A stretch of 64,000 nucleotides of DNA, from the NCBI RefSeq assembly GCF_036250065.1, contig NZ_CP109199.1, forward strand, positions 930,001 through 994,000, written 5' to 3'. Shown here in pieces: positions 1 through 64,000 of the stretch. The stretch's first letter is position 1; every line of letters starts with the position of its first letter. The notes under the pieces were generated by a model. It saw only the letters and a program-made list of their open reading frames with translations, was not told the origin of the DNA and did no database searches. The position numbers and the translations under genes are program-made. This DNA is from Micromonospora sp. NBC_01699. GTDB taxonomy: Bacteria; Actinomycetota; Actinomycetes; Mycobacteriales; Micromonosporaceae.

Positions 1-273
1 GCCGAGCAGCTTCCCGGCGATCATCGCCTGGATCGGCAGCCGCTCAGGGTCGTAGAAGTCGGTCAGCAGGGCGGTGATCGCCCAGGTCCACCAGATCGCC
101 ATCACCAGCACGAGCAGCCGCACCGCCCCGGTCGGGGTCACCTCCTCGGCCAGCCGCATCGAGGTCAGGGCGAGCGCGGCGACGTACGCCACGTCGAAGA
201 GCAGTTCCAGCAGGGTGGCCCGCTCCGGTGCGTCGGAACTCCGGATCAACCCGGCCCGGCTCTCGTCCGTCAC
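1..273 (-). CDS. LtrA-family membrane protein, N-terminal fragment
   Basis: Read from a GTG at 273, this frame stays open to the window edge, giving 91 residues of a gene cut off by the boundary. It has the start of a low-temperature-requirement A (LtrA) protein: ERATLLELLFDVAYVAALAL (residues 18-37), then a hydrophobic WWTW helix and the stretch TDFYDPERLPIQAM. LtrA proteins are multipass membrane proteins of unknown biochemical role, so only the family can be named. There is no good Shine-Dalgarno site. A TAGGTT hexamer lies 8 nt before the GTG, so the message may be nearly leaderless. Confidence 0.72.
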   Translation of the reverse strand, partial: MTDESRAGLIRSSDAPERATLLELLFDVAYVAALALTSMRLAEEVTPTGAVRLLVLVMAIWWTWAITALLTDFYDPERLPIQAMIAGKLLG

Positions 274-341
274 ACCTGCCCAACCTAGGCAAGCCGGGGG
301 CCGCTGGTGCGCGTACCGGGAAATCGCCCCTTGGCGGACGA

Positions 342-2129
342 TCAGGGTGACGGGCGGCAGAGGCCGGTCTCGTACACCCAGATCCTGGCGCTGCCGGTGA
401 GCAGGTACTCGCGGTACGTCTCCGTACGCAGCAGGCGCCAGTCCGGCTCGGTCCGCGCCGAGGAGGCGAGGACGAAGCAGGGGCGGTTGTCGGCGAACTT
501 GTTCGCGTACCAGTTCACCCGTGGTGCGCCGGCCTGCGCCCAGCGCACCCCGTCCGGCGAGTGGTAACCCGACCACTCGAAGCCGGCGTCGATGTCGGTC
601 GCCGGGACGCCGGCTGCCACCAACCGCTCGGCAACGTGCCACCGTGCCGCGTCGAGCGCCGACCCGTACGCGGTCACGGCCAGCGACAGCACGGCCAGGA
701 ACCCTCCGGCCACCACCCCGACCACCGGCCCGATCCTGCGCATTTTTCCGGACCGCGCCCCCTGCTGTTGCTGCCGCCCGGACAGGACGACAAAGAGCAG
801 GACCGGCACTCCGACGATCAGGTAGCGCCCGAAGACCGCCTGCCCGGCGGCCCGGGTCGCGAGAAGCCCGGCCACGGTGAGCAGCAGGAACCAGCGCAGC
901 AGCGGGGCCAGCCGCCGGCCCCGCCGCACGATCAACCCCGCCAGCAGTACGCCGGAAGCCGCCGCGAGCAGTGCCAGCACCTGGAACACCGGGTCGCCGA
1001 ACATCTCGCGCTCACCCCGGAACACCGCCGGGTACGGCCCGCCCGCAAGCAGGTAGTCGCTCATCAGGAAGCCCCACCGGTAGTCATGCCACCCGAGTAC
1101 GGCGACCGCGCCGGTCCCCGCGGCGGCGAGCCAGGCCAGACCGCCCCACCGCCACGGCCGCGCGACCGCCAGCACGGCGGGTGCTACGGCGAGCGCCAGC
1201 AGGAAGTACCCACGAACCGTCACGTCCAGTACGTCCGGCAGCACCGGACCGCCCGGCCGGGGCACCGGCGGATCGTCCCCGGCGAGCGACCGCCGCCACC
1301 ACTCGAACCCGACAAACCCGGCGGTGAACAGCACCCCCAGCCCGACCACCGCCCAGCGCCGTCCCCAGCGCAAGGGCCTCCGGCCATCGCCTCCGGTGTC
1401 GGATCGGGCCCACCGCAACCCTTGCGCGGATCGGGCCCCCGTCAAATCCTGCGCGGATCGGGCCCTCGTCATCCCCTGCGACAGTGCGGTGAGCAGGACG
1501 GCAGCGGGCGCGGCGAGGACCTGCTCGCGGACGGTCGTCCCCCAGAGCCCCACCGCGAGCGACGCCGCGAGCAGCGGCAACGACGATCCGGCGAGCGCCC
1601 GGCGGCCCAGCGCGAGGCAACCGAGGGCGGCGGCCAGCGCCGGCACATCGCTCATGAACGAGGTGGCCAGCAGCCCGAGTTCCGGCCACACCGCCAGCAC
1701 CAGCGCCGCGAACGCGGCCCGCAGCCGGCCGAGCGCCGCCGCCAGCAGGTCGTAACAGGCCAGCACCGCCACCGCCGCCAGCAGGGCGACGAACACGTGC
1801 TGCACGGTGATCGAGGCCCCCAGCGGCCCGAGTACGACGATCTGGCCGACCAGTGCCGAACGGTTCCACCCCAGCAACCGGATCTCACCGGTCCGCCCGT
1901 ACTCCTGCGCGATTCGGCTGTAGGACCACGCGTCGTTGTGCGGAATGGAAAGACTCCCCGAAACAGCGGCCAGTACGACCGGGACCACTACGACGATCAA
2001 CATCGCCAAGCCGAGGATTACTCGCGGCGTCGTGATCGCGAACCGACTGGACTGCCGTACCGGCTCGGACTGAGGGAGTGCCTTGGTCTCGTCGGCGAAC
2101 CGTTCCGGACTTGATGTTGTCGAGGACAT
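342..2129 (-). CDS. Multipass membrane protein, GT-C glycosyltransferase-like
   Basis: This is a 595-residue integral membrane protein. A first membrane helix lies at about 36-57. It is followed by an outward loop with NDAWSYSRIAQEYGRTGEIR, which resembles the acidic first loop of GT-C (GT39/ArnT-like) polyprenyl-phosphate sugar transferases. Eight or more further hydrophobic segments and a polar C-terminal domain with several tryptophans and tyrosines follow. That shape fits an enzyme moving a sugar from a lipid carrier onto an extracytoplasmic acceptor, but I cannot assign donor or acceptor. An in-frame triplicated 9-residue repeat lies in the middle loop. It is divergent from the HTH gene at 2308. 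The ATG at 2129 follows a purine-rich GGAGCGG. Confidence 0.6.
   Translation of the reverse strand: MSSTTSSPERFADETKALPQSEPVRQSSRFAITTPRVILGLAMLIVVVVPVVLAAVSGSLSIPHNDAWSYSRIAQEYGRTGEIRLLGWNRSALVGQIVVLGPLGASITVQHVFVALLAAVAVLACYDLLAAALGRLRAAFAALVLAVWPELGLLATSFMSDVPALAAALGCLALGRRALAGSSLPLLAASLAVGLWGTTVREQVLAAPAAVLLTALSQGMTRARSAQDLTGARSAQGLRWARSDTGGDGRRPLRWGRRWAVVGLGVLFTAGFVGFEWWRRSLAGDDPPVPRPGGPVLPDVLDVTVRGYFLLALAVAPAVLAVARPWRWGGLAWLAAAGTGAVAVLGWHDYRWGFLMSDYLLAGGPYPAVFRGEREMFGDPVFQVLALLAAASGVLLAGLIVRRGRRLAPLLRWFLLLTVAGLLATRAAGQAVFGRYLIVGVPVLLFVVLSGRQQQQGARSGKMRRIGPVVGVVAGGFLAVLSLAVTAYGSALDAARWHVAERLVAAGVPATDIDAGFEWSGYHSPDGVRWAQAGAPRVNWYANKFADNRPCFVLASSARTEPDWRLLRTETYREYLLTGSARIWVYETGLCRPSP
1399..1479 (-). 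repeat. 27-bp tandem repeat, three copies, in coding sequence
   Basis: Three consecutive 27-bp units (1399-1425, 1426-1452, 1453-1479) share the core CGGATCGGGCCC and then diverge. Because 27 is a multiple of three, each unit adds nine residues (pattern ARSAQ-) to a cytoplasmic or periplasmic loop of the GT-C-like protein. Such a block can gain or lose copies without shifting frame. Confidence 0.9.
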
Positions 2130-2284
2130 TCATCCGCTCCACGGTCTCCGGCACGAATGGAAGACCGATCCAACCTACCGGCCTCACGCGCGGCTGCCTC
2201 GCATTGTCGGGTGTACGTCGGTGCGGACATATCCGTCTGTCCTGTTGGTGTCCCTGAGGTGATCGATAGGGTGCGTCATCGGGC

Positions 2285-2298
2285 CTCCTCACAAGGAG
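2285..2298 (+). promoter_or_regulatory. Hairpin enclosing the Shine-Dalgarno site of the HTH gene
   Basis: CTCCT (2285-2289), a CACA loop and AGGAG (2294-2298) form a perfect 5-bp stem-loop. AGGAG is the ribosome binding site for the ATG at 2308. Folding would hide it, so initiation could be limited until the stem opens. The stem is short, so any effect would be modest. Confidence 0.4.
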
Positions 2299-2307
2299 AG
2301 ATCAATC

Positions 2308-3060
2308 ATGAACGAAATTTTGCGCCTGGCCATGGTCGAGAAGGGCTTCACCACTGATTCCCTGGCCGCGGCTGTTGGCGTGGATCCGAAGACAGCCGTC
2401 CGGTGGGTCAGCCTCATCCACCGCATCCCACATCCGAAGACCCGCGTCGCGGTTGCTGCCGCGCTGGGCCGCGAGGTCGGCGAGCTGTGGCCGGAGGTCA
2501 TGCGACCGAAACAAATCTCGTGGTTCCGCCCTTGGAGCGACGTCGAGGAACTGGCGACATCCCTCCGGGCGTTCCAAGCCAATGTGATTCCGGGTTTGCT
2601 CCAGACCGAGGACTACGCCCGTGCGGTGTTGATGAGCGGCCCGCTTGTCAACGAAGACATCGAGTCGCTCGTCGCCGCTCGCATCGAACGGCAGGCGGCG
2701 GTGTTCGAGCGCGCCCGCCCGCCAATGTGCGTCTTCGTGGTGGACGAGGCGGCTCTCCAGCGCGGCGAGCCTGAGGTGATGCACCCCCAGCTCGACCATT
2801 TGGAGGCCATGGCCACCCGGCCAAACCTGTTGCTTCACGTACTGCCCCTCCGGGCGGGGTTCCACCCTGGACAGGCCGGACCGTTCATCATCGCGTGCAT
2901 CGAGGGCATGGACGACCGGGGTTACCTGGACGACCAGGAGGCCGGACGGGTGACCGACAACGTTGCCCCGCTCTGGCACAGCTGGGACACTGTGAGATCC
3001 GTAGCACTCCCGCGTGACCAGTCCATCGAGCTGATTAAGGCGCGCCCATGGATGAGATGA
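2308..3060 (+). CDS. WhiJ/Scr1-type HTH regulator with DUF5753 domain
   Basis: This 250-residue protein has an N-terminal helix-turn-helix (about 5-60: LRLAMVEKGFT, then SLAAAVGVDPKTAVRWV) and a DUF5753 sensor-like domain from about 75, with the family hallmark VIPGLLQTEDYARAVL. In actinomycetes such proteins are nearly always followed by a small DUF397 protein, as here. The family includes S. coelicolor WhiJ, and annotation pipelines call it Scr1-type antitoxin-like. The HTH presumably binds DNA and the DUF397 partner modulates it; target and signal are unknown. AGGAGA lies 9 nt before the ATG. A close relative with a nonsense codon is at 24151. Confidence 0.88.
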   Translation: MNEILRLAMVEKGFTTDSLAAAVGVDPKTAVRWVSLIHRIPHPKTRVAVAAALGREVGELWPEVMRPKQISWFRPWSDVEELATSLRAFQANVIPGLLQTEDYARAVLMSGPLVNEDIESLVAARIERQAAVFERARPPMCVFVVDEAALQRGEPEVMHPQLDHLEAMATRPNLLLHVLPLRAGFHPGQAGPFIIACIEGMDDRGYLDDQEAGRVTDNVAPLWHSWDTVRSVALPRDQSIELIKARPWMR

Positions 3061-3242
3061 CCGGTGCCCGTTGGCACAAGAGCACGAAGAGCAGCTCCAA
3101 CGGCGGGGATTGCGTCGAGGTGGCCGACAACCTGCCCGGTCGGGTGTACGTGCGGGACACCAAGGACCGTGACGGCGGCACCCTGACCTTCGAACCGACC
3201 GCGTGGAGCGCATTCGTCGCGGACGTGACCCGTACCCGCTGA
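3057..3242 (+). CDS. DUF397 small partner protein
   Basis: This 61-residue DUF397 protein has the family signature ARWHKSTKSSSNGGDCVEVA, then VYVRDTKDRDGGTLTF and an aromatic AW near the end. I place the start at the ATG at 3057, whose ATGA overlaps the TGA of the regulator by 4 bases. This is the usual translational coupling in these pairs and is repeated exactly in the 24.9-kb cassette. An ATG at 3048 would add three residues. DUF397 proteins are thought to act with the adjacent WhiJ-like regulator, as antagonist or toxin-like partner; the mechanism is unsettled. Confidence 0.88.
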   Translation: MTGARWHKSTKSSSNGGDCVEVADNLPGRVYVRDTKDRDGGTLTFEPTAWSAFVADVTRTR

Positions 3243-3546
3243 ACCCCGAAACGATCGATGACGGCTGTGACCCGCTGGTACGGGTCGCGGCCGTCGTCTC
3301 GCATGCGTGGGGCGGTGGTGTCGCTGGCGCCTCCGGTGAAAACCAACGCCTTCGCTTTGTACATCGCCTCTGATGTGCATACATCAAAGACGATGTACGA
3401 GATTGACGCGTTTGTTTGTCCGCCCGGGGGTGTCCCGACGAGGGCGGCGCCGGGGTGGGGCGTCATCGACCTCAGCGAGGCGTAGGACCCGACGACGAAG
3501 GGCCGACGCCGTCGCCGGCGCCGGCCCCTGGATCGTCAGGGACGGG
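3243..3546. other. Intergenic region with 40-nt palindrome
   Basis: No gene is supported here. The main structure is an 18-bp inverted repeat at 3359-3398 (arms 3359-3376 and 3381-3398, GCAT loop, two mismatches) built on GTACATCG and TGATGT. Flanking genes converge (DUF397 on +, ThuA-ricin on -), so it could terminate both. It has no T-run, and a related dyad lies after the other DUF397 gene at 25216, so an operator role is also possible. Confidence 0.7.
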
Positions 3547-4857
3547 TCAGGGCTGTTGGACCAGGCGGAACGACTGGGCGGCCGAACCGTTGCAGGCGTA
3601 CTGCACGAGTTGGACGCTGTTGGCGGTGGACGCACCGGGGACGTCGAGGCACTTGCCGCTGAGGCGGTTGACCAGTCGGTAGGTGCCGCCGGTCTCGGCG
3701 ACCGGTTGCCACTGCTGGTTGTTGCCGCCGCTGTACGTCCAGAGCTGGATCGGCGCGTTGTCGGCCGTGGACACGTTCGTCACGTCGATCGACCGGGCGC
3801 TGTTGGCACGGTTGTTGACGCGTACGAAGCCGCCGCTGGTCGGCTGGAACTGGAACTGCTGCGCGTTGCTGTTGTTGCAGGTGTACTGCTGGATCGCGGT
3901 CCCGTTGGCGGTGCCGGCGGCACGGCTGTCGACGCACTTGCCGCTGCCCGCGTTCACCGCCGTGTACCAGGCGGTCGGGGAGATCGGACCGGTGGGCGGG
4001 GGAGTGGTGCCGCCGCCGCCACCGAGCCAGAGCAGCCCGTCGATGAGGAACCGGTTCTGCACCTCACTGGCGAAGGTGGACGAGAGCGGGGTGTTGTTCT
4101 CGTAGTTCATCGCGTTGTGGCCGAAGTTCGCGTACAGCATCTTGTAGTTGGTGTTCCGCCAGATGATCGGGTAGTAGCCGCTGCGCCAGGTCTGGTTCGG
4201 GTCCGTGCCGAGCGGGAAGCTGCTCTGGTCGACCGAGGCCAGAATGTCGATGTTCGGGTTGTTGCGCAGGTCGTTGTTCCAGCTGTACCACTCGCTGACC
4301 GAGGAGGTGAAGGTCGACGGCAGCCGTACGGTCGAGGGGTGTGTCTGGTCCTCGACGCGCAGGGTGGCCGTGGTCGGACCCCAGGTGTTGTTGCGGAATG
4401 CGCCGGTGCCGAGGAACTGGTTGTGGTACCAGTCCCAGCCGCCCGGATTCGTGTTGAACGCGGAGACGTGGAAGCCGAGCCAGGCGCCACCATTTTGCAT
4501 GTACTGCTGGAATGCCGGCCGTTGTGCCGCCGGCGGCAAATCATCCAGGAAAAGTACCACCTGGTACTGGGCCAGGTTGCTGGTGTTGAGCCGGCTCCAG
4601 TCGGTCGTCGCAGTGTAGGTGAAGTTGTTCTGCGCCGCGATCTGCGGGAACCACTGGTTGGCTTCCCGGACGAAACTGATGTGCGCCGCGTCCCAGGTGC
4701 CATTGTAAAAGGCGATCACGTTGAATGCGGGTGCGGCGGCGGCCGCTTTCGCATTTCCGATCGCCGGGCTGGACGATACGCAGATCAGCGCCAGGAACAG
4801 CGCGAGGAGTCGGACCAGTCTTCTTCCGGCGACTGGCCTACGGGTACCGATATCCAT
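3547..4857 (-). CDS. Secreted ThuA-domain protein with ricin-type lectin module
   Basis: This is a 436-residue exported protein. It has an Arg-rich N-terminus, a hydrophobic stretch (about 14-30) and a small-residue region ending in AAAAAPA, which fit a Sec signal peptide. Residues about 45-265 form a ThuA-like glutamine-amidotransferase-fold domain (VIAFYNGTWDAAH, VVLFLDDLPP, GGAWLGFHVSAF, NFGHN). A GGGG/PPP linker follows, then a C-terminal beta-trefoil ricin/CBM13 domain (about 300-436) with the repeating GKCVD/GKCLD and QQF/QQWQ/QSF motifs. ThuA modules are linked to sugar (trehalose) utilisation and the lectin probably binds polysaccharide. The catalytic function is unproven. Base composition is slightly less GC-rich than its neighbours. 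Confidence 0.85.
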   Translation of the reverse strand: MDIGTRRPVAGRRLVRLLALFLALICVSSSPAIGNAKAAAAAPAFNVIAFYNGTWDAAHISFVREANQWFPQIAAQNNFTYTATTDWSRLNTSNLAQYQVVLFLDDLPPAAQRPAFQQYMQNGGAWLGFHVSAFNTNPGGWDWYHNQFLGTGAFRNNTWGPTTATLRVEDQTHPSTVRLPSTFTSSVSEWYSWNNDLRNNPNIDILASVDQSSFPLGTDPNQTWRSGYYPIIWRNTNYKMLYANFGHNAMNYENNTPLSSTFASEVQNRFLIDGLLWLGGGGGTTPPPTGPISPTAWYTAVNAGSGKCVDSRAAGTANGTAIQQYTCNNSNAQQFQFQPTSGGFVRVNNRANSARSIDVTNVSTADNAPIQLWTYSGGNNQQWQPVAETGGTYRLVNRLSGKCLDVPGASTANSVQLVQYACNGSAAQSFRLVQQP

Positions 4858-4935
4858 GATGGGTCCTCTCGAACCGCCCGCGGCTGGTCAGGGCTGACCA
4901 GGGCGATGCCACAAGCGATCGACCACACGCTATGA

Positions 4936-5160
4936 CCCCATACCTCCCCTGTCCACCCTCCCCCGCGCCCTCACCCCTCCTCGCGATCTAGGGCAAATAC
5001 GTGTGATTGGAGATCAACAAGCACGTATTTGCCCTAGATCGGCGCGCAGAGGGGTGGGCACGCGGGGGGGAGGGGGGGAGGAGGGGGGAGGGGGAGGAGG
5101 GGAGAGGGAGGGGGGAGGGGAGGGGGTGGGGGTGGGGCACATGGGTGGGGGGAAAGGGTG
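4936..5160. repeat. Composite element 1: C-tract, inverted repeat, G-tract
   Basis: The 420-bp space between two divergent genes holds three parts. A C-rich stretch runs over about 4936-4983. A perfect 20-bp inverted repeat follows (4984-5003 and 5022-5041, core GATCTAGGGCAAATACGTG, 18-nt loop). A purine run, unbroken from 5064 to 5126, continues G-rich to about 5160. The layout matches three other elements in the window although the palindrome sequence differs. The rest of 4858-5277 shows no gene. The G-tract runs toward the ribosome binding site at 5278. Confidence 0.85.
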
Positions 5161-5277
5161 TGGGGTGGGCACGCGTTGGGTGGGGTGGGTGGTGCGGAGA
5201 ATGGCAGCCTGGGGTACGGCAGGATGGCGGCTGGGTCACGCGGCGGTGTTGTGGCAGGGCCCGGGGAGGGGAGGACC

Positions 5278-7275
5278 ATGGGTGACGTGCTCTGGGAGCC
5301 GCCGGTCGACGTCCGCGAGACCACGCGGATCGGTGACTACCTGCGCTGGTTGAAGGAGCACCGGGGGCTCGACTTCGCCGACTACCCGGCCCTGTGGCAG
5401 TGGTCCGTCGACGACCTCGACGGCTTCTGGCGCTCGATCTGGGACTACTTCGACGTCATCGCGCACACCCCGCCGAGCGAAACGCTGCGCGGGGACCGGA
5501 TGCCCGGTGTCGAGTGGTTCCCCGGCGCCACCCTCAACTACGCCGAACACGTACTCCGGATGCCGGGGCTGGCCGACGACGACCCGGTGGTGATCGCGTA
5601 CAGCCAGACCCGTGCGCCGGTCACCCTCACCGCCGCACGGCTCCGCGAGGACGTACGACGGGTGCGGGCGGGACTGCGCCGGCTCGGCGTGGGCCGGGGG
5701 GACCGGGTGGCGGCGTACGCGCCGAACGTTCCCGAGACGTTCGTGCTGATGCTCGCCACCACCAGCCTCGGCGCGATCTTCTCGTCCTGCGCGCCCGAGT
5801 TCGGCACCCGGAGTGTGACCGACCGTTGGCAGCAGATCGAGCCGAAGGTGCTGGTGGCCGTCGATGGCTACCGCTACGGGGACAAGCCGGTCGACCGGCG
5901 GGGCGAGGTGGCGGCGATTCGGGCCGCGCTGCCGTCGCTCGTACAGGCGGTGGTTTTGAACTATCTGCACCCGGACGCGGCGCCGCCCGACGGCACCCTG
6001 GCCTGGGCGGACCTGGCGGCCGAGACGGACGAGCCGCTGGCCTTCGAGGCGGTGCCGTTCGACCACCCGCTCTACGTGCTCTACTCCTCGGGGACCACCG
6101 GGCTGCCGAAGCCGATCGTGCACGGGCACGGCGGGATCCTGCTCGAACACCTCAAGATGCTCGCCCTGCACCACGACCTCGGACCGGCCGACCGGTTCTT
6201 CTGGTTCACCACCACCGGCTGGATGATGTGGAACTTCCTCGTCTCCGGGCCGGCGGTCGGCGCGGCGATAGTGCTCTACGACGGCAACCCGGCGGTCCGG
6301 GCCGAACCGGGTCGCCCGGCCGAGCCCGACCTCGGTGCGCTCTGGCGGCTCGCCGCGGAGTCCGGCACCACCTACTTCGGCACCTCGGCGCCGTTCCTGC
6401 TGGCCAACCGCAAGGCCGGGGTACGCCCGAAGGAGATCGCCGACCTGAGTCGGCTGCGCGGTCTCGGCTCGACCGGGGCGCCGCTGCCCGCCGAGGGCTT
6501 CACCTGGGTGTACGACGAGGTCAGCACCACTTTGCAGCTCCAGTCGCTGTCCGGTGGCACCGACGTCTGCACCGGCTTCGTCGGCGGTGTGCCGCTGCTG
6601 CCGGTGTACGCCGGTGAGATCGCCTGCCGGGCCCTGGGCGCCAGGGTCGAGGCGCGTTCGGCGGACGGCCACCCCGTCGTCGGTGAACTGGGCGAACTGG
6701 TGATCACCGCGCCGATGCCGAGCATGCCGGTCGGCTTCTGGAACGACCCGGAGGGGCGCCGCTACCGGGAGGCGTACTTCGACCACTATCCGGGTGTCTG
6801 GCGGCACGGTGACTGGATCACCATCAACGAGCGCGGCGGTTGTGTGATCACCGGTCGGTCCGACGCCACCCTCAACCGGGGCGGCGTACGCCTGGGCACG
6901 GCCGAGTTCTACTCGGTGGTCGAGGGGCTGGACGAAGTCACCGACTCGGTGGTGGTGCACCTGGAGGACGACGAGGGCGGGGCCGGCGAGCTGCTGCTGT
7001 TCGTGGTGCTCGCCGAGGGGCTCGAACTCGACGACCCGATGAAGGCGAAGATCGCCCGTGAGCTGCGGACCGCGCTGTCGCCCCGGCACGTACCGGACGA
7101 GATCCACCAGGTCCGGGCGGTGCCCCGGACACTGTCCGCGAAGAAGCTTGAGGTCCCGGTCAAGAAGATCCTCACCGGTACGCCGGTAGCCGCGGCCGCC
7201 GCAACCGGGGCGCTGGTGAATCCGGAGTCGTTGCTCGCCTTCGAACTCTTCGCCAAGAACCGGGCCCGGGGCTGA
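5278..7275 (+). CDS. aacS: Acetoacetyl-CoA synthetase
   Basis: This is a 665-residue ANL-superfamily ligase that activates acetoacetate (or a similar short acid) with ATP and CoA (EC 6.2.1.16 expected). An N-terminal ACAS-type segment has GDYLRWLKEHRGL and GVEWFPGATLNYAEH. The AMP-binding core has the P-loop LYSSGTTGLPKPIVHGHGG (about residue 272), TTTGWMMWNF, and GSTGAPLPAEGF. The C-terminal domain contains the adenylation lysine in SAKKLEVPVKKIL. LNYAEH and the length favour acetoacetate over acetate ligases. The chosen ATG follows GGGGAGGGGAGG; an upstream in-frame start at 5158 lies in the G-rich tract and is unlikely. Likely role: ketone-body or polyhydroxybutyrate-derived acetoacetate use. 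Confidence 0.88.
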   Translation: MGDVLWEPPVDVRETTRIGDYLRWLKEHRGLDFADYPALWQWSVDDLDGFWRSIWDYFDVIAHTPPSETLRGDRMPGVEWFPGATLNYAEHVLRMPGLADDDPVVIAYSQTRAPVTLTAARLREDVRRVRAGLRRLGVGRGDRVAAYAPNVPETFVLMLATTSLGAIFSSCAPEFGTRSVTDRWQQIEPKVLVAVDGYRYGDKPVDRRGEVAAIRAALPSLVQAVVLNYLHPDAAPPDGTLAWADLAAETDEPLAFEAVPFDHPLYVLYSSGTTGLPKPIVHGHGGILLEHLKMLALHHDLGPADRFFWFTTTGWMMWNFLVSGPAVGAAIVLYDGNPAVRAEPGRPAEPDLGALWRLAAESGTTYFGTSAPFLLANRKAGVRPKEIADLSRLRGLGSTGAPLPAEGFTWVYDEVSTTLQLQSLSGGTDVCTGFVGGVPLLPVYAGEIACRALGARVEARSADGHPVVGELGELVITAPMPSMPVGFWNDPEGRRYREAYFDHYPGVWRHGDWITINERGGCVITGRSDATLNRGGVRLGTAEFYSVVEGLDEVTDSVVVHLEDDEGGAGELLLFVVLAEGLELDDPMKAKIARELRTALSPRHVPDEIHQVRAVPRTLSAKKLEVPVKKILTGTPVAAAAATGALVNPESLLAFELFAKNRARG

Positions 7276-7281
7276 CGAACG

Positions 7282-7326
7282 GGCGGCGTACTTGATCCGC
7301 TCGACCGACAACGTGAGTACGCCGCC
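7282..7326 (+). terminator. 10-bp inverted repeat after aacS
   Basis: GGCGGCGTAC (7282-7291) and GTACGCCGCC (7317-7326) are perfect complements around a 25-nt loop, seven bases after the aacS stop. There is no T-run. It may terminate aacS or act as an operator for the small gene at 7344. Confidence 0.5.
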
Positions 7327-7343
7327 AGAGCGTCTCATCTTTC

Positions 7344-7691
7344 GTGGGCGCCTACCTACAGCTGACCATTACCGACACCGTCGACCCGAGCACCGGCCGA
7401 GGCGAGGCGCTCAGCCCGTTCGCCCGGATGGTGCGTACCGCCTGGTGTCACCTGCCGGCGGACTGGGTGGTCGACGGGGCACTCGCCTCCGGGCGGCGCG
7501 CCGTACTGGTCGACCGGCTGGTGGGTCCGGGGCGGACCCCGTACCGGGGGCGGTTCGTGGTGCTGCGGGTCCAGGCCACGGTGCTGACCCCGGCACAGGC
7601 GCGGGCCCGGCCCTGGCTCGGTGACGTCGCCGGCTGCTACCGCTGCGGTCCGGACGGCGTGCTGCGTGAAGTGTTCCCGTCTGAACTGTGA
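7344..7691 (+). CDS. Small hypothetical protein
   Basis: This is a 115-residue protein with a GTG start and actinomycete-like codon use. It is soluble, with no membrane segment. It has a hydrophobic beta-rich centre (RGRFVVLRVQATVLTP), two cysteines near the end (GCYRCGPDGVLRE) and many arginines. I do not recognise the family. It converges on the TIGR03089 gene with only 15 bases between the stops. No clear Shine-Dalgarno site precedes the start, so the exact N-terminus is uncertain. Confidence 0.55.
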   Translation: MGAYLQLTITDTVDPSTGRGEALSPFARMVRTAWCHLPADWVVDGALASGRRAVLVDRLVGPGRTPYRGRFVVLRVQATVLTPAQARARPWLGDVAGCYRCGPDGVLREVFPSEL

Positions 7692-7706
7692 ACACCCGGT
7701 GTCGGC

Positions 7707-8462
7707 TCAGGACAGGTCGAGGGTGACCCGTTCCGAGGCCAGCCGGCCGGCCAACCGGGCCCGGTCGAGGTTTCCGCAGAGCACCACGCTCGCCCCGGCG
7801 ACCAGGGGCGCGAGCAGCCAGTCCACCGGATCCGGGTGGGTGGCCGCGTCGATCAGCACCCGTGCGCCGGCGGTGATCCCGAGCGTCGCCGCGGATCGGG
7901 CCGCGAGCCCGGTCAGGTCGGCGTCCTGCGGGCCACCGCCCGGTTGCGGGGTGAAGTGGTCGCCGTGCCCACGGACCTGCACGACGTAGTCGGCGAAGCC
8001 CGGCGGGAGCGTACGCAACGGGGCGGCCATCGGGGCGAGCGCCAACGCGTACCGGTCACCGGCCGACCAGGCCGACGCGGTGTCGAGCCGGTCGGCGGCC
8101 ACGAAGAGCACGTCCACCGGACGTGGCGGCTCGGGACTGTCCGACGCCGCCCCGGCGGCCGGTACGGCCAGCCCGGCACCGTGCACCGCCAACCCCGCCG
8201 ACCAGCAGCCGAGCAGTACGGCGGCGGACTGCCAGTGCGGCGGCAGCAGCGCACCGGCCCGGTCGCCGGGAGCCAGCCCGGCCGAGTCGACCAGCAGGTT
8301 TCCGGTTTTGGCGACCCAGTTGGCCAGCGTCGCCCCGGACAGTTCCGTACGGTCGCCGGTGGCGTCGTCGTACCAGGTCAGCAGGGGCCGGGTCGGGTCG
8401 GCGGCGACCGCTGCGGCGAGCACCCGCGCGATGTTGTCGGCCGTCGTGGTTTTGTCCGTCAT
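7707..8462 (-). CDS. TIGR03089 family protein (partial acyl-CoA-synthetase-like)
   Basis: This 251-residue protein resembles the N-terminal part of an AMP-binding ligase (PTRPLLTWYDDATGDRTELSGATLANW, then AGDRAGALLPPHWQSAAVLLGCW). It lacks the P-loop and the C-terminal catalytic domain, which is typical of the actinobacterial TIGR03089 family of unknown function. It is probably not an active synthetase. The ATG at 8462 is preferred over a GTG at 8468 because a TATCCT -10-like box (8471-8476 on this strand) lies 8 nt upstream and no Shine-Dalgarno site is visible, which suggests a near-leaderless message. It is divergent from the glycosyltransferase gene. Confidence 0.75.
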   Translation of the reverse strand: MTDKTTTADNIARVLAAAVAADPTRPLLTWYDDATGDRTELSGATLANWVAKTGNLLVDSAGLAPGDRAGALLPPHWQSAAVLLGCWSAGLAVHGAGLAVPAAGAASDSPEPPRPVDVLFVAADRLDTASAWSAGDRYALALAPMAAPLRTLPPGFADYVVQVRGHGDHFTPQPGGGPQDADLTGLAARSAATLGITAGARVLIDAATHPDPVDWLLAPLVAGASVVLCGNLDRARLAGRLASERVTLDLS

Positions 8463-8577
8463 CGCCACTGAGGATAGCCTTCGCGGCTGGGTCCGGGTCC
8501 GGCCGCCGGCTCACGTCAGTCGCCGGAAAGACAGCGGGCTGTCGGGTCGCAGTCGACGCCGGGACAGCGGGGCGGCG

Positions 8578-8583
8578 TAGGCT
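8578..8583 (+). promoter_or_regulatory. Candidate -10 box for the glycosyltransferase
   Basis: TAGGCT lies 48 nt before the GTG at 8632. It is a common actinobacterial -10 form and recurs before the membrane gene (15552), fbiC (16742) and efeU (47389). No convincing -35 is seen. Confidence 0.4.
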
Positions 8584-8631
8584 TGGCAAGAGTGTTGTTC
8601 CCCACAACCCCGCAGTTTGAGGAGTCGCCAA

Positions 8632-9780
8632 GTGACCCCCGGTCGCCCGCCCCGCGTGCTCATCGACGCCACCAGCGTCCCCGCCGACCGGGGCGGCGTC
8701 GGTCGATACGTCGATGGACTGCTCGGCGCGCTGGGCAAGCTGTGCGCATCCGGTGGCGTCGATCTCGCCGTCGTCGGGCTGCGGACCGACACCGAGCGGT
8801 ACACGCGGATGCTGCCGGCCGCCGAGGTGATCTCCGCGCCGGCCGCCGTCGCCCACCGCCCGGCCCGGCTGGCCTGGGAGCAGACCGGGTTGCCGCTGCT
8901 CGCCCAGCAGGTCGGCGCGCAGGTGCTGCACTCGCCGTTCTACACCTGCCCACTGCGGGCCGGCGCCCCGGTCACGGTGACCGTGCACGACGCGACCTTC
9001 TTCACCGAACCGGAGCACTACGACAAGTCGCGGCGGACCTTCTTCCGCAGCGCGATCAAGACCTCGCTGCGCCGGGCCGACCGGGTGATCGTGCCGAGCA
9101 AGGCCACCCGGGACGAGCTGATCCGGCTGCTCGACGCCGACCCGACCAAGATCGACGTCGCCTACCACGGGGTCGACCAGAGCGCCTTCCACGCCCCCAC
9201 CGAGGAGGAGAAGGCCCGGGTACGCGCCCGGCTCGGCCTCGGCGGGCACAACTACGTGGCGTTCCTCGGGGCCAAGGAGCCGCGCAAGAACGTACCGAAC
9301 CTGATCCGGGGCTGGGTGCTCGCCGTACAGGACCGGGCCGATCCGCCGGCCCTGGTCATCGCCGGTGGTCAGGGGCACGACGACGACATCGACCAGGCCG
9401 TCGCCGACGTACCGGCGCACCTGCGGCTGCTCCGCCCCGGCTATCTGCGCTACGCCGACCTGCCCGGCTTCCTGGGCGGTGCCCTGGTCGCCGCCTACCC
9501 GTCGTACGGGGAGGGCTTCGGCCTGCCGATCCTGGAGGCGATGGCCTGCGCCGCACCGGTGCTCACCACGCCCCGGCTGTCGCTGCCCGAGGTCGGCGGC
9601 GACGCGGTCGCGTACACCAGCGAGGACCCGCAGCAGATCGCCACCGACCTGGCCGCGCTGCTCGACGACGAGGCGCGCCGGCTGGCGCTGGCCAAGGCGG
9701 GTCTCGACCGGGCCAAGGAGTTCACCTGGGAGTCCAGCGCCGAGGTGCACCTGGCGGCCTGGACCCGGATCAGCGGATGA
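8632..9780 (+). CDS. Group 1 (GT4) glycosyltransferase
   Basis: This is a 382-residue GT-B fold enzyme. The N-terminal Rossmann half begins VLIDATSVPADRGGVGRYVDGLLG. The donor-binding half has VAFLGAKEPRKNVPNLIRG and the GT4 E-x7-E signature in GEGFGLPILEAMACAAPVLTTP. It transfers a nucleotide-activated sugar, plausibly GDP-mannose given manC directly downstream, onto a lipid or polysaccharide at the inner membrane face. The acceptor is unknown. The GTG at 8632 is chosen because GAGGAG (8619-8624) sits 7 nt upstream; a TTG at 8617 would overlap this site. Confidence 0.85.
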   Translation: MTPGRPPRVLIDATSVPADRGGVGRYVDGLLGALGKLCASGGVDLAVVGLRTDTERYTRMLPAAEVISAPAAVAHRPARLAWEQTGLPLLAQQVGAQVLHSPFYTCPLRAGAPVTVTVHDATFFTEPEHYDKSRRTFFRSAIKTSLRRADRVIVPSKATRDELIRLLDADPTKIDVAYHGVDQSAFHAPTEEEKARVRARLGLGGHNYVAFLGAKEPRKNVPNLIRGWVLAVQDRADPPALVIAGGQGHDDDIDQAVADVPAHLRLLRPGYLRYADLPGFLGGALVAAYPSYGEGFGLPILEAMACAAPVLTTPRLSLPEVGGDAVAYTSEDPQQIATDLAALLDDEARRLALAKAGLDRAKEFTWESSAEVHLAAWTRISG

Positions 9781-9844
9781 ACCCGACGTCCAGGGTGAGG
9801 GCAAGCATGCATATGAGGGGCAAAACGTCCGGCATGATGTGTTG

Positions 9845-10942
9845 ATGTTTTTCGCCGTCATCCCGGCCGGCGGCAGTGGCACCCGCCTCTGGCCGCTGTC
9901 CCGCGCCGGACACCCGAAGTTCCTGCACCCGCTCACGGGCACCGACGCGTCACTGCTCCAGGCGACGGTCGACCGCCTTGGTCCGCTCACCACCGGCGAC
10001 CGGACCCTGGTGGTCACCGGCGTCGCCCACGTCACCGCCGTGGCCCGCCAGCTCGCCGAGCTGCCGGAGGAGAACATCCTGGTCGAGCCGTCGCCCCGGG
10101 ACTCCTGCGCGGCCATCGCCCTGGCCGCGGCGGTGATCGCGCTGCGCGAGCCGACGGCGGTGATGGGCTCGTTCGCCGCGGACCACCTGATCGGCGACCC
10201 GGCCCGCTGGGTCGACACCGTCCGGCTGGCGATCACCGGCGCCGAGCAGGGCCTGCTGATGACGGTCGGCATCACCCCGACCCGCCCGGAGACCGGCTAC
10301 GGCTACCTCCAGTGCGGCCCGCTGATCGACGGCGGCCCGCTGCGCAAGGTGGACGAGTTCAAGGAGAAGCCCGCCGCCGACGTCGCCGAGGCGTACGTCC
10401 GGTCCGGGCACTACCTCTGGAACGCCAGCATGTTCGTCTGGCAGGTGGACGTGTTCCTGACCGAGCTGGCCCGCCAGCAGCCCGAACTGCACGCCGGGGT
10501 GACCGCCATCGCGCGGGCCTGGCACACCCCGGAGCGGGAGGACGTACTCGGCCGGATCTGGCCCACGCTGACCAAGATCTCGGTCGACTACGCGGTGATG
10601 GAGGGCGCGGCGGCGGCCGGTCGGGTGGCCACCGTCCCCGGCGACTTCGGCTGGAACGACATCGGCGACTTCCACACCCTCGGGGACGTACTGCCGGCGG
10701 ACTCGGACGGCAACGTGGTGCTCGGCGGCGACGAGACCGAGAAGCCCGGCGTCCTGCTCTGGGACAGCACCAATCTGGTAGTGGTGCCGCACTCCGGCCG
10801 GCTGGTGGCCACCCTCGGCCTGCACGACCTGATAGTGGTGGACACGCCCGACGCATTGATGATCTGCCCCCGCGACCGGGCCCAGGACGTGAAGAAGCTC
10901 GTCGACGAGTTGAAGCAGCGCGACGAGGAGAACTACATCTGA
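9845..10942 (+). CDS. manC: Mannose-1-phosphate guanylyltransferase
   Basis: This 365-residue enzyme makes GDP-mannose from mannose-1-phosphate and GTP (EC 2.7.7.13). It starts with the nucleotidyltransferase signature FFAVIPAGGSGTRLWPLSRA and has FAADHLI, ETGYGYLQCG, KVDEFKEKP, YLWNASMFVW and GDFGWNDIGDF, all typical of the bacterial family. There is no C-terminal isomerase domain, so it is the single-function type; the isomerase (manA, 44058) and mutase (manB, 40196) are elsewhere in the window. It follows the GT4 gene by 64 bp. The M. tuberculosis equivalent, Rv3264c, is also near fbiA/fbiB and whiB2. Confidence 0.93.
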   Translation: MFFAVIPAGGSGTRLWPLSRAGHPKFLHPLTGTDASLLQATVDRLGPLTTGDRTLVVTGVAHVTAVARQLAELPEENILVEPSPRDSCAAIALAAAVIALREPTAVMGSFAADHLIGDPARWVDTVRLAITGAEQGLLMTVGITPTRPETGYGYLQCGPLIDGGPLRKVDEFKEKPAADVAEAYVRSGHYLWNASMFVWQVDVFLTELARQQPELHAGVTAIARAWHTPEREDVLGRIWPTLTKISVDYAVMEGAAAAGRVATVPGDFGWNDIGDFHTLGDVLPADSDGNVVLGGDETEKPGVLLWDSTNLVVVPHSGRLVATLGLHDLIVVDTPDALMICPRDRAQDVKKLVDELKQRDEENYI

Positions 10943-10980
10943 GCCGAACGGCGTTGGCGCCGGTCCGTACGCTGATCGAC

Positions 10981-12126
10981 ATGACCGGCGCCGTGCACAC
11001 CGTGGACCTGGCCCTCGGCGGTAACGAGGCAAGTGACCTGCTGCCCGTACGGGCACCCGAGGTGCTCGCCGCGTACGACGCCCGACTGGCGTTCTGGACG
11101 GTGCTCGACGAGGCGCCGGTCGAGCGTTGCGTCGGCCTGCTGGTGCAGCACCACGGCGGCGGGTGGGCGGCGTATCCGCTGGCCGGGGACGCGGGGCCGG
11201 AGCAGGGCCGGACCGAGGACGCCGAGGCGCTGGCCCGGTTCGGTGAGTGGATCTACGTGCTCGGGTCGCACTTCGGCTCGAAGGCCGGGCCGCTGCGTCC
11301 CCGCCGCGCGTTCGTGGCCCGGTTCCGGGAGGCGGACGCCACCACCGGCCTGCTCCGGTTGCAGGTGGTGCGCAACCAGTTCCGGCTGCACCGCGCGGTC
11401 AACGACGTACTGGCCGGCGCGGACATCACCGTCCTGCCGCCCGGCGACCGGGTCCGGCACCGGTTCATCGCCGAGACGGTGGCCCGGGGCAGCGCGCGGG
11501 CGAAGACCTGGGTGAGCCGGCTCGCCCCGGACGACCACCCGCTCAACGTGGAGGGCGCCGCCTTCACCCCGACCGGATCCCTGCTGCTCGGGCTCCGGTT
11601 CCCGGTCACCGACCGGGGCGAACCGATCCTGGTCGAGGTGACCGGGATGGCCGGGATGTTCGAGTCGGGCTCCTGGCCACGGGTGATCCGGGCGTACGCG
11701 TTGACCGGGGTGACCCCGCCCGGTGCGCTGACCGGGTTCCGGGCGCTGTCGGCCGACGCCGACGGGTCGTACTCGGCGGTGATCGGCTCGATCGACGCGC
11801 TCGGCAAGGGTTCGGTGCTGCTCGACGACCACCCGGCCGGCGGTGACGTGACCTCCCGACACGTACGTTTCCGACTGCCGTCCGACGCCGGGCCGCTGCC
11901 GTCGGACGCCGACGGGTCGGCCGGGTCGGGTCGACGGGAGGTTCCGGGGGAACTGGTGGCCGACCTCGCCCCACTGCGCAATGTGGAGGGACTGGCCGAG
12001 GCGGCGGGCGGGCACCTCTACGTGACCGACGAGGACCAGCGGATCGGGCTCTGGTCCAGTCCCTCGCTGGAGTGGGACGTCCGGGCGACACCTTCGCGGA
12101 CCAGCGGCCGCGAACCCTCGTGGTGA
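10981..12126 (+). CDS. Conserved protein, DUF3616-like
   Basis: This is a 381-residue soluble protein with no signal peptide. Mid-protein it has LNVEGAAFTPTGSLLLGLRF and late in the chain LRNVEGLAEAAGGHLYVTDE. Both recall the repeated N-x-E-G-L...G-R-x-P pattern of DUF3616 proteins, which look like beta-propeller repeats. The assignment is tentative and no activity can be inferred. It begins 38 bp after manC, so it may share its transcript. The Pro/Ser/Asp-rich insertion at about 300-322 (repeat SDADG) looks like a disordered linker. Confidence 0.55.
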   Translation: MTGAVHTVDLALGGNEASDLLPVRAPEVLAAYDARLAFWTVLDEAPVERCVGLLVQHHGGGWAAYPLAGDAGPEQGRTEDAEALARFGEWIYVLGSHFGSKAGPLRPRRAFVARFREADATTGLLRLQVVRNQFRLHRAVNDVLAGADITVLPPGDRVRHRFIAETVARGSARAKTWVSRLAPDDHPLNVEGAAFTPTGSLLLGLRFPVTDRGEPILVEVTGMAGMFESGSWPRVIRAYALTGVTPPGALTGFRALSADADGSYSAVIGSIDALGKGSVLLDDHPAGGDVTSRHVRFRLPSDAGPLPSDADGSAGSGRREVPGELVADLAPLRNVEGLAEAAGGHLYVTDEDQRIGLWSSPSLEWDVRATPSRTSGREPSW

Positions 12127-12221
12127 ACTGCCCGGACGTCCGTTCCTCCCCATGACCCGGCAAGACCTGCGTCGCGCTGGGCAATAGCGAGCATGCCGGG
12201 ACGGCACCGGGGCAGTCGAGG

Positions 12222-12269
12222 TCTTTCAGTTCACGCTGAAAGATGCAGGTGGATCGAGCCGGGTACGAT
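12222..12269 (+). promoter_or_regulatory. Dyad and -10 box upstream of the ArsR gene
   Basis: TCTTTCAG (12222-12229) and CTGAAAGA (12236-12243) form a perfect 8-bp dyad with a 6-nt spacer. A -10-like TACGAT follows at 12264-12269, so the dyad covers the -35 position. This is the expected place for the operator of a self-repressing ArsR-family regulator, here the gene at 12320. Confidence 0.5.
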
Positions 12270-12319
12270 GCGACAGGTGTCGGAATGCCCCCTGGCCGCC
12301 ACCACCGGGAGCCGCCTGG

Positions 12320-13333
12320 ATGCTGAGAATCTTCTTCTCCAGTAAGGACATCGCCCGGACCCGGGTCGCCGCCGCGGCCGATCCGATCTGGGAACTGATC
12401 CTGAGCCTGCACATGTTGCAGAGCCGCACCCACGACCCGGTGATGTCCGGCTGGCGGCGCGACGTCTACCGGGGCCTGCGCCGGGAGAACCTCGCCGGCC
12501 AGCAGCGCCTGCTCTTCGCACTCAACCCGCCGCGCGGCTACTTCCCCGACTTCCTCACCCCGGTGCAGAGTTCCCAGGGCCTGGAAGCGGGTCTGGACGC
12601 GATCCGCTCCACGCCGGCCCGACTGCTGCACCACGACCTGTCCGTGCTCGCCACCGAGAACGCCCTGCCCGGTTCGGCCCACCCGCTCGCCCGTGGCGAG
12701 CCGGAGGTGCTGCGCCACCTCACCGACTCGATGCGGCAGTACCAGTCGGTGGCGCTCGGACCCTACTGGGACCGGGTCGAGGCGGCCGTCGAGGCGGACC
12801 GGATCCGCCGGGCCAGGGCCCTGCTCGACGGCGGTGCCGAGGGACTGCTGGCGAGCCTGCGACCGGCGGTCCGCTACTCGGCCGGCGTGCTGGAGGTGTT
12901 GGACTACCCGTACAGCCGGGAACTGCACCTCGGCGACCGTGGACTGACGCTGATCCCGTCGTTCTTCTGCTCGCGTACGCCGGTGGCCCTGTTCGATCCG
13001 GACCTGCCACCGGTGCTGGTCTACCCGGTCGACCGGCTCGGCGGGCTCACTCCCGCACCCGGTGAGGGGGCCGGTCCGGCGCCCGCCGTCGGCCAGGGCA
13101 GCGGCCGGGAGGCGTTGGCCGCGTTGCTCGGCCGGACCCGGGCCAACGTGCTCGAAGTGGTGGACGAGGGCTGCTCGACCGGGGAGGTGGCCCGCCGGCT
13201 GCACATCTCGCCCGCCGCCGCCAGCCAGCACGCCACCGTGCTGCGCAACGCCGGACTGCTGGTCAGCCAGCGGGACCGCAACACCGTACGGCACACGCTC
13301 ACCCCGCTGGGCAGGGCGATGCTGCACCAGTGA
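12320..13333 (+). CDS. ArsR-type winged-helix regulator with DUF5937 domain
   Basis: This is a 337-residue regulator. The long N-terminal domain (1-240) matches the DUF5937 type found before ArsR HTH domains in actinomycetes (MLRIFFSSKDIARTRVA, DPIWELILSLHML). A C-terminal winged helix (about 255-335) contains GCSTGEVARRLHISPAAASQHATVLRNAGLL. No metal-binding ELCVCD motif is present, so it is not a classic metalloid sensor. It probably represses itself and perhaps a transporter elsewhere, since no adjacent target is seen. GGGAG lies upstream of the ATG. It converges on fbiB. Confidence 0.82.
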   Translation: MLRIFFSSKDIARTRVAAAADPIWELILSLHMLQSRTHDPVMSGWRRDVYRGLRRENLAGQQRLLFALNPPRGYFPDFLTPVQSSQGLEAGLDAIRSTPARLLHHDLSVLATENALPGSAHPLARGEPEVLRHLTDSMRQYQSVALGPYWDRVEAAVEADRIRRARALLDGGAEGLLASLRPAVRYSAGVLEVLDYPYSRELHLGDRGLTLIPSFFCSRTPVALFDPDLPPVLVYPVDRLGGLTPAPGEGAGPAPAVGQGSGREALAALLGRTRANVLEVVDEGCSTGEVARRLHISPAAASQHATVLRNAGLLVSQRDRNTVRHTLTPLGRAMLHQ

Positions 13334-13369
13334 AGCCGTACGCCGCCGGCTGCCGGTGCTCGGGTGGGT

Positions 13370-14494
13370 TCAGAGGGCGAGGGCGGCCACCGCTGTGCTG
13401 CCGGACGGCGGCGCGGTCACCGACGACGCCACCCCTTCGGCGGCCAGTGCGGCACGCAACCGGTGCAGGTCAGCGCCGAACCGGACGAGCGTGCCGGCGG
13501 CCGAACCCGTCGCGGCGGTGTCGTCCGGGGGAGTGCAGAGCACCATCGCGGTGGCGCCCGCCGGCCAGTCCGGTACGGCGCCGGCCAGCCGGTCGCGTAC
13601 CTCCTCGTGGGTGACCATAGAGAAGAGCGTGCCGGGCGCCACCACGTCGGCCACCATGGCGATCGCCCGGTCCACCACCGCCGGGTCGACCCCGGTGCCG
13701 TCCGGCCCGGCCCCGGTCGGCGTCGCCTCGGCCAGGGTGGCCGCCGCGCGCAGACCGCTGGCCCGCGCCTCGGCCGTGCCGAGCGAGAACAGGTCCTGTT
13801 CGGCGTTGCGGACCAGGACCGCCGCACCCGCCCCGTCGACCGGGTCGACCGCGTTGAGGTAGCCCCGGATGACCGCCACCGGCACCTGGTCGCGTTTGCC
13901 CTTGACCAGTTCGCCCGCGCCGGCCAGCTCGTCGACCACGGCCATCTGGGTGATGCTCAGCTCGTTGCCGTACGGGTCGACCTCGCCCCGGTGGTCCCGG
14001 ATCGCGCTCAGGCCGGCGACGCCGAGCGCCACGTCGGTGAGCCCGTTGCGCCACGGCCGCCCCATCGTGTCCGACACGATCACCACCACGTCCGCGCCGT
14101 GCCGCTCGCGCAGTGCCGCGCGCAGCCCACGGGCGGAGGCGTCCGGGTCCTTGGGCAGCAGCACCAGCCGCGACGGGTCCACATTGGACGCGTCGATGCC
14201 GGCCGAGGCCATCACGAAGCCGTGATGGGTCTGCACGATCCGGGTGGGTCCGCGCCGGGCCACCGGCCGGGCGGTCTCCGCGGTCAGGATCTCCTCCCGC
14301 GCCGCCTCCCGTTCCGGCCCGTCGGCCGCCGGTACGTCGACCAGCCGGCCCTCCGCCTTCGAAACGATCTTGCTGGTGACGACCAGTACGTCTCCGTCGC
14401 GCAGCCACGGCGCGGCGGTCGTGATCATCGCCGCCAGGTCGTCGCCCTCGGTCACGTCACCGATGCCGAGCACCGGCAGGATCTCCAGTTTCAT
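13370..14494 (-). CDS. fbiB: Coenzyme F420-0:L-glutamate ligase, FbiB without full nitroreductase domain
   Basis: This 374-residue protein adds L-glutamate residues to F420-0. The N-terminal CofE domain (about 1-250) is clear: LEILPVLGIGDV, GDVLVVTSKIVSKAEGRL, VSDTMGRPWRNGLTDVALG, DPYGNELSITQMAV. In mycobacterial FbiB (about 448 residues) a C-terminal FMN-binding nitroreductase-like domain reduces dehydro-F420-0. Here only about 125 residues follow the CofE domain and I see no RRSVRRF-type FMN motif. A separate reductase may therefore exist. It lies 37 bp downstream of fbiA. GGAG precedes the ATG by 6 nt. Confidence 0.88.
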   Translation of the reverse strand: MKLEILPVLGIGDVTEGDDLAAMITTAAPWLRDGDVLVVTSKIVSKAEGRLVDVPAADGPEREAAREEILTAETARPVARRGPTRIVQTHHGFVMASAGIDASNVDPSRLVLLPKDPDASARGLRAALRERHGADVVVIVSDTMGRPWRNGLTDVALGVAGLSAIRDHRGEVDPYGNELSITQMAVVDELAGAGELVKGKRDQVPVAVIRGYLNAVDPVDGAGAAVLVRNAEQDLFSLGTAEARASGLRAAATLAEATPTGAGPDGTGVDPAVVDRAIAMVADVVAPGTLFSMVTHEEVRDRLAGAVPDWPAGATAMVLCTPPDDTAATGSAAGTLVRFGADLHRLRAALAAEGVASSVTAPPSGSTAVAALAL

Positions 14495-14531
14495 GCCAGC
14501 TCCAGGGGGGTCATGCCGGTCGGATACACAC

Positions 14532-16656
<2,125 letters not shown>

Positions 16657-16666
16657 GATCGTCGGC

Positions 16667-16699
16667 CGGGGTGGACACCGAGCAGCGGTGTCCACCCCG
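16667..16699 (+). terminator. Strong hairpin before fbiC
   Basis: CGGGGTGGACACC and GGTGTCCACCCCG form a 13-bp perfect stem with a 7-nt loop, 38 bases after the stop of the membrane gene. No T-run follows, as is usual in actinomycetes. It probably isolates fbiC, which has its own promoter. Confidence 0.75.
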
Positions 16700-16741
16700 C
16701 CGATGTGACCGGGACCATGCGGTCATGTCGGCGGCACGGCC

Positions 16742-16747
16742 TAGGCT
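16742..16747 (+). promoter_or_regulatory. -10 box for leaderless fbiC
   Basis: TAGGCT lies exactly 6 nt before the GTG of fbiC, with no Shine-Dalgarno site between. In actinobacteria this spacing puts the transcript start at the start codon. Confidence 0.55.
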
Positions 16748-16753
16748 GCACAG

Positions 16754-19294
16754 GTGGCTGATCGCATCGACTCCGGTCCGACCGAGGCGAGCCTGCGGCG
16801 GGCGTTGCGGCGCGCCGCCGACGGCCGGGCCGTGGACACCGACGAGGCGGTCGCGTTGCTCACCGCGCGCGGCGACCTGCTGGACGAACTGCTCGGGGTC
16901 GCCGGTGCGATCCGGGACGCGGGTCTGCGCGATGCCGGGCGACCCGGCGTGGTCACGTACTCCAAAAAGGTTTTCATTCCGTTGACCCGGCTGTGCCGGG
17001 ATCGCTGCCACTACTGCACCTTCGCGACCGTGCCGCACCGGCTGCCCGCCGCCTACCTCGACCGGGACGAGGTGCTGGCGATCGCCCGCGAGGGCGCCGC
17101 GCAGGGCTGCAAGGAAGCGCTGTTCACCCTCGGCGACCGCCCGGAGGAGCGCTGGCCGGCGGCCCGGCAGTGGCTGGACGAGCGCGGCTACGACTCCACA
17201 CTCGACTACGTGCGGGCCAGCGCGGTGGCGGTGCTGGAGGAGACCGGCCTGCTGCCGCACCTCAACCCCGGCGTGCTCTCCTGGGCCGAGTTGCAGCGGC
17301 TCAAGCCGGTGGCGCCGAGCATGGGCATGATGCTGGAGACGACCGCCACCCGGCTCTGGTCCGAGCCGGGCGGTCCGCACTACGGCTCCCCGGACAAGGA
17401 ACCCGCGGTCCGCCTGCGCGTGCTGGACGACGCCGGCCGGGTCGGGGTCCCGTTCACCACCGGTCTGCTGATCGGCATCGGCGAGACGCTGGCCGAGCGG
17501 GTCGACGCGCTGTTCGCGATCCGCCGCAGCGACCGCGAGTACGGCCACATTCAGGAAGTCATCGTGCAGAACTTCCGCGCCAAGCCGGACACGGCGATGC
17601 GCGGAATGCCCGACGCCGAGCTGCACGACCTGGCGGCGACGGTGGCGGTGGCCCGGGTGCTGCTCGGCCCGAAGGCCCGGATCCAGGCCCCACCGAACCT
17701 GATCGCCGGCGAGTTCGACCTGCTGCTGCGGGCCGGGATCGACGACTGGGGCGGCGTGTCGCCGGTGACCCCGGACCACGTCAACCCGGAGCGCCCCTGG
17801 CCGCAGATCGAGGAGCTGGCCCGGCGTACCGCCGCCGCCGGCTTCACCCTGCGGGAACGGCTCACCATCTACCCGGAGTACGTCCGTCGCGGCGACCCGT
17901 GGCTCGACCCGAGGATCGGGCCGCACGTGAGCGCGCTGGCCGACCCGGCGACCGGGCTCGCGGTCGAGGCGGCGCTGCCGGTCGGTCGGCCCTGGCAGGA
18001 GCCGGACGACGCGTACGTGCCGGGCGGCCGGACCGACCTGCACACCACCATCGACACCAGCGGGCGGACCGAGGACCGGCGCGGCGACTTCGACAGCGTC
18101 TACGGCGACTGGGCGCAGCTCGCGGCCCAGGTCAACGAGAGCGCGGCGGCGGTGGCCGGGCAGTCCGGGGGTGCCGCGTCCCGGCTGCCCGCCGACCTGC
18201 TGGCCGGGCTGGGGCTGGCCGCGAACGACCCGGCCGCCCTGTTGGAGCCGAAGAACGAGGACGCCGCGATGGCGCTGTTCGGCGCCGACGGCGCGGCCCT
18301 GGACGAGCTGTGCCGGCTGGCCGACGACGTACGCCGGTCGGCCGTCGGGGACGACATCACGTACGTCGTCAACCGCAACATCAACTTTAGTAATGTCTGT
18401 TATGTCGGGTGCAGGTTTTGTGCCTTCGCCCAACGCGAGAAGGACGCCGACGCGTTCCGCCTCTCCGTCGAGCAGGTCGCCGACCGGGCCGAGGAAGCCT
18501 GGCAGGCCGGCGCGACCGAGGTCTGCATGCAGGGCGGCATCGACCCGAAACTGCCGGTCAGCGTGTACGCCGACATCGTCCGTGCGGTCAAGGCGCGGGT
18601 GCCGGGCATGCACGTGCACGCGTACTCGCCGATGGAGATCGTCACCGCGGCGGCCAAGGCGGGCGTGTCCGTACGGGACTGGCTCACCCAGCTGCGCGAC
18701 GCCGGGCTCGACACCATTCCGGGCACCGCCGCCGAGATCCTCGACGACGACGTGCGCTGGGTGCTGACCAAGGGCAAACTGCCGGCCGCCACCTGGGTCG
18801 AGGTGGTCAGCACCGCCCACGAGCTGGGCATCCGGTCCAGCTCAACCATGATGTACGGCCACGTCGACCACCCCGGGCAGTGGCTCGGGCACTTCCGGGT
18901 GCTGGCCGGGATCCAGGACCGTACCGGCGGCTTCACCGAGTTCGTGGGCCTGCCGTTCGTGCACACCAACGCCCCGATCTACCTCGCCGGCATCGCCCGC
19001 CCCGGCCCCACCTGGCGGGAGAACCGGGTGGTGCACGCGATGGCCCGGCTGCTGCTGCACGGGCGGATCGACAACATCCAGTGCTCCTGGGTGAAGCTCG
19101 GCGACGAGGGCACGGTGGAGATGCTCCGGGGCGGCTGCAACGACCTCGGCGGCACGCTGATGGAGGAGACGATCTCCCGGATGGCCGGTTCCGACAACGG
19201 CTCCGCCCGTACGGTGGCGCAGTTGGAGGCCATCGCGGCGGCGGCCGGGCGGCCGGCCCGTCGGCGGACCACGGCCTACGGGCACACTGCCTGA
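16754..19294 (+). CDS. fbiC: FO synthase, CofG-CofH fusion
   Basis: This 846-residue two-domain radical-SAM enzyme makes the deazaflavin FO from a pyrimidine precursor and tyrosine. The CofG half carries its [4Fe-4S] motif at C81-x3-C85-x2-C88 (CRDRCHYC) and has [13 protein letters not shown] and [11 protein letters not shown]. The CofH half carries C549-x3-C553-x2-C556 (CYVGCRFC), then [23 protein letters not shown] and [12 protein letters not shown]. The length matches mycobacterial FbiC (about 856). The codons for the CofH cluster motif are unusually AT-rich (18386-18421). Together with fbiA and fbiB this makes a compact F420 locus; in M. tuberculosis fbiC is unlinked. Confidence 0.96.
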
Positions 19295-19703
19295 TTCCCG
19301 ACCGGGTCTGCCCGGATCGCCGTCCCGATGACTGGACGGGGACGGTCGGATCCAGGGTTGGATATCCGACACTTCGCGGGCGACACGCCGACCGACTCCT
19401 TGGCGTGTCCCATCGCGCCACGCCGGATTTCGGCGGCAACTCGCCGATGAGGCGTTACTCCCGCCGGTCTCAATCGGTAGGGCAGGCGGCGAGACCGGAA
19501 GGCCCCGCAGGTCGTCCGAGCCGTACCGGAAGGGTGACCCCATTTATCAGGTTCGGCTTGACGACGCACGCATTACACCCGTGTAATTTCAGTGGGGTCG
19601 TTCGAACGGAGCGCATCAAACTGCCACCGTACGGACAAAAACACGCCTTCCGCGTGGGGGGTTGCGCCGGCCTCGTTGCCGGCGCGCGATAAGGAGGCAT
19701 CTG
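19295..19703 (+). promoter_or_regulatory. Upstream region of whiB with promoter and overlapping dyad
   Basis: This 409-bp stretch has no gene. Near its right end are TTGACG (19558-19563) and TGTAAT (19582-19587) with an 18-bp spacer, a good -35/-10 pair. The dyad ATTACAC-CC-GTGTAAT (19572-19587) overlaps the spacer and the whole -10, a typical repressor position. It is close to, but one base wider than, a BldD-like TNAC-N5-GTNA site. GACAC motifs (WhiA-like) occur near 19368 and 19383. A leader of roughly 110 nt would follow. Confidence 0.6.
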
Positions 19704-19961
19704 ATGGACGGCCGACTCGAGGTGGCCGACCTGCTCGGGAATGCGCCGGAGTGGCAGGAGCGAGCGCTCTGCTCGCAGACTGACCCGGAGGCGTTCTTTC
19801 CCGAGAAGGGCGGCTCGACCCGTGAGGCAAAGCGGATCTGCTCGCGCTGCGACGTCAAGGCCGAATGCCTGGAATACGCGCTCGGGCACGACGAACGGTT
19901 CGGCATCTGGGGCGGACTCTCCGAGCGGGAGCGCCGCAAGCTCAAGCGTCGGGTGGCCTGA
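19704..19961 (+). CDS. whiB: WhiB-family regulator, WhiB2/WhmD type
   Basis: This is an 85-residue iron-sulfur DNA-binding regulator of sporulation septation and cell division. Four cluster cysteines are at C23, C46, C49 and C55 (C-x22-C-x2-C-x5-C), followed by FGIWGGLSERERRKLKRR, the sigma/DNA-contact turn and basic tail. ALCSQTDPEAFFPEKGGSTREAK is nearly the WhmD/WhiB2 sequence and differs from WhiB1. The ATG follows AAGGAGG by 6 nt; longer in-frame starts lack a binding site. Its place beside fbiA/fbiB and the Rv3259-like gene matches M. tuberculosis whiB2 (Rv3260c). Confidence 0.95.
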   Translation: MDGRLEVADLLGNAPEWQERALCSQTDPEAFFPEKGGSTREAKRICSRCDVKAECLEYALGHDERFGIWGGLSERERRKLKRRVA

Positions 19962-19994
19962 CGTACGCCGGCCGGGCGGTGGGGGCCGCCCGGC

Positions 19995-20444
19995 TCAGGC
20001 TAGCTCGTCCGGATCGACGCCGAGCAGGTTCGCGACCTGTTCGATGATCACGTCGTGGACGAGGTCGGCCAGGTCCTCCCGGTCCATGGCCCGGAACTCC
20101 AGCGGTCGGCGGTACAGCACGATCCGGGGCGGCACCTCCTGCCGACCCGGACGGCCCGGCAGCAGCCGCGCCAGCGGCACCTCGCCGTCCTCCAGCACGT
20201 CGGAGTCGTACACGTTCAGATCCGGGGGTACGTCCTCGACGGCGAACTCGACACCCGCCAGCTCCTTGGCGAACCGCCGCTCAAGGGTTTCCACGGTGTC
20301 CAGCACGAGATCGTCGAAGATCTCGGCCTTGGTACGCGCCAGCGGCACCGTCGCCGGCACCAGCCGACCGCGCAGGCCCCGGCCGTGGCGGTCCCGGCGG
20401 GTACGCCGCCCGGGGCCCGGCCGGCGATGCTCCGGACTGGTCAT
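19995..20444 (-). CDS. Metallopeptidase-fold protein lacking HExxH (Rv3259-like)
   Basis: This 149-residue protein has a basic, Arg-rich N-terminus (about 1-35), then a minimal metallopeptidase-like domain: FAVEDVPPDLNVYD, PPRIVLYRRPLEFRA, DREDLADLVHDVIIEQVANLLG. Where the zincin-like PF06262 family has HExxH, this sequence reads E135-Q-V-A-N139, so two zinc histidines and the catalytic glutamate position are changed. It is unlikely to be an active zinc peptidase. The ATG at 20444 is supported by TACCCT exactly 6 nt upstream (leaderless). It lies convergent to whiB, as Rv3259 does to whiB2 in M. tuberculosis. Confidence 0.75.
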   Translation of the reverse strand: MTSPEHRRPGPGRRTRRDRHGRGLRGRLVPATVPLARTKAEIFDDLVLDTVETLERRFAKELAGVEFAVEDVPPDLNVYDSDVLEDGEVPLARLLPGRPGRQEVPPRIVLYRRPLEFRAMDREDLADLVHDVIIEQVANLLGVDPDELA

Positions 20445-20450
20445 GTGCAC

Positions 20451-20456
20451 AGGGTA
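20451..20456 (-). promoter_or_regulatory. -10 box of leaderless Rv3259-like gene
   Basis: On the minus strand TACCCT is followed by 6 nt and the ATG at 20444, without a Shine-Dalgarno site. Confidence 0.5.
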
Positions 20457-20599
20457 GACCCAGGTTGGGTGGATCCCGGATTGCGGATCACCTCGTGTCG
20501 GGACCGGGATCGAGTCCGGTTCGCGCCGTTGCCCGAATTGTGGCCAGGACGGTCGGCGTGTCGTACCGGCAAGCGGTGTGTTGGAGGCGGTAAGAGAGA

Positions 20600-20605
20600 T
20601 ACCGT
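20600..20605 (+). promoter_or_regulatory. -10 box of leaderless DUF3499 gene
   Basis: TACCGT is followed by 6 nt and the GTG at 20612, without a Shine-Dalgarno site. It is the divergent partner of the box at 20451. Confidence 0.5.
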
Positions 20606-20611
20606 GCCGCC

Positions 20612-20980
20612 GTGAGGTCACCACGGCGTTGTTCGCGCAACGGCTGCCCCCGGCAGGCCGTCGCCACGCTGACCTATGTCTACAACGAGTCGACCGCCGT
20701 GGTGGGACCGCTGGCCGCCTTCGCCGAGCCGCACACGTACGACCTCTGTGAGCAGCACGCCCGCAGCCTGACCGCCCCGCGCGGCTGGGAGGTGGTTCGG
20801 CACGAGGGCGAGTTCGAGCCACCGCCGCCGACCACCGACGACCTGGTCGCGCTCGCCGAGGCCGTCCGCGAGGCGGCCCGCCCGATCCAGCCGCGTCAGG
20901 ACGAGGTCGACATCGACCTGCCGCCGGGGCAGCAGACCGGCCGGCGCGGACACCTCCGGGTCATCCCGCCCACCCACTGA
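20612..20980 (+). CDS. DUF3499 family protein (Rv3258c-like)
   Basis: This is a 122-residue actinobacterial protein of unknown function. N-terminal cysteines (CSRNGC) and a later YDLCEQHA give a C-x4-C...C-x2-H pattern that probably binds zinc. A GWEVVRHEG motif and a charged C-terminal tail follow. It starts with GTG at a leaderless promoter and is divergent from the metallopeptidase-fold gene. In M. tuberculosis the equivalent gene sits next to the manB gene; here manB is 19 kb further on, behind an accessory block. Confidence 0.8.
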   Translation: MRSPRRCSRNGCPRQAVATLTYVYNESTAVVGPLAAFAEPHTYDLCEQHARSLTAPRGWEVVRHEGEFEPPPPTTDDLVALAEAVREAARPIQPRQDEVDIDLPPGQQTGRRGHLRVIPPTH

Positions 20981-21046
20981 GCTGTCCCGCTCCCCACCCG
21001 TGGGTTGGTCATGCCCGCTCCCGTCCGTTGGCGAGGGGCCCTTCCC

Positions 21047-22420
21047 TCAGCCCAGGAGACGGTTGACGAGGGCGGCCCGGCGGGAGGCGCTACCGCTGCG
21101 GCTCTCGGCCGCGTCCGCCGCGTTTGTCAGGCGCAGGCCCGCGTTCACCCCGAGCCAGCGCAGCGGCTCCGGTTCCCAGCGGCGCGACCGGTGCCCCACC
21201 CACGGCAGCGCGGTCAGCTCGCTCGGCACACCGAGGATCAGGTCGGCGAGCGTACGCCCGGCGAGGTTGGTGGTCGCCACCCCGTCGCCGACGTAGCCGC
21301 CGGCCCAGCCGAGCCCGGTGGAGCGGTCCAGCCCGACCGAGGTCGACCAGTCCCGGGCCACCCCGAGCGGTCCACCCCACCGGTGACTGATCGCCACCTC
21401 CGGCCCGAGCACCGGGAAGAGTTCGGCCAGGCAGTCCCGCAGCGCGTCGAAGATCCGTGGCTCACGGTCGTACTCGGGCCGCACCCGCGACCGGAAGTGG
21501 TACGGCGCACCGCGACCACCGAAGGCGAGCCGGTCGTCGGCGGTCCGCTGACCATAGATGATCATGTGCCGGAAGTCGGAGAAGGTTTCCCGCTCGGCCA
21601 GCCCGATCCGGTCCCACGCCGGCGCCGGCAGCGGCTCGGTGGCCACCATCAGCGAGTAGATCGGGGCCAGCGTGCGCCGGTGACCGGGCAGGCCGGCGGT
21701 GTAGCCCTCGGTCGCCCGGATCACGATCGGCGCCCTGACCGTGCCGGCGGGGGTCCGCACCCGGCCCGGCCCGATCGAGGTGACCGGGGTGCGCTCGTGG
21801 ACACGTACGCCGTGTTGCCGCACCGCGCGGACCAGGCCACGGGCCAGCTTGGCCGGGTGGATCGCGGCGCAGTGCGGGGTGAAGGTGGCGCCGAGCACGC
21901 CCTCGGCGTTGCACCGGGTGGCCGCCTCGGTCGGGCCGAGCAGGGCGAGGTGGGACTCGTCGAAGCCGTACTCGCGGGCCTCGTCCACCTCGGCCGTGGC
22001 TCGGGCGAGTTGGGCCGGGGTGCGGGCCAGGGTGACCGTGCCGCCCCGAAACCAGTCGCAGTCGATGCCCTCGGCGGCGGTCACCCGCCCGACCTCGTCC
22101 ACGGTCGCCTGCATCGCCCGCTGCATGGCGATCGCCGCGTCCCGCCCGTGCCGGCGGGCGAGCTTCGCCGTCGTGGTGGCGAACAGCGCCGAGCACCAGC
22201 CACCGTTGCGCCCGGAGGCGCCGTAGCCGGCAATTTCCTTTTCCAGTACGGCGATCCGCAGCGACGGATCGGCAACGGCCAGGTAGTACGCCGTCCAGAG
22301 CCCGGTGTAACCGGCGCCGACGATGGCCACGTCGGCGTCCCGGTCGCCGGTCAGCGGGTCGTCTGGCGCCAGCTCGCCTTCTACTGTGGACATCCAGTAG
22401 GAGATGTCCCGGTAGCTCAC
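21047..22420 (-). CDS. FAD-dependent amine oxidoreductase (DAO family, PuuB-like)
   Basis: This 457-residue flavoprotein has a dinucleotide-binding start VAIVGAGYTGLWTAYYLA and a strongly conserved GYGASGRNGGWCSALF segment typical of gamma-glutamylputrescine oxidase and related amine oxidases. The C-terminal FAD contact is GWAGGYVGDGVATTNLAGRTLADL. It probably oxidises an amine or its gamma-glutamyl derivative to an aldehyde, releasing ammonia and peroxide. No gamma-glutamylpolyamine synthetase is nearby, so the substrate is open. The GTG at 22420 overlaps the transaminase stop by 4 bases (GTGA), so the two are translationally coupled. Confidence 0.82.
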   Translation of the reverse strand: MSYRDISYWMSTVEGELAPDDPLTGDRDADVAIVGAGYTGLWTAYYLAVADPSLRIAVLEKEIAGYGASGRNGGWCSALFATTTAKLARRHGRDAAIAMQRAMQATVDEVGRVTAAEGIDCDWFRGGTVTLARTPAQLARATAEVDEAREYGFDESHLALLGPTEAATRCNAEGVLGATFTPHCAAIHPAKLARGLVRAVRQHGVRVHERTPVTSIGPGRVRTPAGTVRAPIVIRATEGYTAGLPGHRRTLAPIYSLMVATEPLPAPAWDRIGLAERETFSDFRHMIIYGQRTADDRLAFGGRGAPYHFRSRVRPEYDREPRIFDALRDCLAELFPVLGPEVAISHRWGGPLGVARDWSTSVGLDRSTGLGWAGGYVGDGVATTNLAGRTLADLILGVPSELTALPWVGHRSRRWEPEPLRWLGVNAGLRLTNAADAAESRSGSASRRAALVNRLLG

Positions 22421-23763
22421 ACCAACCGCCACGCCTCGGTCAGCACGCCGCGCAGGATCTGCTCGATCTCGTCAAACTGGCGCTGGTCGGCGATCAGCGG
22501 CGGGGCGAGCTGCACCACCGGATCACCCCGGTCGTCGGCCCGGCAGTAGAGCCCGGCCTCGAACAGCGCGGTGGACAGGAAACCGCGTAGCAGCCGCTCG
22601 GACTCCGCCTCGTCAAACGTCTCCCTGGTCGTCTTGTCCTTGACCAGCTCGATGCCGTAGAAGTAGCCGTCGCCCCGGATGTCGCCGACGATCGGCAGGT
22701 CGTTCAACCGCTCCAGAGTGGACCGGAATGCGTCCTCGTTCTTCCGTACGTGGCCGACCAGGTCCTCGCGGGCGAACACGTCGAGGTTGGCCAGCGCGAC
22801 GGCACAGGAGACCGGGTGCCCGCCGAAGGTGACGCCGTGGGCGAACATCTCGGTGCCGGCGAGGAACGGTTCGATCAGCCGGTCGCTGGCGATCATCGCG
22901 CCGAGCGGGGCGTACCCGGAGGTGATGCCCTTGGCGGTGGTGATCATGTCGGGCTGGTAGCCGTACCGCTGGGCGCCGAAGTACTCACCCAACCGGCCCC
23001 AGGAGCAGATCACCTCGTCGGAGACGAGCAGTACGTCGTACTGGTCGCAGATCTCGCGTACCCGATCGAAGTAACCCGGCGGCGGCGGGAAGCAGCCGCC
23101 GGAGTTCTGCACCGGTTCCAGGAACACTGCGGCGACGGTGTCCGGCCCCTCCCGTTCGATCGCCCGGCCGATCTCGTCGGCGGCCCAGCGGCCGAACGCC
23201 TCCGGGTCGTCGCCGTGCTCCGGCGCGCGGTAGAAGTTGGTGTTCGGCACCTTGATCGCGCCCGGCACCAGCGGCTCGAAGTCGGTCTTGATGCCCGGCA
23301 GCCCGGTGATCGACAGCGCCCCCATCGACGTCCCGTGGTACGCGATGTACCGGCTGATCACCTTGTACTTGTTCGGCTTCCCGGTGCGCTTGAAGTAGGC
23401 GCGGGCCAGCTTCCACGCCGACTCCACGGCCTCGGACCCACCGGTGGTGAAGAACACCCGGTTCAGGTCGCCCGGAGTCAGCGAGGCGATCCGCTCGGCC
23501 AACTCGATAGCGGTCGGGTGCGCGTACGACCAGAGCGGAAAGTACGCCAGCTCGGCGGCCTGCTTGGCGGCTGCCTCGGCGAGTTCGGTACGGCCGTGGC
23601 CGGCGTTGACCACGAACAGTCCGGCCAGCCCGTCGAGGTAGCGGCGCCCCTGGCTGTCCCAGACGTACGCACCCTCGCCCCGGACGATGGTCGGCACCTC
23701 CGCGTCGCGGTAGCTCGACATCCGGGTGAAGTGCATCCAGAGGTGGTCGGTGGCGTTGGCCAT
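22417..23763 (-). CDS. Class III aminotransferase, polyamine:pyruvate type
   Basis: This is a 448-residue PLP enzyme of the class III (omega) transaminases. It has FFTTGGSEAVESAWKLARAY, AYHGTSMGALSITG, FLEPVQNSGGCFPPP, LLVSDEVICSWGRLG and the PLP lysine in TTAKGITSGYAPLGA. The pattern is closest to SpuC/beta-alanine:pyruvate enzymes that remove an amino group from putrescine or related diamines. It is cotranscribed with the FAD oxidoreductase and is part of the polyamine-use block (PotABCD, GabT and aldehyde dehydrogenases downstream). A minus-strand TTGCGT-N18-GATAAC promoter lies at 23817-23846. Confidence 0.87.
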   Translation of the reverse strand: MANATDHLWMHFTRMSSYRDAEVPTIVRGEGAYVWDSQGRRYLDGLAGLFVVNAGHGRTELAEAAAKQAAELAYFPLWSYAHPTAIELAERIASLTPGDLNRVFFTTGGSEAVESAWKLARAYFKRTGKPNKYKVISRYIAYHGTSMGALSITGLPGIKTDFEPLVPGAIKVPNTNFYRAPEHGDDPEAFGRWAADEIGRAIEREGPDTVAAVFLEPVQNSGGCFPPPPGYFDRVREICDQYDVLLVSDEVICSWGRLGEYFGAQRYGYQPDMITTAKGITSGYAPLGAMIASDRLIEPFLAGTEMFAHGVTFGGHPVSCAVALANLDVFAREDLVGHVRKNEDAFRSTLERLNDLPIVGDIRGDGYFYGIELVKDKTTRETFDEAESERLLRGFLSTALFEAGLYCRADDRGDPVVQLAPPLIADQRQFDEIEQILRGVLTEAWRLV

Positions 23764-24150
23764 GGCTGCCTGCCCCTGTTCCGTGATCGGGCCGGATCCC
23801 GGCCGCTGTGACCACGGTTATCGCACAGGTCCCGGCCGTGACGCAAGGGTTAACGCCACTCATTCGCGATCACGGCAACGGTTTCTGTGGGTTGCGCTGT
23901 TGTCGGCAACGAAATCCGTAGGTGCTGGTGAAGGGCTGGGTGTCGCTGTTGAGAGATGTCCGTCTGGACACCTGTAGGGCCTTTGTGGGGCGGTTCGTGG
24001 GCTCCCGGCTGATCCGGTCTGATCCATGAATGCCCAGCTCCTGCCCCATAAATGATCGATGTTCGGCGTGTTGCTCGGCGGGACGGATATTGATCTCCGT
24101 CATCGATCTGGTGCTGGGGGCGTTCACAAAACCGAGAGAGGGGCCGGGCG
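23764..24150. other. Divergent intergenic region, transaminase / WhiJ pseudogene
   Basis: No gene is supported in these 387 bases. On the minus strand TTGCGT (23841-23846) and GATAAC (23817-23822) with an 18-bp spacer form a fair promoter for the transaminase operon. The dyad TGTCC-GTCT-GGACA (23957-23970) could be an operator for the regulator on the right. The remainder shows nothing clear. Confidence 0.4.
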
Positions 24151-24918
24151 ATGAACGAGGTTCTGCGGTTGGCGATGGCGAAGGCGGGCGTGACCGCCGA
24201 CTCGCTTGCCGGGCGGGTGCAGGTCGATCCGAAGACGGCGGCGCGGTGGGTGGCGGTGGGGCGGATCCCGCATCCACGTACCAGGGTGGCGGTGGCGAAG
24301 ATTCTCGGCCGGGACCCCGCCGAGCTGTGGCCCGACCCGTTCCGGCGGCGGGACATGCCATGGTTCCGCCAGTGGGCCGAGGTCGAACCAGACGCCGTCG
24401 CGATGTGGGCGTATCAGCCGCTGCTCGTGCCGGGCCTGCTCCAGACCGAGGCGTACGCCCGCGCGATGCTCAACGTGGGCCGGGTGCTGCCGCCGGAGAC
24501 GGTGGAGCAGATCGTGGCGAGCTGACTCAAGCGGCAGTGGATCCTGTCGCGCGACCAGCCGCCGCAGTTCCACGTAGTGATCGACGAGGTGGTGCTCCGG
24601 CGGCTGCTCGGCAGCCGGGACCTCATGCGCGAGCAGCTCGAACACCTGGCGAAGATGGCCGAGCAGCCGTTTGTCCAGCTCCGCGTCATCCCCAGCGACA
24701 CACCGTGGCACACCGGGCTGGCTGGTCCGTTCGTCCTCGCCCAGCTCAGGGACGGCAAGGAGTTGGCCTACCTGGACAATCAGCTCCGAGGTCAGATCGA
24801 GAAGGAGGCGTCCGACATTGTTATGCTCAAAAAGCGTTGGGACAGCCTGACCGGTGAAGCGCTGTCTCGACGGCAGACGATCGCTCTGATCAGGGATGTG
24901 GCGCAGACATGGACATGA
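24151..24918 (+). pseudogene. WhiJ/Scr1-type regulator interrupted by one in-frame TGA
   Basis: The reading frame from the ATG at 24151 encodes the same HTH plus DUF5753 architecture as the gene at 2308 (MNEVLRLAMAKAGVTADSLA, VPGLLQTEAYARAML). It hits TGA at 24523-24525, then continues in the same frame to 24918. Joined, it would give 255 residues, the normal family length. Alignment with the 2308 protein (VAARIERQ against VAS-stop-LKRQ) puts an arginine at the stop, so one CGA-to-TGA change explains it. A 124-residue HTH fragment may still be made. The next ATGs after the stop lack a binding site. A sequencing error cannot be excluded. Confidence 0.85.
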
Positions 24919-25097
24919 CCGACGCCCGCTGGCGCACCTCCACCCGCAGCAGCAACAACGGTGGGGACTGCGTCGAAGTGGCGGACAACCTGCCCGGACG
25001 GGTCCTGGTCCGGGACACCAAGAACCGCGAAGGCGGCATCCTCAGCTTCGCCCCCGCCGCATGGCAAGCCTTCGTGGCCCTGACAAAACAGCACTGA
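24915..25097 (+). CDS. DUF397 small partner protein
   Basis: This 60-residue DUF397 protein is very similar to the one at 3057 (ARWRTSTRSSNNGGDCVEVA, then LVRDTKNREGGILSF and AWQAFVAL). The ATG at 24915 overlaps the regulator's TGA as ATGA, so it would normally be translated by coupling. With ribosomes stopping at 24525, coupled translation should drop. An ATG at 24909 would add two residues. If DUF397 proteins depend on their regulator for control, this copy may be orphaned. Confidence 0.85.
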   Translation: MTDARWRTSTRSSNNGGDCVEVADNLPGRVLVRDTKNREGGILSFAPAAWQAFVALTKQH

Positions 25098-25215
25098 CCC
25101 CTCGATCTCCACCGCACGCCCCCGCCGCCGACCCCTCGGCGCGGGGGCGTCGCCGTGCCGGGAGCGTTACCGTCCGCGTGTCGCCGCGACCGGGCCGCAT
25201 AACGCGGAAAGTTCC

Positions 25216-25253
25216 TACATCAGAGATTGCGTACGTACACCATCTCCGATGTA
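25216..25253 (+). repeat. 12-bp inverted repeat after the DUF397 gene
   Basis: TACATCAGAGAT (25216-25227) and ATCTCCGATGTA (25242-25253) are complementary except for one pair. The 14-nt loop contains the self-complementary GTACGTAC. Sequence and position resemble the dyad at 3359-3398 behind the other DUF397 gene, including a nearby GACGCGTTT word in opposite orientation. Confidence 0.75.
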
Positions 25254-25270
25254 CGTCCCAAACGCGTCAC

Positions 25271-25445
25271 GCCTCCCAGCGCGCAACACGCCGCCCCCGC
25301 CCCGCCCCGCCGCGCCCCCGCCCCGCCCCGCCCCGCCGAGCGAAGTTGACCATGAAGTTAGCGACAGAAATCGGCCTTGAAACCGTCGCTAACTTCATGA
25401 TCAACGGGGTTTGGTGGGGGTGGGGTTGGGGGTGGGGGTGGGGGG
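25271..25445. repeat. Composite element 2: C-tract, inverted repeat, G-tract
   Basis: A C-rich stretch (25271-25340) leads to a 21-bp inverted repeat (25345-25365 and 25385-25405, one mismatch, 19-nt loop, core CATGAAGTTAGCGAC). A G-rich stretch then runs to the lrp stop codon at 25446. It lies between convergent genes (DUF397 on +, Lrp on -). The rest of 25098-25445 holds only the dyad at 25216. Confidence 0.85.
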
Positions 25446-25955
25446 TTAGGCGGTGCCCCAGGAGTAGGTTTGTTTGCGGAGTTTTAGGTAGACGAAAGCC
25501 TCCGTCGAGACGACGCCGGGGACGGCGCGTAGGCGTTGCAGGATCTCCAGGAGGTGGTCGTCGTTGCGGCAGACGACCTCGGTGAGCAGGTCGAATGAGC
25601 CGGCGGTGATGACCACGTAGTCGACCTCGTCCAGCTCGGCCAGGCGATCCGCCACCTGTTCCAGGTCGCCGTCGGTTTTCAGGCCGATCATCGCTTGGCG
25701 GGGGAAGCCGAGCTGGAGTGGGTCGGTCACGGCGACGATCTGCATCACCCCGGCGTCGAGCAGGCGTTGCACCCGCTGGCGTACCGCCGCCTCGGAGAGG
25801 CCGACCGCCCGGCCGATGGTCGCGTACGCCCGGCGCCCGTCCTCCTGCAACTGCTCGATGATCTGTTTCGCGACGTCGTCGAGCAGCACATGATTGGCAC
25901 CTTCGCGTACGGTGACTCGTCGTGCGCGGCGATCGTCGGCGGGCCCGTTGACCAT
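25446..25955 (-). CDS. Lrp/AsnC-family regulator
   Basis: This is a 169-residue feast/famine regulator. An N-terminal winged HTH (LLDDVAKQIIEQLQEDGRRAYATIGRAVGLSEAAVRQRVQRLLDAGVM) is followed by a RAM ligand-binding domain (VVITAGSFDLLTEVVC, VPGVVSTEAFVYL). The ATG at 25955 has GGGGGAAAG just upstream; the longer frame to 26003 lacks one. It is transcribed away from the polyamine transporter operon at 26175, and the shared intergenic region has several short dyads. The natural inference is that it controls polyamine uptake and breakdown, with an amine or amino acid as ligand. Confidence 0.87.
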   Translation of the reverse strand: MVNGPADDRRARRVTVREGANHVLLDDVAKQIIEQLQEDGRRAYATIGRAVGLSEAAVRQRVQRLLDAGVMQIVAVTDPLQLGFPRQAMIGLKTDGDLEQVADRLAELDEVDYVVITAGSFDLLTEVVCRNDDHLLEILQRLRAVPGVVSTEAFVYLKLRKQTYSWGTA

Positions 25956-25976
25956 CTTTCCCCCAGTCGCTGACCA

Positions 25977-26063
25977 GGCATTGGATGCCTGTTGTGTTAC
26001 CACGGTGAGTCTGGCGCATTTCGTTGCGAACAGCTACTTCCGCGACGGAATCCCTTGTAACAA
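25977..26063. promoter_or_regulatory. Cluster of four short dyads between lrp and potD
   Basis: GGCAT-TGG-ATGCC (25977-25989), TTCGTTGCGAA (26020-26030), TTCCG-CGA-CGGAA (26038-26050) and TTGTAACAA (26055-26063) are each perfectly symmetric. Several dyads in a divergent lrp promoter region are what a multi-site Lrp-type protein would bind. Their sequences are not identical, so the true consensus is unclear. Confidence 0.45.
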
Positions 26064-26174
26064 GCGGTGCCGCATGCCAGGATCGTCGTCACATTGGATC
26101 AGTCGCGATGACATCCGGCCGGCGGGCGCCACCCCCCACGTTCCGCACGCTGGCTCGACCCCCGAGGAGCCGTC

Positions 26175-27398
26175 ATGCGTAACCGTTTCCGCCCACCGCC
26201 GCCCGGCGTTTCCGGTCTGACGCTGCTGCCCGGTGTCTCCCGCCGGACCCTGCTGCACGGTGCCGCCGGCTCGGCGGCGCTGCTCGCCGCCGGTGGCGCG
26301 CTCAGCGCCTGCGGCACCAAGGGCGCGCAGCAGACCGAGGCCGGCTGTGTCAGCGAGGACCTTTCCGGCAGCGAGAAGACGCTCGCCTTCTCCAACTGGC
26401 CGCAGTATCTCGACGTTGACGAGGCCGACGAGTCGAAGCGGCCCACCCTCGACGCGTTCCAGGCCAAGTCCGGCATAAAGGTCACGTACACCGAGGACAT
26501 CAACGACAACAATGAGTTCTTCGGCAAGGTGCAGAACCAGCTTGCCGCCTGCCAGTCGACCGGGCGCGACATCATCGTGCTCACCGACTGGATGGCCGCC
26601 CGGGTGATCCGGCTCGGCTGGGTGCAGAAGCTGGACAAGACCAAGCTGCCCAACGTCGAGAAGAACCTGCTCGCCTCTCTGCGCGGGCGCTCCTTCGACC
26701 CGAACAACGAGTACGCCCTGCCGTGGCAGTCCGGCCTGTCCGGGCTCGCCTACAACGGCAGTGTCACCAAGGAGATCCGTACGGTCGACGAACTGCTCAC
26801 CCGGCCCGACCTCAAGGGCAAGGTGACCGCGTTGAGCGAGATGCGCGACACCATGGGCCTGTTGTTGCAGTCCAACGGGCACGACCCGGCGAAGTTCACC
26901 GACGCCCAGTTCGACGACGCGCTGGCCAAGTTGCAGAAGGCCGTCGACAGCGGGCAGATCCGCCGGTTCACCGGCAACGACTACGCGCCCGAGCTGGCCA
27001 AGGGTGACGTGGCGGCGTGCATCGGCTGGTCCGGTGACGTCATCCAGCTCTCGGCCGAGAACGACAAAATCCAGTTCGTGGCGCCGGACTCGGGCGTGAT
27101 GCTCTTTTCCGACAACATGGAGGTGCCGAACAAGGCGACCCACAGGGGCAACGCCGAGGCACTGATCGACTACTACTACGACCCGGCCGTGGCCGCCCAG
27201 GTCGCCGCGTACGTCAACTACATCTGCCCGGTCGAGGGTGCCCAGGCGGAGATGGAGAAGATCGACCCGGAGCTGGCCGCCAACCCGCTGATCTTCCCGG
27301 ACGCGGCGCTGCTGGCCAAGGCGAAGGTCTTCATGGCGCTGACCGAGGCCCAGGAACGTGCCTACGAGGGCAAGTTCCAGCAGGTCATCGGCGCGTAA
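26175..27398 (+). CDS. potD: Polyamine ABC transporter substrate-binding lipoprotein (PotD-like)
   Basis: This 407-residue exported binding protein has a twin-arginine motif SRRTLL (22-27), a hydrophobic segment and a lipobox LSAC with C46 as the lipidated cysteine, so it is probably a Tat-exported lipoprotein. The mature part resembles PotD/PotF: LAFSNWPQYLDVDE, DIIVLTDWMAARVIRLGW, LPWQSGLSGLAYN, GDVAACIGWSGDVIQL, VMLFSDNMEVPNKATH. It delivers spermidine/putrescine-like ligands to PotABC. GAGGAG precedes the ATG. It is first gene of a five-gene run (potD, potA, potB, potC, saccharopine-dehydrogenase-like). Confidence 0.9.
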   Translation: MRNRFRPPPPGVSGLTLLPGVSRRTLLHGAAGSAALLAAGGALSACGTKGAQQTEAGCVSEDLSGSEKTLAFSNWPQYLDVDEADESKRPTLDAFQAKSGIKVTYTEDINDNNEFFGKVQNQLAACQSTGRDIIVLTDWMAARVIRLGWVQKLDKTKLPNVEKNLLASLRGRSFDPNNEYALPWQSGLSGLAYNGSVTKEIRTVDELLTRPDLKGKVTALSEMRDTMGLLLQSNGHDPAKFTDAQFDDALAKLQKAVDSGQIRRFTGNDYAPELAKGDVAACIGWSGDVIQLSAENDKIQFVAPDSGVMLFSDNMEVPNKATHRGNAEALIDYYYDPAVAAQVAAYVNYICPVEGAQAEMEKIDPELAANPLIFPDAALLAKAKVFMALTEAQERAYEGKFQQVIGA

Positions 27399-27404
27399 CC
27401 GGCG

Positions 27405-28565
27405 ATGACCAAAGAAACCACAGAACAGGCGGCCGGCGACCTGCGCCTGGTCAACGTGAGCAAGCGGTACGGCGTCTTCACCGCGGTCGACGACCTCAGT
27501 TTGACCGTGCCGCAGGGGTCGTTCTTCGCCCTGCTCGGCGCCTCCGGCTGCGGCAAGACCACCACCCTGCGCATGGTCGCCGGGCTGACCGAGCCGACCA
27601 GCGGGCAGGTGCTGCTCGGCGAGCAGGACATCAGCCGGCTGCGGCCGTACAGGCGGCCGGTCAACACGGTGTTCCAGAGCTACGCGCTCTTCCCGCACCT
27701 GGACATCTTCGAGAACGTCGCCTTCGGCCTGCGCCGCCGCAAGGTCCGCGAGGTGACTGAGCAGGTGCACCGGATGCTTGCCCTGGTGCAGCTCGGCGGC
27801 TACGCCAAGCGCCAGCCGGCGCAGCTCTCCGGCGGGCAGCAGCAGCGGGTGGCGCTGGCCCGAGCGCTGATCAACCGGCCCCAGGTGCTGCTGCTCGACG
27901 AACCACTCGGTGCGCTGGACCTCAAGCTGCGCCGGCAGATGCAGCTCGAACTCAAGCGGATCCAGACCGAGGTCGGTATCACCTTCGTGCACGTCACGCA
28001 CGACCAGGAGGAGGCCATGACGATGGCCGACACGGTCGCGGTGATGAACGCGGGGAAAATCGAACAACTGGGCGCCCCGGCCGACCTCTACGAGTTCCCG
28101 GCCACCGCGTTCGTCGCGAACTTCCTCGGCCAGTCCAACCTGCTGGCGGGCGAGGCCGCCGGGGCCGCCGGGGACGAGGTTCCGGTCGAGGCGTACGGCT
28201 CGCGTTTCTCGGTGCCCGCGGCCAGGTCACGGGTCGACCGGGGACCGGTCTACCTCGGCGTACGTCCGGAGAAGTTGCACCTGGTCGGAGCCGAGGATCC
28301 GGTCCCCGCCGGCCATCAGCAGATCAGTGGCGTGGTCAGCGACGCCGCCTATCTCGGGGTGAGCACCCAGTACCAGGTGCGCACCGGATGGGGCACCGAA
28401 CTGTCGGTCTTCGTGGCGAACAGCGGCGCCACCAGCGTGCTGCCGGTCGGCTCGGACGTGGTGGCGCACTGGCGCGGCGAACACGCCTTCCTGCTGCCCC
28501 GCGAACCCGGCGCGGCCGACCAGACCGCACCGATCCTCGACACTCCCGCCGAGCCTCCGTCATGA
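27405..28565 (+). CDS. potA: Polyamine ABC transporter ATP-binding protein
   Basis: This 386-residue ATPase energises polyamine import. Walker A is GASGCGKTT (45-53), the Q-loop lies in NTVFQSYALFPH, the signature is LSGGQQQRVALARAL, Walker B is VLLLDEPLGALD, and the H-loop is VTHDQEEAM. A C-terminal TOBE/OB regulatory domain (about 240-365) has YLGVRPEKL and YLGVSTQYQV, as in PotA. It begins 6 bases after the potD stop, and its TGA overlaps the potB ATG. Confidence 0.94.
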   Translation: MTKETTEQAAGDLRLVNVSKRYGVFTAVDDLSLTVPQGSFFALLGASGCGKTTTLRMVAGLTEPTSGQVLLGEQDISRLRPYRRPVNTVFQSYALFPHLDIFENVAFGLRRRKVREVTEQVHRMLALVQLGGYAKRQPAQLSGGQQQRVALARALINRPQVLLLDEPLGALDLKLRRQMQLELKRIQTEVGITFVHVTHDQEEAMTMADTVAVMNAGKIEQLGAPADLYEFPATAFVANFLGQSNLLAGEAAGAAGDEVPVEAYGSRFSVPAARSRVDRGPVYLGVRPEKLHLVGAEDPVPAGHQQISGVVSDAAYLGVSTQYQVRTGWGTELSVFVANSGATSVLPVGSDVVAHWRGEHAFLLPREPGAADQTAPILDTPAEPPS

Positions 28566-29407
28566 ACAGGAAGTGGCTGCCGTACCTGCTGCTGTTGCCG
28601 GGCGGGCTGTGGCTGCTGCTGTTCTTCGTCGTACCGGTGCTGCAACTCGGCGCCGCGAGCCTCTACGATCCGGCCGGCTCGCTCGCCACCGGGTACGCGA
28701 TGACCTGGGCGTTCGGCAACTACTCCGACGTGCTTGTCGCCTACTGGCCGCAGTTCGTCAGATCGTTCGCGTACGCCGGCATCGCCACCGTGCTCGCGAT
28801 TCTGCTCGGCTACCCGCTGGCGTACGCGATAGCGCAGCGCGCCGGGCGGTGGCGCAACCTGCTGCTGGTCTGCGTCATCGCGCCGATGTTCACCAGTTTC
28901 CTGGTCCGCACCCTGGCCTGGAAGACCATCCTGTCCGACAACGGTGCCCTGGTCGGGCTGCTGCGCGACCTGCACCTGCTCGGCGCCGACGGGCGGCTGT
29001 TGGCCACCCCGTTCGCGGTGGTGCTCGGGCTGACGTACAACTTCCTGCCGTTCCTGGTGCTGCCGCTCTACGCCAGCCTGGAACGGCTCGACGGTCGGCT
29101 GCTGGAGGCGGCGAAGGACCTGTACGCGGGCCCGGTACGCACCTTCCGTACCGTTGTGCTGCCGCTGTCCATGCCCGGACTGGTCGCCGGCACCCTGCTC
29201 TTCTTCATCCCCGCCAGCGGCGACTACATCAACGCCGAACTGCTCGGTACGCCGAACGAGTACATGATCGGCAACGTGATCGACTCCGCGTTCCTGGTCC
29301 GGCTCGACTATCCGCAGGGCGCGGCCCTCTCCTTCCTGCTGATGGCGGCGATCCTGGCGATCGTCTTCGTCTACCTGCGCCGCTCCGGCACCGAGGAGAT
29401 GATCTGA
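28562..29407 (+). CDS. potB: Polyamine ABC transporter permease (PotB-like)
   Basis: This 281-residue inner-membrane permease has about six helices, the first at LPYLLLLPGGLWLLLFFVV. The coupling-helix motif EAAKDLYAGPVRTFRTVVLPLSMPGLVAG contacts PotA. The ATG at 28562 overlaps the potA stop by 4 bases (ATGA); the frame continues further upstream but the family N-terminus begins here. Confidence 0.92.
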   Translation: MNRKWLPYLLLLPGGLWLLLFFVVPVLQLGAASLYDPAGSLATGYAMTWAFGNYSDVLVAYWPQFVRSFAYAGIATVLAILLGYPLAYAIAQRAGRWRNLLLVCVIAPMFTSFLVRTLAWKTILSDNGALVGLLRDLHLLGADGRLLATPFAVVLGLTYNFLPFLVLPLYASLERLDGRLLEAAKDLYAGPVRTFRTVVLPLSMPGLVAGTLLFFIPASGDYINAELLGTPNEYMIGNVIDSAFLVRLDYPQGAALSFLLMAAILAIVFVYLRRSGTEEMI

Positions 29408-29408
29408 C

Positions 29409-30209
29409 ATGGGTCACCGGATCGGGCGCTGGGTCGCGGACCACTGGGTGATGGTGGTCGCGCTGGTCGTACTCGGTTATCTGTCCCTGCCGATCGCGGT
29501 GGTCGGGGCGCTGTCGTTCAACCGCCCGTCGAGCCGGGTGTCGTACGACTTCAACGAGTTCACGCTCGACAACTGGGCCAACCCGTGCGGCCCGGCCGAC
29601 CTGTGCGCCGCCGTCGCCCGCAGCGCGCAGATCGGGTTCCTGGCCACCGTCGTCGCCACCGTGATCGGCACGCTGATGGCGTTCGCCCTGGTCCGGCACC
29701 GGTTCCGGGGCCGGGGGGTGGTGAACCTGCTGGTCTTCCTGCCGATGGCCAGCCCCGAACTGGTGATGGGGACCTCGCTGCTGGCCCTGTTCGTGGCCGG
29801 CGGGGTGCCGCTCGGCTTCTGGACCGTGCTGATCGCACACGTCATGTTCTGCGTCTCGTTCGTGGTCGTCACCGTCAAGGCCCGGCTCGCCGGCATGGAC
29901 AGCCGGCTCGAAGAGGCAGCGATGGACCTGTACGCCAACGAGTGGCAGACGTTCCGCCGGATCACCCTGCCGCTGGTGCTGCCCGGCATCGTCGCCGCCG
30001 CCCTGTTGGCGTTCTCGCTCTCGTTCGACGACTTCATCATCACGAACTTCAACTCCGGCACCACCGTCACCTTCCCCATGTACGTCTGGGGCGCCGCCCA
30101 GCGTGGTATCCCACCGCAGGTCAACGTGATCGGCACGGCGATGTTCGCGATCGCCGTACTGCTGGTGCTCGGTGGCTCGGTCGGGCGGCGGCTGCGGGTA
30201 CGGCGCTGA
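29409..30209 (+). CDS. potC: Polyamine ABC transporter permease (PotC-like)
   Basis: This 266-residue second permease pairs with PotB. Six hydrophobic segments are seen, with the coupling motif EEAAMDLYANEWQTFRRITLPLVLPGIVAA and the PotC-type SFDDFIITNFNSGTTVTFPMYVWG. One base separates the potB stop from its ATG. Confidence 0.92.
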   Translation: MGHRIGRWVADHWVMVVALVVLGYLSLPIAVVGALSFNRPSSRVSYDFNEFTLDNWANPCGPADLCAAVARSAQIGFLATVVATVIGTLMAFALVRHRFRGRGVVNLLVFLPMASPELVMGTSLLALFVAGGVPLGFWTVLIAHVMFCVSFVVVTVKARLAGMDSRLEEAAMDLYANEWQTFRRITLPLVLPGIVAAALLAFSLSFDDFIITNFNSGTTVTFPMYVWGAAQRGIPPQVNVIGTAMFAIAVLLVLGGSVGRRLRVRR

Positions 30210-30235
30210 CCATCCGTACCCGGAAAGGGTTTTTC

Positions 30236-31435
30236 ATGCGCATCCTCCTCCTTGGCGCCGGCGGGGTCGGCTCCGCCGCTGCCGCGATAGCCGACCGCCG
30301 CGACTTCTTCGACCTCTGCGTCGTCGCCGACTACGACCCGGCTCGCGCCGAACGCGCGGTGGCCGGACGGCCCCGCTTCGTCGCCGCCACCGTCGACGCC
30401 TCGAACGCCGACGCGGTCGCCGCCCTCTGCCGCGAACATCGGATCACGCACGTGCTCAACGCCGTCGACCCGCGCTTCGTCATGCCGATCTTCTCCGGCG
30501 CGCTGGCGGCCGGCGCCGACTACCTCGACATGGCGATGTCGCTGTCCACTCCGCACCCCGACCGTCCCCATGCCGAATGCGGGGTCAAGCTCGGCGACGA
30601 CCAGTTCGCGATGGCCGAGAAATGGTCCGAGGCGGGCCGGTTGGCGCTGCTCGGCATCGGCGTCGAACCGGGCCTGTCCGACATTTTCGCCCGCTACGCC
30701 GCCGACGAACTCTTCTCCGACATCGACGAGATCGGCGTACGCGACGGCGCGAACCTGACCGTCGACGGCTACGACTTCGCCCCGTCGTTCTCCATCTGGA
30801 CCACCATCGAGGAGTGCCTCAACCCGCCGGTGATCTGGGAGGCCGACCGGGGCTGGTACACCACCGAACCGTTCGCCGAACCGGAGATGTTCGACTTCCC
30901 CGAGGGCATCGGCCCGGTCGAGTGCGTGCACGTGGAACACGAGGAGGTGCTGCTCATCCCGCGCTGGGTCCCGGCCCGCAAGGTCACCTTCAAGTACGGG
31001 CTCGGCGCCGAGTTCATCGACGTGCTGCGTACGCTGCACAAACTCGGCCTCGACTCGACCAGCCCGGTATCGGTGCGGGGTGCCCGGGTCTCGCCGAGGG
31101 ACGTGGTCGCCGCCTGCCTGCCCGACCCGGCCAGCCTCGGTGACCGGATGCGCGGCAAGACCTGCGCCGGCACCTGGATCACCGGCACCGGTAAGGACGG
31201 CAAACCCCGCCGCAGCTACCTCTACCACGTGGTCGACAACGAATGGTCGATGGCCGAGTACGGCCACCAGGCCGTCGTCTGGCAGACCGCCATCAACCCG
31301 GTGATCGCCCTCGAACTGCTCGCCAGCGAAATGTGGAGCGGCGTCGGCGTACTCGGCCCCGAGGCGTTACCACCCAAGCCGTTCCTCAACCTCCTCACCG
31401 CGTACGGGTCCCCCTGGAGCATCGAAGACCGCTAA
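30236..31435 (+). CDS. Saccharopine-dehydrogenase-family oxidoreductase
   Basis: This is a 399-residue NAD(P)-dependent enzyme. The N-terminal Rossmann motif is MRILLLGAGGVGSAAAAIA. HVLNAVDPRFVMPIFSGAL and GVEPGLSDIFARYAADEL follow. The C-terminus PKPFLNLLTAYGSPW resembles the end of carboxy(nor)spermidine dehydrogenases as well as lysine dehydrogenases. Length and ending fit the carboxyspermidine dehydrogenase branch, but no carboxyspermidine decarboxylase is nearby. Being last in the pot operon (26 bp after potC, AAAGGG before the ATG), it probably works on the imported polyamine or a product. The actual reaction is not settled by sequence. Confidence 0.75.
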   Translation: MRILLLGAGGVGSAAAAIADRRDFFDLCVVADYDPARAERAVAGRPRFVAATVDASNADAVAALCREHRITHVLNAVDPRFVMPIFSGALAAGADYLDMAMSLSTPHPDRPHAECGVKLGDDQFAMAEKWSEAGRLALLGIGVEPGLSDIFARYAADELFSDIDEIGVRDGANLTVDGYDFAPSFSIWTTIEECLNPPVIWEADRGWYTTEPFAEPEMFDFPEGIGPVECVHVEHEEVLLIPRWVPARKVTFKYGLGAEFIDVLRTLHKLGLDSTSPVSVRGARVSPRDVVAACLPDPASLGDRMRGKTCAGTWITGTGKDGKPRRSYLYHVVDNEWSMAEYGHQAVVWQTAINPVIALELLASEMWSGVGVLGPEALPPKPFLNLLTAYGSPWSIEDR

Positions 31436-31437
31436 CC

Positions 31438-31746
31438 CGTCCCACCCCCACCCTCCCCGCCCTCCCACCCCGCGCCCTCCCCTCCCTCCCCGCCCCCTCC
31501 CCCCCTTCCCCCGCCGATCTTGCAGTTGTGGTGGCTCACAAAGGCCTCGAATCCGGCATCCTGGGCGCCACAACTGCAAGATCGGCGGGGAGGGCGGGGA
31601 GGGCGGGGAGGGTGAGGGAGGGTGAGGGAGGGCGGGGGCGGGGGCGGGGGCGGGGTGTAGCAGGTGTTTGGTTGATCAGGGGGTTTTCCACAGGTGGGGT
31701 GGTTGTCCACAGGGGAGGGGGTGGAGGTGGTTAGGGCGGGGGAGGG
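31438..31746. repeat. Composite element 3: C-tract, inverted repeat, G-tract
   Basis: The whole 311-bp gap before the DUF559 gene is this element. A C-rich stretch (31438-31508) leads to a perfect 23-bp inverted repeat (31509-31531 and 31568-31590, 36-nt loop). A long G-rich stretch follows to 31746. Its arm contains CGCCGATCTTGCAGTTGTGG, identical to the left arm of element 4 at 32677. Confidence 0.9.
31684..31711 (+). other. Two DnaA-box-like 9-mers
   Basis: TTTTCCACA (31684-31692) and TTGTCCACA (31703-31711) lie in the same orientation 19 bp apart. TTGTCCACA equals the preferred actinobacterial DnaA box; the first differs by one base. They sit in the G-rich arm of element 3, just before the DUF559 gene. 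With only two boxes this is not an origin. Confidence 0.45.
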
Positions 31747-32619
31747 GTGGTCAGTGTTGCTTGGGTGGAGATTGAGGGGACGTTTCGCTATCCGGAGTTG
31801 CGTACCGCTGGCATGTCGCGGGCGGTGGTCCGGCATCGGGTCGCGCGCGGTGATTTGCGACGGGTGACCCGGGGTATTTACGTCCCGGACCCGGGCCGGC
31901 TGGACCTGTTGCGGGCGGTGTTCCGGCGGCTTCCCATCGGGGCGGTGCTCGGCTACCAGTCCGCTGCCGCATTACACGGATTCGGGATGTCGGCTCCGGA
32001 GGCGATTCACGTGATCGTACCGGCGGGTGTGGCGGTGCCCAGGATTCAGGGCGTCATCGCGCACGAGGCGGTGCTGCCGGTGATCGGGCCGGTTGAACTG
32101 GCCGGCGTGCCCTGCGTACCGGCTGCCCGGTGTGCGATCGACCTGGCGCGGCAGTTGCGTCGGATGGATGCCCTGCCACTACTCGACGCCGTACTCCGTT
32201 CCGGCGCCTGCCGTACCGAGGAGTTGCGTGCCGAGGTGGGGCTGCATGGCGGGCTGCGGGGGGTGTGCCAGGCGCGGAGCCTGGTGTCGATCGCTGACTC
32301 TCGCGCGGAATGCAGGCAGGAAAGCCAACTGCGCCTGGTGCTGATCGACGCGGGGCTGCCGGTGCCGGAGCCGCAGATCTGGGTGTTGGACCGGTACGGT
32401 TCGCCGACCTACCGGCTGGACCTGGGCTACCGGGAGCGCCGGGTTGGCCTGGAGTACGACGGCGCATCCCACCTCGACCGCAACCGGCTCCGATACGACC
32501 GCGCCCGGATGAACTGGCTCGCCGCCAACCGTTGGAAGATGCGCTACTTCACCGCCCACGACCTCTACCGCCGCCCCGCCCACATAGCCGCCACAGTCCG
32601 CGCCGCCCTCCACCCCTAA
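31747..32619 (+). CDS. AbiEi-like HTH plus DUF559 nuclease-fold protein
   Basis: This is a 290-residue protein. The N-terminal winged helix (about 15-48, ELRTAGMSRAVVRHRVARGD, then RVTRGIYV) resembles AbiEi-type antitoxin and transcription-regulator modules. The C-terminal DUF559/Vsr-like PD-(D/E)xK fold has YRLDLGYRERRVGLEYDG then a basic helix and YFTAHDL; D and E residues in RLDLGY/GLEYDG match catalytic positions. Function is unknown; such genes are multicopy in Micromonosporaceae. It stands alone between two related palindromic elements inside the polyamine block, which suggests an inserted cassette. The GTG at 31747 has a poorly spaced GGGGAGG, so the N-terminus is uncertain. Confidence 0.7.
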   Translation: MVSVAWVEIEGTFRYPELRTAGMSRAVVRHRVARGDLRRVTRGIYVPDPGRLDLLRAVFRRLPIGAVLGYQSAAALHGFGMSAPEAIHVIVPAGVAVPRIQGVIAHEAVLPVIGPVELAGVPCVPAARCAIDLARQLRRMDALPLLDAVLRSGACRTEELRAEVGLHGGLRGVCQARSLVSIADSRAECRQESQLRLVLIDAGLPVPEPQIWVLDRYGSPTYRLDLGYRERRVGLEYDGASHLDRNRLRYDRARMNWLAANRWKMRYFTAHDLYRRPAHIAATVRAALHP

Positions 32620-32808
32620 CTCGCCCTCGCCCTCGCCCCACCCCCACCCCACCCCCGCCCCACCCCCGCCAAGCGTCGCCGATCTTGCAGTTGTGGCGCC
32701 CGATCCATCCCTTTTGTGGTTTGTGTACACGACCACAACTGCAAGATCGACGCGGAGAGCGGGGTGGGGAGCGGGGAGCGGGGTGGGGAGCGGGGAGTGG
32801 GGAGCGGG
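32620..32808. repeat. Composite element 4: C-tract, inverted repeat, G-tract
   Basis: C-rich DNA (to 32672) precedes an inverted repeat with perfect 16-bp arms (32681-32696 and 32733-32748). The arms extend with a bulge to 32673 and 32753 around a 36-nt loop. G-rich DNA then runs into the gabT stop. It lies between convergent genes. The left arm is identical over 20 bases to element 3. Confidence 0.9.
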
Positions 32809-34116
32809 TTAGGGGGTGGTGGTGAGGGCTGTTTCTAGGAGGTTGAGGGCGTGGAGGAGGGTGGGGGTGTCGATTACCAGTGGGGGGAGGAAGCGGAGGA
32901 CGTTGCCGTAGGTGCCGCAGGTGAGGGTGAGTAGGCCCAGGCGGTGGCAGGCGGCTGAGATGGCGGCGGTGGTGGCGGGGTCGGGGGTGAGGGTGTTCGG
33001 GAGGACCAGTTCCACGGCGAGCATGGCGCCTCGGCCGCGTACCTCGGCGATCCTGGGGTCCTGGGCCGCCAGGGCGTGCAGGCGGGGGAGCATGGTGGCT
33101 TCGATGTGACGGGCGGCGGTGCGGAGGTCCAGTTCGTGCATGGTTTCGATGGCGGCCAGTGCGGCGGCGCAGGCGATCGGGTTGCCGCCGTAGGTCCCGC
33201 CGAGGCCGCCGATGTGTACGGCGTCCATCAGTTCGGCGCGACCGGTGACTGCGGCGAGCGGTAGTCCGCCGGCGATCCCCTTCGCGAGGGTGATCAGGTC
33301 CGGCTCGACGCCCTCGTGGTCCAGGGCGAACCAGTCGCCGGTGCGGCAGAAGCCGGTCTGGATCTCGTCGGCGACGAAGACCACCCCGGCGGCCGTCGCC
33401 CACTCCCGCAGCGCGGGCAGGAAACCCGGAGCCGGTACGACAAAGCCGCCCTCGCCCTGGATCGGTTCGATCAGTAGCGCGGCGACGTTGTCCGCCCCGA
33501 CCTGCTTCTCGATCAGCTCGATCGCGTTGGCCGCCGCAACCGCACCGGTCAACCCGCCGTCGCGCAGCGGGTACGACATCGGCACCCGGTAGATCTCCCC
33601 GGCGAACGGGCCGAATCGGTGCTTGTACGGCATGTTCTTCGCGGTCAACGCCATCGTCAGGTTGGTTCGGCCGTGGTAGGCGTGGTCGAAGACCACCACG
33701 GCCGGTCGGCCGGTGGCGTGGCGGGCGATCTTGACGGCGTTCTCCACCGCCTCCGCGCCGGAGTTGAACAGTGCCGACCGCTTCTCGTACGTGCCGGGGG
33801 TGAGGGTGTTGAGCTGCTCGCAGACGGCCACGTACGACTCGTACGGTGCGACCATGAAGCAGGTGTGGGTGAACCGTTCGGCCTGCTCGCGGATGGCGGC
33901 GACGACCCGTGGGGCGGAGTTGCCGACGTTGGTGACCGCGATTCCGGCGGCGAAGTCGATCCACTCCCGGCCGTCGACGTCGACGATGGTGCCGCCGCTG
34001 GCGTGGTCGACGTAGGAGGGGATGACGCTGCCGACGCCACGGGCGACCGCGCCGACCCGTCGCTTGTGCAGTTCCTCGGAGCTGGTTGCCGATGCGGGGC
34101 GGGCTGTGTCGGTCAT
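32809..34116 (-). CDS. gabT: 4-aminobutyrate aminotransferase
   Basis: This 435-residue class III PLP transaminase converts GABA plus 2-oxoglutarate to succinate semialdehyde plus glutamate (EC 2.6.1.19). Motifs: DFAAGIAVTNVGN, ALFNSGAEAVENAVKIAR, FDHAYHGRTNLTMALTAKNMPYK, LIEPIQGEGGFVVPA, VADEIQTGFCRTG, and the PLP lysine in LAKGIAGGLPLAAV. It lies 5 bp downstream of an aldehyde dehydrogenase on the same strand, forming an aminobutyraldehyde-to-GABA-to-semialdehyde pair. The last codons lie in the G-rich tract of element 4. Confidence 0.93.
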   Translation of the reverse strand: MTDTARPASATSSEELHKRRVGAVARGVGSVIPSYVDHASGGTIVDVDGREWIDFAAGIAVTNVGNSAPRVVAAIREQAERFTHTCFMVAPYESYVAVCEQLNTLTPGTYEKRSALFNSGAEAVENAVKIARHATGRPAVVVFDHAYHGRTNLTMALTAKNMPYKHRFGPFAGEIYRVPMSYPLRDGGLTGAVAAANAIELIEKQVGADNVAALLIEPIQGEGGFVVPAPGFLPALREWATAAGVVFVADEIQTGFCRTGDWFALDHEGVEPDLITLAKGIAGGLPLAAVTGRAELMDAVHIGGLGGTYGGNPIACAAALAAIETMHELDLRTAARHIEATMLPRLHALAAQDPRIAEVRGRGAMLAVELVLPNTLTPDPATTAAISAACHRLGLLTLTCGTYGNVLRFLPPLVIDTPTLLHALNLLETALTTTP

Positions 34117-34121
34117 CGGGG

Positions 34122-35558
34122 TCAGCTCTCGATGTTGTGCATGACGTGCTTGATCCGGGTGTAGTCCTCCAGGCCGTAGATGGAGAGGTCCTTGCCGTGG
34201 CCGGAGTGCTTGAAGCCGCCGTGCGGCATCTCGGAGACGAACGGGATGTGGGTGTTCACCCAGACGCAGCCGAAGTCGAGCCGCCGGGTCATCCGCATCG
34301 CCCGGCCGTGGTCCTTTGTCCAGACCGAGGCGGAGAGGCCGTACTCGACGCCGTTGGCCCAGCGGACCGCCTCGTCCTCGTCGGTGAAGCGCTGCACGGT
34401 GATGACCGGGCCGAACACCTCGTCCTGGATGATCTCGTCGGCCTGGCGGACCCCGGAGACCACGGTGGGGGCGTAGAAGTAGCCCCGCTCGCCGACCCGG
34501 TTGCCGCCGGAGCGCAGCTCGGCGTGGTCGGGCAGCCGGTCCAGGAAGCCGCTCACCCTGGCCAGTTGGTTGGCGTTGTTGAGTGGGCCGTAGAGCACGT
34601 CCGGGTCGTCCGGCGCCCCGGTGCGGGTGTTGCGCGCCTGCTCGGTCAGGGCGGCGACGAAGTCCTCGTACACACCCGGTCCGGCGAGGACCCGGGTCGC
34701 GGCGGTGCAGTCCTGGCCGGCGTTGAAGTAGCCGCCGACCGCTATCGCCTCGGCCGCCGCCGCGATGTCGGCGTCGTCGAAGACCACTACCGGTGCCTTG
34801 CCGCCCAGTTCCAGGTGGGTCCGTTTCAGGTCGGTCGCGGCGGTGGCGGCCACCTCGATGCCGGCGCGGGTGGAGCCGGTGATCGACACCATTCGCGGGG
34901 TGGGGTGGGAGACCAGGGCGCGGCCGGTGTCCCGGTCGCCGCAGAGCACGTTGAACACCCCCGGCGGGAAGAACTCGGCGGCGATCTCGGCCAGCAGCAG
35001 GGTGGAGACCGGGGTGGTGTCCGACGGCTTGAGCACCACCGTGTTGCCGGCGGCGAGCGCCGGGGCGATCTTCCAGACGGCCATCATCAGCGGGTAGTTC
35101 CAGGGGGTGACCTGGGCACAGACGCCGATCGGCTCACGGCGTACGTAGGAGGTGTGCCCGGCCATGTACTCGCCGGCGGAGCGGCCCTCCAGCAGCCGGG
35201 CGGCGCCGGCGAAGAACCGGAACTCGTCCACCGACGGCGGCAGCTCCTCGTCGGCGGTGAGCTGCCGGGGCTTGCCGGTGTTGCGTACCTCGGCGTCGAC
35301 CAGCTCGGCGGCCCGCGACTCCACCGCGTCGGCCAGCTTCAGCAGCGCCCGCTGCCGTTCGGCCGGGGTGGTGTCCCGCCAGCTCTCGAAGGCGGTGGCG
35401 GCGGCGGTCATCGCCGCGTCGACGTCGGCCGCCCCGGACACCGGCGACTGGGCGAACACCTCGCCGGTGCAGGGGTCGATCAGGTCGACGGTGTGGCCGT
35501 CGATCGGGTCGACGTACGCGCCGTTGACGAAGTTGCGCAGAACTTGCTTGTCGGTCAT
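34122..35558 (-). CDS. Aldehyde dehydrogenase, gamma-aminobutyraldehyde type
   Basis: This is a 478-residue NAD(P)-dependent ALDH. It has the nucleotide-binding CAQVTPWNYPLMMAVWKIAPALAAGN, SITGSTRAGIEV, the catalytic glutamate in LELGGKAPVVV, the catalytic cysteine in NAGQDCTAATRV and EVFGPVITV. It matches PatD/PuuC/KauB-like enzymes that oxidise 4-aminobutyraldehyde or 3-aminopropanal from polyamine breakdown. The ATG at 35558 follows GGGAGACC; an in-frame extension to 36998 is an antisense shadow of the next gene. It heads the operon with gabT. Confidence 0.88.
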   Translation of the reverse strand: MTDKQVLRNFVNGAYVDPIDGHTVDLIDPCTGEVFAQSPVSGAADVDAAMTAAATAFESWRDTTPAERQRALLKLADAVESRAAELVDAEVRNTGKPRQLTADEELPPSVDEFRFFAGAARLLEGRSAGEYMAGHTSYVRREPIGVCAQVTPWNYPLMMAVWKIAPALAAGNTVVLKPSDTTPVSTLLLAEIAAEFFPPGVFNVLCGDRDTGRALVSHPTPRMVSITGSTRAGIEVAATAATDLKRTHLELGGKAPVVVFDDADIAAAAEAIAVGGYFNAGQDCTAATRVLAGPGVYEDFVAALTEQARNTRTGAPDDPDVLYGPLNNANQLARVSGFLDRLPDHAELRSGGNRVGERGYFYAPTVVSGVRQADEIIQDEVFGPVITVQRFTDEDEAVRWANGVEYGLSASVWTKDHGRAMRMTRRLDFGCVWVNTHIPFVSEMPHGGFKHSGHGKDLSIYGLEDYTRIKHVMHNIES

Positions 35559-35626
35559 GTCGGGTCTCCCGGGGGTGGCCTGCGCGCTGTCGTGGAGGAG
35601 GCGGTGTCGCGGAGGTAATCGCAACC

Positions 35627-35708
35627 TGTCTGCCATCCTGGCTACTGAATTCGCGGCAGACAAGGGCTCGGGCGACTGTTTTAGTGCAGGGGTGCGGTCG
35701 TTTACGCT
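35627..35708. promoter_or_regulatory. Dyad and leaderless -10 between two ALDH genes
   Basis: TGTCTGCC (35627-35634) and GGCAGACA (35655-35662) form an 8-bp inverted repeat in the 156-bp divergent gap, a possible shared operator. TACGCT (35703-35708) lies 6 nt before the ATG at 35715 with no Shine-Dalgarno site, so the right-hand gene is probably leaderless. Confidence 0.45.
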
Positions 35709-35714
35709 GCACGG

Positions 35715-37169
35715 ATGAAGGCAGCCCCGTTCTACGTCGCCGGTACGCCGGCCAGTGGCGACGACGTCGTGGTCGTCTCGCACCCGTACGACGGGCGGGA
35801 GGTCGGCCGTACCAGTTATGCCACCGCGGACCAGGTCGATCAGGCGGTGGCCGCCGCCCACGACGTCGCCGCGCGGGCGGCGGCGCTGCCGGCGCACGTC
35901 CGGGCCGCCGCGCTGGACCACGTCTCCCGCCGGCTGGCGGAGCGGTCGGAGGAGTTCGCCCGGCTGATCACGGCCGAGAGCGGCAAGCCGGTGAAGTGGG
36001 CCAGGATCGAGGTGACCCGGGCGATCTCCACCTTCCGCTGGGCCGCCGAGGAGGCCCGACGGTTTTCCGGCGAGCTGCAACGGCTGGACACCGACCCGGC
36101 CGCTAACGGGCGGATCGCCCTGGTCCGCCGGGTGCCGCGCGGGCCGGTGCTGGGCATCACACCGTTCAATTTCCCGCTGAACCTGGTCGCCCACAAGGTC
36201 GCCCCGGCGCTCGCCGTCGGCGCCCCGATAGTGCTGAAGCCGGCCCCGGCGACCCCGCTGACCGCCCTGCTCCTCGGCGAGCTGCTGGCCGAGGTGACCG
36301 AGCCGCGCGGCGGGCTGCCGGCGGGTTCGTTCTCGGTGCTGCCGTTGCCCAACGAGCGGGCCGCCGAGCTGACCGGCGACCCGCGCCTGCCGGTGGTGTC
36401 GTTCACCGGTTCCGGGCCGGTCGGTGCCGCGATCCGGCGGGCCGTACCGGACAAGCACGTCACCCTGGAGTTGGGCGGGAACGCCGCCGCGGTGATCTGC
36501 GCGGACTGGGCGAGCGACGAGGATCTCGACTGGGCGGCGCAGCGGATCGCTACCTTCGGTAACTACCAGGCCGGGCAGAGCTGCATAGCGGTGCAGCGGG
36601 TGTTCGTGCACGAGGCACTCCACGACCGTTTCCTGTCCCGGTTGGTCGGCGCGGTCGAGGGGCTGCGGGTCGGTGACCCGGCCGACGACGCGACCGACGT
36701 CGGGCCGCTGATCAGCGAGAGCGCCGCGGTGCGGGTCGAGGAGTGGGTGGGCGAGGCGGTCGCCGCCGGTGGCGCGGCGGTGCTGGGCGGACCGCGTGCG
36801 GGCAGTTCCTACCCGCCCACGGTGCTGACCGGGGTGCCGGCCGACGCCAGGGTGTGGACCGAGGAGGTGTTCGGGCCGGTTCTGGTGGTCGCCCCGGTCG
36901 CCGACGACCGGGCCGCGTTCGCCGAGGTCAACGATTCGGCGTACGGCTTGCAGGCGGGGGTTTTCACGCACAGCATCCAGACCGCGTTCACCGCCCACCG
37001 CACGCTCACCGTCGGCGGGGTGATCGTCGGCGACGTTCCGTCGTACCGGGCCGACCAGATGCCGTACGGCGGGGTGAAGGGCAGCGGCGTCGGCCGTGAG
37101 GGCGTACGCAGCGCGATGGACGACTACACCGAGCCCCGCGTCCTGGTGCTCACCGGCATCGACCTTTAG
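35715..37169 (+). CDS. Aldehyde dehydrogenase, succinate-semialdehyde or related
   Basis: This is a 484-residue ALDH with PVLGITPFNFPLNLVAHKVAPALAVG, SFTGSGPVGAAI, the catalytic glutamate in TLELGGNAAAV, and the catalytic cysteine in GQSCIAVQRVFV. SCIAVQR and the shorter N-terminus place it with the non-GABA-aldehyde branch (lactaldehyde, phosphonoacetaldehyde or non-phosphorylating glyceraldehyde-3-P type). In this context succinate-semialdehyde oxidation after GabT would complete the pathway to succinate; that is inference from position. It is divergent from the aminobutyraldehyde dehydrogenase. Confidence 0.85.
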   Translation: MKAAPFYVAGTPASGDDVVVVSHPYDGREVGRTSYATADQVDQAVAAAHDVAARAAALPAHVRAAALDHVSRRLAERSEEFARLITAESGKPVKWARIEVTRAISTFRWAAEEARRFSGELQRLDTDPAANGRIALVRRVPRGPVLGITPFNFPLNLVAHKVAPALAVGAPIVLKPAPATPLTALLLGELLAEVTEPRGGLPAGSFSVLPLPNERAAELTGDPRLPVVSFTGSGPVGAAIRRAVPDKHVTLELGGNAAAVICADWASDEDLDWAAQRIATFGNYQAGQSCIAVQRVFVHEALHDRFLSRLVGAVEGLRVGDPADDATDVGPLISESAAVRVEEWVGEAVAAGGAAVLGGPRAGSSYPPTVLTGVPADARVWTEEVFGPVLVVAPVADDRAAFAEVNDSAYGLQAGVFTHSIQTAFTAHRTLTVGGVIVGDVPSYRADQMPYGGVKGSGVGREGVRSAMDDYTEPRVLVLTGIDL

Positions 37170-37327
37170 TGGGCCGGGCCACCCTTGCCGAGCGTTACGT
37201 ACAATTTCTCCTCATCGCGCTCGGTGAGTCGGTCGTCGCCACCGGAATCAAGACCGGAATGGGCTTCCCGCCGCCACTGTGATCGCCGTGGTCGGGGCGG
37301 CCCGCGGGGGAACAGAGGTGCGCTCGG

Positions 37328-38014
37328 ATGACGGACGGGGTCTGGCCGGCGACGGTCGCCGAGGCGGAGGCCGTACAGGATCGGTTGCGGCCGTTGGTCG
37401 ACCTGGTGGGGCCGGGACCGGAGCGGCCGGGTACGGTCGCCGGCCTGGATGTCGCGTACGCCGAGGATGGTGACCGGCTGGCGGCGGCGGTGACCGTGTT
37501 GGACGCGCGGACACTGACCGTGGTGGAGACGGCGGTGACCGTCGGTCGAGCCGCCTTTCCCTATGTTCCCGGACTGTTCGCGTTCCGTGAGCTGCCCGCG
37601 CTGCTGGACGCGCTCGGGCGCCTGGCCGTAACCCCCGACCTGCTGATCTGCGACGGGCACGGGCTGGCCCACCCGAGACGGTTCGGGCTCGCCTGCCACC
37701 TGGGGGTGCTGACCGGGCTGCCGGCGATCGGGGTGGGCAAGACCCCGCTGGTCGGCGCGTGGGATCCGCCCGCGCAACAGCGGGGCGCCTGGTCGCCGCT
37801 GGTCGACGGCGGCGAGGTTGTCGGCCGGGTGCTGCGTACCCGCGACGGGATCAAGCCGGTGTTCGTGTCGGTGGGACACCGGATGGGTCTGGCGAACGCG
37901 TGCGCTCGGGTACTCGACCTGACTCCGCGTTACCGGCTGCCGGAGACCACCCGCCAGGCGGATCGGTTGTGTCGGGTGGCGCTGGATCTTGCACAGGCGG
38001 CGGACCTGGACTGA
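37328..38014 (+). CDS. nfi: Endonuclease V
   Basis: This 228-residue DNA repair nuclease cuts near deoxyinosine (EC 3.1.21.7). The family motifs are present in order: TVAGLDVAYAE (metal Asp), FPYVPGLFAFRELPALLDAL (Tyr wedge and Glu), LLICDGHGLAHPRRFGLACHLGV (metal Asp and His), GVGKTPLVG and ISPGHRMG-like VSVGHRMGLANA. It appears to be a stand-alone gene. Confidence 0.9.
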   Translation: MTDGVWPATVAEAEAVQDRLRPLVDLVGPGPERPGTVAGLDVAYAEDGDRLAAAVTVLDARTLTVVETAVTVGRAAFPYVPGLFAFRELPALLDALGRLAVTPDLLICDGHGLAHPRRFGLACHLGVLTGLPAIGVGKTPLVGAWDPPAQQRGAWSPLVDGGEVVGRVLRTRDGIKPVFVSVGHRMGLANACARVLDLTPRYRLPETTRQADRLCRVALDLAQAADLD

Positions 38015-38165
38015 TGGCCATCGGGTACGGGAATCCGGGACCGCCCGACCGGTGACGACACACAGTCATGTCGATCGATCATCCAGGAAAGACAACGATC
38101 TGTTGCTGACAAAGCACGTGCTGTGCGGGAGACTGCCTCGGGGAATTCGGACAGGGAGGCACCGA

Positions 38166-39053
38166 ATGGTCGTCGGATCACCACCCACCGTGCGACGCCG
38201 GCAGCTCGGCCGCGAACTGCGCAAGCTGCGCGAGGCCGCGGGCTTCAAGGCGGAGCAGGTCGCCCTGGAGGTGCGCTGCTCACCGTCGCGGGTGAGCCGG
38301 ATCGAGACGGCCCGGGTACGGATCACGCCCGGCACGGTGCACGAACTGCTCGACGTCTACCGGGTCGAGGGGGCCGAGCGGCAGCGCCTGGTCGCGCTCG
38401 CCCGCCAGGCCCAGGAGGCGGGCTGGTGGCAGGCCCACAGTGACGCCCTGACCTGGGAATACTCGACGCTCATCGCGTTGGAGCACGACGCCACCGAGCT
38501 GCGTACGTTCGAGTCGTCGGTGCTGCCGGGCCTGCTCCAGACCGAGGAGTACGCCCGTACCGTGCTCCGCAAGACGCTGCTGGAACAGGCCGGGGCCGCC
38601 GCCGAGGAGAAGCTCGTGGTCCGGTTGGCCCGGCAGCGGATCCTCACCCGCGCCCAGGATCCGGTGCGGCTCTGGGCGGTCCTGGACGAGGCGGTGTTGC
38701 GCCGGCAGGTCGGCGGCCCGGACGTGATGGGGCCGCAGTTGCGTCACCTGGTGCAGATGTCCGGGCGGCCCAACATCCAGCTCCAGGTGCTGCCGTTCGA
38801 CCGGGGCGCGTACGCCTGCAACACCGGCCCGTTCCTGCTGCTCGGCTTCTCGTCGCCGGACGGCGTGCAGGACGCCGGGGAGCCGGCCGACGGTGACGTG
38901 GTCTACGTGGAGAACGAGGCGGGTGACATCTACGTGGAGAAGGAACCCGGCCTGGCCCGCTACCGGATGGTCTTCGACAACCTCCGTACCGACGCCCTGA
39001 CCTGCGAGGAGTCGCGGGAGTGGCTGGCTCGGCTGGCCGCCGAACTGCCGTGA
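38166..39053 (+). CDS. WhiJ/Scr1-type HTH regulator with DUF5753, no DUF397 partner
   Basis: This 295-residue protein has an XRE-type HTH (about 10-65: GRELRKLREAAGFKAEQVAL, CSPSRVSRIETARVRITPG) and the DUF5753 hallmark VLPGLLQTEEYARTVL. It belongs to the longer-HTH subgroup, unlike the shorter copies at 2308 and 24151. No DUF397 gene follows; the next gene starts 103 bp on and is unrelated. The partner may be elsewhere or absent. GGGAGG precedes the ATG at 38166; the upstream in-frame extension has no support. Confidence 0.87.
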   Translation: MVVGSPPTVRRRQLGRELRKLREAAGFKAEQVALEVRCSPSRVSRIETARVRITPGTVHELLDVYRVEGAERQRLVALARQAQEAGWWQAHSDALTWEYSTLIALEHDATELRTFESSVLPGLLQTEEYARTVLRKTLLEQAGAAAEEKLVVRLARQRILTRAQDPVRLWAVLDEAVLRRQVGGPDVMGPQLRHLVQMSGRPNIQLQVLPFDRGAYACNTGPFLLLGFSSPDGVQDAGEPADGDVVYVENEAGDIYVEKEPGLARYRMVFDNLRTDALTCEESREWLARLAAELP

Positions 39054-39156
39054 CCCGTACGCGCGGTGACGGCGTGGTGGCCGCCGGGGCCGGGGTACCG
39101 GTGGTGGGGCACGGTAGCCTGTCGGCCGTACCCCATCCCGAAGCGGCGAGGTGATC

Positions 39157-40029
39157 ATGTTGGTACGGCGCGGTGCGGTTCGGTTCGCGACTGTCTGCGC
39201 GCTGCTGGCCGGCCTGGTCACGGTCGGCGCGGCACCGGCGTTCGCCGACGACGAGGACTCGGTCCGGCTCGGCTCGCCCGGCAGCTTCACCGCCGGCGGT
39301 TCGGCCGGCTCGGTGACGGTGGCCGTGACCAAGCGGTCCCGGGGCTGTGTCTCGGCCCGGACGGCGTTGCTGATCCAGTTGCCGGGGCTGTCCGCGGGTG
39401 ACGTGGACCTGCTGGTCGCCCGCGATGGCCGCTGGGTGCCGGTGCCGGTCTCGGCGGCCGGCGACGGCCTGCTGCGCAGTGGCAGGGTCGCCCCGGAGAA
39501 GCCCGAACTGTGCGAGCGCAAGAGCGTCTCGGTCCGCTACCGGCTGGCCTTCGCCGCCGGCACGCCGGCCGGTCGGCTGAACCTGGTGGCCGAGGCGTAC
39601 ACGGCCGGTGGTGACCTGATCGCGCGTGCGGCCGAGGCCCGGAAGGTGAACGGGGCCAAGGGCACTCCCACCCCGAGCAGCCGGACGTCGAAGTCGGCCA
39701 GCCCGACCCCGACGCCGGAGGAGACGACGTTCGCGCCGGAGCCGGAACCGACCGAGGTCGTGGCCGTCGTACCGACCGGGCAGCCCGGTCTGGGCGCCGG
39801 TGCCGGTGACGGTGGCGGTGGTGGGGTCGGCTCGATGGTGATGGTGGTCGGGGTCGGCATGGTGGCGATCGGGATCGCCCTGCTGGTGCTGCTGCTCCGT
39901 CGCTCCAGGGGTGGTCGGGACGAGCGGGATGCCGGCGGTACGCCGGGCGCCGGGCCGCGTCCGCCGTTCCCGCCGCCGGCCGGCGCGGGTGGCGACGCGA
40001 CCGTGGTGATGCCCCGGATTCGCCCCTGA
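39157..40029 (+). CDS. Secreted, membrane-anchored protein
   Basis: This is a 290-residue protein with a signal peptide (VRRGAVRFATVCALLAGLVTV, cleavage near APAFADD). A beta-rich extracellular domain with two cysteines (about 65 and 122) follows, then a Ser/Thr/Pro-rich spacer (about 165-210). It ends in a glycine run, a membrane helix near 225-248 (MVMVVGVGMVAIGIALLVLLL) and a basic cytoplasmic tail. The family is not recognised. The design resembles actinobacterial cell-surface proteins with a stalk. The ATG at 39157 is preferred since GCGAGG precedes it. Confidence 0.75.
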   Translation: MLVRRGAVRFATVCALLAGLVTVGAAPAFADDEDSVRLGSPGSFTAGGSAGSVTVAVTKRSRGCVSARTALLIQLPGLSAGDVDLLVARDGRWVPVPVSAAGDGLLRSGRVAPEKPELCERKSVSVRYRLAFAAGTPAGRLNLVAEAYTAGGDLIARAAEARKVNGAKGTPTPSSRTSKSASPTPTPEETTFAPEPEPTEVVAVVPTGQPGLGAGAGDGGGGGVGSMVMVVGVGMVAIGIALLVLLLRRSRGGRDERDAGGTPGAGPRPPFPPPAGAGGDATVVMPRIRP

Positions 40030-40195
40030 GCCCGGTTCCGGCCCCGGGTACCCGTCCCTGATCCACTATCTGCCGAGCCTGAACCCGCGCCCGACCACGC
40101 TGAGCCTTGTCCGGCAACCGGCCTTGCGCCCGGCTCGGGGCGTCGGCTCCGATACGCTCAGGCCGTTGGCGGCGCATATCTGAGGAGCGAGACCG

Positions 40196-41596
40196 TTGTC
40201 TGATTTGTCCCAAATCGTCAAGGCGTACGACGTCCGCGGTACCGTCCCGGAACAGTGGGACGAGCGGGTCGCCGAGGCGTTGGGCGCGGCCTTCGCACAG
40301 GTGGTGCGCGCGGACCCGGGCGACGACCCGACCGGCGACCGCGACACGGTGGTGCTCGCCCACGACATGCGGGAGACCGGACCGGGTCTCGCCGCCGCGT
40401 TCGCCGCCGGGGTCCGGTCCGAGGGGATGTCGGTCATCGACACCGGCCTCGGCTCCACCGACCTGCTCTACTACGCCTCCGGCAGCCTCGACCTGCCCGG
40501 TGCCATGTTCACCGCCAGCCACAACCCGGCGCAGTACAACGGGATCAAGATGTGCCGGGCCGGCGCCCGGCCGATCGGCCAGGACAGCGGCCTCGCCGAG
40601 ATCCGGGACCGGGCCCAGGCCCTGCTGGACAAGGACGAGTCGCACCCCGCCGGTGAGCCGAGCGAGCCGCTACAGCGCCGCGACCTGCTCCCCGAGTACG
40701 CCGCCCACCTGCGCAACCTGGTCGACCTGAGCGCCATCCGCCCGCTGAAGGTGGTGGTCGACGCCGGCAACGGGATGGGCGGTTACACCGTGCCGGTGGT
40801 GCTCGGCGACGCCGTGCTGCCGGCCCTGCCGCTGACCATCGTGCCGCTTTACTTCGAGCTGGACGGCTCCTTTCCCAACCACGACGCCAACCCGCTCGAC
40901 CCGGCGAACCTGGTCGACCTCCAGGCAGCCGTGCTGGAACACGGCGCCGACCTCGGGCTCGCCTTCGACGGCGACGCCGACCGGTGTTTCGTGATCGACG
41001 AGCGCGGCGAACCGGTCTCGCCGTCCGCGATCACCGCGCTGGTGGCCGTACGCGAGTTGGCGAAGCACCCCGGCTCCACGGTCATCCACAACCTGATCAC
41101 CTCCAGTGCGGTGCCGGAGATCATCCGGGAGCACGGCGGGAAGCCGCTGTGCAGCCGGGTCGGGCACTCGTTCATCAAGGCCGACATGGCCCGTACGAAC
41201 GCGGTCTTCGGCGGCGAGCACTCGGCGCACTACTACTTCCGTGATTTCTGGTTCGCCGACACCGGCATGCTCGCCGCGATGCACCTGCTCGCCGCGCTCG
41301 GTGAGCAGGACCGCCCGCTGTCGGAGTTCGCCGCCGAGTACGAGCGGTACGTCTGCTCCGGCGAGATCAACTCCACGGTCGCCGACCAGGCGGCGAAGCT
41401 GGCCGAGGTCAAGCGGGTCTACCAGGGCGCCGAGACCGAGGAGCTGGACGGCCTGACCGTGCGTTTCCCGGACGGTGCCTGGATCAACCTGCGTCCCTCC
41501 AACACCGAACCGCTGCTGCGGCTCAACGTGGAGGGGCCGACCCGGGACCGGATGACCGCGCTCCGTGACGAGGTGCTCGACCTGGTACGCCGATAA
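40196..41596 (+). CDS. manB: Phosphomannomutase/phosphoglucomutase
   Basis: This 466-residue alpha-D-phosphohexomutase interconverts mannose-6- and mannose-1-phosphate (EC 5.4.2.8). The phosphoserine loop is TASHNPAQYNG, the metal loop FDGDADR, the sugar loop GGEHSAH and the phosphate site RPSNTEP. It starts with TTG behind GAGGAG. It feeds manC (9845), with manA at 44058. In M. tuberculosis this gene (Rv3257c) neighbours the Rv3258c, SIS and manA genes. Confidence 0.94.
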   Translation: MSDLSQIVKAYDVRGTVPEQWDERVAEALGAAFAQVVRADPGDDPTGDRDTVVLAHDMRETGPGLAAAFAAGVRSEGMSVIDTGLGSTDLLYYASGSLDLPGAMFTASHNPAQYNGIKMCRAGARPIGQDSGLAEIRDRAQALLDKDESHPAGEPSEPLQRRDLLPEYAAHLRNLVDLSAIRPLKVVVDAGNGMGGYTVPVVLGDAVLPALPLTIVPLYFELDGSFPNHDANPLDPANLVDLQAAVLEHGADLGLAFDGDADRCFVIDERGEPVSPSAITALVAVRELAKHPGSTVIHNLITSSAVPEIIREHGGKPLCSRVGHSFIKADMARTNAVFGGEHSAHYYFRDFWFADTGMLAAMHLLAALGEQDRPLSEFAAEYERYVCSGEINSTVADQAAKLAEVKRVYQGAETEELDGLTVRFPDGAWINLRPSNTEPLLRLNVEGPTRDRMTALRDEVLDLVRR

Positions 41597-41658
41597 GATC
41601 CCGTGCGCCGGCCGGAACGCCGATCCGGCCGCCCGGATGACGTGGAAGGAGCCGCATC

Positions 41659-41847
41659 GTGGCCCTTGATCCGCAGTTAATCGAGATTCTCGCCTGCCCG
41701 GACACACACCACGCCCCGCTCGACTATGACCCGGTGGGGCAGACCCTGACCTGCACCGAATGCCAGCGGATCTTCGAGGTTCGCGACGACGTACCGGTGC
41801 TCCTGCTCGACGAGGCCCGCGGCGGTACCGCTCAGGAGGAGAAGTGA
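41659..41847 (+). CDS. Trm112-family protein
   Basis: This 62-residue protein begins ALDPQLIEILACPDTHHAPL and has LTCTECQRIFEVRDDVPVLL, the Trm112/YcaR zinc-binding fold with paired cysteines (C13 and CxxC). Relatives activate methyltransferases or act as small partner proteins. The GTG follows GGAAGGAG. Its TGA overlaps the ATG of the SIS gene by one base, so the two are coupled. Confidence 0.9.
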   Translation: MALDPQLIEILACPDTHHAPLDYDPVGQTLTCTECQRIFEVRDDVPVLLLDEARGGTAQEEK

Positions 41848-43037
41848 TGGACGCCCACGCCGGCGTGAGCGGGCGACGGGTCCCCGACGAGGGGCTGCTC
41901 GACAACGCGGCGGCTCTGGCCGAGGCCGATCCGGGCGGCATGCTGCGGTTCACCGCCTCGGCCGGCGCCCAGGTACGCGAGTCGGTGGCCCTGGCCGCCG
42001 AGGCGAACCTGGGTGTGCTGGCCGACGAGGGCCGCCCTCGGGCGGTGGTGATCGCGGGCATCGGCACCGCCGGACGTACCGGTGACATCCTCGCCACGGT
42101 CGCCGGACCGCGCTGCCCGGTGCCGGTGATCGCGCACCGCAGCGCCGGGGTTCCGGGCTGGGTGGGTGCCGCCGACGTGGTGATCGCGGTGAGCGCGTCC
42201 GGGCGCAGCCCGGAGGCGCTCGGCGCGGCCGAGGCGGCGGCCCGGCGCGGGGCCCGGCTGGTTGCCGTCGGTGCCCCGGACTCGCAGCTCCAGTCGGTGG
42301 CCGAGGGGGTCCGGGCGCCGTTCATCCCGGTGCCCCGGCGAGCCCCCGCGCGGGCCAGCCTGTGGGGGCTGACCGTGCCGGTGCTGCTGGCCGCCCGTGC
42401 GCTCGGGCTGGTGAAGGTCAACGAGGCGGATCTGGCCGAGACGGCCGCCCGGCTGGACGCTGACGCCGACCGGAGTCGTCCCACCGCCGAGTCGTTCGTC
42501 AACCCGGCCAAGTCCCTGGCCCTGGCGCTGGCCGGCTCGGTGCCGGTGGTCTGGGGTTCGTCCCCGTTGGCCACGGTGGCCGCCCGCCGGTTCGGTGACA
42601 CGCTGTCGGCGAACGCCCGCTACCCGGTGGTCGCCGGTGCGCTCGGCGAGGCCGGGCGGGGCCGGGTGGGGCTGCTCGACGGGGTGTTCGGCGGGCTCGC
42701 CGAATCGACCCGGGACATCTTCGCCGACCCGGAGGAGGAGTCCGACTGGACCCGCCTGCGGGTGGTGTTGCTGCGCGACGGCGGGTTGAACGCCGACGAC
42801 GACAGCGACGAGCCGCTGGCCGTCGAGGAGCGGCGGGCCGACGCGTTGCAGACCCTGGCCGAGCGGCGCGGGGTGCGCTGCGACGTGGTCACCGCCGAGG
42901 GTGGTTCGGCGCTGGAGCGGCTGGCGTCGCTGATCGCCGTACCCGATTTCGCGTCGGTTTATCTGGCCCTGGCGCACGGGCTCGACCCGATGGCCGTGCC
43001 CGCGGTCAGCGAGATGAAGGAGCTGTCGAACCCGTGA
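41847..43037 (+). CDS. SIS-domain protein, phosphomannose-isomerase-like (Rv3256c-like)
   Basis: This is a 396-residue protein with two SIS sugar-phosphate folds: AVVIAGIGTAGRTGDILA and VVIAVSASGRSPEALGAAEAA in the first, SVPVVWGSSPLATVAARRFGDTLSANA in the second. It resembles bifunctional phosphoglucose/phosphomannose isomerases but is divergent, so catalytic ability is uncertain. The catalytic residues of those enzymes cannot be confirmed by eye. It lies between manB/Trm112 and manA. AGGAGGA precedes its ATG. Confidence 0.8.
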   Translation: MDAHAGVSGRRVPDEGLLDNAAALAEADPGGMLRFTASAGAQVRESVALAAEANLGVLADEGRPRAVVIAGIGTAGRTGDILATVAGPRCPVPVIAHRSAGVPGWVGAADVVIAVSASGRSPEALGAAEAAARRGARLVAVGAPDSQLQSVAEGVRAPFIPVPRRAPARASLWGLTVPVLLAARALGLVKVNEADLAETAARLDADADRSRPTAESFVNPAKSLALALAGSVPVVWGSSPLATVAARRFGDTLSANARYPVVAGALGEAGRGRVGLLDGVFGGLAESTRDIFADPEEESDWTRLRVVLLRDGGLNADDDSDEPLAVEERRADALQTLAERRGVRCDVVTAEGGSALERLASLIAVPDFASVYLALAHGLDPMAVPAVSEMKELSNP

Positions 43038-43068
43038 ACGCGCGGAGCGTCCAGCAGGGGACGCGGAC

Positions 43069-44055
43069 ATGAGTGCCGGCGGGGGGACGCGGGCGATCAT
43101 CGCCGCGCTGCTGGCCAACCTGGGCATCGCGATCACCAAGTTCCTGGCCTGGCTGCTGACCGGGTCGTCGTCGATGCTGGCCGAGGCGGTCCACTCGGTG
43201 GCCGACTCGGGCAACCAGGCGTTGCTGCTGGTCGGCGGCCGTCGGGCCCAGCGCGGTGCGACCCCGCAACACCCCTTCGGGTACGGGCGTGAGCGTTACA
43301 TCTACGCCTTCATCGTGTCGATCGTGCTGTTCAGCGTCGGTGGCCTGTTCGCCCTCTACGAGGGTTACCACAAGTGGAGCGACCCGCACGCGATCGACAA
43401 GCACCAGTGGGTGCCGGTGACCGTGCTGCTCGTCGCGATCGCCCTGGAGTCGTTCTCGTTCCGGACCGCGATCGTCGAGTCGAACCACGTACGCGGCAGG
43501 GCGAGCTGGGTGCAGTTCGTCCGTCGGGCCAAGGCGCCGGAGCTGCCGGTGGTGCTGCTGGAGGACCTCGGCGCGCTGCTCGGCCTGGTCTTCGCCCTGG
43601 TCGGGGTCTCGATGACGCTCGCCACCGGCAACGGCCGGTGGGACGCGGCCGGCACGTTGGCGATCGGCCTGCTACTGGTCGCCATCGCGGTCATCCTGGC
43701 GATGGAGACGAAGAGCCTGCTGCTCGGCGAGGGGGCCACCCCGGAGGATGTCAGCGCGATCGAGCGGGCGGTCAACGAGGGGTCCGAGGTCGAGCGGATC
43801 ATCCACATGCGCACCCTGCACCTGGGGCCGGAGGAACTGCTGGTCGCGGCGAAGATCGCGGTCCCGCCGGCCGCCTCGGCGGAGGAACTGGCCCACGACA
43901 TCAACACGGTCGAGGCGCGGATCCGGACCGCGGTGCCGATCGCCCAGGTGATCTACCTGGAGCCGGACATCTACAGTGCGCGGGCCGCGAGTCCGCAGCG
44001 CGCCCAAGGGAACGCCGAGGTGCCGGCCGCCGACGAAACGGGTGGGAAAGGCTGA
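43069..44055 (+). CDS. Cation diffusion facilitator transporter
   Basis: This is a 328-residue CDF-type metal exporter. The first half holds helices and the metal-site motif AEAVHSVADSGNQ; the second site is in LLEDLGALLGL. A C-terminal cytoplasmic domain (about 235-305) has IIHMRTLHLGPEELLVAAKI. HSVADSGNQ, in place of the HMLTD/HxxxD pairs of zinc exporters, resembles the ZnT9/MMT1 branch. The metal is uncertain (Zn, Fe or Mn). It is 31 bp after the SIS gene and 2 bp before manA. Confidence 0.87.
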   Translation: MSAGGGTRAIIAALLANLGIAITKFLAWLLTGSSSMLAEAVHSVADSGNQALLLVGGRRAQRGATPQHPFGYGRERYIYAFIVSIVLFSVGGLFALYEGYHKWSDPHAIDKHQWVPVTVLLVAIALESFSFRTAIVESNHVRGRASWVQFVRRAKAPELPVVLLEDLGALLGLVFALVGVSMTLATGNGRWDAAGTLAIGLLLVAIAVILAMETKSLLLGEGATPEDVSAIERAVNEGSEVERIIHMRTLHLGPEELLVAAKIAVPPAASAEELAHDINTVEARIRTAVPIAQVIYLEPDIYSARAASPQRAQGNAEVPAADETGGKG

Positions 44056-44057
44056 CC

Positions 44058-45251
44058 GTGGAACCGTTGTACGGCTCGATCCGTGACTACGCCTGGGGAT
44101 CCCGTTCGGTGATCGCCGGGTTGCAGGGCCGGTCCGTACCGAGCGCCGGGCCGGAGGCCGAACTCTGGCTCGGCGCGCATCCCGGTGCGCCGGCGATGGT
44201 GTGCCGGCAGGACGCGCGGGTCAGTCTGGTCGAGCTGCTGGCCGCCGAGCCGGGGCGCTGGCTGGGCGACGAGGTGGCGGCCCGGTTCGACGGGCGGCTG
44301 CCGTTCCTGATGAAGCTGCTGGCGCCGGAGGCGCCGCTGTCGTTGCAGGCCCATCCGGATGCCGAGCAGGCCCGGCACGGGTACGCAACCGACCAGTCCC
44401 GGCCGCCGACCGCGCACCGCAACTACGTCGACCCGTACCACAAGCCCGAGGTGCTGGTGGCGATCGCGCCGTTCGAGGCGCTGTGCGGCTTTCGGAATCC
44501 CCGGCTCTCGGCGGCGGTGCTGGAGGCGTTCGACATTCCGGCGCTGAAGCCGGTGGTGGCGTGCCTGCGTACCGGCGCGGAGGGGCTGCGGGACGCCGTG
44601 GCGCGGTTGCTGACCTGGCCGGCGGTGGACCGGGGCGCACTGGTCGAGACGGTCCGGACCGCCGACCTGGGGCCGGGGTACGCCCACGAGCAGGAGTTGG
44701 TCCGGCGGTTGGCCGGCTGGTATCCGGGTGATCCCGGTGTGCTGGTGGCGTTGCTGCTCAACCACGTGTGGCTGGAACCGGGTACGGCGATCTGGATGCC
44801 GGCCGGCAATCTGCACGCGTACCTGCGTGGGGCCGGCGTGGAGATCATGGCGGCCAGTGACAACGTGTTGCGCGGTGGGCTGACGCCGAAGCACGTGGAC
44901 ATCTCCGAGTTGCTGCGGGTGCTGCGGTTCGAGGTGCTTGAGGACCCGTTGCTGGTGCCGGAGGCGGTGGCGCCGGGTGTGGTCACCTGGCCGGTGCCGG
45001 TGGACGACTTCGCGCTCTACCGGGTGCGGCTGGACGAGGACGTGCCGGAGGCCCGGCTGCGCCCGACCGGGCCGAGGGTGGTGCTCGGCGGGGCCGGGGC
45101 GGTGCTGGTTCGGGACGCGGCCGGTGCGGTGACGGTCGAGCCCGGCCGGGCGGCGATCGGTGCGGCCGACGGCGGGCCGCTGGTCTTCTCCGGCCGGGGT
45201 GAGGTCTACGTCGGCACGGCCGGCGGATCGGACATTCCCGGATCGGCTTGA
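44058..45251 (+). CDS. manA: Mannose-6-phosphate isomerase
   Basis: This 397-residue type I zinc enzyme (EC 5.3.1.8) has YGSIRDYAWGSRSVIAGLQG and ELWLGAHPGAPA near the N-terminus. The zinc ligands appear in LSLQAHPDAEQA and HKPEVLVAIAPFEALCGF, and MPAGNLHAYLRGAGVEIMAASDNVLRGGLTPKHVD carries the third histidine and catalytic region. It links fructose-6-phosphate to the mannose pathway of manB and manC. The GTG at 44058 follows GGTGGGAAAGG and lies 2 bp after the CDF stop. Confidence 0.94.
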   Translation: MEPLYGSIRDYAWGSRSVIAGLQGRSVPSAGPEAELWLGAHPGAPAMVCRQDARVSLVELLAAEPGRWLGDEVAARFDGRLPFLMKLLAPEAPLSLQAHPDAEQARHGYATDQSRPPTAHRNYVDPYHKPEVLVAIAPFEALCGFRNPRLSAAVLEAFDIPALKPVVACLRTGAEGLRDAVARLLTWPAVDRGALVETVRTADLGPGYAHEQELVRRLAGWYPGDPGVLVALLLNHVWLEPGTAIWMPAGNLHAYLRGAGVEIMAASDNVLRGGLTPKHVDISELLRVLRFEVLEDPLLVPEAVAPGVVTWPVPVDDFALYRVRLDEDVPEARLRPTGPRVVLGGAGAVLVRDAAGAVTVEPGRAAIGAADGGPLVFSGRGEVYVGTAGGSDIPGSA

Positions 45252-45611
45252 CAGGTCATGCACGGAGTGTGAATCTATAACCACGCAGCGTCATCGCGAT
45301 GGGGGTCGTGAGGCGCGCGCGGGGGTACCAAACCGGGGGGATGCGCGGGGCGGAGGGTGCTGGACGGGAAGCCGTCCATGCCCCACCGCCCCGCGCGCTG
45401 TGCGTCCGTCGGCTGCGCCCCGCCCCGCGAGTTGTGCGACCATCGCTGGTGTCAACACCACCCACCACGGCCGTCGCCCGCACCGGTCGCCGTCGCCAAA
45501 TGTCGTGCTTGTCCGGGAGCGGACGGCACCGCCTGTGCCGGCACGGGTGCGGTCGGGCGTAATGTGGAGGGTCGCGCAGCAGACCCCGTACCCCGTACGA
45601 CAGGAGCTTTC
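45252..45611. other. manA-ahcY intergenic region with open Cys-rich frame
   Basis: This gap is 360 bases. TATAAC at 45276-45281 is a -10-like box without a well-placed -35 (TTGACA at 45248 is 22 bp away). From an ATG at 45378 a frame continuous with ahcY encodes 78 residues rich in Cys and His ([20 protein letters not shown], later [12 protein letters not shown]). It has no ribosome binding site and mixed third-position bases, so I do not call it a gene. I see no S-adenosylhomocysteine riboswitch. Confidence 0.45.
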
Positions 45612-47111
45612 ATGACCAGCACTCTCCCGGCGCCCTCCGGTGGCGCGTCGACCGAGGCCCGACCCACGACCCTCGCCGGTGGCGACTTCAAGGTGGCGGA
45701 TCTGTCGCTCGCCGAGTTCGGACGCAAGGAGATCCAGCTGGCTGAGCACGAGATGCCCGGCCTGATGTCGCTCCGTCGGGAGTTCGCCGCCGCGCAGCCG
45801 CTGCGGGGCGCCCGGATCACCGGCTCGCTGCACATGACCATCCAGACCGCGGTGCTGATCGAGACCCTGACGTCCCTCGGGGCCGAGGTCCGCTGGGCGT
45901 CGTGCAACATCTTCTCCACCCAGGACCACGCCGCCGCCGCGATCGTGGTCGGGCCGGAGGGCACCGTCGACGCCCCCGCCGGTGTCCCGGTGTACGCCTG
46001 GAAGGGCGAGTCGCTGGAGGAGTACTGGTGGTGCACCGAGCAGGTGCTGCTCTGGCCGGACGGGCAGGGCCCGAACATGATCCTCGACGACGGCGGTGAC
46101 GCCACCCTGCTGGTGCACCGGGGCGCCCAGTTCGAGGAGGCCGGCGAGGTGCCGCCGATCGAGTCCGCCGACTCGGAGGAGTACGCCGTCATCCTCGGCG
46201 TGCTGCACCGGTCGCTGGCCGAGGACAACACCCGGTGGACCCGGGTCGCGGCCGGCATCAAGGGTGTGACCGAAGAGACCACCACCGGCGTGCACCGGCT
46301 GTACGAGATGCAGCAGGCCGGTTCGCTGCTGTTCCCGGCGATCAACGTCAACGACTCGGTGACGAAGAGCAAGTTCGACAACAAGTACGGCTGCCGCCAC
46401 TCGCTGATCGACGGCATCAACCGGGCCACCGACGTGCTCATCGGCGGCAAGGTCGCGGTCGTGCTCGGCTACGGAGACGTCGGCAAGGGCTGCGCGGAGT
46501 CGCTGCGCGGTCAGGGTGCGCGGGTCATCGTCACCGAGATCGACCCGATCTGCGCGTTGCAGGCGGCGATGGACGGTTACCAGGTCGCGACGCTGGACGA
46601 CGTGGTCGAGACCGCCGACATCTTCGTCACCGCGACCGGTTGCTTCGACGTCATCACCAACCAGCACATGGCCCGGATGAAGCACCAGGCGATCGTCGGC
46701 AACATCGGTCACTTCGACAACGAGATCGACATGGCCGGGTTGCAGAAGCGGTCGGACGTACAGCGGACGAACATCAAGCCGCAGGTCGACGTCTGGAAGT
46801 TCGACGACGGGCACTCGATCATCGTGCTGTCCGAGGGTCGGCTGCTGAACCTGGGCAACGCGACCGGGCACCCGAGCTTCGTCATGTCGAACTCGTTCGC
46901 CAACCAGACGATCGCCCAGATCGAGCTGTTCACCAAGACCGACGAGTACCCGGTCGGGGTCTACGTGCTGCCGAAGCACCTGGACGAGAAGGTCGCCCGG
47001 CTGCACCTGGACGCGCTCGGGGTTCGGCTCACCGAGCTGACCAAGGAGCAGGCTTCCTACCTGGGCATTCCGGTCGAGGGTCCGTACAAGTCAGACCACT
47101 ACCGGTACTGA
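45612..47111 (+). CDS. ahcY: Adenosylhomocysteinase
   Basis: This 499-residue NAD-dependent enzyme splits S-adenosylhomocysteine to adenosine and homocysteine, clearing the inhibitor of methyltransferases. Motifs: [82 protein letters not shown], the NAD site [15 protein letters not shown], and the C-terminus PYKSDHYRY. The ATG at 45612 follows CAGGAG. The frame is open upstream to 45357. The next downstream gene is convergent and separated by a strong bidirectional terminator. Confidence 0.96.
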
Positions 47112-47125
47112 GTCCCGCCGTATTC

Positions 47126-47170
47126 AACGGCCGGGTCGGCTGGCGCGCAGCGCCAGCCGACCCGGCCGTT
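47126..47170. terminator. Bidirectional terminator, 21-bp perfect stem
   Basis: Two 21-base perfectly complementary arms (47126-47146 and 47150-47170, beginning AACGGCCGGGTCGGC) with a GCA loop lie between ahcY and the convergent small membrane gene. AA at the left end and TT at the right give short U-tails in both directions. Confidence 0.92.
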
Positions 47171-47174
47171 GCCG

Positions 47175-47321
47175 TTACCGGGTGCGGGCGGCGCGTACCC
47201 AGGTCCAGACGCAGTAGCCGAGCCAGCCGAGCGCCACGGCGGTGGCGAGCGGGCGCAGTTTCAGGGCGCTCAGCGCGAAGATGACCGCGAGTACGACGAA
47301 CCACGGTACGAGGGCCTTCAT
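47175..47321 (-). CDS. Small two-helix membrane protein
   Basis: This is a 48-residue hydrophobic protein: WFVVLAVIFALSALKL, then LATAVALGWLGYCVWTW and a basic RAARTR end. It probably has two membrane helices with a short turn. The start is uncertain: the ATG at 47321 has a weak GG-rich upstream, and a TTG at 47366 would add 15 polar residues. No function can be assigned. It is divergent from the iron-uptake operon, so the iron box could affect it too. Confidence 0.55.
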   Translation of the reverse strand: MKALVPWFVVLAVIFALSALKLRPLATAVALGWLGYCVWTWVRAARTR

Positions 47322-47376
47322 CCGGCCATTGGACCAGAGAGCCGGTGTGCGGTGCCACATTGACAAGCAGTAGAAG

Positions 47377-47416
47377 TTAGGCGCAAGGTAGGCTGTCCTA
47401 ACTTAGGGACGCCTAA
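47377..47416 (+). promoter_or_regulatory. Iron box (IdeR/DtxR-type) upstream of efeUOB
   Basis: A 19-bp stretch at 47383-47401 matches the IdeR/DmdR consensus TTAGGTTAGGCTAACCTAA at 13 positions, including the TAGGCT centre and CCTAA end. Further half-sites flank it: TTAGGCG (47377-47383) and TTAGGGACGCCTAA (47403-47416). TAGGCT inside the box may itself be the -10. Iron-loaded IdeR bound here would shut off the operon. Confidence 0.75.
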
Positions 47417-47436
47417 CCGAGTGACCCGGAGTCCTG

Positions 47437-48288
47437 ATGTTCGCCACCTACCTGATCGGTCTGCGCGAGGGCCTGGAAGCCACCCTGGTGGTCAGCATCC
47501 TGGTCGCGTTCCTGGTCAAGTCCGAGCGCCGGGACCGGCTACCGCAGGTGTGGGGCGGGGTGGCACTCGCGGTCGTACTCTCCGTCGTCTTCGGCTGGCT
47601 GCTCGAATACACCAGCACCACCCTGCTGGCCCGGTCGTCGGACCGGGAGCTGTTCGAGGCGGTGACCTCGGTGGCCGCGGTCGCCTTCGTCACCGCGATG
47701 ATCTTCTGGATGCGCCGGGCGGCCCGCTCGCTCAGCGGCGAACTGCGCGGAAAGCTCACCGACGCGCTCGCCGTCGGCTCCCTCGCCGTCGCCCTGATGG
47801 CCTTCCTCGCGGTGGTCCGGGAGGGACTGGAGACGGCCCTCATCTTCTACTCCGCCGTGCAGGGCGCCGACGTCAACGGCGGCCCGCTGTACGCGCTGAT
47901 CGGCGGGATCGCCACCGCGATAGCGATCGGCTACCTGATCTACGCCAGCGCGGTCCGGATCAACCTGACCCGCTTCTTCACCTGGACCGGCGTGCTGCTC
48001 ATCCTGGTCGCCGCCGGCATCTTCAAGTACGGCACCCACGACTTCCAGGAGGCCGGCGTCCTGCCCGGCATCCGGAACCTGGCGTACTCCGGCCTGTTCG
48101 ACCCGTCCACCTGGTACGGCACCCTGCTCAGCGGCATGTTCAACGTCACCGCCGAGTCGACCGTGCTGGAGGTGGTCGCCTGGGCCGCGTACGCGATCCC
48201 GGTTTTGATCCTCTTCCTGCTGCCCGGACGCCGCGCGTCCGGGACCACCGCGCCCGCCGCACCGGCGTCCGCGGCCCAGTCGGCCTGA
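47437..48288 (+). CDS. efeU: Ferrous/ferric iron permease EfeU (FTR1 family)
   Basis: This 283-residue membrane permease has seven hydrophobic segments and the two FTR1 iron-site motifs REGLE: one in LIGLREGLEATLVVSILVAF (helix 1) and one in VVREGLETALIFYSAV (helix 4). It is the channel of the EfeUOB uptake system. The ATG follows GGAG by 5 nt and lies just downstream of an iron box. efeO follows after 36 bp. Confidence 0.93.
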   Translation: MFATYLIGLREGLEATLVVSILVAFLVKSERRDRLPQVWGGVALAVVLSVVFGWLLEYTSTTLLARSSDRELFEAVTSVAAVAFVTAMIFWMRRAARSLSGELRGKLTDALAVGSLAVALMAFLAVVREGLETALIFYSAVQGADVNGGPLYALIGGIATAIAIGYLIYASAVRINLTRFFTWTGVLLILVAAGIFKYGTHDFQEAGVLPGIRNLAYSGLFDPSTWYGTLLSGMFNVTAESTVLEVVAWAAYAIPVLILFLLPGRRASGTTAPAAPASAAQSA

Positions 48289-48324
48289 CCGCGCCGGATC
48301 ACCCGAACCGCAAGGAGAACCCGA

Positions 48325-49461
48325 ATGCGTACCACCCGCTTCCTGGTGCTGGCCGCCGTCGGCGCGCTCGCCGGTGCCGGCCTGGCCGGCTGTGGCGCCA
48401 AGGACGACAGCGCCGGTGACGCCGCCGCCGGCGGTCCGATCGCGGTCAAGGCCACCGACACCGCCTGCGAGGTCGGCTCGACCGAGGTCGGCGCCGGCAC
48501 GGTCGTGTTCAAGGTGACGAACTCCGGTGCCAAGGTCACCGAGTTCTACGTCTACGCCGCCGGTGACCGGGTGATGGGCGAGGTCGAGAACGTCGTACCC
48601 GGCCTCAGTCGCGAGCTGCACGTCGAACTGCCCGCCGGCACGTACGAGACGGCCTGCAAGCCGGGCATGATCGGCAAGGGCATCCGGGGCGGGCTGACGG
48701 TCAGCGGCTCCGCCGCGCCGCTCACCGAGGACGCCGCCCTGGCCAGCGCGACCGAGAGCTACCAGCGGTACGTGCGCAGCCAGACCGGTGCGCTGCTGGA
48801 CAAGACCACGGAGTTCGTCAACGCGGTCAAGGCCGGCGACGTGGCGGGCGCCAAGGCGCTCTTCCCGGTGGCCCGCACCTACTGGGAGCGGATCGAACCG
48901 GTCGCGGAGATCTTCGGCGACCTCGACCCGAAGATCGACGGCCGGGAGGAGGTGCTTGAGGAGGGCATGGAGTTCACCGGCTTCCACCGCCTGGAGAAGG
49001 ACCTCTGGACCACCGGCGACATCAGCCAGGACGGCCCGATCGCGGACCGGCTGCTGACCGACGTCAAGGAGATCGTGGCCAAGGCGAACGCCGAGAAGCT
49101 CTCCCCGCTGAACCTGGCCAACGGCGCCAAGGAACTGCTCGACGAGGTCGCCACCGGCAAGATCACCGGCGAGGAGGACCGCTACTCGCACACCGACCTG
49201 TGGGACTTCAACGCCAACGTCGAGGGCTCGAAGGCGGCCATCGCCGCGCTCCGCCCGGTGCTCACCGAGCGCGCCCCCGACCTGGTCACCTCGCTTGACG
49301 CCGGGTTCGCCACGGTCGACACCACGCTGGCGAAGCACCGGGCCGGCGACGGCTGGAAACTGCACACCGAGCTGAGCCCGGCCGACCTGAAGGAGCTCTC
49401 GGACGCGATCAACGCGCTCGCCGAGCCGATCAGTAAGGTCGCGGCGGTCGTCGCCAAGTAA
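48325..49461 (+). CDS. efeO: Iron uptake lipoprotein EfeO
   Basis: This 378-residue periplasmic-side protein has a lipobox LAGC with C23. A cupredoxin-like N-terminal domain follows (about 40-135: CEVGSTEVGAGTVVFKVTNSG, EFYVYAAGDR, YETACKPG). Then comes an M75 imelysin-type domain with the HxxE motif in GFHRLEKDLW (about 215) and GEEDRYSHTDLWDFNANVEG. It binds iron for EfeU. RBS AAGGAG precedes the ATG. Confidence 0.93.
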   Translation: MRTTRFLVLAAVGALAGAGLAGCGAKDDSAGDAAAGGPIAVKATDTACEVGSTEVGAGTVVFKVTNSGAKVTEFYVYAAGDRVMGEVENVVPGLSRELHVELPAGTYETACKPGMIGKGIRGGLTVSGSAAPLTEDAALASATESYQRYVRSQTGALLDKTTEFVNAVKAGDVAGAKALFPVARTYWERIEPVAEIFGDLDPKIDGREEVLEEGMEFTGFHRLEKDLWTTGDISQDGPIADRLLTDVKEIVAKANAEKLSPLNLANGAKELLDEVATGKITGEEDRYSHTDLWDFNANVEGSKAAIAALRPVLTERAPDLVTSLDAGFATVDTTLAKHRAGDGWKLHTELSPADLKELSDAINALAEPISKVAAVVAK

Positions 49462-49479
49462 CGGTCGAACCATTGACCG

Positions 49480-49518
49480 GCCGGGCCCGGTGCCGCTCTC
49501 GGCGGCGCCCGGCCCGGC
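49480..49518 (+). terminator. GC-rich hairpin between efeO and efeB
   Basis: About 17 base pairs form between 49480-49496 and 49501-49518 with a TCTC loop and a few mismatches. Being inside the operon, it is more likely an attenuator or mRNA-stability element that lowers efeB expression than a full terminator. Confidence 0.55.
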
Positions 49519-49563
49519 GGGAACGGTGAGCGGTCGGTCGTACCGGTGGGTTGGGGGTTGGGT

Positions 49564-50844
49564 GTGACGGACAATCGAGTGTCGCGTCGGCGGGCGATCG
49601 GGCTCGCCGGGGCGGCCGGCGCCGCGGGTGTCGGGGTCGCCGCCGGCGCGGGTGCGCTGCTGCGGGGCGTGCTCGACCCGCAGCCGACGGCGGCCTCCGC
49701 CGCCTCCGGGGCGGTGCCGTTCCGCGGCGAGCACCAGGCGGGCATCACCACCGAAGTGCCCGACCGGCTGCACTTCGTCGCCTTCGACGTGATCACCAAG
49801 GACCGGGCCCGGCTGGTCGAGCTGCTCCGGGACTGGACCGTGGCGGCCGCCCGGATGACCGCCGGCCAGGACGCCGGGGTGGTCGGCGCGGTCAACGGGA
49901 TGCCGGAGGCGCCACCGGACGACACCGGCGAGGCGCTCGGCCTGCCGCCGTCCGGGCTGACCCTGACCGTCGGGTTCGGCCCGACACTGTTCCGCGACGC
50001 GGACGGCCGGGACCGGTTCGGCATCGCCGACCGCCGCCCGGCCGCGCTGGCCGAACTGCCCCGTTTTCCCGGTGACGCCCTGCAACCGGAGATCTCCGGT
50101 GGCGACCTCTGCGTGCAGGCGTGCGCCAACGACCCGCAGGTGGCGGTGCACGCGATCCGCAACCTGGCCCGGATCGGCATGGGCGTGGTCAGCGTGCGCT
50201 GGTCGCAGCTCGGCTTCGGGCGTACCTCGTCGACCTCGCGGGAGCAGGCCACCCCGCGCAACCTGTTCGGGTTCAAGGACGGCACGGCCAACCTGAAGGC
50301 CGAGGAGACCGAGCTGCTGCGGGACCACCTGTGGGTCCAGCCGGGCGACGGACCGGACTGGATGACCGGCGGCTCGTACCTGGTCACCCGCAAGATCCGC
50401 ATGATCATCGAGACCTGGGACCGGACCTCCCTGGGTGAGCAGGAGGAACTGGTCGGCCGAACCAAGGGCAGCGGGGCGCCGCTCGGGCAGCACGACGAGT
50501 TCGAGGAGATCGACTTCGACACGACCGGCCCGGACGGCAGGCCGGCGATCGGCGAGACGGCACACGTCCGGCTGGCCCACCCCGACCTGAACAACGGGGC
50601 CCGGCTGCTGCGGCGCGGCTACAACTTCGTCGACGGCTCGGACGGGCTCGGTCGGCTCGACGCCGGACTATTCTTCATCGCGTACCAGCGGGACCCGCGC
50701 AAGCAGTTCGTGCCGATCCAGACCCGGCTCGCTCGTCACGATGTGTTGAACGAGTACCTACGTCACGTATCCAGTGGGCTCTTTGCCTGCCCGCCCGGCG
50801 TACGCGACCAGGGTGATTTCTGGGGTCGCGTACTCTTTGCCTGA
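49564..50844 (+). CDS. efeB: Dye-decolourising peroxidase EfeB, Tat-exported
   Basis: This 426-residue haem peroxidase is exported by the twin-arginine route (SRRRAIGLAGAAGAAG at residues 6-21). DyP motifs: GFKDGTANL with the distal aspartate (GxxDG), the haem-ligand histidine in ETAHVRLAHP, then LRRGYNFVDGSD and GLFFIAYQRDPRKQFVPIQ. It oxidises ferrous iron or acts on haem for the EfeUO pathway. I use the GTG at 49564 (VTDNRVSRRR); upstream residues from 49546 come from G-rich DNA. Its Shine-Dalgarno site is weak. Confidence 0.93.
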   Translation: MTDNRVSRRRAIGLAGAAGAAGVGVAAGAGALLRGVLDPQPTAASAASGAVPFRGEHQAGITTEVPDRLHFVAFDVITKDRARLVELLRDWTVAAARMTAGQDAGVVGAVNGMPEAPPDDTGEALGLPPSGLTLTVGFGPTLFRDADGRDRFGIADRRPAALAELPRFPGDALQPEISGGDLCVQACANDPQVAVHAIRNLARIGMGVVSVRWSQLGFGRTSSTSREQATPRNLFGFKDGTANLKAEETELLRDHLWVQPGDGPDWMTGGSYLVTRKIRMIIETWDRTSLGEQEELVGRTKGSGAPLGQHDEFEEIDFDTTGPDGRPAIGETAHVRLAHPDLNNGARLLRRGYNFVDGSDGLGRLDAGLFFIAYQRDPRKQFVPIQTRLARHDVLNEYLRHVSSGLFACPPGVRDQGDFWGRVLFA

Positions 50845-50898
50845 TCGTCCGGGTGGTGCCGGTCCCATGAGTATGAACAGGGATGGAATATTGGTGCC

Positions 50899-51588
50899 AT
50901 GAGAGCCCGGGTACTGGTGGTCGACGACGACCCCGCGCTGGCCGAGATGCTCGGCATCGTCCTGCGCAGCGAGGGATTCCTGCCCTCCTTTGTCGCAGAC
51001 GGAGAGCGGGCACTGGCCGCGTTCCGCGACAGCCGGCCCGACATCGTCCTGCTCGACCTGATGCTGCCGGGGATGAGCGGCATCGACGTGGCCCGGTCGA
51101 TCCGGGCCGAGTCGGGCGTGCCGATCGTCATGCTGACCGCGAAGAGCGACACCGTGGACGTCGTGCTCGGCCTGGAGTCGGGGGCCGACGACTACGTGGT
51201 CAAGCCGTTCAAGCCCAAGGAGCTGGTGGCCCGGATGCGGGCCCGGCTGCGCCGGGGCGAGGACGCCGCGCCGGAGATGCTGACCATCGGTCCGCCCGGC
51301 AACCAGATCAACATCGACGTACCGGCGCACACCGTCAGCCGGGACGGCGAAGAGGTCAAGCTGACCCCGCTGGAGTTCGACCTGCTGGTCGCCCTGGCCC
51401 GCAAGCCCCGCCAGGTGTTCACCCGTGAGGTCCTGCTCGAACAGGTCTGGGGCTACCGGCACGCGGCCGACACCCGGCTGGTGAACGTGCACGTACAGCG
51501 GCTGCGGGCCAAGATCGAACCAGATCCGGAGCGACCCGAAATCATCCTGACCGTGCGGGGCGTGGGCTACAAGGCGGGCACCGGATAG
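50899..51588 (+). CDS. mtrA: Response regulator MtrA
   Basis: This 229-residue OmpR-type regulator has an acidic pocket D9-D11, a phospho-acceptor D53 in VLLDLMLPG, and the conserved lysine in DDYVVKPFKP. The C-terminal winged helix has LTPLEFDLLVALARKPRQVFTREVLLEQVWGYRHAADTRLVNVHVQRLR. It nearly matches actinobacterial MtrA, which coordinates cell division, DNA replication and wall turnover. mtrB follows after 13 bp and lpqB completes the conserved operon. Confidence 0.96.
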   Translation: MRARVLVVDDDPALAEMLGIVLRSEGFLPSFVADGERALAAFRDSRPDIVLLDLMLPGMSGIDVARSIRAESGVPIVMLTAKSDTVDVVLGLESGADDYVVKPFKPKELVARMRARLRRGEDAAPEMLTIGPPGNQINIDVPAHTVSRDGEEVKLTPLEFDLLVALARKPRQVFTREVLLEQVWGYRHAADTRLVNVHVQRLRAKIEPDPERPEIILTVRGVGYKAGTG

Positions 51589-51601
51589 CCTGGGGCTCAC
51601 T

Positions 51602-53367
<1,766 letters not shown>

Positions 53368-53371
<4 letters not shown>

Positions 53372-55218
53372 GTCGCAGAGTCCTGCCCACCGCGACGGTG
53401 GCCCTGTTGCTCTGTGTCGGGTTGGTCGGCTGCGGCATCCCCGGCGAGAGCGAGGTACGGGTCGACGGCAAGGGACCCCAGTCCGGCCAGGACTCGGGCG
53501 GTGATCTCACCCAGCGGCTGCCGCAGCGGCAGGACAGCGACCTCCCCGAGCAGGTCGCCGCGAACTACCTGACGGCCGCCGCCGGTGGTGAGACCAACGA
53601 GATCTACCAGCGGGTGAACAGCTACATCCCGGAGGGCGGCGGCAAGCTCAAGCTGAAGGTCGGCAGCGAACCGGCGATCAACCTGGTCCGGCTGATCGGC
53701 CAACCGCAGGCGAAGGGCGTCGAGGGCACCGCCAGCTTCCTGGTGACCATCCAGGTGCAGCAGGTCGGCGTGCTGCGGATGGACGGCTCGGTCGGCGAGC
53801 CCGAGCTGACCGAGCGCAGCTACGTCTTCGAGGTCGGCCCGGCCCTCGCCAGCACCACCGGCGGCCAGGCTCAGCCGGCCGGTGGGATGTGGGTGGTCAA
53901 CCCGCCGCCGGTGCTGCTGATGAGCACCAGTGCCCTGTTCAGCTACTACAGCCAGCGGACCATCTACTTCTGGAACGCCGGCCGGACCGCGCTGGTGCCG
54001 GACCTGCGCTACCTGCCCCGGTCGGTGCCGAAGGAGTCGCAGGCCACCGAGTTGCTCGGCTGGTTGATCGGCGGCCCGGCGCCATGGCTGTCGCCGGCCG
54101 CCGTACCGCTGCCGGAGGGGACCAGCCGGATCGGCAACGCGCCGATGTCCGGCGGTCGGCTGGAGGTCAACCTCTCCATGCCCGCCAGCGAGGTGAACGA
54201 CAACGTCGACCTGGACCGCCTCTTCACCCAGCTCGCCTGGTCCCTGCTTCCACCGAACCCGGAGGGCGTCGGCGGCGACGACGGGGAACTGGAGCTGAAG
54301 ATCCAGAGCCAGCGGCGGAAGGTGGCCGACGTCGACGAGTACCGGCGGGCCAACCAGCCGTACGCGCTGACCGACAGTCCGATCCGGTTCTGTGTCTTCG
54401 AGGGCGCGGTGCACCAGTTGCGCGACGGTGAGGAGGCGGTCGAGTCGGTCCCGATCGAGCCGGAGGAGAACCGCAACATCCGGTCGGCCGCGCTGTCGCG
54501 CAACGGAAACCAGGTCGGCGCCGCGCTGGTCAGTGCGGACGGGGACCGGTGGCGGCTGCGGGTGGCCACCGGTGCCGAACCGTTGCGGATCTTCGCCGCC
54601 AGTGCCTCGTACCCGAGCATGGAGCGGCCGATCTGGTTGAAGGGCACCGACCCGCGGGCACCGATCGGGCTGGTGGTGGCGGACGGGAACCTCTACCGGT
54701 TCGACTCCAACGCCCAACTGGTCAGGATCAGCCTGCCGGGTGTGCCGGGCCGGGTGACCGGGGTCGGCGCCGCGCCGGACGGGCACCGGATAGCGGTCAT
54801 CGCCGACGGTGCGCTCTACGTCGCCGCGCTGAGCACCGACGGCGGTACGGTCTCCGTCGGCCGGGCCCGCCGGCTGGTCACCTCCCTGGCCACGGTGACC
54901 GCGGTGGACTGGAGCGGCGAGAGCGGGCTCGCGGTGGCCGGGGCGCAGCCGGACCGGCGCTCGGTGATCGAGAACATCGGGGTCGACGGGGTGCTGGAGA
55001 ATCTGCTGGTGGACAACACCCGCGGCGACGTCCTGCACCTGGCCGCGTACCCGGACAACCCGCTGAGCCGGACCCAGCTCGGGGTGATGTACGAGACCAA
55101 CGGCGCCGCCTCGTCGTCGAACCGGTTGATCGGCCGGGAGCAGGTAGCACCGAACCCCGGCCTACCGCCCTCGACGAACCCGTCGAGCAAGCCCAGCGCG
55201 CCGTTCTTCCGCTACTGA
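53368..55218 (+). CDS. lpqB: Lipoprotein LpqB
   Basis: This 616-residue lipoprotein (lipobox LVGC, C22) is the accessory protein of MtrAB. After the signal come an N-terminal GerMN-like domain (about 200-320: RYLPRSVPKESQATELLGWLIGG) and a propeller-like C-terminal half (RNIRSAALSRNGNQVGAALV, GRVTGVGAAPDGHRIAVIAD, VTAVDWSGESGLAVAG). It starts with GTG overlapping the mtrB stop. In relatives it modulates MtrB signalling. Confidence 0.94.
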
Positions 55219-55238
55219 GTACGGGACGGGCGGCGTAC

Positions 55239-55946
55239 GTGACCGGTGTCTGGGCCGAGCTGGCCGACCTGGTGCTGCCGGCCGAGTGCGCCGGTTGCCG
55301 GCTCACCGGGACCGCGCTGCGGCACGGGGTCTGTCCGGCCTGTGTTGAGGCGCTCGGCGCGCTGCGTCCCGCCCCGGCGCGACCCACCCCGGCTCCACCG
55401 GGCCTGCCGGGCTGCGTGGCGCTCGGGGCGTACCAGGGTGAGCTGCGGGAGATGCTGTTGGCGTACAAGGAACGGGGCCGGCACTCGTTGGCCCGGCCGC
55501 TGGGCCGGTTGCTGGCCGAGGTGGTCGCGGAGGCCGCCGGCGCACCGCGGCCGGTGCTGCTGATCCCGGTGCCGACCACCGCGCGGGCGGTCCGCGAGCG
55601 GCACGGTGACCACCTGCGCCGGCTGGCCCGGTACGCCGGGCACCGGTTGCGGGCGGCGGGCTGGCCGGTGGCGCTCGGGGCGCCGCTGCGGGCCCTGCCC
55701 CGGCCCGATTCGGCCACGTTGGACACCGCCGGCCGGGCCGCGGCGGCGGAGCACGCCTTCACCGTACGGGCGGGGCGGCTGCCGGCCGTACGCCGCCGCG
55801 CCGCCGGCCGGTTCGTGGTGGTGCTCGACGACATCGTCACGACCGGGGTGACCCTGGCCGCGGTGACCCGCTCGCTGCGCGCCCACGGGGTACGGGTGGA
55901 TGCCGCCGCGGTTCTCGCGGCAACGACCCGACGCGGTCGACGGTAA
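55239..55946 (+). CDS. ComF-family phosphoribosyltransferase-like protein
   Basis: This 235-residue protein has N-terminal zinc-type cysteine pairs (PAECAGC, CPAC), YKERGRHSLARPLG, and a PRTase loop VVVLDDIVTTGVTLAAV. ComF proteins are related to competence factors, but the role in actinomycetes is unknown. The start is taken at the GTG at 55239, 20 bp after lpqB; a long upstream frame is only a shadow of lpqB. The position after lpqB matches M. tuberculosis Rv3242c. Confidence 0.85.
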   Translation: MTGVWAELADLVLPAECAGCRLTGTALRHGVCPACVEALGALRPAPARPTPAPPGLPGCVALGAYQGELREMLLAYKERGRHSLARPLGRLLAEVVAEAAGAPRPVLLIPVPTTARAVRERHGDHLRRLARYAGHRLRAAGWPVALGAPLRALPRPDSATLDTAGRAAAAEHAFTVRAGRLPAVRRRAAGRFVVVLDDIVTTGVTLAAVTRSLRAHGVRVDAAAVLAATTRRGRR

Positions 55947-56196
55947 CGGTCCGTGCAGGCGATTTCACACGATCGTGCCACAAGCGATGGTTTCTAAAGG
56001 TTCTTGGTAGCGAGGGGTGACTATAGACGAGACAGGAGTTAGCGTTTTGTTCACCGGGGGTATGAGGGACTCACCCGCCCCGGGCAAAGGAGGGAGGCGG
56101 CGTCATTCTCGACCGGTCGGTGCCGAAGGGCGATTCCTGGGGGCAGGCTGACCGGGTTTTCTGGTTTCCGGACCGTCCGAACACAGGAGGTCACGC
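55947..56196 (+). promoter_or_regulatory. Upstream region of hpf
   Basis: This 250-bp gap is richer in A/T than its surroundings. TATAGA (within GACTATAGACG near 56020) is a -10-like box, and GGGGGTATGAG near 56054 resembles the -10 of a SigB/SigH-type stress promoter, but a GTTT -35 at correct spacing is not seen. A strong AGGAGG lies before the ATG at 56197. Confidence 0.35.
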
Positions 56197-56838
56197 ATGG
56201 ATGTCGTGGTCAAGGGCCGTAACGTCGAAGTCCCGGAACACTACCGGGTTCATGTAGCCGACAAGCTCGCGAAGATCGAGCGTTACGATCACAAGCTCAT
56301 TCGAGTCGACGTCGAGTTGTCCCACGAACGCAATCCGCGACAGGCTGACAACTGTCAGCGAGTAGAGATTACCTGCGTCTCTCGTGGGCCAGTAGTGCGC
56401 GCCGAGGCGTGCGCCAAGGACTTCTACAGCGCCCTGGATGTGGCGATAGCCAAGCTCGACACCCGGCTGCGCCGGGCCGCCGACCGCCGCCGGGTGCACC
56501 GGGGCAGGCACGCGCCGATATCCGTTGCCGCCGCGACAGCCGGCCTGCCGGTGGCGCCCTTCGGCGACTCCGCCGTGGCCACCCTGACCGCCGAGCCCGA
56601 AACGCGGGACGAGCCCGAGTTCGCCGACGACCCGTACGACTACGAGGTTCACGAACCGGGGCACATCGCCCGAGCGAAACTACACCCGGCCGAGCCGATG
56701 ACCGTCGATGACGCACTGTTCCAGATGGAACTCGTCGGGCACGACTTCTACCTGTTCCTGGACAAGGAAACGGGGCGGTCCAGCGTCGTCTACCGGCGCA
56801 AGGGCTACGACTACGGGATCATCGCGCTCACCGAGTAG
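56197..56838 (+). CDS. hpf: Long-form ribosome hibernation promoting factor
   Basis: This 213-residue protein has the N-terminal S30AE ribosome-binding domain (MDVVVKGRNVEVPEHYRVHVADKLAKIERYD, then DFYSALDVAIAKLDTRLRRAADR). A linker and a C-terminal dimerisation domain follow (KLHPAEPMTVDDALFQMELVGHDFYLFLDKETGRSSVVYRRKGYDYGIIAL). It makes 100S dimers and silences ribosomes in stationary phase. AGGAGG precedes the ATG. Confidence 0.95.
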   Translation: MDVVVKGRNVEVPEHYRVHVADKLAKIERYDHKLIRVDVELSHERNPRQADNCQRVEITCVSRGPVVRAEACAKDFYSALDVAIAKLDTRLRRAADRRRVHRGRHAPISVAAATAGLPVAPFGDSAVATLTAEPETRDEPEFADDPYDYEVHEPGHIARAKLHPAEPMTVDDALFQMELVGHDFYLFLDKETGRSSVVYRRKGYDYGIIALTE

Positions 56839-56843
56839 GGCGT

Positions 56844-56891
56844 GGGCCGGCCGCGCGGGGCGCAGCGCCAGTTCGCCCCGCCGGCCGGCCC
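56844..56891. terminator. Bidirectional GC-rich hairpin after hpf
   Basis: GGGCCGGCCGCGCGGGGCG and the complementary CGCCCCGCCGGCCGGCCC pair with a one-base offset and an 11-nt loop. It lies between hpf and a convergent acetyltransferase gene. Confidence 0.7.
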
Positions 56892-56931
56892 GGATCCGCC
56901 GGACGCCGTACCGCTCGGCCGGGACCGCCGG

Positions 56932-58044
56932 TCACCGGTCCAGATCCTCCGGCAGCAGGCCGTAGAGCAGGTCGTCGAGGCGCTGTCCGGCCGGACCGGG
57001 CAGCCGGCCCCGCAACTCGCCCTCCCGCCGGAAGCCGGCCTTCTCCAGCACCCGCCGCGAGCCGGCGTTGTCCGGCAACGCGCCGGCGATCAACCGCTCG
57101 ATGCCGGCGTCGGCGAACGCCCAGCGGGCCAGCAGCCGGACGGCCCGGGTCGGGTAGCCCCGGCCCCGCCAGGCCGGGCTCATCGCGTACCCGATCATCG
57201 CCTGTCCGGTCTGCGGTTCCTGGTAGTAGAGGCCGATCTCGCCGGTCGGCGTACCGCTGGTGGTGTCCAGGATGACCAGGTCGGCGCGTTCGCCGGCCAG
57301 CCAACGCCCCGGCGCCCCGGCGCACCGCGCCGCCACCTCGGCCCGGTTCGGGGCGACCGGCGGCACGCTGGACGCGACCACGTCCGGCAGGCTCTGCAAC
57401 CGGTGGACGAATCCGGTGTGGGCGGCGGTCAGCGGGCGCAGCGTGACCACCCCGTCGGTCAGCGTGCCGCCGGGCAGGTCCGGCAGCAGCCGGGCCGCCG
57501 GACCCGGCGGGTCGGTGGCCAGCCGGGCCCAGGCCACCAGGTCGTGCCGGCCGCCGTCCGGGGTGTTCCCGGCGCTGCGCCGGATCCCCTCCCGGCTGAA
57601 CCCGCTGCCCAGGGCCACCCGTTGACTGGCCACGTTCTCCGGTTCGGTGAGCAGTTCCAGCCGGGCGAAGCCGTGGGTCAGCGCCCGGCCGGCGAGCAGG
57701 GTCGCGGCGGCGGTGGCCACCCCACGACCACGGGCCCAGGGACCCACCCAGTAGCCGACCTCGCCCTGGTGCCGCGACGGCGCGACGTGGTCGATGCCGA
57801 TTCCGCCGAGCAGGCGGTCGGTGGTCGGGTCGGCGATCGCGTACGCCGCACCGCCGCGGGTCCAGACCGTCGCCGTACCCTCGCTGATCCACCAGTGGGC
57901 GTCGGCCCCGGTGTACGGAACGGGCAGGTGCGGGAGGAATCGCCTGGTCAGCGGGTCCGAGCAGCCGGCCATCAGGTCGTCGAGGTCGGCATCGCGGAAC
58001 AGCCGCAGCCGTACGCCCGCCGCCTCGATGGTCTCCCGGTTCAT
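56932..58044 (-). CDS. Double GNAT-domain acetyltransferase, copy B
   Basis: This is a 370-residue protein with two tandem GNAT (RimJ/RimL-like) domains. Domain 1 (about 8-175) has VGYWVGPWARGRGVATAAATLLAGRAL with LELLTEPENVASQRVALGSGF. Domain 2 (about 195-365) has IGYAMSPAWRGRGYPTRAVRLLARWAF and RLIAGALPDNAGSRRVLEKAGF. Both keep the acetyl-CoA R/Q-x-x-G-x-G/A-type loop (RGRGVA, RGRGYP). The substrate is unknown. The ATG at 58044 overlaps the upstream copy's stop by 4 bases, so the pair is coupled. Confidence 0.87.
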   Translation of the reverse strand: MNRETIEAAGVRLRLFRDADLDDLMAGCSDPLTRRFLPHLPVPYTGADAHWWISEGTATVWTRGGAAYAIADPTTDRLLGGIGIDHVAPSRHQGEVGYWVGPWARGRGVATAAATLLAGRALTHGFARLELLTEPENVASQRVALGSGFSREGIRRSAGNTPDGGRHDLVAWARLATDPPGPAARLLPDLPGGTLTDGVVTLRPLTAAHTGFVHRLQSLPDVVASSVPPVAPNRAEVAARCAGAPGRWLAGERADLVILDTTSGTPTGEIGLYYQEPQTGQAMIGYAMSPAWRGRGYPTRAVRLLARWAFADAGIERLIAGALPDNAGSRRVLEKAGFRREGELRGRLPGPAGQRLDDLLYGLLPEDLDR

Positions 58045-59249
58045 GCCGCGCCCGCGCCGCGTACGCCGCCCGGACCGTCTCCGGCCAGCAGTGCCCCGAC
58101 CCAGACGTCCACCCGGCCGGACCGGTGCGCGATGCCCTGCCGGTTGATGCCCTCGACCACGAACCCGGCCTTCTCGGCGGCCCGCCGGGAGGCGTCGTTG
58201 CCGACGTGGGCCCGCCATTCGATCCGGGCCGGGCCGAGGCTGGCGAAACCCCAGGCGCAGACGGCGGCGAGTGCGGCCGGGCAGTAGCCCCGCCCTCGGG
58301 CGTGCGGTGCGACCAGGTAACCGACGTCGGCCACCGCCGGATCGTCGCGGTTGAGTCGGAGTTCCATGGTGCCGGCGAAGTTGTCGTCCGGGTCGGCGAT
58401 GACGAACACCGCCCCGTCGCCGCGCCCCCACCGCCCCGCCGCGTGCCGGTGGACGAAGAACTCCGCGTCGGAGCGCTGGTACGGATCCGGCAGGCCGAGC
58501 CAGCGCCGCGCCAACGGGTCGCGGCAGGCGGTCACGATCGGATCCAGGTCCCGCTGCTCCGGCCGACGCAGCCGGATCTCCCCGTCGGCGGCGGTGGCGA
58601 ACAGCACCGGTTGCGGGCGGCCGAAGACCGCCGCCCGGCGGGCGACGAGCGAACCCGGCCCGGCCGGACCGCCGGCCCCGGTCGGGTCGGTGTCCGGCTC
58701 GACCAGGTCGTCGGGGAGCAGTGAGCCGATCCAGCCGTCGGGTCCGCCGTGCGGGTGCGGCTGGGCCAGTCGGAGCTGGCCCTCGACCCGGAACCCGGCC
58801 CGGAGCGCGACCAGCCGGGAGGCGTGGTTGCCGACCTCGGCCTGCCAGATCAGCCGGCGCAGGCCGAGGTCCCGCAACGCCCACCGGGCGACGGCGCGGG
58901 TGGCCCGGACCGCGACGGCGCGACCGCGCGCCCAGGGAGCCGTCCAGTAGCCCACCTCGCCGGAGCGCAGGGTCTGGTCGATCGTCACCAGGCCGCAGGA
59001 GCCGAGTAGTTCGCCGGTGCCGGCGTGGCAGACCGCGAACGGGGCCGCGGTGCCGGCCGCCCAGCCGGCCGGTGCGACGGCGGTGACGAAGCCTTCCGCG
59101 TGTTCTGGCAGGTACGGGGCTGCAACGGTGGTCCACCGCTGGATGTCCGGATCCTGGCAGGCCCGGTGTACGGCGCTCGCGTCCGCCGCCTCCCAGGGGC
59201 GGAGCAAGAGGCCGTTCTCGATGATCTCCACGGGCTTCACGCCGGCCAT
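58041..59249 (-). CDS. Double GNAT-domain acetyltransferase, copy A
   Basis: This is a 402-residue protein, also with two GNAT domains: VGYWTAPWARGRAVAVRATRAVARWAL with QAEVGNHASRLVALRAGF (domain 1), and VGYLVAPHARGRGYCPAALAAVCAWGF with RAHVGNDASRRAAEKAGF (domain 2). A Pro/Gly/Asp-rich linker (about 180-205) joins them. In domain 1 the CoA loop is RGRAVA, with alanine for the usual glycine, so that half may be weak. The gene is first in a two-gene operon. No good Shine-Dalgarno site precedes the ATG. Confidence 0.85.
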   Translation of the reverse strand: MAGVKPVEIIENGLLLRPWEAADASAVHRACQDPDIQRWTTVAAPYLPEHAEGFVTAVAPAGWAAGTAAPFAVCHAGTGELLGSCGLVTIDQTLRSGEVGYWTAPWARGRAVAVRATRAVARWALRDLGLRRLIWQAEVGNHASRLVALRAGFRVEGQLRLAQPHPHGGPDGWIGSLLPDDLVEPDTDPTGAGGPAGPGSLVARRAAVFGRPQPVLFATAADGEIRLRRPEQRDLDPIVTACRDPLARRWLGLPDPYQRSDAEFFVHRHAAGRWGRGDGAVFVIADPDDNFAGTMELRLNRDDPAVADVGYLVAPHARGRGYCPAALAAVCAWGFASLGPARIEWRAHVGNDASRRAAEKAGFVVEGINRQGIAHRSGRVDVWVGALLAGDGPGGVRGAGAA

Positions 59250-59412
59250 CTTGCCGGAGAGTTCGCCCTGGGCGTAACCGGATTCGGCGCGTCTGCTCGA
59301 ACCTATAGGGTGAATTGTCCGGTTCGATGGGACCGGTCGTCAACGCGGCTCCCGATTGCCCCGACGGTGCGCCTACGATGGTTCGGCAGACCGTCTAGGG
59401 GAGCGTTGATCC

Positions 59413-62274
<2,862 letters not shown>

Positions 62275-62278
62275 CCGA

Positions 62279-62311
62279 CCACCGGCCGCCGCCAGCGGTG
62301 GTGGCCGGTGG
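62279..62311 (+). terminator. Hairpin after secA
   Basis: CCACCGGCC (62279-62287) and GGCCGGTGG (62303-62311) are perfect complements, with a weaker inner stem. It lies 4 bases after the secA stop. Confidence 0.7.
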
Positions 62312-62404
62312 GCAACAGCCGTTCCGGGCCCGGCCCCGATCACCGACAGGTGGCCGGGACCGGGCCCGGTCCCGTTCGAACGGCTCTCGGGCAGCGGTGG
62401 TCGT

Positions 62405-63031
62405 TCAGAGCACCCGGGCGACAGTGGCGAGCCAACTGCCGCGCCGCCGCTCCAGCCGGAACGCGAGCGCCCAACTCCGCTCGCCCCACCCGAGTACGGC
62501 CGCCGCCTCGGCGATCCCCTCGTGCGGCTCGCTGACCCGCAGCAGCCGCAGACGCACCCCGCTCGTCCCGCCGCCGGCCGGGGCCGCTTCCCGTGGGCGT
62601 AGGCCCGGACGCCGGGCGCGTTGCTCGGCCAGTCGTCGGGTGGCGGCGACGAGTTGCTCGGTGATCGCCGTGGCGTCGGCGCCGACCGACAGCGGTCGGA
62701 CGTGTGCGGCCGGCCGGTAGCCGTTCAGGATCTCCAGGCAGGTCCCCAGAAACCGGCGGGCCGCCTGCCGGGCCTCGGCCGAGGCGGTGGCCAACGCCTC
62801 CGGTGGCAGGGCGGCCGGAGCCCGGTCCGCCGGTGTCGGTCGGCCCCGCTCGGTGCCGCGGGACCCGGATCGTGGCGGTAGCGGGACGCCCAGTGGCAGC
62901 GAGAGCTGCCCGTCGAGTCCCGTCGCCCAGGCCGGCCCGGCCAACTCGTCGTCGAACGGTGGGTCGAGCGGCGGCACCGGGCGCAACCGTACGGCGGGGC
63001 GGGCGAGTGGCCTGGTCCGTACGGCGGGCAT
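62405..63031 (-). CDS. Rv3231c-neighbourhood type small protein, DUF6459-like
   Basis: This is a 208-residue protein. A Pro/Arg-rich disordered N-terminal third is followed by an alpha/beta domain (about 75-208) with ARRFLGTCLEILNGYRPAAHVRPL, RLRLLRVSEPHEGIAEAAAVLGWGERSWALAFRLERR and WLATVARVL. This pattern is seen in DUF6459 proteins next to secA in actinomycetes; the function is unknown. The family name is from memory and moderate in certainty. Confidence 0.65.
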   Translation of the reverse strand: MPAVRTRPLARPAVRLRPVPPLDPPFDDELAGPAWATGLDGQLSLPLGVPLPPRSGSRGTERGRPTPADRAPAALPPEALATASAEARQAARRFLGTCLEILNGYRPAAHVRPLSVGADATAITEQLVAATRRLAEQRARRPGLRPREAAPAGGGTSGVRLRLLRVSEPHEGIAEAAAVLGWGERSWALAFRLERRRGSWLATVARVL

Positions 63032-63194
63032 TTGGGTCCTCTCTTGATCTTGCGTTTGCTTTCGTTTGCCTCCGACCGGTTACATTAGTAGCGAACGATG
63101 GATGTGGCGTCAAGGTGTCGCGGGCAGCACGAAGCGGGCGGGCGTCACCGTGGGGGATGGCACCGGGTCGAGGGGGCGCGGCGGCAGATCCGGA

Positions 63195-63422
63195 CTACTC
63201 CGGGTCGCGTTCGACCAGCGGGTTGCTGCGTACCCAGTCGGCGGTCTCGGCGTACTTGTGCTGGATGTACTGTTCGAGCTGGGCCCGCTCGACCCGCCAC
63301 TGGCCCCGGCCACCGATCTTGATCGCCGGAAGTTCGCCGCTGCGCACCATGTGGTAGACCTGCGAGTCCGAGACGTTCAGCTCGGCGGCTACGTCGGACA
63401 GCAGCAGGAACCTGGGCTCCAC
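63195..63422 (-). CDS. Small excisionase/MerR-type helix-turn-helix protein
   Basis: This is a 75-residue DNA-binding protein with LLLSDVAAELNVSDSQVYHMVRSGELPAIKIGGRGQWRVERAQLEQYIQHKYAE, the AlpA/excisionase winged HTH fold (DNA-binding domain type HTH_17). No phage or integrase genes are near, so it is probably a housekeeping regulator beside secA, as in other actinomycetes. The GTG at 63422 follows GGGAG; the frame extends to 63776 without family support. Confidence 0.8.
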   Translation of the reverse strand: MEPRFLLLSDVAAELNVSDSQVYHMVRSGELPAIKIGGRGQWRVERAQLEQYIQHKYAETADWVRSNPLVERDPE

Positions 63423-63680
63423 GAGCGACTCCCGGTGGTGGGTCGTGTTTGACTCAGTTTGCCATCGACTGCCGGTCCCGCTCGACCACGGTTCCGCCCC
63501 GGTCGCCAGCCGTACCGCCGGGACCGGGTCGACCGGGGCGGGTTGCTGATCGGACACAGCCGGGAGGGGCACGCTTCCGGTCCGGGGCGGCGGGGTGTAT
63601 GACAGGGACGGCGCCGGACGAGCCGGTGTCCTGCGGGTCAGCGACGCCGGTGGCGTCGCCGAGTGGGGGAGACGAGAACC

Positions 63681-64000
63681 GTGCGCGCAGAACTGGTCCG
63701 GGTGTACCTCCCGGCTACCGTGCCGATGCTGGCCCTCCTGCGCAAGCAGGGTGAGCTGCCGGCCGGCGAGGCGCACGCGGTCACCCCGACCCTGCGCGAG
63801 TGGTACGCCGAGGGCGACGAGGAGGAACTGGAGTACGTCGCCTTCACCCGGGCCGCGCAGGACGCGCTGCGGTTGCTCCGTGAGGATCCCGCCGCCCCGC
63901 GCCGCCGGGTGGTGGTCTCCGCCGACCTGCCGGCCGCCACAGTGCAGCGGACCGAGGTCGAGCTGGGCTCCAGCACCGTACGCCTGGACGGGCCGGTCCC
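63681..64000 (+). CDS. Conserved actinobacterial protein, N-terminal part
   Basis: From a GTG at 63681 (GGGGGAGA upstream) the frame runs off the window after 106 codons. It begins [26 protein letters not shown], then [29 protein letters not shown] and [14 protein letters not shown]. It looks like the DUF6912 family of small soluble proteins of unknown function. It is divergent from the HTH gene across a 258-bp gap in which I see no clear promoter. Confidence 0.65.

What the first reader, a model, noticed from the sequence alone, without database searches (positions are those of the whole stretch)
31438..31746. A family of C-tract / palindrome / G-tract composite elements, four copies in 28 kb
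Elements at 4936-5160, 25271-25445, 31438-31746 and 32620-32808 share one layout: 40-80 nt of C-rich DNA, a 16-23 bp near-perfect inverted repeat with an 18-36 nt loop, then 40-160 nt of G-rich DNA. Three different palindrome sequences occur, so the layout rather than the sequence is conserved. The left C-tract can pair with the right G-tract, giving a giant hairpin over 150 bp long. I know no named element of this form. They might be terminators, G-quadruplex/triplex sites, nucleoid-protein sites or mobile non-coding repeats.
Basis: seen in the sequence. Interest (0 to 1): 0.7.

Follow-up and report, generated by a model that had tools for sequence, protein, structure and literature searches.

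The report
Palindromes paired with matching nuclease genes
The odd C-tract/palindrome/G-tract pieces are scattered copies of short palindromes, each kind of which also brackets its own DNA-cutting-enzyme gene, and their presence goes with a local, one-strand wave of mutation in the neighbouring genes; it looks like an unrecognised kind of selfish DNA in actinobacteria.

Summary
The four window elements belong to dispersed palindrome families: A (31509-31590, 32680-32749), B (25345-25405) and C (4984-5041); a fourth, D, lies elsewhere. Four homologues of the protein encoded between the two A elements (31747-32619: AbiEi-like N-terminus plus Vsr-like DUF559/MTES_1575 nuclease) were found in the genome; each is bracketed by one family: A, B, C or D. 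In relatives, matching palindromes bracket 37 of 66 examined genes versus 1 of 997 control genes. Palindrome and protein covary. Outside the family, 1 of 5 examined genes was bracketed and 1 had an upstream palindrome. No Y1/RAYT transposase was found.

The C/G tracts are a halo: the strand reading outward is C-poor over about 200 nt on both sides, beside gene starts as well as ends. At 11 gene ends where only one of two close genomes has the element, G on the strand coding toward it was lost at 51 of 86 third positions versus 239 of 1714 elsewhere; first and second positions rise too. This looks more like mutation than terminator selection.

Best reading: a REP-RAYT-like mobile system with an unrelated nuclease. 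Mobilisation and halo chemistry are inferred.

The parts
4945..4983 (.). C-rich left halo of family C element
   Evidence: composition gradient
4984..5041 (.). Family C palindrome (CGATCTAGGGCAAATACGTG, loop 18), between divergent ThuA/ricin-lectin (-) and AMP-binding (+) genes
5042..5180 (.). G-rich right halo of family C element
25271..25344 (.). C-rich left halo of family B element
25345..25405 (.). Family B palindrome (GTTGACCATGAAGTTAGCGAC, loop 19)
25406..25445 (.). G-rich right halo of family B element, up to the stop of an Lrp/AsnC gene (-)
31438..31508 (.). C-rich left halo of upstream family A element
31509..31590 (.). Upstream family A palindrome (CCCCGCCGATCTTGCAGTTGTGG, loop 36)
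31591..31746 (.). G-rich right halo of upstream family A element
31684..31692 (+). DnaA-box-like 9-mer TTTTCCACA
   Evidence: TTNTNCACA lies near the start of 58 of 66 nuclease genes and 3 of 1334 control genes
31703..31711 (+). DnaA-box-like 9-mer TTGTCCACA, 19 nt after the first
31747..32619 (+). Cognate nuclease gene: AbiEi_4 N-terminus plus MTES_1575/DUF559 (Vsr-like) C-terminal domain; exact start codon uncertain
   Evidence: E192, Q210, D225, E236, H242, D251 in 63 of 63 aligned rows, two of them duplicates
32620..32679 (.). C-rich left halo of downstream family A element
32680..32749 (.). Downstream family A palindrome (CGATCTTGCAGTTGTGG, loop 36)
32750..32808 (.). G-rich right halo of downstream family A element, up to the stop of an aminotransferase gene (-)

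Best explanation
These are short mobile palindromes of a REP-RAYT-like system whose enzyme is not a Y1 transposase but an AbiEi-like protein fused to a Vsr-like nuclease. The autonomous unit is palindrome - DnaA-box-like sites - nuclease gene - palindrome (in the window 31509-32749). The dispersed single palindromes are its non-autonomous copies. Each nuclease recognises its own family through a shared outer core, YGATCWWG in families A, B and C, plus family-specific inner bases. Inferred mechanism: the nuclease nicks at the palindrome; 3' ends prime repair or strand-displacement synthesis outward on both sides; C is progressively lost from that outward strand, leaving a C-poor, G-rich halo of about 200 nt that also invades neighbouring coding sequence. 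Shown here: families, bracketing, covariation, presence/absence between close genomes, strand-asymmetric substitutions. Inferred: that the nuclease moves the palindromes, that it nicks them, and why C is lost.
For: Four homologues of the window protein were found in the own genome (E up to 0.001); 4 of 4 are bracketed by one palindrome family each: A, C, D, B. In 66 distinct loci: matching palindromes on both sides 37, upstream only 18, downstream only 1, both sides but not matching 3, none 1, contig edge 6; control 1 of 997 genes. Arm and protein distances covary: Mantel r 0.54 (60 loci), 0.51 within clade A (33), 0.61 within clade B (27), 0 of 2000 permutations as high in each. The 11 of 150 family genomes with at least 9 B arms are all among the 15 with a strong B-nuclease orthologue (p 9e-14); within genus g4, 7 of 10 versus 0 of 6 (p 0.01). 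Presence/absence at orthologous sites between genomes aligned at 90.5%. Halo on both sides, beside gene ends and gene starts, absent at 80 other hairpins. At 11 clean gained gene ends, last 20 codons, G facing the element lost: third position 51/86 vs 239/1714 (p 7e-21), first 19/82 vs 85/1872 (p 2e-8), second 11/55 vs 75/1012 (p 0.003); C not raised. Tsukamurella: a gene bracketed by near-identical palindromes that recur in 8 records of that assembly; Arthrobacter: an upstream palindrome recurring in 2 records.
Against: No movement was observed, and no clear target-site duplication is visible at the gain sites inspected. Many clade-B genes have a palindrome upstream only, which would also suit an operator. 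Beside gene starts the coding signal is weaker than beside gene ends (0.21 vs 0.49 at 120-180 nt, 0.01 vs 0.22 at 180-240 nt). At second codon positions A and T also change more often (8/47 vs 50/951, 8/56 vs 38/1093), so the excess is not purely G. Tsukamurella and Arthrobacter palindromes lack the halo, and 3 of 5 homologues outside the family had no flanking palindrome. Family D gains were mostly not real: 3 of the 4 D gene ends first scored as gained have a D palindrome in the other genome too. Genome co-occurrence follows phylogeny in part, its thresholds were set after seeing the lists, and genome G020 has 8 B arms with only a weak homologue. Arm/protein covariation may partly reflect common descent. 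Direction of change was set by element presence, not by an outgroup.
Confidence: 0.6

Rival explanations
1. Bidirectional terminators: C-rich, G-poor RNA on each side of a hairpin acts as a Rho loading site for converging genes, and selection made the gene ends C-rich.
For: Hairpins are densest between convergent genes (178 per 100 kb vs 43 co-directional, 7 divergent, 1.2 coding); transcripts entering from either side are C-rich and G-poor; the coding halo is stronger at gene ends than at gene starts.
Against: The non-coding gradient is as strong beside gene starts as gene ends (0.62, 0.70, 0.58 vs 0.56, 0.72, 0.51 per 30 nt); convergent regions without these palindromes show the layout in 0 of 58 cases, with only a slight C excess in the first 15 nt; first and second codon positions change too; it does not explain one nuclease gene per palindrome family.
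Confidence: 0.15
2. Operators: AbiEi-type proteins bind inverted repeats in their own promoters; the palindromes would be regulatory sites of this regulator family, and dispersed copies its regulon.
For: The window, B and C proteins match AbiEi models; AbiEi autoregulation through inverted repeats is reported (abstract start of PMC7319586, listing); 18 of 66 loci have only an upstream palindrome.
Against: Dispersed copies lie mainly at gene 3' ends (families A-C: 53 convergent, 36 co-directional, 10 divergent, 4 in coding, of 103); 37 of 66 genes also have the palindrome downstream; the nuclease residues are invariant; it does not explain the halo.
Confidence: 0.12
3. Passive fragile sites: the palindromes form cruciforms that break, and repair alone both spreads them and mutates the flanks; the nuclease genes are incidental hosts.
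For: Stable hairpin; tandem-repeat structure in the tracts; polarity fits outward repair synthesis.
Against: 80 other hairpins, many with shorter loops, show no halo (skew 0.04); 4 of 4 bracketing with one family each and arm/protein covariation point to a specific partner.
Confidence: 0.1

Closest known systems
REP / REPIN with RAYT (TnpA-REP, Y1 tyrosine transposase)
   Same: Dispersed extragenic palindromes, mostly at gene ends, with a cognate enzyme gene bracketed by the same palindromes; families differ between and within genomes
   Different: No Y1 protein found in this genome; the enzyme is an AbiEi-like plus Vsr-like nuclease; longer arms (about 15-25 bp) and, in A-C, loops of 18-37 nt; a C-loss halo is not mentioned in the REP passages I read (PMC3733652)
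CGTC-tagged REPs (Di Nocera et al. 2013, PMC3733652; passages read)
   Same: Dispersed palindromes with no Y1 gene bracketed by them; several arms here begin CGTCGATC
   Different: Their stems are 8-9 bp with 4-5 nt loops, they lie mostly in alphaproteobacteria, and the paper reports no dedicated transposase
Vsr / DUF559 endonucleases, including the MTES_1575 REase (PMC3710099, passages) and VsrA of Caulobacter (PMC12907096, passages)
   Same: C-terminal domain matches DUF559/MTES_1575 models, with invariant E, Q, D, E, H, D
   Different: Fused to an AbiEi-like N-terminus and bracketed by palindromes; the genes beside the window copy are not a cytosine methylase
AbiE type IV toxin-antitoxin (AbiEi)
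   Same: N-terminal region of the window, B and C proteins matches AbiEi models
   Different: Neighbours of the window copy are a saccharopine dehydrogenase and an aminotransferase, not an AbiEii toxin; a nuclease domain is attached; the D protein gave no AbiEi match in Pfam

Membership tests
REP-RAYT | Short palindromes dispersed extragenically in many copies | tested here: met
REP-RAYT | Cognate enzyme gene bracketed by the same palindromes | tested here: met
   4 of 4 own copies; 37 of 66 examined loci in all
REP-RAYT | Enzyme is a Y1 (HUH) tyrosine transposase | tested here: not met
   PF01797: 0 matches in own genome; the search rings in 5 of 14 control genomes; the bracketed gene is AbiEi-like plus DUF559/MTES_1575
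REP-RAYT | Unpaired GTAG tag at one end of the repeat | tested here: not met
   consensuses of A, B, C and D with 6 nt on each side show no GTAG at the foot (D from 5 copies only; the D copies beside its gene carry TGTAGAG inside the paired arm)
CGTC-tagged REP | 8-9 bp stem, 4-5 nt loop, unpaired CGTC tag | tested here: not met
   arms about 15-25 bp, loops 18-37 nt in A-C; features taken from passages of PMC3733652
Intrinsic terminator | Hairpin followed by a run of T | tested here: not met
   average downstream composition G 0.5-0.7, T about 0.1-0.2; single copies not checked one by one
Vsr-like / PD-(D/E)XK nuclease | Conserved catalytic residues and fold | tested here: inconclusive
   E192, Q210, D225, E236, H242, D251 in 63 of 63 aligned rows, two of them duplicates; AlphaFold model mean pLDDT 59.5, residues 191-290 at 75-90 by tens except 241-250 at 44, N-terminus poor; fold search unavailable; DUF559 above its Pfam cut-off in 3 of 4 own proteins (not the window copy), MTES_1575 below its cut-off in 4 of 4
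AbiE type IV TA | AbiEii toxin partner in the operon | tested here: not met
   window copy neighbours are Sacchrp_dh and Aminotran_3; other copies not tested
Classical transposon / MITE | Target-site duplication | tested here: inconclusive
   no clear duplication at the inspected gain sites, but flanks are heavily substituted

The most novel reading that the evidence does not exclude
A previously unrecognised class of bacterial mobile DNA, reaching beyond one family of Actinomycetota, in which a replication-linked (DnaA-box-preceded) AbiEi/Vsr-type nuclease spreads its own cognate palindromes and, as a by-product, drives strand-asymmetric hypermutation of the genes on both sides; the same logic might supply the missing enzyme of CGTC-type REPs elsewhere.
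Probability: 0.45. Interest if true: 0.92.

Novelty: new variant of a known kind. Interest (0 to 1): 0.84.

Why it matters
REP-like palindromes without a Y1 enzyme are an open puzzle (PMC3733652 says its CGTC class apparently lacks a dedicated transposase). Here a non-homologous nuclease occupies the RAYT position, giving a testable candidate enzyme. If the halo is nuclease-driven, a selfish repeat is rewriting the ends of host genes with a strand-specific mutation signature, a natural case of localised, directional mutagenesis. It would also give a role to AbiEi-DUF559 genes, which the models seen here name only as DUF559, REase or antitoxin.

Tried and rejected
Rho-type selection as sole cause: rejected as main reading because the non-coding gradient is also beside gene starts and because all codon positions change. 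RAYT: no Y1 protein found. General property of gene ends or of hairpins: rejected. Specific left/right complementarity of the tracts: weak. Known RNA families: 0 Rfam matches in the window at gathering threshold. Solved-structure sequence search: nothing credible (8 matches, best E 0.34). NCBIfam: 0 matches for 3 proteins.

Weak points of my own counts. The first flanking script flagged 19 of 37 and missed short arms; the recount uses a 12-base window and adds loci. Its control of 997 own genes used called gene bounds; the own C nuclease gene in L061 was not flagged there: by the coordinates its far palindrome ends about 10 nt outside the window. The layout scan misses many real elements (24 of 58). 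In some searches I scored 15 gene ends as gained; on checking, 3 D sites have a D palindrome in the other genome and 1 B site is a shared element displaced by about 2.4 kb, so 4 were dropped and 11 kept; of the 11, two (A and A/B sites of G002) face rearranged own DNA of 9.8 and 2.6 kb. One search counted the background in both directions; one search counts it once. Gene calls are from my own caller; at least one start (31747-32619 called as 32011-32619) is wrong.

Literature, all in one open-access library: (six arm sequences) 0 papers; (DUF559 with palindrom) 2 papers, unrelated by title and abstract start; searches showed no description of this system in the titles and abstract starts listed. 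Papers seen as passages: PMC3733652, PMC3710099, PMC6006769, PMC12907096; PMC7319586 only as a listing.

Full report
Setting. The window is bases 930001-994000 of one 8.28 Mb contig. Its aminotransferase is 83-87% identical to proteins of 12 Micromonospora genomes, so the host is probably a member of the Micromonosporaceae; its own name was not available.

The observation. All four elements are as described. In 1.664 Mb of own sequence (window plus 80 spaced stretches) there are 139 inverted repeats of score 14 or more with loops up to 45, against 2 in a shuffled 1.6 Mb control; density per 100 kb is 178 between convergent genes, 43 co-directional, 7 divergent, 1.2 in coding sequence. Reading them separates hairpins with unrelated stems, mostly without skewed flanks, from four sequence families. 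A is CGATCTTGCASTTGTGG with a loop near 37, B is GTTGATCATGAAGTTAGCG with a loop near 23, C is CGATCTAGGGCAAAT with a loop of 28 (inner bases ACGTG extend the pairing in some copies), and D is AAAGAGTGGYTATCC with a short loop, seen in 5 strict copies.

The tracts belong to the families. The C-left/G-right layout appears in 24 of 58 intergenic regions with a family motif, 1 of 51 with another hairpin, 7 of 536 with neither; the reverse polarity in 0 of 58. Flank skew over the first 30 nt is 0.63 for 41 family hairpins and 0.04 for 80 others.

The tracts are a halo. Around 108 family elements the strand reading away from the palindrome is rich in G and poor in C, decaying over about 200 nt. In non-coding DNA the skew per 30 nt is 0.56, 0.72, 0.51, 0.32 beside gene ends and 0.62, 0.70, 0.58, 0.36 beside gene starts; further out it persists beside starts (0.32) but not ends (-0.01). 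In coding third positions it falls 0.77, 0.65, 0.49, 0.22, 0.14 per 60 nt to a baseline near 0.1 beside gene ends; beside gene starts it is 0.67 (60-120 nt, n=49), 0.21 (120-180, n=339) and 0.01 (180-240, n=575). So the halo is on both sides whatever the gene orientation, mainly set by distance, but its reach into coding sequence looks shorter at gene starts.

Two close genomes. Genome G002 of the same genus aligns over 307 kb at 90.5% to a contiguous own stretch. The own stretch holds 19 elements and the G002 stretch 17; 10 of the 19 have a counterpart in G002, and several are present in one genome with a short gap in the other. I first scored 15 gene ends as facing an element in one genome only: G on the strand coding toward the element was lost 108, 32 and 16 times against 16, 8 and 5 gains at codon positions 3, 1 and 2 in the last 40 codons, while the background is 487:491, 150:187 and 119:111, and total change rose 1.65, 1.55 and 1.7 fold. 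On checking, 4 of the 15 are not clean absences; without them 11 remain, with 95:11, 30:4 and 15:4, loss exceeding gain in 10 of 11. In the last 20 codons G was lost at 51 of 86 third positions against 239 of 1714 at other genes, 19 of 82 against 85 of 1872 at first, 11 of 55 against 75 of 1012 at second. C was not raised; A and T were raised at second positions (8 of 47 vs 50 of 951, 8 of 56 vs 38 of 1093). Shared elements are intermediate (32 of 88 third-position G, counted in both directions). The rise at all codon positions argues for mutation rather than selection on synonymous sites. Read on the outward strand these are mostly C-to-G and C-to-T changes. Direction was set by element presence, not by an outgroup.

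The cognate genes. Between the two A elements lies a 290-residue protein matching AbiEi_4 above, and MTES_1575 and DUF559 below, their Pfam cut-offs (AbiEi also in PADLOC for the window, B and C proteins). Four homologues were found in the genome, and each is bracketed by one family: A/A, C/C, D/D and B/B. This is the strongest single result: four genes, four families.

Relatives. Homologues were found in 132 of 150 sampled genomes of the family. Loci came only for the best matches: 66 distinct loci were examined and the named Micromonospora loci, far fewer than all homologues. Matching palindromes lie on both sides in 37, upstream only in 18, downstream only in 1, on both sides without matching in 3, none in 1, and 6 are cut by a contig edge; the control is 1 of 997 own genes. 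A YGAYCWWG core was found in the arm at 60 of 65 loci given, and arm distance follows protein distance (Mantel r 0.54; 0.51 and 0.61 within clades; 0 of 2000 permutations each). Genomes rich in B arms (at least 9; 11 of 150) are all among the 15 with a strong orthologue of the B partner (E up to 1e-90); the other four are G005, G010, G106 and G115, and G020 has 8 B arms with only a weak homologue. Within genus g4 it is 7 of 10 against 0 of 6. Two further g4 genomes (G137, G143) have a split or broken B gene and only 4 and 3 B arms. Thresholds were set after seeing the lists.

Beyond the family. Five distant homologues in plasmid-collection records were examined. In Tsukamurella tyrosinosolvens one gene sits between two near-identical 20-23 bp palindromes, and that palindrome recurs at 20 places in 8 records of that organism (a palindrome can count twice). 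In Arthrobacter sp. StoSoilB13 a 24 bp palindrome lies upstream of one gene and recurs at 12 places in 2 records. The other three had none. Neither palindrome bears a C/G halo, and none of the five genes has a sense DnaA-box-like site.

DnaA-box-like sites. TTNTNCACA occurs in sense orientation near the start of 58 of 66 nuclease genes, often as a pair about 18-19 nt apart, against 3 of 1334 control genes; 5 of 108 dispersed elements, one of them the window's own, have one within 250 nt. That this motif is the DnaA box is recalled, not from a call.

Enzyme. E192, Q210, D225, E236, H242, D251 and R252 are invariant in 63 of 63 aligned rows, two of which are duplicates.

Mechanism. The polarity of the halo is that of strands synthesised outward from 3' ends made at the palindrome, or of displaced strands with 5' ends there. 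A nick made by a Vsr-like enzyme followed by outward synthesis fits, but neither nick nor synthesis was shown, and the reason for C loss is unknown. E. coli Vsr acting at CTWGG, similar to the CWWG of the arm core, is recalled knowledge and only a hint.

Comparison. It works like REP-RAYT in architecture but is not a member: no Y1 enzyme was found and no GTAG foot is seen. I file it as a new variant of that kind with an unrelated enzyme and an added mutation halo.

Noticed in passing
L146 1440-1668 versus L274 5938-6056: At one orthologous intergenic site the own genome has a family C palindrome and G002 a family D palindrome, both in C/G-rich flanks: apparent replacement of one family by another.
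   Followed up: partly
window 31684-31711 and 58 of 66 nuclease loci: DnaA-box-like sites, often paired, before the nuclease genes, suggesting expression tied to replication.
   Followed up: partly
window 25216-25254: A further inverted repeat (ACATCAGAGATTGCGTACGTACACCATCTCCGATGT), possibly an operator related to the nearby Lrp/AsnC gene.
   Followed up: no
window 47125-47171: Perfect 22 bp hairpin with a 3 nt loop and no C-left/G-right flanks, an ordinary terminator-like hairpin.
   Followed up: no
literature lead: Caulobacter crescentus: C. crescentus is named among species with CGTC REPs, a class said to lack a dedicated transposase (PMC3733652), and has Vsr-like genes, one with a DUF559 domain (PMC12907096); whether those genes are bracketed by its REPs was not tested.
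   Followed up: no
own genome about 824800-824972: A family A and a family C palindrome lie in tandem in one intergenic region of the own genome where the G002 alignment shows neither.
   Followed up: no
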